In this document: in pieces, positions 1 through 33,010 of the stretch | Position numbering within the stretch: the first letter of the stretch is position 1 | Layout of the letters: each line of letters starts with the position of its first letter | DNA from: Nitrososphaerota archaeon | GTDB lineage: Archaea; Thermoproteota; Nitrososphaeria; Nitrososphaerales; Nitrosopumilaceae | Reading direction: 5' to 3' | NCBI GenBank assembly: GCA_021323705.1 | Contig: JAJPKL010000026.1 | Location: 1-33,010 of the forward strand | Length of the DNA stretch: 33,010 nucleotides | Made by a program: the position numbers and the translations under genes | Notes under the pieces: generated by a model | Database searches by the model: none | Told to the model about the DNA's origin: nothing | Seen by the model: only the letters and a program-made list of their open reading frames with translations

Positions 1-1
1 G

Positions 2-55
2 ATACAGGAACTGCAACTGAAGGCAGAACTGTATAACAGGTTCATGAGCATGTGA
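2..55 (+). CDS. C-terminal end of a truncated upstream gene
   Basis: An open frame enters from the left edge and stops at TGA 53-55. Only 17 residues are visible, ending in RFMSM. They are rich in Leu, Glu and Lys and look helical. There is too little for a family call, and the frame could be open by chance. Confidence 0.35.
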   Translation: MQELQLKAELYNRFMSM

Positions 56-205
56 GAGATTAGGATGATACCATTTGCTAAATCATAAGGAGTTAGTCAA
101 CAGAGCACGATAGGGAGGAAATCCCCTATATCAATAATTAAATATCCAAGATAATAAAATTAAATTACAAATTAAACTTAAATATTTGGATGCACTTTCA
201 TATAT

Positions 206-412
206 ATGCACGAGACATTGGTCAAGGCAAGAAAGCTTGGAGGCTCACTTATAGTCAGAATACCCAAGGAGATAGTCGAGGACGAAGATATACACGAAGG
301 TGAAATCGTGAGGGTGAAGGTAAGCAAGGTAAGGAAGAGCTGGTTTGGATCGCTTGAAGGAGTTGGTTCTATGACTAGGGAGGACGAGCTTGATGAGCAG
401 ATACGTCATTGA
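206..412 (+). CDS. AbrB/MazE-type antitoxin (VapB-like)
   Basis: This 68-residue protein is probably the antitoxin of the pair with the next gene. It should bind and neutralise the toxin and repress the shared promoter. The N-terminus holds a swapped-hairpin AbrB-like segment (GGSLIVRIPKEIV, then GEIVRVKV around residues 12-38). The acidic tail (REDELDEQ) is typical of toxin-binding tails. An AT-rich box-A-like stretch lies at about 178-186, so ATG 206 fits a leaderless mRNA. It overlaps the toxin gene by 20 bases, which implies translational coupling. The family call is by motif only. Confidence 0.75.
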   Translation: MHETLVKARKLGGSLIVRIPKEIVEDEDIHEGEIVRVKVSKVRKSWFGSLEGVGSMTREDELDEQIRH

Positions 413-791
413 TTCTTGGGCATGGATGGAATATCTGGACGGTAGCGAGCTTGGCAGAAAGGCAAAACCAAGTATCGAGAGTGGCAATGCATTTACCAAT
501 GTTGTAACCATTGCCGAAGTTGTATCCAGAATAAACAGGGCAGGAAGAGATGCAGGTATTGCATTTGATTCGATCACCTCTCTATCTAAGGTAATTGTAG
601 GAGACAAGAACTTTGCAAAAAACACCGGTCTATTGCATTCCTCTATTAAGAAACGTAGACCAAATTTTAGCCTTGCAGATGCATTTGTCTTGCAGACAGC
701 AAAGTCATTGAACGCACGGGTATTGACGGGAGACTCAGATTTTGAAGGGATTAAAGAAGCAGACATGCTTGGAAAGAAGAAACACAAATGA
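393..791 (+). CDS. PIN-domain ribonuclease toxin (VapC-like)
   Basis: This 132-residue PIN-domain protein is the likely toxin partner of the AbrB-type gene it overlaps. PIN toxins are Mg-dependent RNases that often cut tRNA or rRNA. The acidic residues expected for the active site are all present: D7 (VIDSWAW), E42 (TIAEVV), D96 (LADAF) and D114/D116 (TGDSDF). The length is normal for VapC. ATG 393 was chosen over the in-frame TTG at 390 because ATG SRYVIDS gives the usual short lead to the first Asp. The toxin therefore looks catalytically intact. Confidence 0.85.
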   Translation: MSRYVIDSWAWMEYLDGSELGRKAKPSIESGNAFTNVVTIAEVVSRINRAGRDAGIAFDSITSLSKVIVGDKNFAKNTGLLHSSIKKRRPNFSLADAFVLQTAKSLNARVLTGDSDFEGIKEADMLGKKKHK

Positions 792-968
792 ATCCAGTCT
801 TTACAACAAAGTACAGTAGCATTGTTCCAGCAGAATAGCCATGGGCTCCAAAACATTTTTCATAAAATTGATTTTATTTTGTGATCAAAATGACGAGTCG
901 GATCTGCATACGTCATTTTGTATCTGTCACACAAAAAGTATATTGAAAAGCAAGCAAACTATTACAAG

Positions 969-1628
969 ATGACAAAATACAGGAAAAAAGAAGGATGGGA
1001 AAACAATGACAGACTAGATGGAAAACTTGAACGCCTATTTGTGGTTGAGACCAAAAAAGCAAGTAAGAGAAAGCAAGAACAAGGAAAAAAGAGGCCAAAA
1101 ACACTGAACGAACTAGAAGTAGAAAACTATTCACATATTCTATATTCAATCGAGTATGCAATGGCTTTACAATATGCAGAAAATCCTGATATCTCAGATA
1201 AAATGCTGTTAAAAGTTATCACATTGCTTATGATGGAATTTAGCGACGGGAAACGTGATGTTGGAAGTGTGGTCTGGAAAAAGATGAAAACAGGAAATCC
1301 TGTTAATGCAAACTCGGCAAGCTCAACTACAGTTGCGTTGGAAAGCAAACTCGGCAAGGCGCTTAAACAGGCTGCCATTGAGGGACTCGTAGAAGGTCCT
1401 ATCACAAGAGAGGAATTCATCCTATGTCTTGGGCATATTGCGTATTGCATAGACAACAGATCCTGGATCCGAGGAGGCAGAGGATATCTTGATTGGATTT
1501 CTAATTGGTTTGGTTTGCTTGGCGGTGGTAAAAAGCAAGAGTTTGATATTTTTTATGACAAACTTTCTCGAGTTATTGGAATAGAAAAAAGTTTTCTTAA
1601 AGGGGAAACGTTGTACGAAGAGGAATAA
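969..1628 (+). CDS. Hypothetical protein, unknown function
   Basis: I do not recognise this 219-residue protein. The first 45 residues are very basic (many Lys/Arg), followed by a mostly helical body with no signal peptide or membrane segment. Later there is a Gly-rich, Trp-containing stretch (SWIRGGRGYLDWISNWFGLLGGG). A TTG at 918 opens the same frame, but a box-A-like AGTATATT at about 939-946 sits 25-30 bases before ATG 969, so 969 is the better start. The RHH gene follows 19 bases later and may be cotranscribed. Confidence 0.6.
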   Translation: MTKYRKKEGWENNDRLDGKLERLFVVETKKASKRKQEQGKKRPKTLNELEVENYSHILYSIEYAMALQYAENPDISDKMLLKVITLLMMEFSDGKRDVGSVVWKKMKTGNPVNANSASSTTVALESKLGKALKQAAIEGLVEGPITREEFILCLGHIAYCIDNRSWIRGGRGYLDWISNWFGLLGGGKKQEFDIFYDKLSRVIGIEKSFLKGETLYEEE

Positions 1629-1647
1629 TAAGGGAAGAATATTATTA

Positions 1648-1869
1648 ATGGAAGAAAAATGTAAAACAGAATTGAAAATGACAGTCATAACTTTTCGTTT
1701 GTCAGAAAAAGAAAAGGCAGCCCTTGAAAAGTATGGCAAAATATCAGATGTTGTAAGAGATGCAATAAGGTTATACCTCAACAACAAAAAGGCAAGAGAG
1801 GTCCTCAAGACAATGAAAGAATTACAAAACAAGTATATACTGTCAAGTCAACAACTGATGAAATCGTGA
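1648..1869 (+). CDS. Ribbon-helix-helix protein with frameshifted C-terminus
   Basis: This looks like a CopG/Arc-type ribbon-helix-helix DNA-binding protein, possibly an antitoxin. The core is a strand (MTVITFRLS), helix 1 (EKEKAALEKYG) and helix 2 (ISDVVRDAIRLYLNN). After LQNKY the annotated frame gives an atypical tail that stops at 1869. Two bases further on, another frame reads TVKSTTDEIVRLFREDK and stops at 1910, which looks like the expected acidic antitoxin tail. The frames part at a TATATA run near 1834-1840, so a two-base slip is the simple explanation. No matching toxin gene follows. Confidence 0.65.
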   Translation: MEEKCKTELKMTVITFRLSEKEKAALEKYGKISDVVRDAIRLYLNNKKAREVLKTMKELQNKYILSSQQLMKS

Positions 1870-2106
1870 GGCTTTTCCGAGAAGACAAGGAAAGCCATTG
1901 CGGTAGATAAAAAGTGAGTGTTTACGACTTTTGCTAAAAATCTCCGACTAGATGCAAAACAAGTCAAAATATTCAAGAACTGGCTCTTTCTTTTCGTGAG
2001 GGAATCTTTGGAGAATTTTTCTGGTTTCACAAGATAAAAACTAAAACGATCGCTGACAATCTTCAAAACGCTTAAATAGAAAATGAAATCCACGTCAAAA
2101 CAGCAA
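1870..2106. other. Intergenic region with box A for the oxidase cluster
   Basis: The first 40 bases hold the out-of-frame tail of the RHH gene. No convincing gene follows: a GTG-started frame of about 38 codons near 1920-2033 has no recognisable features. A box-A-like CTTAAATAG at about 2070-2078 is correctly placed for a leaderless transcript starting at ATG 2107. Confidence 0.4.
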
Positions 2107-2415
2107 ATGAAAACTCTCATTGCTGTCTCGATTATTGCGCTAGTTGCATTGGCTCTTGTTTCTCAACTACACTTTGCATATGCCCAGCTTGCACAGCAGG
2201 AGAACACCAAGCAGTATCTAAACTTGAGGGCAGAGGTGTGGAACCTGTTCTTCAGAATGACAACGGCTGCATTTACAGTCGGTGCCATAGTATCAGGTAC
2301 AATGATTTGGCTTGTCTGGAGATTTCGAGAGTCAAACCCAAAGAACAAGGCGCCTACCAAGTGGGAGCATCTTGAAGATCCTACCGCTGGCAGCTACGAA
2401 GAGGAGGGGCACTAG
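2107..2415 (+). CDS. Heme-copper oxidase subunit II, N-terminal membrane part
   Basis: This 102-residue protein appears to supply part of the membrane anchor that other organisms encode within one CoxB chain. It has a signal or first membrane segment (residues 5-25, ending near AYAQ) and a second membrane helix (TAAFTVGAIVSGTMIWLVW), followed by a charged tail. An upstream ATG at 2083 is in frame, but the box A at about 2074 is only 8 bases from it and fits ATG 2107 better. The stop abuts the ATG of the Cu(A) subunit with no gap. Assignment rests on position and topology. Confidence 0.7.
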   Translation: MKTLIAVSIIALVALALVSQLHFAYAQLAQQENTKQYLNLRAEVWNLFFRMTTAAFTVGAIVSGTMIWLVWRFRESNPKNKAPTKWEHLEDPTAGSYEEEGH

Positions 2416-2841
2416 ATGGGTCACGATACCGCCGAGTGGGTATTTGTAGCTGTAGTTATTGCAGTGTTGGTATACGTTGGTGTAGATTCATGGATAGTTC
2501 AAAAAGAAGTCGAGGACGTACCAGCTGACGCCGAAGTAATCAAAGTGACAGGCCAGCAGTGGTTCTGGTCATTTGAACATGCAGACGGCACAAAGGAGAT
2601 CAGCACTTTGCATCTAAAGAAGGGTCACGCATACAAGTTTGAGATTTATTCCAGAGATGTAATGCACTCCTTTAACATTCCAGACTGGGTAGTCTTTGAA
2701 GATGCAGTACCAGGACACACAAACCATGCATGGTTTGCACCAAACGAAGTAGGAACTTATCCAATCCAATGCAGAGAATACTGCGGCTTGCTGCACTATA
2801 ACATGAGAGGATCGCTTGTAGTGGAGGACGACAAGTCTTGA
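2416..2841 (+). CDS. coxB: Cytochrome c oxidase subunit II, Cu(A) domain
   Basis: This is subunit II of the terminal oxidase. It accepts electrons at the binuclear Cu(A) centre and passes them to subunit I. One membrane helix (residues 7-28) anchors a cupredoxin domain outside the membrane. The Cu(A) ligands are complete: H84 (VMHSFN), C119, C123, H127 and M130 in QCREYCGLLHYNM. The aromatic motif QQWFWSF before the Cu site matches the family. At 141 residues it is short because the first helix pair is in the previous gene. It is cotranscribed with subunit I, 58 bases downstream. Confidence 0.93.
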   Translation: MGHDTAEWVFVAVVIAVLVYVGVDSWIVQKEVEDVPADAEVIKVTGQQWFWSFEHADGTKEISTLHLKKGHAYKFEIYSRDVMHSFNIPDWVVFEDAVPGHTNHAWFAPNEVGTYPIQCREYCGLLHYNMRGSLVVEDDKS

Positions 2842-2899
2842 AAATAATCACAAACATTTTATTTACATCAAAAATATCTGAAAACATAGAGGGAGCAAT

Positions 2900-4447
2900 A
2901 TGGTATTAGAACTACAAAAGCCCCGTCCAGTTTGGCAGATAATGTTTTCAACGCATCACACTGATGTGGGATATCTGTATACGATAACAGGTCTTACATT
3001 CTTGTTCATGGCCGGAGTCTTGGCCATGATTATCAGAACACACTTGTTCTTCCCAGGAGAAGGAGTGTTGGTATCAGATTCTGCAACATTTAACAGGATA
3101 TTTACAGTTCACGGACTAACTATGCTTTTCTTGTTTGCACTACCAGTCGCAAACGGCATCGGAAACATCTTGGTTCCAATAATGGTGCGATACAAAGACA
3201 TGGCGTATCCGAAGCTCAACGCAATCGCGTTCTGGATGAACCCAGTAGGCGGTGCACTGCTCTGGCTTGGATTTGCAGATGTTTCATGGGTTTCATATGC
3301 TCCTTATTCAATAATCAGAGCGCCAGGACCTGCAGCAGACATGTTCATATTTGGAATGAAGATCCTTGGCATATCGTCTATCTTATCATCGATTAACTTT
3401 GTTGTAACAGTTCTCAAATGTAAGCATCCAGACCTCTCACTTAGAAGGGTTCCGTTGTTTGCCTGGTCAATGTTGACCGTATCTCTTATGACATTGATCG
3501 CAATGCCAACATATGCAGCAGCACTTATCATGATGCTAACTGACAGACTTGGACTTTCAGGATTCTTCAACCCGTTTGCAGGTGGAGACCCAATTGCATA
3601 TCTGCACCTCTTCTGGTTTACATTCCATCCTGAAGTGTACATCTTCTTGTTACCAGCTATTGGAATGATGTATGAGATCATTCCGAGATTTTCAAGAAAA
3701 CCTCTATACAGCCAAGCTTCTGGTGTCTTTGCATTTGTTATGTTAGGTATAATCGGATTTGCATCATGGGGACACCACATGTACTCCACAGGAATGGACT
3801 TTACAACAAAGGTCGTATTCATGATTGGTACTCTAGCAGCAGTTCCAGCGTCTGGAATGCATGTCTTTAACTTCCTTGCCACAATGTGGGGAGCACGAAT
3901 CAGATTTGCAGCTCCAATGAAGTTTGCAGTTGGTGGAATTGCACTCTTCTTCTCTGCAGGTGCAGGTGGTGTGCTAAACTCTGCAATGCCGCTTGACTTT
4001 ATCTCGCACGGAACCTACTGGGTGGTAGGTCACATGCACTTGTTCCTTACTGGAACAATCGGCTTTGGATTTGTCGCAATGGTATACTACATGTTCCCAT
4101 ACATCACTGGAAGAATGTACAGCGAAAAGTGGGCCAACGTTCACTTTATCGGAATGTTTTGGGGAACTGTCCAAGTATTCTTTACACAACACTTGCTTGG
4201 TCTTGAGGGAATGCCAAGAAGAATTTATGATTACCCACCAGAATTTACATCATGGACACAGCTCAACCAAATTGCAACGGTTGGAGCATGGATACTTGGT
4301 GCAAGCTTTGCAGTCTTCCTTGCATCACTGATATACTACTCTGCAAAGGGCAAGCCAGCAAACATGGACGACCCATGGGGCCTTGGTGGCAAGTACTATT
4401 ATCCAGTAGCAGCAAAGAACCCGCACGGTGGACACTCAGGATATTGA
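2900..4447 (+). CDS. coxA: Heme-copper oxidase subunit I
   Basis: This 515-residue polytopic protein is the catalytic subunit that reduces O2 to water and pumps protons. Metal ligands seen: H71 (VHGLTM, low-spin heme), H243 with Y247 in HPEVY (Cu(B) ligand and the cross-linked Tyr), H292-H293 (GHHMYS, Cu(B)), and H378/H380 in HMHLFL (high- and low-spin hemes). Twelve or more hydrophobic helices are evident. A GAGGGA ribosome-binding site lies just upstream of ATG 2900. In ammonia oxidisers this enzyme is the terminal oxidase; its donor is probably a blue-copper protein like that of the next gene. Confidence 0.97.
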   Translation: MVLELQKPRPVWQIMFSTHHTDVGYLYTITGLTFLFMAGVLAMIIRTHLFFPGEGVLVSDSATFNRIFTVHGLTMLFLFALPVANGIGNILVPIMVRYKDMAYPKLNAIAFWMNPVGGALLWLGFADVSWVSYAPYSIIRAPGPAADMFIFGMKILGISSILSSINFVVTVLKCKHPDLSLRRVPLFAWSMLTVSLMTLIAMPTYAAALIMMLTDRLGLSGFFNPFAGGDPIAYLHLFWFTFHPEVYIFLLPAIGMMYEIIPRFSRKPLYSQASGVFAFVMLGIIGFASWGHHMYSTGMDFTTKVVFMIGTLAAVPASGMHVFNFLATMWGARIRFAAPMKFAVGGIALFFSAGAGGVLNSAMPLDFISHGTYWVVGHMHLFLTGTIGFGFVAMVYYMFPYITGRMYSEKWANVHFIGMFWGTVQVFFTQHLLGLEGMPRRIYDYPPEFTSWTQLNQIATVGAWILGASFAVFLASLIYYSAKGKPANMDDPWGLGGKYYYPVAAKNPHGGHSGY

Positions 4448-4448
4448 T

Positions 4449-5471
4449 ATGAGCCACACAGAACACGAAGCACCAATTCATAGGACATCCTCTAGAAGAC
4501 TAGGGAAGATGTTAGCAATAATCATAGGCGTCCAAGTAATAGGCGGTGCAATATTTTTCACAAATTATTCTTACTGGAACTCTTACTTGCCAGAAGCAGG
4601 CAAGCTTCAGGAAGAACAGATGGAAAAACAGGCAGCAGCAAGTGCTGCAGCAGGCCCATCTGCAACACAGGGAACATTTACTGGCAAGGAAATACACGTA
4701 TCATTAAAGTTTGTAGAATCGCCTGATTTCAAAAATTACGGCTTTAATGCGCCTATAGGCACGTCTGGAGCAAACCCAGAGATTGACGTAAACGTGGGTG
4801 ACAAGATCGATTTTGATGTAACAAATGGAGGCAAGTCATTTCATGCATTTGCAGTTACTGCGTCCTCTAGCGGTCCAGGACCTGCAATTGACGGCACCAC
4901 AATTGGAACTGCAGACAGTCCAATGAAGCCAGGAGAGCATGGTACAGTAAGCTTCATCCCGTCATCTGCAGGCACATACTATTACATCTGCGCCGTTCCA
5001 GGACACCGTGAACTTGGAATGGAAGGAAAGATTGTTGTAGGTGGAGGCGGTGCAGCTTCTGCAGGAGGAATTCCGGCAGGAACTGGCGGCACAGTACCAG
5101 CATCTGGTCAAAAGGCAGAATACAGCCTAAGTTTTGATATCAGTTCTGATTTCTCAAAATATGGATTTAATGGAACAATTGGCTCACCTAGTGCAAATCC
5201 AACCATTACAGTCCACTCTGGTGATACCGTTACAATTCACCTGAGCAATCCAAGCAAGTCATTCCACGCATTTGGTGTAGTGACTGATCCTGACAATCCA
5301 AGCTCTCTTGTTTGGAACTCGGCCTTTAAGACTGCTGACAACCCAATGAAACCAGGAGAAAAGGGCGACGTGACATTTGTCGCAGGAACTCCAGGATTGT
5401 ATCATTACATCTGTACGGTTCCAGGGCACGCAGCTCTTGGAATGAATGGCAACTTTGTAGTAGAAAAGTAA
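4449..5471 (+). CDS. Membrane-anchored double cupredoxin (blue copper)
   Basis: This 340-residue protein carries two plastocyanin-like domains, and it is the likely electron donor to the adjacent oxidase. An N-terminal helix (about residues 19-41) anchors it; a short Ala-rich helical stretch follows. Domain 1 has type 1 copper ligands H132, C181, H186 and M191. Domain 2 has H273, C322, H327 and M332. A Gly-rich linker (GGGGAASAGG) joins them. Both copper sites are complete, so it may hold two coppers. ATG 4449 was chosen because it lies one base past the coxA stop. An earlier ATG at 4428 would overlap coxA by 20 bases. Confidence 0.9.
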   Translation: MSHTEHEAPIHRTSSRRLGKMLAIIIGVQVIGGAIFFTNYSYWNSYLPEAGKLQEEQMEKQAAASAAAGPSATQGTFTGKEIHVSLKFVESPDFKNYGFNAPIGTSGANPEIDVNVGDKIDFDVTNGGKSFHAFAVTASSSGPGPAIDGTTIGTADSPMKPGEHGTVSFIPSSAGTYYYICAVPGHRELGMEGKIVVGGGGAASAGGIPAGTGGTVPASGQKAEYSLSFDISSDFSKYGFNGTIGSPSANPTITVHSGDTVTIHLSNPSKSFHAFGVVTDPDNPSSLVWNSAFKTADNPMKPGEKGDVTFVAGTPGLYHYICTVPGHAALGMNGNFVVEK

Positions 5472-5917
5472 TGTACTTTAGATATCTGGCACTTGCTTCT
5501 CTTGTAATTTTATACATCCTAATGTTCATTGGAGGATATCTCGAATCAAGCGGCCAGGGGCTTGCATGTCCAGAGTGGCCGCTTTGTCCTAGCGGAATCC
5601 TGCCTTCTGACGAATATTTAACAGAATGGACCCACAGGCTTATTGCTGCAATGACTGGCGTTATGATAATTGCAACCGCAGTTGGGAGCTGGAAAGTTGC
5701 AGGCTCTCACAAGAAGATTAGAATCACAGGTACCTTGGCAGGAATTTTTGCTGTATCGCAAATTGCACTTGGTGCAATTGTAATCAACACGCAGCTCAAG
5801 GCAACAATTGTTGCAGTTCACAACGGCATTGGAATCTTGCTTTTTGCAATGACACTTCTTACAGCACTGTACGCATTCAAGTTGCCTCGCGGAAAAACAA
5901 TCAAGACTAGTGCTTAG
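5471..5917 (+). CDS. ctaA: Half-size heme A synthase-like protein (CtaA/COX15)
   Basis: CtaA oxidises heme O to heme A, the cofactor of the oxidase encoded just upstream. This 148-residue, four-helix protein is about half the bacterial length and would act as a dimer, as known for some archaeal CtaA proteins. The signatures are the loop GLACPEWPLCPSG with its Cys pair and the EWTHRL motif with Glu and His. A second His (VAVHNGIG) occurs in the last part. The ATG shares one base with the TAA of the cupredoxin gene, so they are translationally coupled. The 3' end overlaps the convergent gene by 11 bases. Confidence 0.88.
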   Translation: MYFRYLALASLVILYILMFIGGYLESSGQGLACPEWPLCPSGILPSDEYLTEWTHRLIAAMTGVMIIATAVGSWKVAGSHKKIRITGTLAGIFAVSQIALGAIVINTQLKATIVAVHNGIGILLFAMTLLTALYAFKLPRGKTIKTSA

Positions 5918-6464
5918 GCTTTACCCTTCTTCTAGAAATTACAACCCACCCAAGAAGAACAAAGCAACCTATTCCGCCTGCAGATATAATATACTGGAAT
6001 ATGGGCCCAAATATGTCAAGCACACTTATGTTAAAATCAAAAGTCAAAGGCTTGCCACCCGGTCCTACATCGTACAGGTCGACATACATGACATGGTTGC
6101 CAGACTCGTGAAATGTATAGATGGTGGACCATGCGCCTCCGCTATAGTCTTGTACGGGAATAGTATCCACAAGCTGGTCGTTATAGTATATCCTGACTCC
6201 CATCCTGAAATGGTTGACCTCGCTTAGTTTTGTATCAAATGAGTTGAGCAGGTTAGAAGCAGACTGGTGGTTGAGTACTCTAAAGCTCAGCTTGAAAGGA
6301 TGGTTTGCAGAAGGGATCTCAGGATCTGTTGCCACCTGCATCTCATAGTTCCCTATTGACTCATCTCCTGAGTTTAGATTTTCATGTGCACTTGCATAGT
6401 GCATCATTGGGGAAAGAACTAGAACAAGAGCAAGCCCCACTACTAGAAACCGAAAATTAATCAT
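5907..6464 (-). CDS. Secreted, C-terminally membrane-anchored protein
   Basis: This 185-residue protein has a signal peptide (residues 1-26, ending ASAHE), a beta-rich extracellular domain of about 120 residues, a C-terminal membrane helix (FQYIISAGGIGCFVLLGWVV) and a short basic cytoplasmic tail. The domain resembles Ig-like or YtkA-like folds (DLYDVGPGGKPLTFDFNI). I do not know its exact function. Its position beside the oxidase and cupredoxin genes suggests a surface role linked to copper or respiration, which is inference. It converges on ctaA. Confidence 0.8.
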   Translation of the reverse strand: MINFRFLVVGLALVLVLSPMMHYASAHENLNSGDESIGNYEMQVATDPEIPSANHPFKLSFRVLNHQSASNLLNSFDTKLSEVNHFRMGVRIYYNDQLVDTIPVQDYSGGAWSTIYTFHESGNHVMYVDLYDVGPGGKPLTFDFNISVLDIFGPIFQYIISAGGIGCFVLLGWVVISRRRVKPKH

Positions 6465-6560
6465 CCAATCCTAGTGTGCCATTCTTTAATATAATTTTAC
6501 GAGCCTTTCGATCACTGGCAATTAGCAAAAGCTTTAAATCAAGTTTGAAAAGATTGCCCA

Positions 6561-7160
6561 ATGATGACCACCGTTACCAAGTCAATCGATATCAAAGAAA
6601 AAACCTTGAATGTTTTTACATACTTTGCAAGACCCGAACACATCTCCGACCAGTTCGAAGAACGAGTTGGAATGACCGTAGTTCCAATGGATGTAAAGGC
6701 AGGAATGGGCGTAGGCACCACCTTTAGAGTAATAGGTGACTTTGATGGAAAGAGACTAGAGTGGGACTGTGAGACAACAGAATACATCCCAGAACAAAAG
6801 ATCGCAGCTAAAATGATCAAGGGACCTTTCAAATCTTGGAATATTGCAGTAGAGTTCAAGGAACTGGGCGAAAAATTAACCCGTGTTACCATGACAGTAA
6901 ACTATGAGATGCCGTTTGGTCCTCTAGGTGGAATTCTCAACAAGGTCAAGTTTGCAAAGACTGCCGAGAAGGGAATGGAAACCGCTCTGTACAGAGTTAG
7001 AGGATTGCTTGAAGGCAACGGCTCAATTCCAGTATACATCACACTTGATGCATACAGAAGGCTGTTGGAAGAGAAAGAGAAGATGAACAACGTTCCAGTC
7101 TCAACCGTATTGACTACGATACTTGAGAAATATTCTCAAATCGAGACAGTCAAAAACTAG
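6561..7160 (+). CDS. SRPBCC-fold protein with RHH-like tail
   Basis: Residues 1-145 look like an SRPBCC (START/polyketide cyclase-like) lipid- or ligand-binding domain: TVTKSIDIKEKTLNVFTYFARPEHI, then beta strands and a C-terminal helix (GGILNKVKFAKTAEKGMETAL). Residues about 155-195 read SIPVYITLDAYRRLLEEKEK and VPVSTVLTTILEKY, which resembles a strand-helix-helix unit of ribbon-helix-helix proteins. The combination would be a ligand-sensing regulator, but this is inference. Box A GCTTTAAATC at about 6530-6539 is 26 bases before ATG 6561, so the mRNA is likely leaderless. It ends just before the tRNA-Lys gene. Confidence 0.75.
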   Translation: MMTTVTKSIDIKEKTLNVFTYFARPEHISDQFEERVGMTVVPMDVKAGMGVGTTFRVIGDFDGKRLEWDCETTEYIPEQKIAAKMIKGPFKSWNIAVEFKELGEKLTRVTMTVNYEMPFGPLGGILNKVKFAKTAEKGMETALYRVRGLLEGNGSIPVYITLDAYRRLLEEKEKMNNVPVSTVLTTILEKYSQIETVKN

Positions 7161-7209
7161 GTTTTATTTTTCAAATCATTTTAATACCGAATTTAGCGTC
7201 TGCTATTTT

Positions 7210-7302
7210 GCGGGTCTATGGCTCAGCCAGGTAGAGCGAGGGACTCTTATGATAATTTCAGAGACATCCCTATGCCGTGGGTTCAAATCCCACTAGACCC
7301 GC
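7210..7302 (+). tRNA. tRNA-Lys(CTT) with 16-base intron
   Basis: Acceptor stem GCGGGTC pairs with GACCCGC at the 3' end. The T-arm is GTGGG-TTCAAAT-CCCAC. The D-arm contains GCTCAGCCAGGTAGAGC. The anticodon stem is AGGGA/TCCCT. Removing 7250-7265 leaves the loop CTCTTAA, which gives anticodon CTT. The intron is at the canonical position after base 37, and CTCT in the exon pairs with AGAG in the intron, with three-base bulges TAT and ACA, as in an archaeal bulge-helix-bulge. The 3' end is the attachment site of the element to the right. CCA is not encoded. Confidence 0.95.
7290..7302 (+). repeat. Attachment site copy in tRNA-Lys 3' end (attL)
   Basis: CCACTAGACCCGC, the last 13 bases of the tRNA-Lys gene, recurs exactly at 22085-22097. 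Direct repeats of a tRNA 3' end flanking an integrase-carrying block are the usual trace of tyrosine-recombinase integration. Confidence 0.75.
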
Positions 7303-7307
7303 CTACC

Positions 7308-8663
7308 ATGATATCCGAGACCTGCCTTAAATTGAATGATATCCCTGGTAGCATGAGCCAGAAATTAAAACTGCTAGAGGACGACGATGTCAGGAGATGG
7401 TATGAGAACCTCAAGCGAGGAAGCAAGCTAACAGCCGAGGTCAGGCTGCGAAGGGTCGGATTATTTTGCAGGCAGCACGGAATGTCACCAAAAGATCTTG
7501 CAAACATTGGAAAAGAGGATGTGAGAAAGCTTGAAGATTTTTTGCATGACTGCGTAACAGAGATGGAGTCAGAAAATTATGCGCCAGGATACATCGACAA
7601 TACAATCAAGGCAGTCAAGTCATGGCTTGCTCACAACTATGTCGAGCTGAAAAGAAAGATCAAGATTGCAAATGCTACCATTCCTGTGACCATTCAAGAC
7701 GAGGAGATTCCCTCAAAGCAGGATTTGCGGGACATTCTAAATGCTGCAACACGAAGGGCGCGGGCAAGCATCTCGCTTATGGCATTTGCAGGGCTGCGGC
7801 CGCAGGTACTTGGAAGAGATGATGGTTCTGACGCTCTTCGGTTATCTGACATACCAGATCTTGTAGCAGAAAAGGATACAGTGCAATTCAAGAGAATTCC
7901 TGCCATGATAGTAGTGCGGCCCGCACTTTCAAAGGCCGGGCACAAGTACATCACATTCCTTACGGGCCAGGGCTGCCAGTACCTCTTGGGATACCTCAAG
8001 GGCCGCATCATGGAAGGCGAGATGCTAGAGCCACAATCGCCTGTCATATCAGTAATCAGGGGGCATGACAGGATGGGAGGCAGGACAAGCAACCCGATAA
8101 TTACGACAAAATCAATCACTGCTGAGATAAGGGATGCAATCCTGTCAGTGAAAAAGGCGAGGCCATACGTTCTGAGATCGTACTTTGATACCCAACTTCT
8201 CCTGGCAGAAAGCCATGGAAAGATTGCCCATGCGTATAGGCAGTTCTTCATGGGTCACAAGGGCGACATGGAGGCGCGTTATACAACCAACAAGGGAAGA
8301 CTCTCTGACGAGATGATTGAGGACATGCGAAGAACATTCCAACAGTCCGAACAGTTTCTCTCAACAGAAGAAATTCAGGAAAAAGATAAGAAGGAATTAT
8401 TGCTTGAGATGTGGCGCGAACAGGCCAAGATCTACGGAATTAATCCATTGAAGATCAAGATTGAAAAACAGAGAGAGTCGAACGGGTCAAGTCTTGAAAG
8501 CGAGATACTTGCAATAAAGGATGCCATAGTCAAATCAAGGGAGGAAAGATACGAAGGGAAGCTTGTAACAGAGAACGAGCTTGTACCGTATATAGAAAAA
8601 GGGTGGGATATCGTGCGGGAGCTAAGCAACGGCAAGGTCCTTGTGAGGAGAAGATCCATCTAG
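7308..8663 (+). CDS. int: Tyrosine recombinase (integrase) of element 1
   Basis: This 451-residue integrase probably inserted the element at tRNA-Lys. The N-terminal half (about 1-130) is an arm/core-binding helical domain (DVRRWYENLKRGSKL to YAPGYIDNTIKAVKSWL). The catalytic domain shows R164 (AGLRPQVLG), R290 (YVLRSYF), H317 (MGHKG) and the nucleophile Y325 (EARYTTNK). The C-terminus ends ELVPYIEKGWDIVRELSNGK. The frame is open back into the tRNA (ATG 7218), but ATG 7308, six bases after the tRNA, is the first start outside it; ATG 7353 is an alternative. It is clearly related to the integrase at 27467-28780. Its end overlaps the next, convergent gene by 42 bases. Confidence 0.93.
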   Translation: MISETCLKLNDIPGSMSQKLKLLEDDDVRRWYENLKRGSKLTAEVRLRRVGLFCRQHGMSPKDLANIGKEDVRKLEDFLHDCVTEMESENYAPGYIDNTIKAVKSWLAHNYVELKRKIKIANATIPVTIQDEEIPSKQDLRDILNAATRRARASISLMAFAGLRPQVLGRDDGSDALRLSDIPDLVAEKDTVQFKRIPAMIVVRPALSKAGHKYITFLTGQGCQYLLGYLKGRIMEGEMLEPQSPVISVIRGHDRMGGRTSNPIITTKSITAEIRDAILSVKKARPYVLRSYFDTQLLLAESHGKIAHAYRQFFMGHKGDMEARYTTNKGRLSDEMIEDMRRTFQQSEQFLSTEEIQEKDKKELLLEMWREQAKIYGINPLKIKIEKQRESNGSSLESEILAIKDAIVKSREERYEGKLVTENELVPYIEKGWDIVRELSNGKVLVRRRSI

Positions 8664-8975
8664 GATTCCAAGCACAGATTCTACAATCTCCTCCTTTCTC
8701 TTGTATGCCTTCTCAGAGAAGAGGGCAAGAAGCGTGTTTGTCATATCCATGTACGGTCTTATCACACTGCATACAAGATAATCCAAAAACTCGTGCCTCA
8801 GCGTCTTGATTGCATCTGAGATGTTGTAAGAATATACAAGGATGGTATCTCCGCATACCTCGCCTTCCTTTTGCGAGTCGGCCCTTGGTATCCATCTCAC
8901 CTTGAGGCCTTGTCCCTTGCCTGAGAGGCGCTTTAGCCTCTCAAGCTCGCGCTCCAAATCATCTTGTTTTATCAA
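8622..8975 (-). CDS. Small protein with HEFLD motif, unknown function
   Basis: This 117-residue soluble protein has a basic, coiled N-terminus (DLERELERLKRLSGKGQGLKV), a central CGDTILVYSYNISDAIKTLR and then RHEFLDYLV. The HE pair resembles a zincin metalloprotease helix, but the second His of HExxH is absent (Asp instead), so activity is doubtful. It starts with TTG 8975; a CTTAAAAC box A at about 8997-9004 (reverse strand) supports a leaderless start there. It converges on the integrase, and its promoter faces away from the hairpin array. The family is not recognised. Confidence 0.7.
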   Translation of the reverse strand: MIKQDDLERELERLKRLSGKGQGLKVRWIPRADSQKEGEVCGDTILVYSYNISDAIKTLRHEFLDYLVCSVIRPYMDMTNTLLALFSEKAYKRKEEIVESVLGILDGSSPHKDLAVA

Positions 8976-9045
8976 CGTCGATAAAATAGCAAGGTGGTTT
9001 TAAGCCGAGGTTTGCAGCCATGTGAAAAATCTTCTGGAACCATTT

Positions 9046-9089
9046 AGTCATCAATCCGGGGAAAAAAATTCTCCCGCCGATTGATGACT
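9046..9089. repeat. Hairpin 1 of the array
   Basis: The arms AGTCATCAATC and GATTGATGACT pair over 11 bases. The inner part starts CGGGGA and ends TCTCCCGCC, a less perfect core than in the other units. This is the outermost unit and has diverged most. Confidence 0.85.
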
Positions 9090-9157
9090 CTGGATACATA
9101 GTATTGTGGCATAAAACGACTTCATTGGAATATTTCCTGAACTCATCCTCTAGAAAG

Positions 9158-9209
9158 AAAAGACATACATCCGCTGGGAAAATTTTTTCCCGTTAGATGT
9201 ATGTCTTTT
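9158..9209. repeat. Hairpin 2 of the array
   Basis: The arms AAAAGACATACATC and GATGTATGTCTTTT pair over 14 bases. The inner core has GGGAA and TTCCC flanking AATTTT. The right inner side CCCGTTAGATGT is the same as in hairpin 6, although the outer arms differ. Confidence 0.9.
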
Positions 9210-9278
9210 TGATATGTAAAAATGCTACTTGATATTGCAAGCCCTCTAGATGACAGTGGAAATGATCCTCTAGAAACA

Positions 9279-9328
9279 AAAGCTACCCATCCAACGGGAA
9301 CAAAAACTCCCTCTGGATGGGTAGCTTT
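9279..9328. repeat. Hairpin 3 of the array
   Basis: The arms AAAGCTACCCATCC and GGATGGGTAGCTTT pair over 14 bases around a GGGA/TCCC core. The outer AAAGCTA start is shared with hairpin 5, while the inner arm bases differ. Confidence 0.9.
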
Positions 9329-9371
9329 CTCTTCTGTAAAAATATCTCATGACATAATTCTGGAATTCGAG

Positions 9372-9415
9372 GGGGGACAATCCACGGGAGTTTTTTTTCC
9401 CGCCGATTGTCCCCC
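9372..9415. repeat. Hairpin 4 of the array
   Basis: The arms GGGGGACAATC and GATTGTCCCCC pair over 11 bases. The core CGGGAG, T-run, CCCG matches the other units. The right inner side CCCGCCGATTG is shared with hairpin 1. Confidence 0.9.
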
Positions 9416-9463
9416 TTTGCTTTCTGTAAAATAGTTCCATGATGAACTCATATTCTAGAATCA

Positions 9464-9513
9464 AAAGCTAATCAATCCGTGGGAATATTTTTTCCCACAG
9501 TATGATTAGCTTT
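9464..9513. repeat. Hairpin 5 of the array
   Basis: The arms AAAGCTAATCA and TGATTAGCTTT pair over 11 bases, then a short mismatch, then GTGGGAA pairs with TTCCCAC. In this unit the core has a G:C to C:G style change that is compensated on both sides (GTGGG/CCCAC in place of ACGGG/CCCGT). Confidence 0.9.
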
Positions 9514-9556
9514 CTTTTCTGTAAATTCATTCCATGACATGATTCTGTAATCCTAG

Positions 9557-9600
9557 GGTGGACATCTAACGGGAATTTTTTTTCCCGTTAGATGTCCACC
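9557..9600. repeat. Hairpin 6 of the array, perfect 19-bp stem
   Basis: The arm GGTGGACATCTAACGGGAA (9557-9575) pairs perfectly with 9582-9600 around a TTTTTT loop. This is the most regular unit and the one nearest the actin-like gene. Confidence 0.95.
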
Positions 9601-9709
9601 TTCGCTTTACAGAACACGCATCCATTTTTGCCAAATTGATCCGTGGATACAAGACAGGCTCGTACCATGAGATTGCGTGTCTTAAAAGGACGCTTTCCTC
9701 TTGCTTGCG

Positions 9710-10543
9710 TTGATCTCAATAGGGCTTGATGTCGGAACCGGCTTTGTAAAATGTGTCTCTGATACCAAGACGGTCAGGTTTCCGTCGCTTTATGCATACA
9801 GGCTGCCGCACCTGTGGGACAGAGACCAGAAAAAAACTGAAGGCGTGGGAGACGATGCAGTGGAGATGCTCAGGGACCCAGATACGATATCTATCAGGCC
9901 CGTGATGTTTGGCAAACCAGTAAATGAAGATGCGTTTTCCAAGCTTGTCGCAAAAGCGGTACAGTTGTGCTCTGAGAGCAGAGACGCACTGGGCGAGATG
10001 TCAGAAATTGCAATTGTAATAGGATTGCCATACGAGGCCAAGGACTCGCGCAACAACCTGCAGAAGATGATATCGAAACTTCTCAAGCCAAAGTTCTGCG
10101 ATGTTGTACCACAGGCACTGGGCACTCTTGCCTCAGTATCAAAGACTGATGGCATTGTAGTATCGATAGGACAGGGGACTACAGAGATCGTGCCCTTTGT
10201 TGGAAGCACTGCAATGAAGGGAATGTCAGTGCATCATGCAGTAGGATACATTTCGTCAAACTTTGGCGAGTACTCGTACCTTGACCATTCCATATTTTCT
10301 TCCAAAGAGGCAAGTAAGCTTGTTCTTGCGCTTGCCGACTCTCTAGTCAACAGGATACAGCAGGCAAGGGCAAGCTATCAGCACCTTCCGGTAATAATCT
10401 CTGGCGGCGGAATGCTGGTGCCTGGGATGGAGCAAGTCCTGCGCTCAAAGCTAGAGTTTATTGTGCCAGACGACCCTGTAATGTCAAACGCGCAGGGACT
10501 GCACAAGATTGCATCCTGGTATTGTGGTCAGATAACATGCTGA
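9710..10543 (+). CDS. Actin-like ATPase, ParM/Ta0583-like
   Basis: This 277-residue protein has the actin fold signatures: phosphate-1 motif IGLDVGTGFVK near the N-terminus, phosphate-2 motif VVSIGQGTTEI (about 150-160) and adenosine motif IISGGGMLVPGM (about 229-240). Plasmid relatives polymerise to push DNA copies apart. It has the hairpin array just upstream and a small basic protein gene overlapping its end, as in type II partition loci. Start TTG 9710 was chosen because box A CTTAAAAGG (9681-9689) lies 26 bases upstream; TTG 9701 is the alternative. Its role in this element's segregation is inferred from context. Confidence 0.85.
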   Translation: MISIGLDVGTGFVKCVSDTKTVRFPSLYAYRLPHLWDRDQKKTEGVGDDAVEMLRDPDTISIRPVMFGKPVNEDAFSKLVAKAVQLCSESRDALGEMSEIAIVIGLPYEAKDSRNNLQKMISKLLKPKFCDVVPQALGTLASVSKTDGIVVSIGQGTTEIVPFVGSTAMKGMSVHHAVGYISSNFGEYSYLDHSIFSSKEASKLVLALADSLVNRIQQARASYQHLPVIISGGGMLVPGMEQVLRSKLEFIVPDDPVMSNAQGLHKIASWYCGQITC

Positions 10544-10827
10544 GCAAAACTCAGAGAAGATTTCTGCAGGATTCTTCATCGTTTTCAAAAAGACATTCAA
10601 GACAATATCGATACACAATACGAAAAAAAGTATTCAGATCGCTTGATGACTTGAATCTTGTGATAACAAACAACGGCATGGTTGGGCTTGATGTGCAAGA
10701 GTTGAAGGCAAGGCTTGAGAGTCTTGTTGCTCTGTTTGACTCTGTAGTCGTTGCAGAAACCAAAAAATCATCACATGCTGAGACAAAAGCCAACCCATTC
10801 CTAGCTTCAAATTCTGGCTGGGGATAA
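10537..10827 (+). CDS. Small basic protein, candidate DNA-binding partner of the actin
   Basis: This 96-residue protein begins MLSKTQRRFLQ, followed by a basic segment (SKRHSRQYRYTIRKKVFRSL) and a predicted helical region (LDVQELKARLESLVALFDSVV). The LSKTQRRFL-type start and basic helix are seen in small archaeal proteins suspected of binding DNA, but I cannot name the family. Its ATG overlaps the actin gene stop (ATGCTGA at 10537-10543), so the two are translationally coupled. By position it could be the ParR-like adaptor linking hairpins to filaments. Confidence 0.75.
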   Translation: MLSKTQRRFLQDSSSFSKRHSRQYRYTIRKKVFRSLDDLNLVITNNGMVGLDVQELKARLESLVALFDSVVVAETKKSSHAETKANPFLASNSGWG

Positions 10828-10876
10828 CGATTCTACTACGTGATTGTTGTATGTTACATAGTAAGCCTGAGCATAC

Positions 10877-10898
10877 CTTATATAGGAATGTACCGTAC
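10877..10898 (+). promoter_or_regulatory. Strong box A plus GTACCGTAC operator candidate
   Basis: CTTATATAGG at about 10877-10886 is an excellent archaeal TATA box. GTACCGTAC (10890-10898) lies between it and the expected start site near 10906. The same palindrome class sits on the start codons of three secreted-protein genes, which suggests autoregulation by the RHH protein. Confidence 0.6.
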
Positions 10899-10905
10899 TG
10901 AATTC

Positions 10906-11010
10906 ATGTTATGTATTGATGTTCTGGGATTATCAACAAGAATGGAATTCTACATCAAAGAGGGGATCATGACATCAAAAGAGGCATATCCCAATGGAGC
11001 ACACACGTAA
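10906..11010 (+). CDS. Possible 34-residue leader ORF
   Basis: ATG 10906 lies 25 bases after the strong box A, where a leaderless start is expected. The frame runs 34 codons (MLCIDVLGLSTRMEFYIKEG and on) and overlaps the start of the RHH gene by 17 bases. It could be a short leader peptide coupling translation to the regulator. There is no homology support. Confidence 0.35.
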   Translation: MLCIDVLGLSTRMEFYIKEGIMTSKEAYPNGAHT

Positions 11011-11563
11011 CAAGACAATAAGAAAGTCATACAGCATACCTGAGGAACTGGCACTTTTGCTAGAAAGAGAAGCTGATCACCGTGATACAAGCTCAAGCAC
11101 TCTCCTTACACAACTCATCAAGAAGGGACTTGTATTTGATCTTCCCTTGTCAAAAATAGGCGTGGTTACCATTCCAGGCCCATGCTTTCAGGCCATGATT
11201 GAAAAGATGAGGCTTGAAGAGCTGGAAGAGCTTGCAAGGGAACAAGCCCTTAGAAATTTTGGCATAATGCTCTCCACGTTTCATGGCAAGATGGACCTAT
11301 TATCCATAGTCAGTACGTATTATGAGAAGTTTAGCAAGTATTCTGGTTGGTATACATTCAAGCATGAGATCGATGAGGAAACTCACAGGTTTGTGTTTGA
11401 ACATACGAGGGGACTGAAATGGTCAAGATATCTGGCAGAGTACAACCACGTAATCCTAGACAAGCTGAGCGAGAAGATAGATTTCCAGATTGACAACAAT
11501 CTTGTAATCTTTAATGTGATTCCAAGGCAGAAAAAAACAACAATATCTTACAGGCATTATTAG
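10994..11563 (+). CDS. Ribbon-helix-helix transcription regulator
   Basis: This 189-residue protein has an N-terminal RHH unit: strand TIRKSYSIP, helix EELALLLEREADHR, and helix SSSTLLTQLIKKGLVFD. A longer C-terminal domain (about 60-189) is mixed alpha/beta with FKHEIDEETHRFVFEHTRG; I do not recognise it. It probably dimerises and binds a palindromic operator. Candidate sites (GTAC-N-GTAC class) occur in its own promoter and on the start codons at 11699, 17771 and 20114. ATG 10994 is the only ATG before the RHH strand. Confidence 0.8.
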   Translation: MEHTRNKTIRKSYSIPEELALLLEREADHRDTSSSTLLTQLIKKGLVFDLPLSKIGVVTIPGPCFQAMIEKMRLEELEELAREQALRNFGIMLSTFHGKMDLLSIVSTYYEKFSKYSGWYTFKHEIDEETHRFVFEHTRGLKWSRYLAEYNHVILDKLSEKIDFQIDNNLVIFNVIPRQKKTTISYRHY

Positions 11564-11686
11564 TTGCTAAAAGCAAAAATCTCCTTCAAATTCACATTAA
11601 TGTTATTTATTCTTTGAGGTGAGAAGATCAGAAAAATGCGCAATTGTATGAGCTTATCACCTCAGACCTTTTCTATCTTTCTTTGA

Positions 11687-11699
11687 TTGTACTGTACAA
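11687..11699. promoter_or_regulatory. Perfect palindrome on the start codon (operator candidate)
   Basis: TTGTACTGTACAA is a perfect 13-base palindrome that ends on the A of ATG 11699. The equivalents at 17759-17771 and 20102-20114 end on the same base of the start codon. With leaderless transcription a bound repressor would sit on the transcription start. Confidence 0.6.
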
Positions 11700-12901
11700 T
11701 GACGAAAATCAACATCAAACACAATGAGAGGAAAACTACAATATCTATTCTGACATCTCTGACAATTGGAATACTGTTACTGGCGCCAACAACTGTAATG
11801 CCAAATGTTAACGCACAAAGTGTTAGTGTCATACATGGACAGTCTATCCCAAATTCTGAGACTCAGGCACAGTTTGATACACTTCAAAAGGAATTGCCAC
11901 AAGCTTTGTCAAAAACTGATCTGACAAGAGTAGAAAACATTGCATTATCTGATCAAAAAATACAAGAAATGATTGGAGGCAAAACTGTAACAGTGATGTC
12001 GCAAGGTTTTTGGGGCAATATGAAAACAAATCCTGGCATTTGGTATCCGCAGATCAATCTTAATGTCGATAATAAGACACAGTTGGTGATACTTGTGGAC
12101 GAGCAAAACAACACGGTTTTGAATTCCTTTGTAGGTATCCCTATTGGAATCAAATTTGCAGTGACCAACGCCACTTCTTCAGATACCTATGACAATCCCA
12201 GCCCGCCTACTAATGCTGATGGTATTCTCATAAATACACAAGCACCATCATTCACATCCAATTCGAGTTACAACGATACTGGATTCATGGTTAATGGTGC
12301 AGAATCTAGTTCTACTGGAAACTTGTGTAGCAAGACCAATACAGGAGGATATTGGATGCAAACTGGATTTGATTTCGGTACAACCCATTCGGTACAAACA
12401 TTCTGGACAGATACTTTCAAAGGATGTCAAGCACAAAGTACATCTGTTTCCTATGTTTCGGGACATCAGTATACCTTCTGGATACTCCCTCAATCAGGAA
12501 GTAGTAATTGGGCTGCGGTAATCCAAGATACTACCAGTGGTAGCAGCAACACCTACACTGATTCTGGAATGAGCAGATATACTCTAGATACAAGTCCAAC
12601 CGATGACAGTAAAGGATTCCTTTCAGTGTGGTTTGAAAACGACAATACTCGAAAAACCAGTCCTAATTGGGATGGTCAATTCGGCAGCAATCCTAGTGCA
12701 AAGTCACAATTGGAACTTGGTAGCACTTGGGGAAGCTGGGGTACTGGAAACGACCAACAACGAGACTTTAACTGCAAGGGATTGATACTAGACGGAACAT
12801 CGAATGGTGGACCTGGAGTAATTAGCGGAAATCTTCAGAGCAGCACTTCGTCTGCTACTTGGAATCTTTCCACTCTGGCAGCATCTGTTCCTGCATGTTA
12901 A
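11699..12901 (+). CDS. Secreted protein A, unknown function
   Basis: This 400-residue protein has a signal peptide (basic start, hydrophobic TISILTSLTIGILLLAP, cleavage after NVNAQ). The mature part is rich in Ser, Thr, Asn and Gly with a lectin- or glucanase-like look: ANSAS-type turns, GFWGNMKTNPGIWYPQINL, and a later region with GYWMQTGFDFGTTHSVQTFW and QYTFWILP. Four Cys residues could form disulfides. No membrane anchor follows, so it is probably released or retained on the surface. The start at ATG 11699 is parallel to the start of two other secreted genes in the element. The function is unknown. Confidence 0.8.
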   Translation: MTKINIKHNERKTTISILTSLTIGILLLAPTTVMPNVNAQSVSVIHGQSIPNSETQAQFDTLQKELPQALSKTDLTRVENIALSDQKIQEMIGGKTVTVMSQGFWGNMKTNPGIWYPQINLNVDNKTQLVILVDEQNNTVLNSFVGIPIGIKFAVTNATSSDTYDNPSPPTNADGILINTQAPSFTSNSSYNDTGFMVNGAESSSTGNLCSKTNTGGYWMQTGFDFGTTHSVQTFWTDTFKGCQAQSTSVSYVSGHQYTFWILPQSGSSNWAAVIQDTTSGSSNTYTDSGMSRYTLDTSPTDDSKGFLSVWFENDNTRKTSPNWDGQFGSNPSAKSQLELGSTWGSWGTGNDQQRDFNCKGLILDGTSNGGPGVISGNLQSSTSSATWNLSTLAASVPAC

Positions 12902-12921
12902 CTCTCCTCTCTTTTTATTTT
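12902..12921 (+). terminator. Pyrimidine/T-rich terminator
   Basis: CTCTTTTTATTTTT directly follows the stop codon of secreted protein A, as typical for archaeal T-tract termination. Confidence 0.55.
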
Positions 12922-13113
12922 TGACTCCATCTCAAAATGAAAAATGTATTAAAGTTATGGAACTTATGGTTTTATTTTACAATCCCACATTAAAATTCAT
13001 AGATCAACTAACTATTGAAACAAGAATCACAAGGATGTATTTTACAGTTCATCTGTATACTTCGATCATCATAGTTAATTTTTTAAGCTTTGAAAAATAA
13101 AGAGTAGTGTAAT

Positions 13114-13842
13114 TTGAAGAGTTATCTCATAACCATTGTTATAATCTCCAGTACATTGGTTTTATTTCCTATGTTAATACTGAATCAATTAAATACGTAT
13201 GAAAGACAAATCTCAAAAGAACAATGTATGGGGGGACCTGAATGTCAAGGGGCTCAACCAATTCCATCAGCATCGGTAGGAAATAGAAAAGTAGAAGTTG
13301 AGCTGAAGTTATATTCAAATTCAACAATACCTAATGTACATTACCTCTGGTTAAGATTTTTTGATGCAAACACTAACCAGACGATACGTCATGTTTCATT
13401 CTTTCTTAACATAACTAAAAATAATGTTTCACTTTTGCATGATATGTTTCATACTCATACAGGCATACTTACAATACAAGTAAATTCTATCAATACTCAG
13501 TTCAATGGTACTATTCTTGGAATTCAGGAACCTTACTTGAACGCATGGACACCACGTGACAATAGTTCAACTGTAGTTGCATACGCTCCCATTTTTAATG
13601 ATGCCAATTCGACATATTCCCTAAAACTTACAATGTATGCTATAGACTCGGATAATAACATCTTCTCAGATGAAAGAATTGCACCTAAATTCAATTTCGA
13701 TCTAAGCTTGAATCAACAGAATCAAATTGTCTCAAGTCAAAACATGGAAATTCCTGAATTTCCGTTCGCAATTCCAATATTGTTTGTAGGTATAACTGCG
13801 TTAATTTTGCTCTTCAAAATCGAATTCAAAACTAATATCTGA
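13114..13842 (+). CDS. Surface protein with PEF-like C-terminal anchor
   Basis: This 242-residue protein has an N-terminal signal or anchor helix (ITIVIISSTLVLFPMLIL), a beta-rich Asn-rich domain with several N-glycosylation-type NxS/T sites, and a C-terminal PEFPFA motif followed by a hydrophobic helix and a short polar tail. This end resembles the PEF/PEFG-CTERM sorting signals processed by archaeosortases in Thaumarchaeota. It starts with TTG; a TTTTTAAG box A at about 13081-13089 is 26 bases upstream, which supports a leaderless TTG start. The region is clearly AT-rich. Confidence 0.75.
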   Translation: MKSYLITIVIISSTLVLFPMLILNQLNTYERQISKEQCMGGPECQGAQPIPSASVGNRKVEVELKLYSNSTIPNVHYLWLRFFDANTNQTIRHVSFFLNITKNNVSLLHDMFHTHTGILTIQVNSINTQFNGTILGIQEPYLNAWTPRDNSSTVVAYAPIFNDANSTYSLKLTMYAIDSDNNIFSDERIAPKFNFDLSLNQQNQIVSSQNMEIPEFPFAIPILFVGITALILLFKIEFKTNI

Positions 13843-14288
13843 ATCATTTTAGAAATCTACCATTTACAACAGAAACACGAACAGCTGGATTTTGATTTCC
13901 ACAAGAACATCTACATATTACGGCATAAGCATCTATTTTACAGGAATTTATTGGCAAGGTCCGATGTTTCTCGCAAAGGAAAACGTCATCAAACATGACG
14001 ACAAAGACAAGCCTACTATTAGTTGCAAGTGCAGAGTGGAAAAATTTAGGGCTTATAAGGAAAGTCAGCTCTGTTATCGAATCTCGAAAGATTCAAAACC
14101 AAAAATACGCAAAACCGTGCGCAAAAATGTGCAAACGCATTTCAGGCAACATAGCCCCACCAATTGTAGAATATTTTTTCTTCTCCTACAAAACTGCACA
14201 ATGAAAACACGACAAAAAATCTTCTGCTCTACCAATAATGTCATCAAATGCTCTGACGCCTGTTCCTAGCCCTTAATGTCTCTACGAT
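13843..14288. other. Gene-poor stretch with one weak ORF
   Basis: I see no convincing gene in these 446 bases. One 69-codon frame (13995-14204, MTTKTSLLLVASAEW) begins with an ATGACGA like the secreted genes, next to an inverted repeat CGTCAT/ATGACG (13984-14000). It lacks a recognisable domain and a clear box A. A longer overlapping frame (13892-14269) is Cys- and Lys-rich and looks like noise. Confidence 0.3.
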
Positions 14289-14302
14289 ATCACAATTGTG
14301 AT
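14289..14302. promoter_or_regulatory. 14-base palindrome on the AbrB-like start
   Basis: ATCACAATTGTGAT is perfectly palindromic and its last two bases are the AT of ATG 14301. A CCTTAATG box A candidate is about 26 bases upstream. This looks like an autoregulatory operator for the AbrB-type protein. Confidence 0.5.
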
Positions 14303-14477
14303 GGAAATAGTATTGCAAAAGCAGAGATCAAGTACATGCAAGGGGACAACCTACTACAAGTATCGAGTCATGATACCTGCGCAGATTGTGGATGATTTCA
14401 AGCTCCTAGGAGGAGAGAGATTTGACGTTTGCCTTGAGAATGACAAGATAGTGATCAGGATAGTTGGAGATGGTTAG
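14301..14477 (+). CDS. AbrB/SpoVT-like DNA-binding protein (58 aa)
   Basis: This 58-residue protein has the swapped-hairpin AbrB pattern: YRVMIPAQIVDDFKLLGGE followed by FDVCLENDKIVIRI. It is short, with no toxin-binding tail, so it is probably a simple regulator. ATG 14301 is preceded by GTG 14298 in the same frame; ATG is preferred for its distance from box A. No toxin gene lies beside it. Confidence 0.7.
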   Translation: MEIVLQKQRSSTCKGTTYYKYRVMIPAQIVDDFKLLGGERFDVCLENDKIVIRIVGDG

Positions 14478-14711
14478 AATATTGGAAAAATCTGTCAAAT
14501 CAAGGGATCCATGCCTCCCCATATTATTTACTACCCGTATTCTTTTTTATTTTAAATTCTTTAGACAGTCTAACATCGTCTTTCTTCAACCTGCTTTCAA
14601 TTTTACACGAATTACATTTTCCATCTTATTTCTGTTCAATCATTCTCCTATACGATAATACAGTTTACCACAACCAATTAATTCCAAATCCAATCATTTT
14701 TACCACATGAT
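14478..14711. other. AT-rich intergenic spacer
   Basis: This stretch holds T-rich tracts (TTTTTTATTTT at about 14543-14555) that could terminate the AbrB-like gene. No credible coding frame is seen. Confidence 0.4.
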
Positions 14712-15359
14712 CTATCTTAGCTTCTCTGTCTCTTCCTTTGAAAGTTTGTGTTTTTCTCTATATTCTACCTTGTTTTCTTTAGTCAAATCTATCCGCCTCT
14801 TACCTACAGTCTGCATAGTCCCATCGCCCAATCTCTGCAATGCTTTCTCCTCCTTTGTAAGCGGCTCAACCGGATAACCGTCTTGCATGTAGCACTCCCT
14901 CATCTCTTCGATTATCTCCTCCAAGACTTGGACAGTAGTTTTGCATTGTGTACAATAGAAGGTATACCACCTTTCTTTTGAGCTGAACTTGTACTCTAAT
15001 TCCGTCTCTTTTTCGCAGATCCTGCATTGCCTCTTGAGACAAAGCACCGGATCAAGCACAGACTTTGACTGAGATTGTCTGTCATTTCTGGGGTGATACT
15101 CTCTGAATATCGCCTCCCTCTTGCTCAAGCCACGCTGCTCCTCTTGTTCTTCTTTTGTGAGAGGTTCCAAGAGGCAGCCCTTGCGCTCAAGCATTCCTCT
15201 TTCCTGTTGTGATATTGCCTCAAATATGCGGACCAGTATGCCGCATCTTGCACAGCAAAAGTCGTACACCCTATCTTCATCATCAAAGTCATAATCAAGA
15301 CTCATCTCTCTTGCACAGACTCTGCACCATCTTCTCAGACACTTGTCAGGCGAGATCAT
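14712..15359 (-). CDS. Protein with two tandem zinc-ribbon modules
   Basis: This 215-residue protein contains two copies of one module of about 80-100 residues. Each has a CxxxxCxxC knuckle (CLRRWCRVC and CLKRQCRIC), then about 20 residues and a second CxxC (CCARC and CTQC), then a helix and the tail EPLTKEEQ or EPLTKEEK. Four Cys per module should bind Zn. Internal duplication is clear. It is the last gene of a four-gene operon, and its ATG overlaps the preceding stop (ATGA). It may bind nucleic acid or protein; function unknown. Confidence 0.8.
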   Translation of the reverse strand: MISPDKCLRRWCRVCAREMSLDYDFDDEDRVYDFCCARCGILVRIFEAISQQERGMLERKGCLLEPLTKEEQEEQRGLSKREAIFREYHPRNDRQSQSKSVLDPVLCLKRQCRICEKETELEYKFSSKERWYTFYCTQCKTTVQVLEEIIEEMRECYMQDGYPVEPLTKEEKALQRLGDGTMQTVGKRRIDLTKENKVEYREKHKLSKEETEKLR

Positions 15360-15481
15360 TTGTTCTCATCTTTGCTTATCTTCAGTATCTTGTTTTTGGT
15401 TTGATAGTCTAGCTCTTCTTTCTCTGGCTTTTCTGCAGGATCCACCTTGTGCCATTTTAACGGAGATATGTCATGAATCAA
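15356..15481 (-). CDS. Hidden 41-residue ORF in the operon
   Basis: TTG 15481 overlaps the stop of the Cdc48-N-like gene (TTGA), and its TGA overlaps the ATG of the zinc-ribbon gene (ATGA). The 41-residue product is hydrophilic and charged (LKWHKVDPAEKPEKEELDY, then a Lys-rich end). Exact overlaps at both ends argue that it is real and translationally coupled. There is no recognisable family. It is too short for most gene finders. Confidence 0.55.
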   Translation of the reverse strand: MIHDISPLKWHKVDPAEKPEKEELDYQTKNKILKISKDENK

Positions 15482-16530
15482 ATCTTTATGTCTAATCTCC
15501 AAGGACCTTGCGCTACCATGTAATGTGATTTTTGCTGCTGCCAGACAGAGACTACCGTAGGCTCGCCTCTTATTGCCTCATTTATCTGCTCGAGAAACTG
15601 CAAGTCCTTCTTGTCCCGTCTCTTCCAAGCTATCTCATCTATCTCAATGGTAATCTTTGATACATCTTTTTTTATTGCGGGTACAAAAGTCAAGAGCAAT
15701 TTGTTGCACTGTGATCCTTCCTCAGTCCACCGGCTCTCAACCTTTCTTGTCTTGACTTGCTTGTATACGGTTCCGATATCGTCATGTGCTGATATCACTA
15801 CATGCATTATGTTTTCAAGCCACTCTGTCGGCTCATCAAGAACAACTCTTGTCTCAAGATAGAGCCTCCATTCATCTTCATAGTTCTCAAACGATTCAAG
15901 GGAAATACCAAGCCTCTTGTCAGATATCTGCTTTCCTATCTGAAATCTTTTTTTCAGTTTGGATAGTTGAGGTGCAAGGGAATTTCTATAATTATACGAA
16001 ACAAAATTGAACTTCGTATTTTCAGATATTACCAATATCTCTGAATTAGGCTTTGCATCAACTACGCCAAACTCTGCAAAAGGGAATATCGAGTCTGACT
16101 CCTTGATTGCGATTCTTATCCAGTCTCCTTTTGTAAAAGGTGTTCCAATCAGACTTTTCAGGTCGAGACTCTCTGCCTTGTATGTATAGGGCCTCCTTGA
16201 TGCAAGAGTTATACTCTCTGCTGTCACTACGTCTTCAGCTTTTTCTATCTCTACTAGAGAGAGTACTTCACCACCTGCATTTTGGAAGACCAGATCACTT
16301 GGGCGTGTTAGATGTTGGATCCTTTCTGTATTATGCAGAAATTCGAATGTGGGATCGTGTGGTAGTGTCTTGTCTAGTGGCATACACATTGCAGCTGTAT
16401 CTCTTGAGCCTTTTACACGTACTATATCGCCGCTAGAAACTCCAAGCCTTTCCATTTCTGCCCTAGGAATCCTGATGTATGCCTTGGCAAAATCGTCGGG
16501 GTATGGGGGTATTATCCTAAAAAAACTCAT
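15478..16530 (-). CDS. Stand-alone Cdc48/VAT N-domain protein
   Basis: Residues about 8-50 (AYIRIPRAEMERLGVSSGD, IVRVKGSRDTAAMCMP) match the double-psi barrel at the start of Cdc48/VAT AAA ATPases. Residues about 125-180 (GTPFTKGDWIRIAI, FAEFGVVDAKPNSEILVISE) match the second, four-stranded N-subdomain. No Walker A or B motif follows; the last 160 residues are an unknown domain with basic segments. It may act as a substrate adaptor, decoy or competitor of the host Cdc48. Its ATG overlaps the stop of the secreted gene before it (TGATG). Confidence 0.75.
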   Translation of the reverse strand: MSFFRIIPPYPDDFAKAYIRIPRAEMERLGVSSGDIVRVKGSRDTAAMCMPLDKTLPHDPTFEFLHNTERIQHLTRPSDLVFQNAGGEVLSLVEIEKAEDVVTAESITLASRRPYTYKAESLDLKSLIGTPFTKGDWIRIAIKESDSIFPFAEFGVVDAKPNSEILVISENTKFNFVSYNYRNSLAPQLSKLKKRFQIGKQISDKRLGISLESFENYEDEWRLYLETRVVLDEPTEWLENIMHVVISAHDDIGTVYKQVKTRKVESRWTEEGSQCNKLLLTFVPAIKKDVSKITIEIDEIAWKRRDKKDLQFLEQINEAIRGEPTVVSVWQQQKSHYMVAQGPWRLDIKI

Positions 16531-17111
16531 CAGCCGTAATCGTAACCGTTGTCAAGATTGTAAACAAGGTTGATCTCAACTGACTGTGTACCTCCGGAGT
16601 TGAGATAATAAATCTCAGTGTCTACTGTTACAGGAACTCCTACGGGGGTGCCGCTGTATGGGACGTCTACCGGCCCGGTGGAAGTCCATGTAGTCTCAGT
16701 GGAGCACCCAAAGCTTGACGAGCACTGGTCCTGCTGGGCATTGTTAAAGTAATAGACCACTCCGTTGTAGGTAAACGTAGATGGATAGTTGACATAGACA
16801 TCCTGGGACTCACATGGGTAGTTACATGAGCCTTGTGTGCCGTATGACTTGGGGGTTGTATAAGAGAGGGTGCCATAAGTGGTATCGGTGCCTGAGCATT
16901 GGTCTGTCGTGGTGGCATAATGGGTGCAGTCCGGGGGGCTTACTTGGTTGTAGAATACTAGAGAGCTTACAGTCTGGGGTTTTTGCATAAATGTATTCTT
17001 GTGGGACCATGTTGCAGGCTTCATTGCATACGCATCAGGCATTAAGATAAAAGGCACGACTAGCAATGTCAACGCAAACGCACACATGAAGATTCTCAGA
17101 CTAGTTTTCAT
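16530..17111 (-). CDS. Secreted Cys-rich protein B
   Basis: This 193-residue protein has a signal peptide (hydrophobic IFMCAFALTLLVVPFIL, cleavage near DAYA). The mature part is Tyr/Thr/Ser-rich with eight Cys (DCTHY, QCSG, SCNYPCES, QCSSSFGCS) that probably form disulfides. The repeated YTTP/NYPSTFTYNG patterns suggest a beta-rich surface protein. It is the first gene of the four-gene operon, so the cytoplasmic Cdc48-N-like and zinc-ribbon proteins are made with a secreted one. Function is unknown. Confidence 0.75.
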   Translation of the reverse strand: MKTSLRIFMCAFALTLLVVPFILMPDAYAMKPATWSHKNTFMQKPQTVSSLVFYNQVSPPDCTHYATTTDQCSGTDTTYGTLSYTTPKSYGTQGSCNYPCESQDVYVNYPSTFTYNGVVYYFNNAQQDQCSSSFGCSTETTWTSTGPVDVPYSGTPVGVPVTVDTEIYYLNSGGTQSVEINLVYNLDNGYDYG

Positions 17112-17215
17112 CTATCGTATCTTCCTCTTGTGAGGTACACGTTAATGTCTGACAGCAATCTAGACAATAACCACATTTCTTGTTTACAAGCATATGGGAA
17201 AAATGTACTGTGATC

Positions 17216-17527
17216 CTAATCCAGTTCTATCATAGGTATAGGTTTCTTTCTGGTTGCAATATTTTTGCGGTACCATTCAATTCCTCTTGTGGTCAATTTT
17301 ACAATCTTGAAACCGTCTTCCATGTCGTACTTGATAAATTCCATGCTTTCAAGCCAGTTCAGATACATGGGGACACTCCTGTAATTTGCCTGGCATATGG
17401 TCTAAAGCGGTGTGTATTTGAGTTTACCATTTTCGAAGAGTGCTGTTATCATGTCCTCTACTAGGTACCAGTCAATCTTGCGTGGCAGGCGCTTGTCCCG
17501 TGTGAATTCAGCCCTCTTCTTTAGCAC
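17216..17527 (-). pseudogene. Winged-helix protein interrupted by an in-frame TAG
   Basis: Read from GTG 17527, the frame gives RDKRLPRKIDWYLVEDMITA, LFENGKLKYTPL, a TAG, then TICQANYRSVPMYLNWLESM and KIVKLTTRGIEWYRKN, ending at 17216. Both halves are in one frame and together look like a small archaeal winged-helix regulator (the interrupted segment is the first recognition helix region). A TTTAAATA box A at about 17552-17559 fits a leaderless GTG start. It is either a pseudogene or a sequence error. Confidence 0.6.
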
Positions 17528-17700
17528 AAGAAAAAAAAAACGCGCATTTTCTATTTAAAAGATCCGTAGATTGTCATCGAAAACGTGTTATACCCAATCA
17601 AACTAGAAGATGTCTTCTTTTGCAGATTAAATGTACCGTAAAAAAATTTGTTTGTTCATTTATTGCAATGAACGGTCCAGTACATTATTCTAGAAGATTT
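17528..17700. other. Intergenic promoter region
   Basis: The region holds the promoter of the winged-helix remnant with a run of ten A, and a half-operator ATGTACCGTA at 17631-17640. No gene is seen. The exact repeat begins at 17701. Confidence 0.4.
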
Positions 17701-17778
17701 TCATTGGCTCTAGGTACACTGCTCCGAGAGCAAGCGCGCCTTATTAGATAATGTTGTGTTGTACCGTGCAATGACAAA
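17701..17778 (+). repeat. 78-base exact repeat, copy 1 (promoter of secreted C)
   Basis: This segment is identical to 20044-20121. It contains a small hairpin GCTC-CGA-GAGC, the box A CTTATTAGAT, the operator-like TTGTACCGTGCAA and the start ATGACAAA. The identity ends two codons into the genes, so a promoter cassette was copied without the coding part. Confidence 0.9.
17759..17771. promoter_or_regulatory. Operator candidate on start codon of secreted C
   Basis: TTGTACCGTGCAA differs from a perfect palindrome at one position pair. It ends on the A of ATG 17771, as the perfect site at 11687-11699 does on ATG 11699. Confidence 0.5.
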
Positions 17779-18673
17779 TAGCAACAAATCAAAAACTGTA
17801 ACCACCATAATTGCAGCATTGGTGATAGCATCAGTGTTGTCAACACCAACAACCCTAATACCATACGCTAACGCCCAGCCAAAACCGTATCAAATTGCAC
17901 CACCAATGCCAGATGCAATCGGTTGTTATCACTTTACAAAAGTAACTGGATGGCAGAAGATTGCTTGCGCCTCGGAGGAACAGTTGAGGATGGCAGGGCT
18001 TTATCCTCCTACTGAAGGGGGTAGCAGTAAGTTACAAGCGCTGATCCAAACTTCTAACCCGACATTTGGCGAAACTGAGGTCAAATTCTCCACTTACAAT
18101 GGAGAAACCGATTCTGGAACACAAACATCTAACACATGGAGCATCCAACTTAATACGAATCAGTGGACCTTATCAAACGGAAATTCTTATGAAACTCAAT
18201 TTACAGAACAAAATCAGCCAAATTCAGCGTTGGAAGAAGCTTGTGTATGGCAGATTAAAACAAACAGTCCCCAAGACTATTCTGATAAGCACTGTGTTTC
18301 CGTTCCGCAACAAACATTATCTTCAACTTTCGCTGGTAATGTTCAAGGCTATGTAACATCTAGCGATTCGCTCGAAGCGGAGTACTGTGACGAATCAATA
18401 AACCAGTGCTATGGTGTGATCACAACGGATGACTTTCAAACCAAAACAAATTGGTTCGATAGCTCAGGGCAAATTCTCGGAGTAGGAGGTAGCTCAAGCG
18501 CAAACTTTGTTAGTTCTGCACAAGAAACTACATCGATTTGGGACAGTCCAGAAACCTCAACCCAGCAAAACCTACAACAATCTACCAATGAGTCAAACAA
18601 CCTGAACTGGGGCCCAGTTAACTGGTCATGTAACGGTGGTACGTGTACTGAAACTGTCACCTCCAGTATTTGA
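17771..18673 (+). CDS. Secreted protein C, unknown function
   Basis: This 300-residue protein has a signal peptide (KTVTTIIAALVIASVLSTP, ending YANAQ). The mature part is Ser/Thr/Gln/Asn-rich, begins with a short Cys-containing segment (AIGCYHFTKVTGWQKIACAS), and continues with a beta-rich domain (VWQIKTNSPQDYSDKHCV). It ends with a Cys pair (WSCNGGTCTETV). The signal peptide is similar to that of the gene at 20114, but the mature sequences are not. ATG 17771 is preferred over the in-frame TTG 17756 because box A lies about 28 bases upstream. Confidence 0.8.
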   Translation: MTNSNKSKTVTTIIAALVIASVLSTPTTLIPYANAQPKPYQIAPPMPDAIGCYHFTKVTGWQKIACASEEQLRMAGLYPPTEGGSSKLQALIQTSNPTFGETEVKFSTYNGETDSGTQTSNTWSIQLNTNQWTLSNGNSYETQFTEQNQPNSALEEACVWQIKTNSPQDYSDKHCVSVPQQTLSSTFAGNVQGYVTSSDSLEAEYCDESINQCYGVITTDDFQTKTNWFDSSGQILGVGGSSSANFVSSAQETTSIWDSPETSTQQNLQQSTNESNNLNWGPVNWSCNGGTCTETVTSSI

Positions 18674-18693
18674 TCCCCTCTTTTTTATTTTTT
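18674..18693 (+). terminator. T-rich terminator after secreted C
   Basis: CCCCTCTTTTTTATTTTTTA follows the stop codon and matches archaeal T-tract termination. Confidence 0.55.
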
Positions 18694-18804
18694 AACAAAA
18701 AGTGTTTCATCGCTAGCGGGATTAAGGACATTTGGCAACGGAAAATTGTTACAACATAATCATACGACAAGTTTTTTTAACAAACTTACTCTGTTATTAA
18801 TAAA

Positions 18805-19659
18805 ATGCGATCTAATAAAAAATTCATCTCTAAAATAATCTTAGCATTGCTAATAGAATGTATAATGGTATTATCTTTTTATTCAAATAATTATGCATTT
18901 TCGACTTCCACAAAAGATGCCTCTGTAGATGGATGCAAGGAATTCTATACTGTTCCTACCTCAACAGTAATTACTAAGGTACCAGTGCTTATGATGAATC
19001 AAAATTCCACTGGGTGTGTTAGGCTTACCTTTGCGGTAAAATTCTATTATAATGATTCGAAGATCACAGGAACAAACTTTCCCAGAATAGAAAATCTTAC
19101 CAAATCTCTTTCTATAGATGATTATAGATATGTTAAGTATGGTGACGGATTCACTATATCTACAAAAGACTATACAAACTTGTTTAATATTACAGCCGTT
19201 CCAAAAATAATCGACCTTGCTAACTATCCTATAGGTTCAAACTATACTGTTACATACATCATAAAATCCCTACCAAATGCTACTGGTTTCTACGACCATA
19301 CCATACCTGAGATTACGTGTGGTGATGGCTATCCACTCGCAGTTGGATTTACCGTAGATCAAGTTAATGCCTCTGATTTTTCACATCTTGGATCTTTTAA
19401 TTCTCCATGTGCACCTTTGCCAAGCTCACTCAGCAAGGTTGAAATTGCTGGAATCGGATACAAAGTAATCGACATTAATTCAACCCTAGATTCTTTAAAA
19501 CTGCCGCTGCAACAATTTAGGTCAGGTACGACAGCAAAGGAAGTAACCTGTACGCATGATCTGCAACTAATGATCAAATCAGAAGATGGTTCTCCTGCTT
19601 GTGTAACTCCACATATCGCAAATATACTTATTGAACGCGGTTGGGGTCATCTACCCTGA
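18805..19659 (+). CDS. Secreted protein D with GSPAC-type C-terminal domain
   Basis: This 284-residue protein has a signal peptide (IILALLIECIMVLSFYS, ending near NYAF). A beta-rich, Asn-rich domain follows, with several NxS/T sites and Cys residues. The last 45 residues (TTAKEVTCTHDLQLMIKSED, GSPACVTPHIANILIERGWG) match a C-terminal module common at the end of exported thaumarchaeal proteins, with two conserved Cys. It probably sits at the cell surface. Its stop overlaps the next frame by 19 bases. Confidence 0.8.
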   Translation: MRSNKKFISKIILALLIECIMVLSFYSNNYAFSTSTKDASVDGCKEFYTVPTSTVITKVPVLMMNQNSTGCVRLTFAVKFYYNDSKITGTNFPRIENLTKSLSIDDYRYVKYGDGFTISTKDYTNLFNITAVPKIIDLANYPIGSNYTVTYIIKSLPNATGFYDHTIPEITCGDGYPLAVGFTVDQVNASDFSHLGSFNSPCAPLPSSLSKVEIAGIGYKVIDINSTLDSLKLPLQQFRSGTTAKEVTCTHDLQLMIKSEDGSPACVTPHIANILIERGWGHLP

Positions 19660-19982
19660 AAATCAAAAAACAAGTACGAAATGTCATAGGACAAGAAATC
19701 AAAGGTACATTAAAGAATGAATTACACAATAAAACGACATGTGCAAACCAAATCAGGGTTTGGATTATGGTGGGGATCATCTCATTATTTGCGATTTCAA
19801 TAGTTTCGACTGTTGAATGGAATGATCTGATACAAATTACTAAGACTAATTACTATAATCATCCAAATCTTGTGGTCGCAACCTTGTCTTTACAGTTGGG
19901 AAAAATCAACGTGTACTTGGAACATAAGTTTGAAATTCGAAATTCTGAATGGATAGCAGGCCCTGCCAAGCCTGTACAGTAA
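19641..19982 (+). CDS. Small membrane protein with RNSEWIAGPAKPV tail (copy 1)
   Basis: The frame from TTG 19641 gives 113 residues: a polar N-terminus, one hydrophobic helix (IMVGIISLFAISIVSTV) and a conserved end. Its last 33 residues align with those of the protein at 21737-21997 (LGKINVYLEHKFEIRNSEW against LDKTNTYLEQKLGIRNSEW, then IAGPAKPV). The start is uncertain: ATG near 19767 would give a 71-residue signal-peptide protein; TTG 19641 would overlap secreted D. The conserved tail suggests a shared extracellular or peptide function. Confidence 0.65.
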   Translation: MGSSTLKIKKQVRNVIGQEIKGTLKNELHNKTTCANQIRVWIMVGIISLFAISIVSTVEWNDLIQITKTNYYNHPNLVVATLSLQLGKINVYLEHKFEIRNSEWIAGPAKPVQ

Positions 19983-20043
19983 GAAATTATTGCACATTCA
20001 TTTTCTGTAACGGTTAGTCCAGTACAAATCTTCTAGAAAAATC

Positions 20044-20121
20044 TCATTGGCTCTAGGTACACTGCTCCGAGAGCAAGCGCGCCTTATTAGATAATGTTGT
20101 GTTGTACCGTGCAATGACAAA
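20044..20121 (+). repeat. 78-base exact repeat, copy 2 (promoter of secreted E)
   Basis: Identical to 17701-17778. It carries the same box A, small hairpin, operator candidate and first codons. The spacing of the two copies is 2343 bases. The bases just before (TCTAGAA) are also similar in both. Confidence 0.9.
20102..20114. promoter_or_regulatory. Operator candidate on start codon of secreted E
   Basis: TTGTACCGTGCAA, the same site as at 17759-17771, ends on the A of ATG 20114. Confidence 0.5.
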
Positions 20122-21124
20122 AATTCACTTCAAAGACAAAAAGGCAAAAACTGTAACAACAATCATGGGCGCAGTACTGATTGGATTGTTAATGTTTTCA
20201 CCTTCGGCAGTACTACCATATGTGAACGCACAGCAAGTCAATCGAGAATCTAATCTACCACCTGTAGCTCAAAAGCTCTTGGATTACATGCACCAACAAT
20301 TTGAGAAACATCCCGATTGGGTCGGTATGATGAGATGGAACACCACAGCTGCGAGCTTCGATTACCTCGGACCAGCAAATCAAAACCCATATAGAGTTCA
20401 TGGGATCTTCATGCAACCTACTGGAGTTTTAAACGGAGGCGTAGGCATAGTGAGTGATAGATCAAATGGGGGTACTAGCGAGTGGAAGGAGATCTCCACC
20501 TATACAAATCAAGCGTTATCGTCAACCAACACTGACCTATTTCAAGTCTTGAATGCTATGAATTCCAATAGTGCTCACTGGCTTCAAGTGGCTGCGGTTT
20601 ACGATAATGCCCAATTGATTGGAACTACTGGAGTTGGTTGGAAAGTCACGATCGATTCATTTTCCACATCAGCATGTTCCACTACGGGAGAATGGTTTGT
20701 ATCAAGCCCTATTCAGACATACATGCAATCAGGCCATTCTATGCAGTCATTTCTCTATGCTGATCAGTCGCAAGCTGGACACTACGATGCAGGAGTAACT
20801 GATACTAGTGCAAATAATGGCTACTTGTATGGTTTTGGAATCACTGGAGATAGTGGCTCTACCATAAATTTGGGTGAGACAGATATAGGAAGTTGTCATT
20901 TTTCAAGTGGACCGGAGCAAGAAGAACAATCGGATGGATCTACGACAAATCCAACAAAATATAACAATGAGGCATATGCTATGGGCTTCTACGATACTCC
21001 TACCTCGTCTGAAACTACCTCGGTCCAGAATTGGGAAACCCCATGGTTATCATCTTGTATGGGTTTAAGTCCTAATCCACCACCAACCAGTCCAGCAGTA
21101 GCAACTTTCACCTACACCTGTTAA
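20114..21124 (+). CDS. Secreted protein E, unknown function
   Basis: This 336-residue protein has a signal peptide (AKTVTTIMGAVLIGLLMFSP, ending YVNAQ). The mature part starts with a helical stretch (VAQKLLDYMHQQFEKHPDW) and continues as a beta-rich, Gly/Ser/Thr-rich domain (GVGIVSDRSNGGTSEWKEIS, LQVAAVYDNAQLIGTTGVGW). It ends in a Pro-rich segment (NPPPTSPAVATFTYTC). Cys residues are few and late. The mature part of protein A has similar WI/F-rich beta strands, so remote homology is possible. ATG 20114 is chosen by distance from box A. Confidence 0.8.
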   Translation: MTKIHFKDKKAKTVTTIMGAVLIGLLMFSPSAVLPYVNAQQVNRESNLPPVAQKLLDYMHQQFEKHPDWVGMMRWNTTAASFDYLGPANQNPYRVHGIFMQPTGVLNGGVGIVSDRSNGGTSEWKEISTYTNQALSSTNTDLFQVLNAMNSNSAHWLQVAAVYDNAQLIGTTGVGWKVTIDSFSTSACSTTGEWFVSSPIQTYMQSGHSMQSFLYADQSQAGHYDAGVTDTSANNGYLYGFGITGDSGSTINLGETDIGSCHFSSGPEQEEQSDGSTTNPTKYNNEAYAMGFYDTPTSSETTSVQNWETPWLSSCMGLSPNPPPTSPAVATFTYTC

Positions 21125-21247
21125 ATGAATTCGAATTAGACGAATTCTTTCCAACTTTTTTAAAATTACCTAACTCAAACTTTAATCGTTGCTACTGAGA
21201 AAACATCTGTTCTTTTTTTAACAAATATGGGTGAAATGGTTTGGATA

Positions 21248-21538
21248 TTAGACAGTTGATGATAATTTCATTTTACTTCTGAAAGCAATTACTATTCCTA
21301 ATACAACCAATGTAATTCCCGTACCGAATGCGATAAATGAGATAGTATCCAGAACATACGGAAATGACCACATTCTCATATCATGAAGCACGGAGGGAAT
21401 CACAGGAGGACCCATGAATAGCGGTACACTGCCAAGCAGTTTTGAATGAACTATAATTTTAAGCAAAAAACCAAATAACAACAAGCAAGAACCGCTTACC
21501 GATAATAATAAACCTCGGTTCATGCTATAATAATGCAA
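21248..21538 (-). CDS. Small two-helix membrane protein
   Basis: This 96-residue protein has two hydrophobic helices (LLLSVSGSCLLLFGFLLKII and TISFIAFGTGITLVVLGIVI) joined by an extracellular loop with LGSVPLFMGPPVIPS and a His/Asp/Met/Trp-rich segment. It starts with TTG 21538; the box A CTATAAAAG at 21560-21568 (reverse TATA) is 26 bases upstream, which supports this start over ATG 21523. Family is not recognised. Confidence 0.65.
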   Translation of the reverse strand: MHYYSMNRGLLLSVSGSCLLLFGFLLKIIVHSKLLGSVPLFMGPPVIPSVLHDMRMWSFPYVLDTISFIAFGTGITLVVLGIVIAFRSKMKLSSTV

Positions 21539-21736
21539 GTTATAACATTAAAATTTATCTATAAAAGTGGAGCGGTTACCTCTCATTGAGAACGTCCTTG
21601 TACGAAAGCCACGTCAACGATGTACCAAATCAAATAGTTGAAAAAACAAACTAAATTCTATGTATAGAAATCAACGGTTTCCAAAATAGAAGAAAATTAC
21701 ACATATCTTATTAGCTACCTGTAAAAATAAGAATTA

Positions 21737-21997
21737 ATGATCGAATTAGACAATAAAACCGTGATAGCAATTCCTTTTGTACTTTGTCTGATATCTGGCC
21801 TTGCAATTCTATCTCCAACTTCAACATTGCCAGCTAATGTGCAGAATCATTCTACAAAGACTATGCATTCCGATATGCCAAGTTTTATTATGACAAAATT
21901 GTCTTTATCGCTAGACAAAACCAATACCTATTTGGAGCAGAAGTTGGGAATTAGAAATTCTGAATGGATTGCAGGACCTGCCAAGCCTGTACCGTAA
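21737..21997 (+). CDS. Small membrane or secreted protein with RNSEWIAGPAKPV tail (copy 2)
   Basis: This 86-residue protein has a hydrophobic segment (TVIAIPFVLCLISGLAIL) and a polar His/Ser/Thr-rich region, then the conserved end (KTNTYLEQKLGIRNSEW, IAGPAKPVP) shared with the protein at 19641-19982. Box A CTTATTAGC at about 21708-21716, the same form as for the secreted genes, is 25 bases before ATG 21737. It is the last gene of the element before the right attachment site. Function unknown. Confidence 0.7.
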   Translation: MIELDNKTVIAIPFVLCLISGLAILSPTSTLPANVQNHSTKTMHSDMPSFIMTKLSLSLDKTNTYLEQKLGIRNSEWIAGPAKPVP

Positions 21998-22038
21998 AAT
22001 TTTTTAAGGTCAACCTGTATTACATTACCAATGTTAGA

Positions 22039-22062
22039 AAACCGCCACAAAGTAGGCGGTTT
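22039..22062. terminator. GC-rich hairpin near the right end of the element
   Basis: AAACCGCC and GGCGGTTT form an 8-bp stem around ACAAAGTA. A short run TTCGTTTG follows. It may terminate the last gene or mark the element end; a second small hairpin (GTGG-AAAA-CCAC) leads into the attachment copy. Confidence 0.5.
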
Positions 22063-22084
22063 CGTTTGTCATGGTAGTGGAAAA

Positions 22085-22097
22085 CCACTAGACCCGC
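22085..22097 (+). repeat. Attachment site copy, right end of element 1 (attR)
   Basis: CCACTAGACCCGC is the exact copy of the tRNA-Lys 3' end. Upstream, GTGG-AAAA-CCAC imitates a shortened T-arm. No full tRNA is present here. Confidence 0.75.
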
Positions 22098-22214
22098 TTT
22101 ATTCTAAAACTAGTTTAATGCAAAGTAATCTCTTTTCATAGACACTAATCTCTGAATTACAAAATTAATTACGAGATCAAATCTCTTCGCACAAGTGGAT
22201 TTTACAAAAATAAT

Positions 22215-22382
22215 CTAGTGAGTGCACTGGCATTCTACAAATTTTGTATCAAAGGTGCAGTCATGTGGTCCTTCTGACATGGCATCTGTTGGAATCTTTC
22301 CCATGCATTCTTTATGGCGGCCCTTTTTGCAGAACCAACAAATGGGTCCTGCGTCAGGACTTGAACACTTGTCTCCTAAAAT
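22215..22382 (-). CDS. Small Cys-rich protein
   Basis: The frame gives about 55 residues with seven Cys: DKCSSPDAGPICWFCKKGRH, then KECMGK, HDCTFDTKFV and ECQC. The pattern suggests two metal-binding knuckles. No ATG opens the frame; an ATT at 22382 or an unseen start is needed, or ATG 22308 would leave only 29 residues. It overlaps the stop of the C2H2 gene in another frame. It looks conserved in style but the start is unresolved. Confidence 0.5.
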   Translation of the reverse strand: MLGDKCSSPDAGPICWFCKKGRHKECMGKIPTDAMSEGPHDCTFDTKFVECQCTH

Positions 22383-22531
22383 ACCGTAACATCTCCTGGT
22401 GCGGGAGAATGATCATTTTTATGAAACTCGACAAATTCCTTGTGGTCCACTTCTTGGTGTCTCCTCAACTCTTCCAGATTCTCAAATACATTGCTGCATA
22501 GATAACACTTGGGCTTGTGCTGGTCTACCAT
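22376..22531 (-). CDS. Small C2H2 zinc-finger protein
   Basis: This 51-residue protein has one C2H2 finger, C9-x2-C12 and H25-x4-H30 (KCYLCSNVFENLEELRRHQE), followed by a helical, acidic-basic tail ending PAPGDVTVF. Such short single-finger proteins are frequent in Thaumarchaeota and are thought to be regulators. It lies outside the element, upstream of the Cys-rich gene. Confidence 0.75.
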   Translation of the reverse strand: MVDQHKPKCYLCSNVFENLEELRRHQEVDHKEFVEFHKNDHSPAPGDVTVF

Positions 22532-22586
22532 TGGGAGAACCATGATTCGTTGTACCTTCGAGTCGTAATTGAATCTTTTTCAAATT

Positions 22587-23501
22587 CTAGATTGGTACAA
22601 GCCACTCAGAGAACCTCTCATCCCTGCCGCGAGATACATCATAGAATAAGCTCTGCAGCTTGCGCGTTACCTCACCTGGCTTTCCGTCTCCCACAGGTAC
22701 GTTATCTATCTCTGTAACAGACTTGATTTCTGCCGCAGTGCCAGTCATGAAGACCTCGTCTGAGATGTACAGTTCGTCTCTATCGATCTCTCTTTCCACA
22801 ACTGAGATGCCCTCAGATCTTGCTATCTTGATTGTGCTGTCCCGTGTTATTCCATCCAAAATTCCGGCGTTCAGTGGCGGCGTAGCAATCTCGCCCTTGT
22901 TTACTGTAAAGATGTTTTCTGCACTTCCCTCTGAAACCTTGCCGTGATAGTTTAACATTATTGCCTCGTCATATCCGTCCTTTAACGCCTCTACTCTTGC
23001 AAGGGCGGCGTTTGCATAGTTAGATGCGGCTTTTGCCTGCATCGGCTGGGATCTAGAATCAATTCTAAGCCAGCTTGACACCTTGCATCTTGCTCCGCGA
23101 ACCTTTCCCGCACTTGACTCGCCAACGTTCCATTCCCAGCAGGCTATTGCAACATCCACCTTGTTTGGAGTTGGCGTAAGGCCAAGAACGCCATAGCTAT
23201 AGTATGCAATAGGCCTGATATAACACTCCTTCAGCCCACTTGACTGTACTGTCTTGATTATGCCATCAGCTATATCTTTTCTTGAATAAGGAATATTCAT
23301 TGAATACATCTTTGCAGACTTGAAGAGCCTGTCTACATGTTCTGGAAGCCTGAAAATTGCAGGCCCCTTTGTTGTCTTGTAGCATCGAATTCCTTCAAAG
23401 ACTGCAGTGGAGTAATGCAACGCATGAGTAAGAACATGTACCTTTGCATTCTTGAATGGTACAAGTTTTCCATTCATCCATATCTTTCCCTGCTCTTTCA
23501 T
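22587..23501 (-). CDS. ilvE: Branched-chain amino acid aminotransferase
   Basis: This is a fold-type IV PLP aminotransferase that makes Leu, Ile and Val from their keto acids with glutamate. The 304-residue length is normal. The PLP lysine is K157 in QAKAASNYANA. Other signatures are HYSTAVFEGIRCY, YIRPIAYY, DEAIMLNYHGKVSEGSAENI and EVFMTGTAAEIKSVTEID. All agree with IlvE rather than D-amino acid transaminases. It is a housekeeping gene in the core segment between the two elements. Confidence 0.95.
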   Translation of the reverse strand: MKEQGKIWMNGKLVPFKNAKVHVLTHALHYSTAVFEGIRCYKTTKGPAIFRLPEHVDRLFKSAKMYSMNIPYSRKDIADGIIKTVQSSGLKECYIRPIAYYSYGVLGLTPTPNKVDVAIACWEWNVGESSAGKVRGARCKVSSWLRIDSRSQPMQAKAASNYANAALARVEALKDGYDEAIMLNYHGKVSEGSAENIFTVNKGEIATPPLNAGILDGITRDSTIKIARSEGISVVEREIDRDELYISDEVFMTGTAAEIKSVTEIDNVPVGDGKPGEVTRKLQSLFYDVSRGRDERFSEWLVPI

Positions 23502-23598
23502 AGTGATGTGAGCAGGTTTTGGTAATTTAAAGAATCAAACTCAAAGAAAATCAAGAAAGACCTGCTTTCTTTAAATGGAGTAAATACGATTGTATCTC

Positions 23599-23805
23599 GT
23601 GAATCCATACTTTTCATTTGCAGCAGCTGCTCTGCTAGTCATTGGATTGGCAGGAAACGGCTTTGAGATGAGACGTGCCCGCATGTCTACCATGCGAGAC
23701 GAGGACATAGCATCAAAGAACATGTTTGCAAACAAGAGGAACTTCAAGTGGTATGCATGCATTGGTGCCGCTATAGCGCTTGCAGCAGTAGGCACGTATA
23801 CCTGA
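23599..23805 (+). CDS. Small two-helix membrane protein (conserved type)
   Basis: This 68-residue protein starts with GTG 23599 (TTG 23590 is also in frame), 26 bases after a TTTAAATG box A. It has a first helix (FAAAALLVIGLAGNGF), a basic, polar loop with RRARMSTMRDEDIASKNMF, and a second helix (YACIGAAIALAAVGTY). The charged loop facing the cytoplasm may bind a partner. Function is not known. Confidence 0.6.
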   Translation: MNPYFSFAAAALLVIGLAGNGFEMRRARMSTMRDEDIASKNMFANKRNFKWYACIGAAIALAAVGTYT

Positions 23806-23822
23806 TCTATATAGATCATCTC
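23806..23822. promoter_or_regulatory. Palindromic TATA element
   Basis: GATCTATATAGATC is a 14-base palindrome with a TATA core just after the stop codon of the membrane protein gene. It could serve as box A in either direction or as a regulator site. Confidence 0.35.
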
Positions 23823-23861
23823 TAAATATTTCCTCAACGCTATATACATTAGCGCGTGTTT

Positions 23862-23946
23862 TGGGTAACGCCGGGCTGATTCTAGATAGAGGCCCAAGAA
23901 CAAACCCACTTTGACTTCCTACAGGTATGGACTTGTAGGGGTCAAA
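23862..23946 (+). ncRNA. Candidate structured RNA with two stems
   Basis: TGGGT (23862-23866) pairs with ACCCA (23904-23908) and encloses GGGC/GCCC. A second hairpin follows: TTTGAC-TT-CCTACA (23910-23923) pairs with TGTAGG-G-GTCAAA (23934-23946), an 11-12 bp stem. A TATATA box is at about 23840-23846, roughly 20-25 bases before the first stem. No known RNA family is recognised. It may be a small RNA or a structured 5' leader of the small ORF that starts at 23946. Confidence 0.4.
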
Positions 23947-24092
23947 TGTACAACTGTGTTTTTATCAAAACCAATGACAGAAAGATACAAAACATCCTGT
24001 ACTTGCACTACAAGCAAATGGTTGCAAGAAAAAAAGGCAAACACATGCGAGTGGCAGACCAGAGAGCTACGCGTAGAAAGAGAAGAAACTAA
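23946..24092 (+). CDS. Possible 48-residue basic protein
   Basis: ATG 23946 follows the candidate hairpin RNA. The product is strongly basic at its end (MVARKKGKHMRVADQRATRR, KRRN), like a nucleic-acid-binding protein. A T-rich tract follows the stop at once, consistent with a gene end. A second overlapping frame (ATG 23974 to 24120) cannot be excluded. No family is recognised. Confidence 0.35.
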   Translation: MYNCVFIKTNDRKIQNILYLHYKQMVARKKGKHMRVADQRATRRKRRN

Positions 24093-24108
24093 GTTTTTTC
24101 ATTTTTTA
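24093..24108 (+). terminator. T-rich terminator
   Basis: GTTTTTTCATTTTTT lies right after the small basic ORF and beside the 3' end of the convergent aspartate kinase gene. Confidence 0.5.
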
Positions 24109-24116
24109 GCAAACGA

Positions 24117-25532
24117 CTAGACAAATTTTATTTTTGATCTTTCAGAATGGACTGCACGAATTGCCCGTTCAATGCTGTCACCGCTGTCTTCTATAACTAT
24201 GATGATGCGTGATGTTTCTTCCTGGGCGTCCATGTTGAGAATGTTAAGTCCTGCCTCTCCTATCCTTGAGCTTGCCTTTGATGCAATCTGCTGCACCCTC
24301 CACATCTCGTCTCCTATCAAGGTGATGACTCCCCTGTTGTAAGTAATTGATGCCAGAGGGTCAAAGGCCAAGACATATCGCTCGTTGCGTTTTACATAGT
24401 CGCTATCCAAAAAGAGAATCCTGGTAAACTCTATGTCATCCTTTGTAAAAGGGGATAAGACCACAAACTCGCTGTATCTCTTGTCTTTCTCAAGTGATTC
24501 AAAGAGGCTCTCAGCTGACTTGGTCTCCATCCGAAGTATTGCGCAGTTTTTCTTTCCAGTAACTATCTTCAAAGGATGGCCGTTCTTGGCACCGGGTCTT
24601 CGCTCAATTGTTGTTATTCTATCAGGTCTTCCCATGTCTGTTATTATTATTGGCATATCAACTCCATTCTCAACTATCTCCTTTATTGCAATTGGATCAA
24701 GAATCTTCATCCCAAACATTCCTGCAATTCTGGCCTCATTATATGACAGATGCATGATATACTCTAGTTCGTCTTTCACTAGGCGGGGATCTGCAGATAA
24801 TACGGCACTGTCCTTTTCAAAATCAATCTTGGTGTTGTATTTTTTGCTAAACAATATTCCAAGATCTGCAGCAGTCCTGTCAGATCCGCCGCGTTCATAT
24901 GTTGTCTCAAGACCGTCTGCAGTCTTGCCGATAAAGCCGCCTATTGATATGACATCATTTTTCTCAAGTAGTGATTCCATTCCTTTTAGGCTCTGCAAAG
25001 ATTGTGAGGCAAGAAAGTTTGCCGATTCAATATTTTTGTCAGTAATGATGGGCCATGAATCAAAATTTACGACATCAGCAGTAATGCCAGCACTTTTGAG
25101 CACATAACTCATAACGTTTGACATTAATATCTCGCCAGAATATGCAAGTGCTCTTGCGCGTACCTCGTTTGCAAATTCTTTTTTTTGCAAAGCTTCCAAA
25201 AAGGACTTGGATGCCTTGTCCAAAAAATACTCGATAGTCTTTTTGCATTCGTCTTGATATTTTCTGTCTACCAATTCAAGTATCTTCAGGTACGGCTTGC
25301 GCAGCTCCTCAGTGTCAAAACTCTCTCCCTTTTCTGCTTTTTGACCTAGGATAAGGGCAATGTCAGTCAGTGATCTCTGTTTGTTACCGTATATTGTAAG
25401 CGGAGCAGAAAAAACTGTGATCACTTTGGCATCTTTTTTTAATTCGTTTATCCTTTTGATGATTGTAGGAATCAGTACACCGTCCACACCTACTGCGCTT
25501 CCACCAAACTTTGCAACAATGAGATTCTGCAA
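24117..25532 (-). CDS. lysC: Aspartate kinase
   Basis: Aspartate kinase phosphorylates aspartate, the first step to Thr, Met and Lys. The nucleotide-site start is NLIVAKFGGSAVGVDG; further motifs are SIGGFIGKTADGLETTYERG and GGSDRTAADLG. ACT domains occupy the C-terminal part (KNCAILRMETKS and VITLIGDEMWRVQQIASKAS), so it should be feedback regulated by an amino acid. An upstream TTG (25643) extends the frame by 37 residues without family support. TTG 25532 is preferred: it begins just before the conserved motif and a TTTATAG box A is 26-30 bases upstream. The product has 471 residues. Confidence 0.92.
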   Translation of the reverse strand: MQNLIVAKFGGSAVGVDGVLIPTIIKRINELKKDAKVITVFSAPLTIYGNKQRSLTDIALILGQKAEKGESFDTEELRKPYLKILELVDRKYQDECKKTIEYFLDKASKSFLEALQKKEFANEVRARALAYSGEILMSNVMSYVLKSAGITADVVNFDSWPIITDKNIESANFLASQSLQSLKGMESLLEKNDVISIGGFIGKTADGLETTYERGGSDRTAADLGILFSKKYNTKIDFEKDSAVLSADPRLVKDELEYIMHLSYNEARIAGMFGMKILDPIAIKEIVENGVDMPIIITDMGRPDRITTIERRPGAKNGHPLKIVTGKKNCAILRMETKSAESLFESLEKDKRYSEFVVLSPFTKDDIEFTRILFLDSDYVKRNERYVLAFDPLASITYNRGVITLIGDEMWRVQQIASKASSRIGEAGLNILNMDAQEETSRIIIVIEDSGDSIERAIRAVHSERSKIKFV

Positions 25533-25688
25533 AACTTGATTACATCTTGCTCTACCTTCTATAAAGTTTGGGTGGAAGATAAGAACACGGGAAACGATAC
25601 GAATGCAAATTTCGGACAATTTGTACGCATCCCTTAAAAGCAAAAATCAAACACTTGTTTGTATGGCTAAGATCAGTAGGGGTTCATT

Positions 25689-25829
25689 ATGAGTATAGAG
25701 AACGGGGAGCTCTTCAAGGACAAGAATACAAACCACATACTTCAGTACCTGCCTGATGTAGGGCTTGTTCACAACGAAGAGTTGTGCAGGGAAATAACAG
25801 GCTGCATCGATTTCCAGAAAAACAACTAG
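25689..25829 (+). CDS. Small hypothetical protein (46 aa)
   Basis: This 46-residue soluble acidic protein reads SIENGELFKDKNTNHILQYL and ends DFQKNN, with two Cys (ELCREITGCI). It begins at ATG 25689, which overlaps the stop of a 9-codon frame starting ATG 25662. The gene sits between divergent and convergent core genes. No family is recognised. Confidence 0.45.
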   Translation: MSIENGELFKDKNTNHILQYLPDVGLVHNEELCREITGCIDFQKNN

Positions 25830-26843
25830 CTACAGAAATTTTTTTATCATCTCTGCAGCTATCTTGGCTCCCTCAAATGGCTGGGGTTCTCTTTTTTTGT
25901 CTATTTTTGTTACAATCAATTCCTCGAGCCTGAAAATATCTTCAGAAGAATATCCTACCTCCCTTGCATTTTCTTCCTGTTCAAAATGCCCCTTTATGGG
26001 AATGAAGATTCCAGGAGTTCCAAAATGTCTTGATTCATCCATGGTGGATTTTCCTGCAAGCGAAATTATCAGATCTGACGCAAAAATTACTTCGTGCATC
26101 TTGGGCACAAAACCCAAGTTTCTGTATGGAGTTTGGTCCATCTGTAGAGTGGGCCCAGAAACTATTACAAGCTCTGCATCAATCCCAGTCTTTTTAAAAA
26201 CTTGGATGGTCTCTTCAATTAAAAATTTTCCAAGATCAGTTCCTCCTGTGCTTACCACAACTGTTTTTTTGTCAAAAGAATACTTTTTCCTAAGATGTTC
26301 GCGTGACTCTGTAACATCTCTTACAATGGGCCCAGTCCTTACTATGTTGCCGCTGTTTTGCCCATTTTCTGGAACCAGAACAAGGTCACACTTTTCTATG
26401 ATGTTTTTCATCCCGCGGTTCATCATTTTTTCAATCGCAGAACCTATCCCAGTTGCAAACCCAGTCTCCAATATGTCAGTAACAAGAACTGTGCTTATCT
26501 TTTGTTTTTGCGCCATGACAAGCGACGCAAAATCCTCATCACTTACTACAAGACGGGGTTCTTCTTTTTCTATTGTTCTAGAAGAGATCTTCTTGCATTC
26601 CCTGTAGTACGAAAGATAACTGAAAAGCCACTTGAGAGGGCTTTGCAGCTTGCCGTTTTCAATCCTAAACGGTGGCGGCGTATAAAGATCAACTGCATCA
26701 CATCCGTATTCCAAAAATAGCTTGTATGCACCACTTCCACTGATAAATTTTTTTGAAACGTTATTCAGATGCTGTGATATTGCTACATCTCTTGTGGCAT
26801 GTCCAAGTCCTATGGGGCTTGTAAAAAAGACCAAATCTGTCAT
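25830..26843 (-). CDS. MurG/GT28-like glycosyltransferase
   Basis: This 337-residue protein resembles GT-B transferases that use UDP-sugars. The N-terminal motif FFTSPIGLGHATRDVAI is the glycine-rich acceptor-side loop; VVVSTGGTDLGK opens the C-terminal domain, and DLIISLAGKSTMDESRHFGT is the donor-site loop with IPIKGHFEQEENAREV after it. The substrate is unknown; cell-surface glycan or lipid glycosylation is likely. It stops one base after the small plus-strand gene ends, so the two genes converge without a gap. Confidence 0.82.
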   Translation of the reverse strand: MTDLVFFTSPIGLGHATRDVAISQHLNNVSKKFISGSGAYKLFLEYGCDAVDLYTPPPFRIENGKLQSPLKWLFSYLSYYRECKKISSRTIEKEEPRLVVSDEDFASLVMAQKQKISTVLVTDILETGFATGIGSAIEKMMNRGMKNIIEKCDLVLVPENGQNSGNIVRTGPIVRDVTESREHLRKKYSFDKKTVVVSTGGTDLGKFLIEETIQVFKKTGIDAELVIVSGPTLQMDQTPYRNLGFVPKMHEVIFASDLIISLAGKSTMDESRHFGTPGIFIPIKGHFEQEENAREVGYSSEDIFRLEELIVTKIDKKREPQPFEGAKIAAEMIKKFL

Positions 26844-26906
26844 TTACCTCACAGTTGATAAACTGCCAGTTATAATTGAAATAGAAATGTGAGCCTAAAA
26901 CTAAAT

Positions 26907-27086
26907 TCAACAGGTCATCTGTTGCAGTTCCTGTTCTTTTTCATTAATTGCCTTTAATGCTGTATATATCTTGAATATTAGTTCGTCGTCCGGTGCCGTT
27001 TTCTCTAATGATTCTCTGTCAATTCCGTATTCTTCTATTGTCTTCCATATTTCATCTAGGGATGGCTTTGTTGGCAAGTATCTCAA
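26907..27086 (-). CDS. Small hypothetical protein (59 aa)
   Basis: This 59-residue helical acidic protein starts with TTG 27086 (MRYLPTKPSLDEIWKTIEEY), continues GIDRESLEKTAPDDELIFKI and ends NEKEQELQQMTC. AATATTTTTAG about 25 bases upstream could be box A. There is no family call. It is the last core gene before tRNA-Val. Confidence 0.5.
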   Translation of the reverse strand: MRYLPTKPSLDEIWKTIEEYGIDRESLEKTAPDDELIFKIYTALKAINEKEQELQQMTC

Positions 27087-27295
27087 TATGATTCTAAAAA
27101 TATTTTAGACTTGCGTAACATAGTTACCAGTCTGCCTATGAAATCGTTGTATCATGATACCAAAATTAAAATAAAATCTATATCATAAATTGTGATCTTG
27201 TTTTGAAATAACATACAGTGAATAAAATGAAATGTATTGAACAGACTTGAAATGTTTGCTGTTAGACTTATATGCATTTTAAATTGGAGCGTAGA

Positions 27296-27370
27296 TGGGT
27301 TCATAGTCCAGTTGGTTATGACGTCGCCCTTACACGGCGAAGATCCAGGGTTCGAATCCCTGTGGACCCA
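27296..27370 (+). tRNA. tRNA-Val(TAC)
   Basis: Acceptor stem TGGGTTC pairs with GGACCCA (one G-T pair). The anticodon stem TCGCC/GGCGA encloses the loop CTTACAC, giving anticodon TAC. The T-arm is CAGGG-TTCGAAT-CCCTG. There is no intron and CCA is not encoded. A CTTATATGC box A lies about 25 bases upstream. Its 3' end is the likely attachment site of element 2. Confidence 0.97.
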
Positions 27371-27466
27371 TTTCCTTTGTGGGTGCGGATACCACGACCC
27401 TGCCGTTTGGCAGAGCCCCGACATAGAGCCAGCCGTCATTTATGAGTCGTTCTGCCTCCTCGGGCC

Positions 27467-28780
27467 CTACAACACGCTGCTGGTATTGCAGCCTGCCAGT
27501 TCACTGACAAGCTTTTGCACCGCGGCAAGCTTTTCAGGCGGGAGACACTGTATTGACTGTCTTATCTGTTCCCTTTTCTCTTCCTGTGGGTCTTCTGCTC
27601 CTTTTTCCAGATCCAACAACTCTTCGCTTCTCCTAAACGAGTCCCGCATCGCATCAGTCAGGGCTTTAGGAAGTATTCCCTTGTTTGTCGTGTAGGTTGC
27701 CTCTATGCTTCCCTTGTGGCCCATGAAGAAGACACGAAAGTCGTGTGCTATCTTGCCGCGTGACTCTGCAATCAGCAGCTGGGTGTCAAAAAAAGCTCTG
27801 AGCACATATGGCCTCCATTGGAAGCGGGGCCTCATGGTATTCTTTATCTCGACCCTTATCCGCTGTGTTGGCAAGAAGGGTTTTGTACTGTTCTGTCCCC
27901 TCTGCATTGGATGTTTTGATGCAGGTGCTATCACGGGAGAGTCTGGTGCTAGTGCATCACCGGCAAGTATTCTTGCATTGAGATATGCAAGGAGTCTTTT
28001 TGCCCCCATGTCGGTGATGAAGGTAAAGTACTCGTGCCTTGTTTTTGAAAGAGCCTTTCGCACCTTGATTCTCGGAGGAATGCTTGTGAAGATGACAAGT
28101 CCCTCCACTATTGCAAGGTCTGGCAGATCCTTTATTCGCAGTCCGTCCGTACCGTTGTGATTGCCAAGAACCTCGGGCCTCAGTCCGGCTTTTGCAATCA
28201 GGGACATCATGGCTCCTGACCGCACCTCAGACCTGTTGAAGAGCTCCGTAAGCTCCAGACTCTCTGGGACCTTCTCGTTTTCTAGTGTAGGAGTAGAGCC
28301 AAGGTTTGAGATCTTGATTCTCCTTTTGATCTCTACCTCAAAGTGCCGCAGCCATGATTTTACAGCCTTTACGGTATCTCCTATGTATCCCGGGGCATAG
28401 CCTTCTTCCTCCATTGATGTTATGTGGTCCTCTATCAGGTCCGTGACTGCTCTAAGATCCCTCATGCCAAGTTCCGCAAGCTCGCTTGGAGTCATGTGGT
28501 GAGCTTGGCAGAAAAGACCCAGCCTGCGAACCCTTACATCTGCGGTAAGTTCGCTTCCCCTTGACAGGTTTTCGTACCATCTCTTGACATCGGGATTGGC
28601 AAGGAGCCGGTTCTTTTTTGTGTACTTTTGTTTTGTGGCAGTGTTGATGTTTGTGGTTTGTTCTATTTTTCCCATATCAGACTGCCAGCTTGCTTTGTGC
28701 AAGCAGTCCTCATCATTCTGTACAGGCGCAGTGGAGGTATTTTTGAATTTCTCATCTGAAAGGACTGGGTCAGAAACCAT
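27467..28780 (-). CDS. int: Tyrosine recombinase (integrase) of element 2, C-terminus frameshifted
   Basis: This 437-residue integrase is a homologue of the one at 7308-8663 (for example RWYENLSRGSELTADVRVRR and YAPGYIGDTVKAVKSWLRH). The catalytic residues R201 (AGLRPEVLG), R328 (YVLRAFF), H355 (MGHKG) and Y363 are present. It stops at TAG 27467 after ELAGCNTSSVL. In another frame, just downstream, GPEEAERLINDGWLYVGALP and NGRVVV match the end of the first integrase (ELVPYIEKGWDIVRELSNGK). So the last 40 residues are shifted out of frame. The 3' end, not the 5' end, faces the tRNA, the reverse of element 1. Confidence 0.9.
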   Translation of the reverse strand: MVSDPVLSDEKFKNTSTAPVQNDEDCLHKASWQSDMGKIEQTTNINTATKQKYTKKNRLLANPDVKRWYENLSRGSELTADVRVRRLGLFCQAHHMTPSELAELGMRDLRAVTDLIEDHITSMEEEGYAPGYIGDTVKAVKSWLRHFEVEIKRRIKISNLGSTPTLENEKVPESLELTELFNRSEVRSGAMMSLIAKAGLRPEVLGNHNGTDGLRIKDLPDLAIVEGLVIFTSIPPRIKVRKALSKTRHEYFTFITDMGAKRLLAYLNARILAGDALAPDSPVIAPASKHPMQRGQNSTKPFLPTQRIRVEIKNTMRPRFQWRPYVLRAFFDTQLLIAESRGKIAHDFRVFFMGHKGSIEATYTTNKGILPKALTDAMRDSFRRSEELLDLEKGAEDPQEEKREQIRQSIQCLPPEKLAAVQKLVSELAGCNTSSVL

Positions 28781-28875
28781 CTCTCATCATCCTTTGGCAG
28801 ATTCCAGACAAGTGACAATATACATAGTCATGCTATGCAAGATTATTCTATGAGATGACAACACTATTTTTGTAA

Positions 28876-28906
28876 ACATCACTGTACAGTATGCAAGTAC
28901 CGTATT
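28876..28906. promoter_or_regulatory. Two GTAC-type sites in the divergent promoter
   Basis: ACTGTACAGT (28881-28890, palindromic) and AAGTACCGTATTT (about 28895-28907) lie between the integrase and the plus-strand gene. They resemble the GTAC-N-GTAC sites of element 1, and may be bound by a related RHH protein. Confidence 0.35.
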
Positions 28907-28949
28907 TCAAAAAAGATGCACATAAAAATTCAAATACTGTTGTAATATC

Positions 28950-30056
28950 ATGGATCTTCCACCGCTAGACCCTGACGACAGGTTCAGGGGAAGGCCTCCG
29001 GACGGGGGCCGCAAGGTTATGAACGTCTCGTTTGCAAAGGACGTGTACGACGGAATCATGAAGGTAAGAGAGGGCAGTCGCTCCTCATTCATCTCTGACT
29101 TTCTGAGGATAATCACAAGGCAGTTTGACCCAGGCCCATCATCCTACTTGGCACTTGAGCTCAAGCGCCTCATTGACGAGGCTATTGCAAAGTCAAGAAA
29201 AGAAAACGACTATGAGAAGATGGCTGCAGTATCAAGCCTTGCAAACGAGGTGGTTCCAAAGCTAGAGCCATACCTTGACCTCTGCAAGGAAGAAGGACCT
29301 GAAGAGAAAGCATCAGACAAGATGCCCGCGGTGGCCGAGATTGGCACTATAATGGAGGGCATCAGGGCTGGGCACGCACTTGAGAGGCTCGGGGCATTGC
29401 TTGATGATGCCAAGACCATACACGGTGCAGTACCATCCCTATTCCGCGACGACCAGTACAAAAAACAGGTCGAGCAAACCAGGATGGCATCGACTGCGGT
29501 CTCCAAGCTTTTGGCAGCATACAGAAACTACATCACAACCGAGGATGATATTGGGGAAAGGAAGGGCAAGCAAGAAATCCAGTGCATCCGGGGCACAAGG
29601 GGCGTGCCAGACTTTCGCAGGGGCCTGCCGATGGGTGACACGGTAAACGGGTGTGCCAGGCTCTCAGAGGACGCAAAGGAGATCTCAGACGAGAAGGTGA
29701 GAGCATTCGTAATGGAGACGTGCTCGTTTGTTGACAGGTCAGTGAGGAGGTCTTGGGGCTCGGGCATAGACCTGGTGCTGCATGCCTGCGAGAGGATGGG
29801 AGGATACCTCGTGCTTGGTGTATTCAACCGGGGATATTATGGCGTTCTTGTGAGCGGCGCAAGATGCGACGGAGAGGAGGACGTCTCTATATCAGGGAGG
29901 AAAGAGCCTTACTATTTACCACCACTGGCACTCTCGGAAGTTGGCATAGTTCCATGCAGCATGGCATACCCTGCTGCAAGGCATACAGTCACACTGGTAA
30001 TAGGATATCTCGATTTCTCCTTTGAGATCAGGGATGAAAAAGTACAGCACATCTGA
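28950..30056 (+). CDS. RHH-like N-terminal protein, unknown C-terminal domain
   Basis: This 368-residue protein begins with a Pro/Asp/Arg-rich segment. Residues about 23-58 (MNVSFAKDVYDGIMKVREGS, SSFISDFLRIITRQF) look like a ribbon-helix-helix unit. A long, mainly helical middle follows (ELKRLIDEAIAKSRKENDYE and VEQTRMASTAVSKLLAAYRN). The C-terminal 130 residues contain several Cys and beta strands (LVLGVFNRGYYGVLVSGARC). It could be a regulator or a partition-type DNA-binding protein of the element. GC content is higher than in the genes of element 1. Confidence 0.7.
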   Translation: MDLPPLDPDDRFRGRPPDGGRKVMNVSFAKDVYDGIMKVREGSRSSFISDFLRIITRQFDPGPSSYLALELKRLIDEAIAKSRKENDYEKMAAVSSLANEVVPKLEPYLDLCKEEGPEEKASDKMPAVAEIGTIMEGIRAGHALERLGALLDDAKTIHGAVPSLFRDDQYKKQVEQTRMASTAVSKLLAAYRNYITTEDDIGERKGKQEIQCIRGTRGVPDFRRGLPMGDTVNGCARLSEDAKEISDEKVRAFVMETCSFVDRSVRRSWGSGIDLVLHACERMGGYLVLGVFNRGYYGVLVSGARCDGEEDVSISGRKEPYYLPPLALSEVGIVPCSMAYPAARHTVTLVIGYLDFSFEIRDEKVQHI

Positions 30057-30206
30057 CTGACTGGTCCCCGTTGAAGGTTTTCTCGTGGGTACAACGAGGT
30101 CGGACATGCTGCAAGCCCTGCTATTTGAATTTTTATGCACATCTTTTTTGATATTTCACCGGATGCCATAGTATCATGTGAACGGCAACAGTAATTCTAA
30201 TGAAAG

Positions 30207-31418
30207 ATGGCATGGTGGTGCGTGGCCTTGATGGCCGATCTTGTCTTCGCATCCATGATGCTTGCAGTACCAGTACTCATTGGCGCCCTCAAGGAGAGAT
30301 CCGAGAGCGAGACTATGCACGCGCTTGCAAAGGTGCTCGGGCCAGTACTTGGCATATACCCGTTCCTCTACCTCTGCTACATCGCGCTGCCCTATATCGG
30401 CCTGCCAGTCTCCTTTGAGCTGTCGCACCCCAATTGGGGCACCTTTATACTGGTCGTATTTGGGATATTCTCGTACTTTCTTTCCTTGCCGCTTGTCTTC
30501 CTTGGAGGCTGGATAGGAAAGGGAGTGTACGAACAGGGAAACATAGGGCGCCGTGCAGCAGACACTGCACTTGAGATACTAGAGCCCAAGTTCAAGGGCC
30601 ATGCGACAAATCTTGAGACAAGACTTGGGGAGCTGCTGGATACCAAGGTCGCGGAGTACATGAAAAACCTTGACTCACTCGCAAGACAGATGATTATGGG
30701 ATTTGAGAAGCTTGCCAACTCTTACATGCAAGACTCTGAATCGATGGAAGTCCTGAGATCTGTGGCAGAGAAAGGCCAGAGGGCGCAGGCGGCATCAGAG
30801 AAGACGTTGCACGCCTTTGAGCAGACTGCATATGATCTTAACTTGGTTCTGGACGGCCTCAGGGAGGACCAGAAGATCTTGGAGGCAAGGCTTGAAGCTC
30901 TAGGCCCAAAGGAAGAAGACAACGTGGAAGGTATTGAGGAAGAAATCTTGACTGAGACCAAGCTTACAGCACTTGACGGGAGGGCATCGCGTACGACTGG
31001 AATCGAGTTGCAGCATGAGATGGCACGCTACCTTGAGGACCGCGGGTTTACGGTAACAGAATCAAACGGCGCAGGCCAGGCAGACTATGTCATGCGATAC
31101 GACGGAAAACTAGTCGCAGTAGGCTCCAACAAGGCATTCACCCTAAACGACGAGCCAAAAAGAATGCAGAGGCGGATATCTGCAAAGGATGTAGAGCCTG
31201 AGCTTGTACTTGCACGAAAGCTGCAGGTCCCGATGGTACTCTTTGTGACAAACATAAGAAACAGGAGAAGGTGGGCCCTTAGGGTAAATCCTGACGAGCT
31301 TGCAGGATGGGAAGGGGTCTCAACTCCGGTCATACTATCAAAGGAAGACGAAGAGTCTTGCAAGAGGCTTGAGGAGGATTTTGCTTCAGTCATTGCATCG
31401 TTTGGAGTGGTTGCGTGA
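30207..31418 (+). CDS. Membrane-coiled-coil protein with nuclease-like domain
   Basis: This 403-residue protein has three or four N-terminal membrane helices (LVFASMMLAVPVLIGAL; GPVLGIYPFLYLCYIALPYI; GTFILVVFGIFSYFLSLPLV), a helical coiled-coil region (about 110-245), then a C-terminal domain like a PD-(D/E)xK nuclease: Glu in GIELQHEMARYLEDRGF, Asp in GQADYVM, and VGSNK where ExK is usual. The acidic residue of that last motif is missing, so activity is uncertain. ATG 30207 was chosen because it opens before the first helix. The last codon overlaps the next gene start. RmuC-like or restriction-type functions are possible. Confidence 0.7.
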   Translation: MAWWCVALMADLVFASMMLAVPVLIGALKERSESETMHALAKVLGPVLGIYPFLYLCYIALPYIGLPVSFELSHPNWGTFILVVFGIFSYFLSLPLVFLGGWIGKGVYEQGNIGRRAADTALEILEPKFKGHATNLETRLGELLDTKVAEYMKNLDSLARQMIMGFEKLANSYMQDSESMEVLRSVAEKGQRAQAASEKTLHAFEQTAYDLNLVLDGLREDQKILEARLEALGPKEEDNVEGIEEEILTETKLTALDGRASRTTGIELQHEMARYLEDRGFTVTESNGAGQADYVMRYDGKLVAVGSNKAFTLNDEPKRMQRRISAKDVEPELVLARKLQVPMVLFVTNIRNRRRWALRVNPDELAGWEGVSTPVILSKEDEESCKRLEEDFASVIASFGVVA

Positions 31419-31678
31419 TGGTAACAATAAATCAAGATGAAGCTACCTTTGCAAACAAGATGAGAACCTCCAGGCGCAAGGTGACATCTATCAAAAAGTC
31501 AGTCTATGTCAACATACCGTCAAAGCTTGCAAAGGAACTTGGCATAACAAAGGGTATCGTCCTTGACGTAACGCTTGAGGGAAACAGGATCATATTTTCA
31601 AGGGAGAAGGACGAGGTCTTGCCAGCAAGAACAGAGCCGATTCAGGGAGATGGTTTTGCTGAGCGATGTTTGCAGTGA
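31418..31678 (+). CDS. AbrB/SpoVT-like DNA-binding protein
   Basis: This 86-residue protein holds an AbrB-type hairpin domain: KKSVYVNIPSKLAKELGITK followed by IVLDVTLEGNRIIFSREKD. The N-terminus is basic (MRTSRRKVTSI). ATG 31418 overlaps the previous stop by one base (TGATG), so the two are coupled; an in-frame GTG lies at 31415. A hairpin follows at 31707. Confidence 0.75.
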   Translation: MVTINQDEATFANKMRTSRRKVTSIKKSVYVNIPSKLAKELGITKGIVLDVTLEGNRIIFSREKDEVLPARTEPIQGDGFAERCLQ

Positions 31679-31706
31679 CGTCAAAAAGACCTTTTTTGGA
31701 ATGCAT

Positions 31707-31732
31707 GCAGGCAAAACCTTACTAGTGCCTGC
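31707..31732. repeat. Inverted repeat before the ATPase gene
   Basis: GCAGGCA and TGCCTGC form a 7-bp stem with a 12-base loop (AAACCTTACTAG-like) between the AbrB-type gene and the ATPase gene. It may be a terminator or operator. Confidence 0.4.
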
Positions 31733-31749
31733 CATTATCTTGCATCAAC

Positions 31750-32919
31750 ATGCAAATCAGACGGATGAGAATTCAGAATCTGTATTCCTACAGAGAGGCA
31801 GATTTCAATCTTTATGATTACAGCGTAATAGCCGGATCCAATGCAAGTGGTAAAACAAACCTCTTAAGAATACTTGATTTTATACGCGGAGAAAAAACAG
31901 GGTACCAAATAAATGACATAAGACTTGAAAAGAAGTACAAACCAGATCCAGACAAAAAAAGTTCTGTCATTCTTGAGCTAGCGCTTTCTGATCCGGAGGC
32001 AACCGTACTAAGGCATCTTATTTTCAAGGAAGATAGTGGAGATACAACCGTTCCAGAGATTTTTAAAAAGATAAGCGTCGGTCTTTATTGGGAGGAGACA
32101 ATTGAGGACGGTACGCAGCCAATAGCGGTACTCAGGTTAGGAAATGGCTTCTCAGTTATCCGTTATAATGCTGATTGGATGTGTATAGTGGGCCAACTAC
32201 CAACGATAGATCTAAGGAAGAAATTGGAGGTATCGAAGGATATAGCGCAAAGCACCAATAACGATTATCGTGAAAAGTTTATACGACAACATAATTTTGA
32301 ACCAACTACTCTATTTCAACAAAAATTATTTAGGCAAAAATTATTGAATGGAGATTCTCTCAACGAGTTTTTCACTGTTGATGATACCGAGGTAAAGATG
32401 GTGTCCCAAATTCAGGATGTTACATACCGTTCTCCTCTCCAAAGATGGCAAAAAGAAATTTATGATTTTACTCAAATGACTAGCAACCCTAGCTCCCAAC
32501 TCAGTCTCTGGTCCTTGCTTTCAAAAATCATCGACCAACAAATTATAATCATTAAGGAGATCAGGCCAAATTACAAGGAGCTTGCAAAGATGTTATTTGA
32601 CTTCAATACGGTGGAAGGATATGAAGAGAGAGGGCCACTTCTTTCCACAAGTTTTTCAGAGATTTTCCCTCGTGTCTCATACGATGTCAGACAACCTGCA
32701 GAGGTTCAGCAAGGTGTTCAGAAGGATAGGACTCCCCAGATTTACATAAATGAGAACGCGTCTAGATATCCTATTGAGGAATCTGCTGCAGGATACTTTG
32801 AAATTTTGTACCTGTTGGCTAGAATTGCTCATGCAAAAGATAGTTTTCTGATCCTTGACGAACCCGCTTTGCATTTACATCCAACAAAGATCAAGCATTT
32901 AGGTGAGGGATGGGCATAA
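31750..32919 (+). CDS. ABC-type ATPase (OLD/RecF-like), frame broken near the C-terminus
   Basis: This 389-residue frame starts like SMC/OLD/RecF-type ATPases: MRIQNLYSYREADFNL, then Walker A GSNASGKT (residues 29-36). Near the end is the Walker B region FLILDEPALHLHP. Defence and DNA-repair ATPases share this layout. After HLHPTKIKHLG the expected text shifts frame: GMGIISHKNNV is read in a second frame, and VSQHVSYTSWMLAASDTVIV is read in the first frame beyond the TAA at 32917. So the C-terminus appears to contain two compensating frame changes, by mutation or by sequence error. The gene also runs off the right edge in this sense. Confidence 0.75.
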   Translation: MQIRRMRIQNLYSYREADFNLYDYSVIAGSNASGKTNLLRILDFIRGEKTGYQINDIRLEKKYKPDPDKKSSVILELALSDPEATVLRHLIFKEDSGDTTVPEIFKKISVGLYWEETIEDGTQPIAVLRLGNGFSVIRYNADWMCIVGQLPTIDLRKKLEVSKDIAQSTNNDYREKFIRQHNFEPTTLFQQKLFRQKLLNGDSLNEFFTVDDTEVKMVSQIQDVTYRSPLQRWQKEIYDFTQMTSNPSSQLSLWSLLSKIIDQQIIIIKEIRPNYKELAKMLFDFNTVEGYEERGPLLSTSFSEIFPRVSYDVRQPAEVQQGVQKDRTPQIYINENASRYPIEESAAGYFEILYLLARIAHAKDSFLILDEPALHLHPTKIKHLGEGWA

Positions 32920-33010
32920 TTTCACACAAAAATAATGTTAGTTTCCCAGCATGTATCTTACACATCTTGGATGCTTGCTGCCTCTGACACAGTTATAGTA
33001 CACCGCTATC

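Follow-up and report, generated by a model that had tools for sequence, protein, structure and literature searches.

Organization of the locus

The window, by which we mean the whole 33,010-nucleotide stretch analysed here, is contig C12 of a 1.84-Mb genome (G000). A tRNA gene on the + strand (7212..7303; tRNA-His according to ARAGORN) was the target of an integration. Its 3' end, CCACTAGACCCGC at 7290-7302, forms attL, and the same 13 bases recur on the + strand at 22085..22097 as attR, the right border of an element that measures 14.8 kb between the copies at 7290 and 22085. A tyrosine-recombinase-like integrase is encoded at 7305..8663 (+); it had no match in Pfam and was assigned from its motifs (LRSYFDTQL..GHKGDMEARY), its position and the att repeats. 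The element thus has both features of tRNA-targeting cryptic integrated elements, an integrase gene and att repeats at a tRNA 3' end. It resembles the cryptic integrated elements of Thaumarchaeota (PMC6563490) in its integration at the 3' end of a tRNA gene, its short att repeats and its size (~15-17 kb). The integrase is the only gene common to those elements, and the main text of that study makes no mention of actin, ParM or hairpins (PMC6563490).

The order in the element is integrase, orf117 on the reverse strand, a palindrome array, an actin-like gene, orf101, an RHH-like gene and genes for secreted proteins. orf117 (8622..8963, −) encodes a small conserved protein with no assigned function; it adjoins the integrase gene and is transcribed away from the array. 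Its single-sequence fold was poor (pLDDT 52) and was left out. The actin-like protein (9701..10543, +) is ParM-like; it scored above the Pfam cut-off for MreB_Mbl and just below that for ALP_N, and matched phrog_691, 'partition protein', with an E value of 5.8e-12. Conserved directly 3' of the actin-like gene is orf101 (10537..10827, +), which encodes a small basic protein, a candidate adaptor. Its structure model was all-helical (pLDDT 80.8), showed no ParR-like fold and gave no ParR match in the PDB. One gene further, the RHH-like protein (10994..11563, +) weakly matched a ribbon-helix-helix family close to its N terminus (RHH_5, E 0.08, under the curated cut-off); no such gene was seen at the equivalent place in G030, a second genome with an array.

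Structure of the palindrome array

Six palindromes, which are real and far above chance expectation, occupy positions 9046-9614: W1 (9046-9089), W2 (9158-9209), W3 (9279-9328), W4 (9366-9421), W5 (9464-9513) and W6 (9543-9614), all listed without a strand. The initial annotation had described six palindromes of 44-52 bases, 90-120 bases apart, and had inferred recognition by an element-encoded protein. Their number and their centre-to-centre distances (116, 120, 90, 95 and 90 bases from W1 to W6) were as described, and the link to an integrated element was supported. The distances are not whole helical turns, and helical phasing of the units was rejected. Between positions 9000 and 9660, five units reached a palindrome score of at least 10, compared with a mean of 0.21 and a maximum of 2 in dinucleotide shuffles (n=300). 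Folding z-scores of single units were −5.5 to −11, and none of 200 shuffles folded equally well.

The six units share one register, with zero indels over columns 4-69, and a single symmetry axis. From the outside inwards, a loose, partly paired outer helix (TCTAGAA/TTCTGTA) is followed by three mostly unpaired positions, an arm of ~14 pairs whose variability is highest in columns 15-20, 3-4 mostly mispaired positions, the GGGA/TCCC core and an A/T-rich centre with a loop of 6-8 bases. In W1 the sequence reads AGTCATCAATCC..core..GCCGATTGATGACT, with an A-rich loop. Arms pairing perfectly around the core had been proposed; paired arms and core are present, but columns 26-28 between them were Watson-Crick in only 15 of 30 cells. 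Pairing therefore comprises arm and core and is non-continuous, except in W6, which is paired throughout.

W3-W4 and W5-W6 represent a duplicated block, and pyrimidine-rich tails trail the hairpins on the + strand. Some arms seem to resemble the 16S 3' end. The spacers, which had been called conserved, are so in part: the G030 array matches the U2-spacer-U3 stretch at 78% identity, and the spacer alone is ~75% identical, the same level as coding DNA. Homologous units were 69-72% identical against 68% for the actin gene, and the idea that the arms evolve faster than all else was discarded.

As the initial annotation had supposed, no named repeat family was found. Rfam 15 gave no match at the gathering score (sub-threshold matches were mostly to miRNA models, far below the cut-offs), and the family had no match in plasmid, phage and viral-contig collections. 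Three known arrangements were also rejected: a CRISPR array, because the repeats vary in their arms and the spacers are partly conserved; an integron attC array, because the 90-120-base units have no gene between them; and REP/BIME dispersed repeats, because all own-genome matches lie within the array.

Covariation of the arms and promoter-like signals

Covariation was scored on ten units, six from the window, three from G030 and one from G005. Paired cells amounted to 87.5%, compared with 73.8% in column shuffles and ~45% with one strand slid, and 14 pairs had changes on both sides. Double-change cells numbered 37 against 14.3 in shuffles, and the covariation score was reached by 0 of 500 shuffles, which bears out the compensated arm changes reported at first. 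A covariance model was built from the same ten units, and two units of G016, excluded from building, served as a held-out test. They scored 49.3 and 29.0 bits with pairing versus 19.2 and 10.4 bits under a model that took only the sequence of that alignment into account. Gains of 30 and 19 bits on unseen units indicate that the covariation of the arms is genuine; the covariance-model check suggested in the initial annotation came out in its favour. In arm columns 15-25 (110 cells), 103 cells were Watson-Crick, none G-U and 7 mismatched, and G-U and A-C were frequent in the looser zones (columns 4-14 and 26-28).

The further claim, that compensated changes mean selection for pairing, does not follow. 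Template switching between the arms of inverted repeats homogenises the arms and inverts the loops (PMC8604942, PMC8794818) and could itself create compensated changes, so covariation alone is no proof of such selection. Both traits are present in the array. Loops occur in both orientations, T-rich and A-rich; the core of the G030 unit G30c is the exact reverse complement of the W6 core; and the W3 loop matches that of W4 at 7 of 8 positions as reverse complement and at 0 of 8 directly. Loops made almost wholly of A or T say little about inversion, and the informative pair is W3 versus W4 alone. Hairpins maintained by template switching resemble the array in that one arm is copied from the other and loops are inverted, but the described cases come from rRNA and yeast coding DNA rather than from an array within a mobile element (PMC8794818, PMC8604942). 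The array is a clear warning that strong covariation is not automatically RNA structure or pairing selection, as copying of arms at the DNA level explains it equally.

Two TATA-like boxes, both CTTAAAA, bracket the array. One, at 8998-9004 on the − strand, is upstream of orf117 and points left; the other, at 9681-9687 on the + strand, is upstream of the actin-like gene and points right. In both G000 and G030 one box of the form YTTAWWW was found on each flank of the array, both outward, and none inside it; this consensus is simple and other promoter kinds are possible. Watson-Crick arms with no G-U pairs, loops in both orientations and outward-only boxes favour a DNA-level feature. Of the two possibilities first offered, a structured DNA or RNA array, the former is thus favoured and the latter weakened, and the units resemble docking sites on DNA more than small RNAs.

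Distribution of the units

A covariance-model search of 250 genomes of the host family found credible units in four, with six units in G000, three in G030, two in G016 and one in G005. 'Thaumarchaeota archaeon' isolates REEA70 and REEA19 carry these units. In a sample of the phylum (398 genomes), units were present in the window's own genome alone, where every match of the model lay inside the array and none was scattered; the initial annotation had named genome-wide scatter without relation to mobile elements as one outcome that would speak against it. The many matches in integrated elements that it foresaw did not appear, since only four elements of one genus were found. A weak match on a phage-like contig of G272 was dropped, and a BLAST match of 30 bases within a coding region of G078 was ascribed to chance.

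G030 has the integrase gene, orf117, three units, the actin gene and orf101, at a tRNA different from that of the window. The array lies upstream of the actin gene, at distances of ~90-650 bases in G000 and 170-480 bases in G030. In G016, two units follow integrase-orf117 on an 11.4-kb contig with no actin gene; the array thus lies after integrase-orf117 in three elements. The single unit of G005 is located just behind a membrane-protein gene, directly after the stop codon, and is terminator-like, with a T run at its end on that strand; the actin gene is 10 kb off. A sister element in G019 has integrase and orf117 at the same tRNA, plus an actin gene, and no array. A fixed pairing of array and actin gene therefore fails in G016, G005 and G019. 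The hairpins of W6, the G030 unit G30a and the G005 unit are nearly alike base for base, with unrelated flanks, and the inner 46 bases of W6 (9557-9602) are 91-96% identical to single units in G030 and G005. No target-site duplication was seen at the units. Elsewhere, L123 contains a lone perfect intergenic hairpin at 9382-9421, GTATCATCCTAGCATAATTTTTTTTATGCTAGGATGATAC, with a T8 loop and CATCC/GGATG like the window units and without the GGGA core.

Palindromes at other actin loci

Relatives of the actin-like gene were present in 29 of the 250 family genomes. Within the window's genus most homologues had no such palindrome. A second genus has long loop-free palindromes of unrelated sequence (CGCAAACnnTCATAG and its complement). 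In G217:C39 and G203:C20 they are found between the integrase and actin genes; in G217:C59 and G199:C8 they precede the actin gene by ~900 bases. Palindromes of a third type occur 740 bases upstream of the actin gene in G204, G172 and G192. The order integrase-palindrome(s)-actin, with unrelated palindromes, was found in G217:C39, G203:C20 and, weakly, in G041. The 27 actin loci contained 27 strong palindromes, of which 17 lay within 1.5 kb upstream of the actin gene, a zone that makes up 11.8% of the bases (11 of 27 loci; binomial p 4e-10). Because arrays, and loci related to one another, do not count as independent cases, this p value overstates the enrichment. At least three unrelated palindrome types contribute to it.

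The second-genus palindromes also occur in elements with no detected actin gene and in front of gene clusters. In a strict-compensation test their halves were unequal at 10 of 18 distinct sites, more than half, and they are therefore analogues of the window array, not members of the same family. Unequal halves are easier to reconcile with two half-sites on duplex DNA than with a folded strand. In G217:C39 (L135), G199:C85 (L172) and G217:C124 (L170) the loop-free palindromes, of 42-50 bases, are built from few half-site types, with CAA, CTT, CTG or GTG before TCATAG, combined equally or unequally; one genome has 11 copies, and they occur in 3 of 95 genomes of that genus. Genes for pilin-like and small membrane proteins lie alongside actin-like genes in conjugative-type elements (L136, 6483-7204; L014, 5806-6491), and the membrane proteins of the two genera look related (27% identity, pairwise E 9e-7).

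Possible function of the array

We tentatively read the array as a cluster of cis-acting DNA sites of a cryptic tRNA-integrated element, most likely a centromere-like (parC-type) site, or a maintenance site of a closely related kind, acting together with the downstream ParM-like actin gene; of the readings considered this is the leading one, held with less than even confidence. The GGGA..TCCC cores, with their two-fold symmetry, and the arms would be the target of a dimeric protein of the element, such as orf101 or the RHH-like protein. Once bound, this protein may tie actin filaments to the excised circle, on the pattern of srpMRC of SXT/R391 and AlpAC-alpS. Template switching between the arms would maintain their compensation, at least partly. 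This reading draws on the order integrase-orf117-array-actin-orf101 in G000 and G030, the order integrase-palindrome(s)-actin elsewhere and the upstream enrichment of palindromes, the match of the actin-like protein to a partition protein, the outward-only TATA-like boxes, the arms with no G-U pairs, the pairing gain on held-out units and two precedents.

In SXT/R391, the integrase gene and srpMR form one operon, with the centromere srpC upstream of srpM (PMC4489591). The window element is likewise integrated, its integrase gene lies beside the actin-like gene, a repeat-bearing intergenic region (the centromere in SXT/R391) lies upstream of that gene, and the small candidate adaptor has no ParR homology. 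It differs in that srpC contains four repeats of 13 bases, direct and inverted, rather than palindromes of 44-72 bases, and in that srpMRC is bacterial and has a tested function. In prophage CGP3 of C. glutamicum, alpS repeats lie upstream of the alpAC operon (PMC5539076). That system shares with the window an integrated element, an actin-like protein, a small adaptor, for which orf101 is the candidate in the window, and repeated upstream sites, but alpS is a short TTAAnnG motif and has no palindromes with paired variable arms.

Against the centromere reading stand the units of G016 and G005, which are not beside an actin gene, the lack of an array in G019, the majority of actin homologues of the same genus, which have no such palindrome, the second-genus palindromes in elements with no detected actin gene, and the fold of orf101, which is not ParR-like. 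A type II (ParMRC) system has a gene for a ParM/actin-like NTPase, as found here, and a ParR-type ribbon-helix-helix adaptor downstream of parM, in whose place lies the all-helical orf101. It also has centromere repeats upstream of parM, a position that the array occupies in G000 and G030, whereas in G019, G016 and G005 it is missing or elsewhere. The locus cannot be classed as ParMRC, because orf101 has no ParR match and array and actin gene do not always occur together. Should the array prove to be a centromere, thaumarchaeal integrated elements, about whose maintenance little is known, would have a candidate site for actin-driven partition.

The array could instead consist of mobile or duplicating palindromic repeats (miniature, BIME/MITE-like) with no function for the element, spread by tandem duplication and local transposition and with arms paired by template switching alone. 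We consider this less probable, but by no means negligible. The variable copy number (6, 3, 2 and 1), the duplicated block, the near-exact hairpin common to W6, G30a and the lone G005 unit despite unrelated flanks, and the two loop orientations all agree with it. The lack of target-site duplications, the confinement of each genome's other units to one array, the between-species conservation of the U2-U3 spacer at the level of coding DNA and the identical place after integrase-orf117 in three elements argue against it.

Rather unlikely is a replication origin or regulatory operator region, in which dimeric sites would lie between the divergent promoters of orf117 and the actin gene. The outward boxes bracketing the array in G000 and G030, the presence of orf117 next to all three arrays and the second-genus palindromes preceding gene clusters are consistent with such a region. 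On the other hand, no replication initiator was recognised in the window element, a simple operator is unlikely to need six sites across 550 bases, and the G005 unit lies behind a gene.

An array of small structured RNAs, or one multi-hairpin RNA, is not supported and appears improbable: the hairpin energies are strong, pyrimidine-rich tails follow the hairpins and the G005 unit is terminator-like, but the array interior has no TATA-like box, the arms contain no G-U pairs and no Rfam family matched at its gathering score. It would be more surprising still if the array were a hairpin code, in which one element protein bound the conserved core and the co-varying arms, as folded DNA or RNA addresses, gave each unit its identity, with template switching under pairing selection as the source of their diversity. 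Least probable by our estimate are sites that fold into single-stranded DNA hairpins or cruciforms and are recognised by their shape (attC-like or HUH-type recognition, or origins for single strands). These would suit the strictly Watson-Crick arms of variable sequence and fixed length and the A/T loops, but no HUH protein or integron integrase was recognised in the window element, the units have no intervening cassettes, and the analogous second-genus palindromes are loop-free and often have unequal halves.

Other features of the window

A 91-base direct repeat (17688-17778 and 20031-20121; 97% identity) lies directly 5' of two secreted-protein genes, 17756-18673 and 20099-21124, which are different but start with similar signal sequences; the gene at 11687 starts alike. 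The repeat is perhaps a common promoter or leader for the secreted-protein family. A 162-base repeat (19821-19982 and 21836-21997; 70% identity) encodes similar C-terminal ends. The element protein at 15478-16530 has a CDC48 N-terminal-like domain (E 3e-8, just below the Pfam cut-off) without the AAA part. Another integrated element, this one at tRNA-Val, is seen at 27296-28780 and beyond. Its integrase, encoded on the reverse strand, is related to that of the first element (~49% identity), and the element extends towards the window end and carries an AAA ATPase (AAA_15) gene at 31750.

Follow-up and report, generated by a model that had tools for sequence, protein, structure and literature searches.

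Do integrated elements of archaea carry actin-based machinery for segregating their own DNA, and if so, of which parts is it made? The question is raised by a locus in a 33,010-nucleotide stretch of DNA from a Nitrososphaerota archaeon (the window; contig C12 of a 1.84-Mb genome), which a preliminary description presented as a three-part partition system composed of a hairpin array, an actin-type ATPase and an overlapping gene for a small basic protein. All three parts exist (six stems, a 277-residue open reading frame and an ATGCTGA overlap) and the finding is real, but the three-part system is not a fixed unit, while the two genes are. Relatives with the same genes bear the name Candidatus Nitrosotalea or are Thaumarchaeota MAGs, and the host is a Nitrosotalea-related archaeon. 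Our literature searches turned up no publication that deals with actin genes carried by mobile elements of ammonia-oxidising archaea.

We take the region from ~7.29 to 22.1 kb to be an element integrated in the tRNA-His gene (Table 1), in agreement with the preliminary description: an integrase, identified by homology and position, a tRNA target and flanking candidate att repeats are all present. The repeat is short (13 bases), and matches of at least 13 bases occurred in 0 of 60 random 91-nt control windows. Chromosomal backbone genes restart at 22587, in the same order as in two other genomes (G021 and G002). At the left end, the integrase-like ORF is followed by a reverse-strand ORF, the array, the actin gene and the small gene. 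The integrase-like ORF had no Pfam match and probably starts at or after 7305; we presume it to be an integrase from its position at the tRNA, its similarity to the ORF at the tRNA-Val end and general features of archaeal tyrosine recombinases. Homologues of the reverse ORF, also without a Pfam match, occupy the same place in L035, L124, L156, L157, L159 and L160. A second integrase of the same family (ORF 27467-28780, within 27296-28780) sits at tRNA-Val, at the start of another element running off the contig. Other genes of the window include a 189-residue protein (10994-11563) with a weak Pfam RHH_5 match (E 0.08, below the cut-off) and homologues near sister actins in L051 and L052; a 59-residue ORF that is AbrB-like by eye and had no Pfam match; and a 350-residue ORF (15478-16530) with an N-terminus similar to the CDC48 N domain (E 3.2e-8, slightly under the cut-off) and no match to an AAA domain.

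Table 1. Features of the integrated element and its surroundings, in window coordinates.
Feature	Position	Strand	Basis or remark
tRNA-His, integration target	7212..7303	+	ARAGORN; Rfam tRNA
Integrase-like protein	7218..8663	+	longest ORF begins within tRNA; homologues in 65/151 relatives
Candidate attL core CCACTAGACCCGC, 3' end of tRNA	7290..7302	+	exact 13-base repeat of 22085-22097
Small conserved ORF travelling with integrase	8622..8975	-	homologues at same place in relatives
Six-hairpin array	9046..9614	.	conserved core, variable complementary arms; model scores 51 to 69 bits for the six
Promoter-like box TCTTAAAAGG of actin gene	9680..9689	+	~20-30 bases before start
Actin-family ATPase, 277 aa, TTG start at 9710	9710..10543	+	Pfam MreB_Mbl E 1.1e-7; fold model; PHROG
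96-aa basic helical protein, candidate adaptor	10537..10827	+	overlaps actin end by ATGCTGA (10537-10543)
Displaced homologue of conserved non-coding region	14040..14270	+	blastn to L035; alignment; GGCAACAT at 14145
59-aa ORF	14298..14477	+	cluster c1 (10 ORFs), common to other actin-bearing elements
Candidate attR core, right end of element	22085..22097	+	repeat of tRNA 3' end

The actin assignment, part of the original proposal, stands. The AlphaFold2 model of the 277-residue protein (pLDDT 91, pTM 0.89) aligned best by fold with MamK (Z 28.2, rmsd 2.6, 259 residues), and also with BeeR, MreB and actins, and PHROG_691, annotated 'partition protein', matched residues 3-268 with an E value of 4.7e-12. 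The domain-level score for Pfam MreB_Mbl was reached (31.5 vs a cut-off of 27), whereas the curated MreB subfamily score was not (NCBIfam MreB, 30.1 bits vs a cut-off of 293); NCBIfam ParM gave 15.9 bits vs a cut-off of 417 over 30 matched residues, and Pfam Salactin and Volactin matched weakly. The preliminary description had suggested a structural comparison with ParM and Ta0583; both were absent among the best 50 matches listed, which is no proof of distance. Homologues of the actin were found in 16 of 201 relatives, and among named genomes an alignment scan recovered 41 loci where a single-sequence scan gave none. Scans found no relatives in viral contigs or phages and, in plasmids, one partial match, in Fischerella.

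The small protein is strongly basic (pI 10.2; 11 K/R against 3 D/E in the first 45 residues), and its model consists of helices at residues 4-11, 18-44 and 53-78 followed by a low-confidence tail (mean pLDDT 77.8, pTM 0.54), with residues 1-30 at pLDDT 94-96 and without an N-terminal strand. Being all-helical in the model, it is not a ribbon-helix-helix (RHH) ParR, which agrees with the preliminary description, and none of 14 family members matched a Pfam RHH domain. Foldseek returned nothing at E 0.001 and a second structural search reached Z 2.7 at best, neither matching a DNA-binding fold. Members of the family share conserved C-terminal ends, joined by a variable linker to a basic helical N-terminal part, a build that suits an adaptor.

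The association of the two genes, likewise claimed at the outset, is conserved. Searches of the 201 relatives gave 14 small-protein matches in 11 genomes, 13 of which lie directly 3' of an actin; the exception, in G083, is a short N-terminal match (E 0.006). A profile search of 61 genomes added G007, a broken copy in G016 and weak partial matches elsewhere, and in three Nitrosopumilus-type loci the small gene also follows the actin, giving 17 pairs in all (14 loci in relatives and these three). Six of the elements (L037, L039, L040, L041, L042 and L044) have a block of three genes, c13-c12-c11, on the 5' side of the pair. TFIIB was matched weakly by one member of c13 (E 0.0022, under the cut-off), and c12 has no Pfam match. 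Thaumarchaeal integrated elements with their integrases, including ICEs with TFIIB-ParB genes, have been described (PMC6563490, whose main text uses none of the terms actin, ParM and hairpin), and from that description and the sequences we read the c13-c12 block as TFIIB-ParB; several of the related loci resemble these ICEs in having a TFIIB-like ORF and a neighbour taken for ParB. Right after the small gene of L090, L091 and L093, three direct repeats of approximately GCAWCTCCTTAAGCC, some 30 bases apart, can be seen by eye, and may be iterons or tandem promoter boxes.

Related actins have other partners. With sister actins (35-40% identical) the small gene is absent, and the neighbour that overlaps them tail to tail is an AbrB/MazE-like protein, present in 8 of 9 sister loci among named genomes (the ninth ends at a contig end); this protein has invariant tail residues (an SLADLQY end), and one member matches MazE_antitoxin (E 5.9e-4, below the cut-off). 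In a third actin group, an ATPase of 1,031-1,049 residues directly follows the actin (L098, L099, L100, L102, L112); that of L098 matches a type IV coupling protein (TrwB-type) domain (E 2.9e-6), and the adjacency suggests that actin and conjugation are connected in these elements. Related actins thus keep three different partners, two of which belong to DNA-handling families; this is stronger support for a DNA-moving role than any one locus provides. The AbrB-like partner with its conserved tail would be an independent parallel to the build of the candidate small-protein adaptor. With a family of this extent and three partner types, the replaceability of actin adaptors would become directly testable. 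In L047-L049, pairs of AACCATATGGTT-like palindromes precede the AbrB-like gene, where they may serve the sister actin system as operator or centromere.

The array itself is made of six hairpins (9046-9089, 9158-9209, 9279-9328, 9372-9415, 9464-9513 and 9543-9614) whose starts are 79-121 bases apart. They share the core ATCC-nnC-GGGA-8 A/T-rich bases-TCCC-G-nn-GAT, with a GGGA-to-TCCC gap of 8 bases in five of the six and of 9 in the first (H1), and have outer arms that differ from unit to unit and are nonetheless complementary. A stem scan of 9000-9700 found 5 strong stems, as against 0 in each of 200 dinucleotide-preserving shuffles, and no further stem of this strength in the rest of the 33-kb window.

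To what extent does the array belong with the two genes? At E 0.01, a covariance model matched 5 of the 201 relatives (strongly in the window, G030 and G005, with 31.8 bits in G016 and weakly in G087) and 3 of 400 genomes of the order; the G087 match is a hairpin without the GGGA/TCCC core and was set aside, as was the one match of a pattern scan of IMG/VR, which we took for chance, its sequence having no hairpin array. Only 2 of the 17 pairs have an array upstream. The preliminary description had proposed a three-part locus and had named an actin gene without any array as counter-evidence; 15 of the 17 pair loci are of this kind (2 of them with less than 200 bases of upstream DNA), so the array is not a constant third part and the pair cannot generally need it.

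Within the clade of the window's integrase the picture is different. Among eight close integrase elements, the array was found in 3 of 3 that have the pair or its remains and in 0 of 5 that have neither (G019, G021, G004, G089 and G083), a split with a chance of 1 in 56 if the elements were independent, which overstates the case because they are related; G002 was excluded from this count because its contig ends inside the integrase. At a tRNA-Ala, G030 has the same integrase and reverse ORF, three hairpins, the actin and the small gene. G016 represents the window's own chromosomal site (flanking genes 63-90% identical, integrase 82%), and here two hairpins are followed by a gene family also found in ICE-like contigs. 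Its actin is missing, its small gene has an in-frame stop and its array is the weakest, which strengthens the link between array and pair; the broken small gene also rules out G016 as proof that the array is independent of the pair. The only other strong hairpin is a lone one in G005 (L045:5736-5787), on an ICE-like contig that carries the pair 9.4 kb away; H6 and one of the G030 hairpins have almost the same arms. The three-part layout thus failed as a general arrangement and found partial support in this clade, and the data support an array that is an optional, lineage-specific companion, linked to the two genes by co-occurrence in one clade only.

We tentatively favour the reading that the actin and the small gene are a ParM-like segregation or positioning pair with an unrelated adaptor, and that the array is a clade-specific docking site, most likely its role in this integrase clade. 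The actin would polymerise into filaments, the small protein would bind DNA and tie the filament to the element, and the array, whose inverted repeats could be extruded as cruciforms, would be the tether point. Such a pair would be needed when the element is excised or transferring, and would imply an episomal or transferring phase of these integrated elements. Several observations count against this reading: most pairs have no array, the G005 hairpin is far from its pair, G016 keeps two hairpins without an intact one, and a cis feature more widely shared than the array, downstream of the small gene, could be the true site. The low ParM score, the lack of ParM among the listed structural matches and the failure to match the small protein to a DNA-binding fold count against it as well.

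Known systems give this reading some footing. The parMRC locus of plasmid R1 has cis repeats, an actin and a small basic gene in this order. The archaeal locus resembles parMRC of R1 and pSK41 in this order and in the actin fold, and differs from it in an adaptor that is all-helical in the model and not RHH, in an array present at 2 of 17 loci, and in an actin whose sequence resembles MreB models more than the model of ParM. A nearer precedent is srpMRC of SXT/R391 ICEs, in which, as described in PMC4489591, a 10.4-kDa basic adaptor without a known domain binds repeats upstream of the actin gene and stabilises the ICE, and which makes a mechanism of filament, tether and array plausible. Both systems have an actin-type ATPase, a small basic adaptor (a candidate one in the archaeal case) without a recognisable domain or ParR homology and centromere-like repeats upstream, on an integrative element and near int; srpMRC is bacterial, however, whereas the archaeal element has hairpins with variable arms that are a candidate site only. 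AlfA/AlfB/parN and AlpC/AlpA/alpS, each an actin with a non-homologous adaptor and its own DNA site, show that adaptors are replaceable in evolution, and AlpAC is also found on an integrated element; these systems belong to a bacterial plasmid and a prophage, and alpS consists of short repeats (TTAAnnG) in the promoter region, not of hairpins (PMC5539076). Salactin, crenactin and other archaeal actins are homologues from the same domain of life, and Salactin has been proposed to partition DNA, but their genes are chromosomal (PMC10746226).

Alternatively, the array could belong to a module on the integrase side that acts in recombination or in replication of the excised circle, for example as accessory sites or origins that form hairpins; it would then occur together with the actin pair through shared ancestry in one small clade. 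It sits between the block of integrase and 8622-8975 ORF and whatever comes next, it accompanies 3 of the 4 closest integrases (that of the window and those at 77-82% identity), and G016 retains it without a working pair, just as 15 of the 17 pairs do without it. On the other hand, G019, at the same tRNA site, has a 79% identical integrase and the 8622-8975 ORF without an array and, in place of the pair, a sister actin without the small protein in that element; four more integrase elements also lack the array, and the array that persists in G016 is the weakest. We regard this alternative as rather unlikely, if a serious one.

No less serious, and on balance just as doubtful, is the proposal that the true docking site lies downstream, in palindromes where the small gene ends and in the non-coding region after it, which would form a downstream centromere or a regulatory RNA and which are shared more widely than the array. 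A conserved non-coding region, ~350 bases long in L037-L046, follows the small gene in 12 loci besides the window and contains a GGCAACAT-type motif as well as a promoter-like box, and a GGCAACATCGCC region lies 77-101 bases after the small gene in 12 of 17 loci tested; in the window the non-coding region survives 3.3 kb further downstream, where the insertion of cargo seems to have moved it. In six ICE-like loci (L037, L038, L039, L040, L042 and L046) there are two ATTACRGAATTCTGTAAT-type 18-base palindromes (0-4 mismatches), 262-274 bases apart, one copy of which lies within the 3' end of the small gene. Elsewhere, the arms found at this position differ in sequence and are again complementary. 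This downstream region may be a general cis site or RNA. The window, L035 and L036 have no ATTACRGAATTCTGTAAT-type palindrome there, however; L035 has a different inverted repeat, and neither the window nor L036 has an arm of more than 4 bases at the 3' end of the small gene. The GGCAACAT motif is absent from the three Nitrosopumilus-type loci. A codon-shuffle test for inverted repeats in the second half of the small gene gave p 0.03 or lower in 8 of 16 loci, but only 4 of these (L037, L038, L039 and L041) reflect the site near -90, and nothing was found in the window or L036. Tests of long-range, site-to-site pairing between the two palindromes were suggestive only, RNAalifold gave 8 pairs and a weak result for the non-coding region, and Rfam had no match to it in the loci searched. 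By eye, its promoter-like box could also make it the leader of the next gene.

The arms of the hairpins bear on what the array could be recognised by. For ten hairpins (six from the window, three from G030 and one from G005), we compared pairing with 500 column shuffles and six register slides. Paired cells amounted to 88.1% vs 73.8% in shuffles, cells changed on both sides to 31 vs 11.6, and the covariation score to 0.455 vs 0.179, values that were reached in 0 of 500 shuffles and that fell far lower in all six slides, so that the claim of variable yet paired arms holds. Two further measures were less extreme: 17 of 500 shuffles equalled or exceeded the number of doubly changed pairs, and 25 of 500 the number of pair types. 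When two G016 hairpins were added, the three main results held and the other two weakened (43 and 123 of 500), in part through a misplacement of one G016 row by a few alignment columns. The pairing of the arms is selection-like or copy-corrected. Nearly every arm change went from Watson-Crick to Watson-Crick, and arm columns 8-16 contained 0 G-U among 88 paired cells (1 of 99 with G016), which fits DNA pairing rather than RNA pairing. Since a plain duplex-binding protein would need no complementary variable arms, the pattern suggests either that a single DNA strand pairs with itself, as a cruciform or single-strand hairpin, or that palindromes are corrected by copying.

A bolder form of the docking reading, which we consider unlikely, is that the array serves as a centromere recognised by the shape of its DNA: the adaptor, of no known fold, would bind a cruciform or hairpin of almost any complementary arms and couple it to an archaeal actin filament, sister actins having swapped in unrelated partners (AbrB-like protein, conjugation ATPase). 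The possibility of a structure-read centromere would likewise become directly testable.

Less probable still, the hairpins could be a functionless small repetitive element or self-correcting palindromes, whose arms would stay complementary through template switching. Mutation is known to proceed by quasi-palindrome correction, and arm types are common across elements, as copying would give (an AAGCTA type in H3, H5 and G016, a GGTGGACAT type in H6, J1 and K1). Yet the arms vary around constant core bases and bulge positions, and the few genomes matched by the covariance model show no spread. Least probable is an array that is transcribed and acts through a series of RNA hairpins, such as a small RNA or regulator: the strong covariation and the flanks conserved between the arrays of the window and L006 would suit it, but G-U pairs are nearly absent, neither strand is favoured by the loops, which are rich in T in some units and in A in others, no Rfam family matched at gathering score, and the array lies upstream of the promoter-like box (a CTTAAA-type box ~20-35 bases before the start in most of 16 actin loci compared by eye) and is therefore not the actin leader.

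Two further resemblances were considered. Integron attC sites, compared by eye with the integron consensus, were rejected: H6 has R-site-like bases, the other units lack them and the stem position is wrong. 'TTACAGAA' was also rejected as a common binding site of the small protein, being missing from the L006 hairpins and kept in G016, where the small gene is broken; it occurs in five copies in the window's array and as perfect palindromes in ICE loci.
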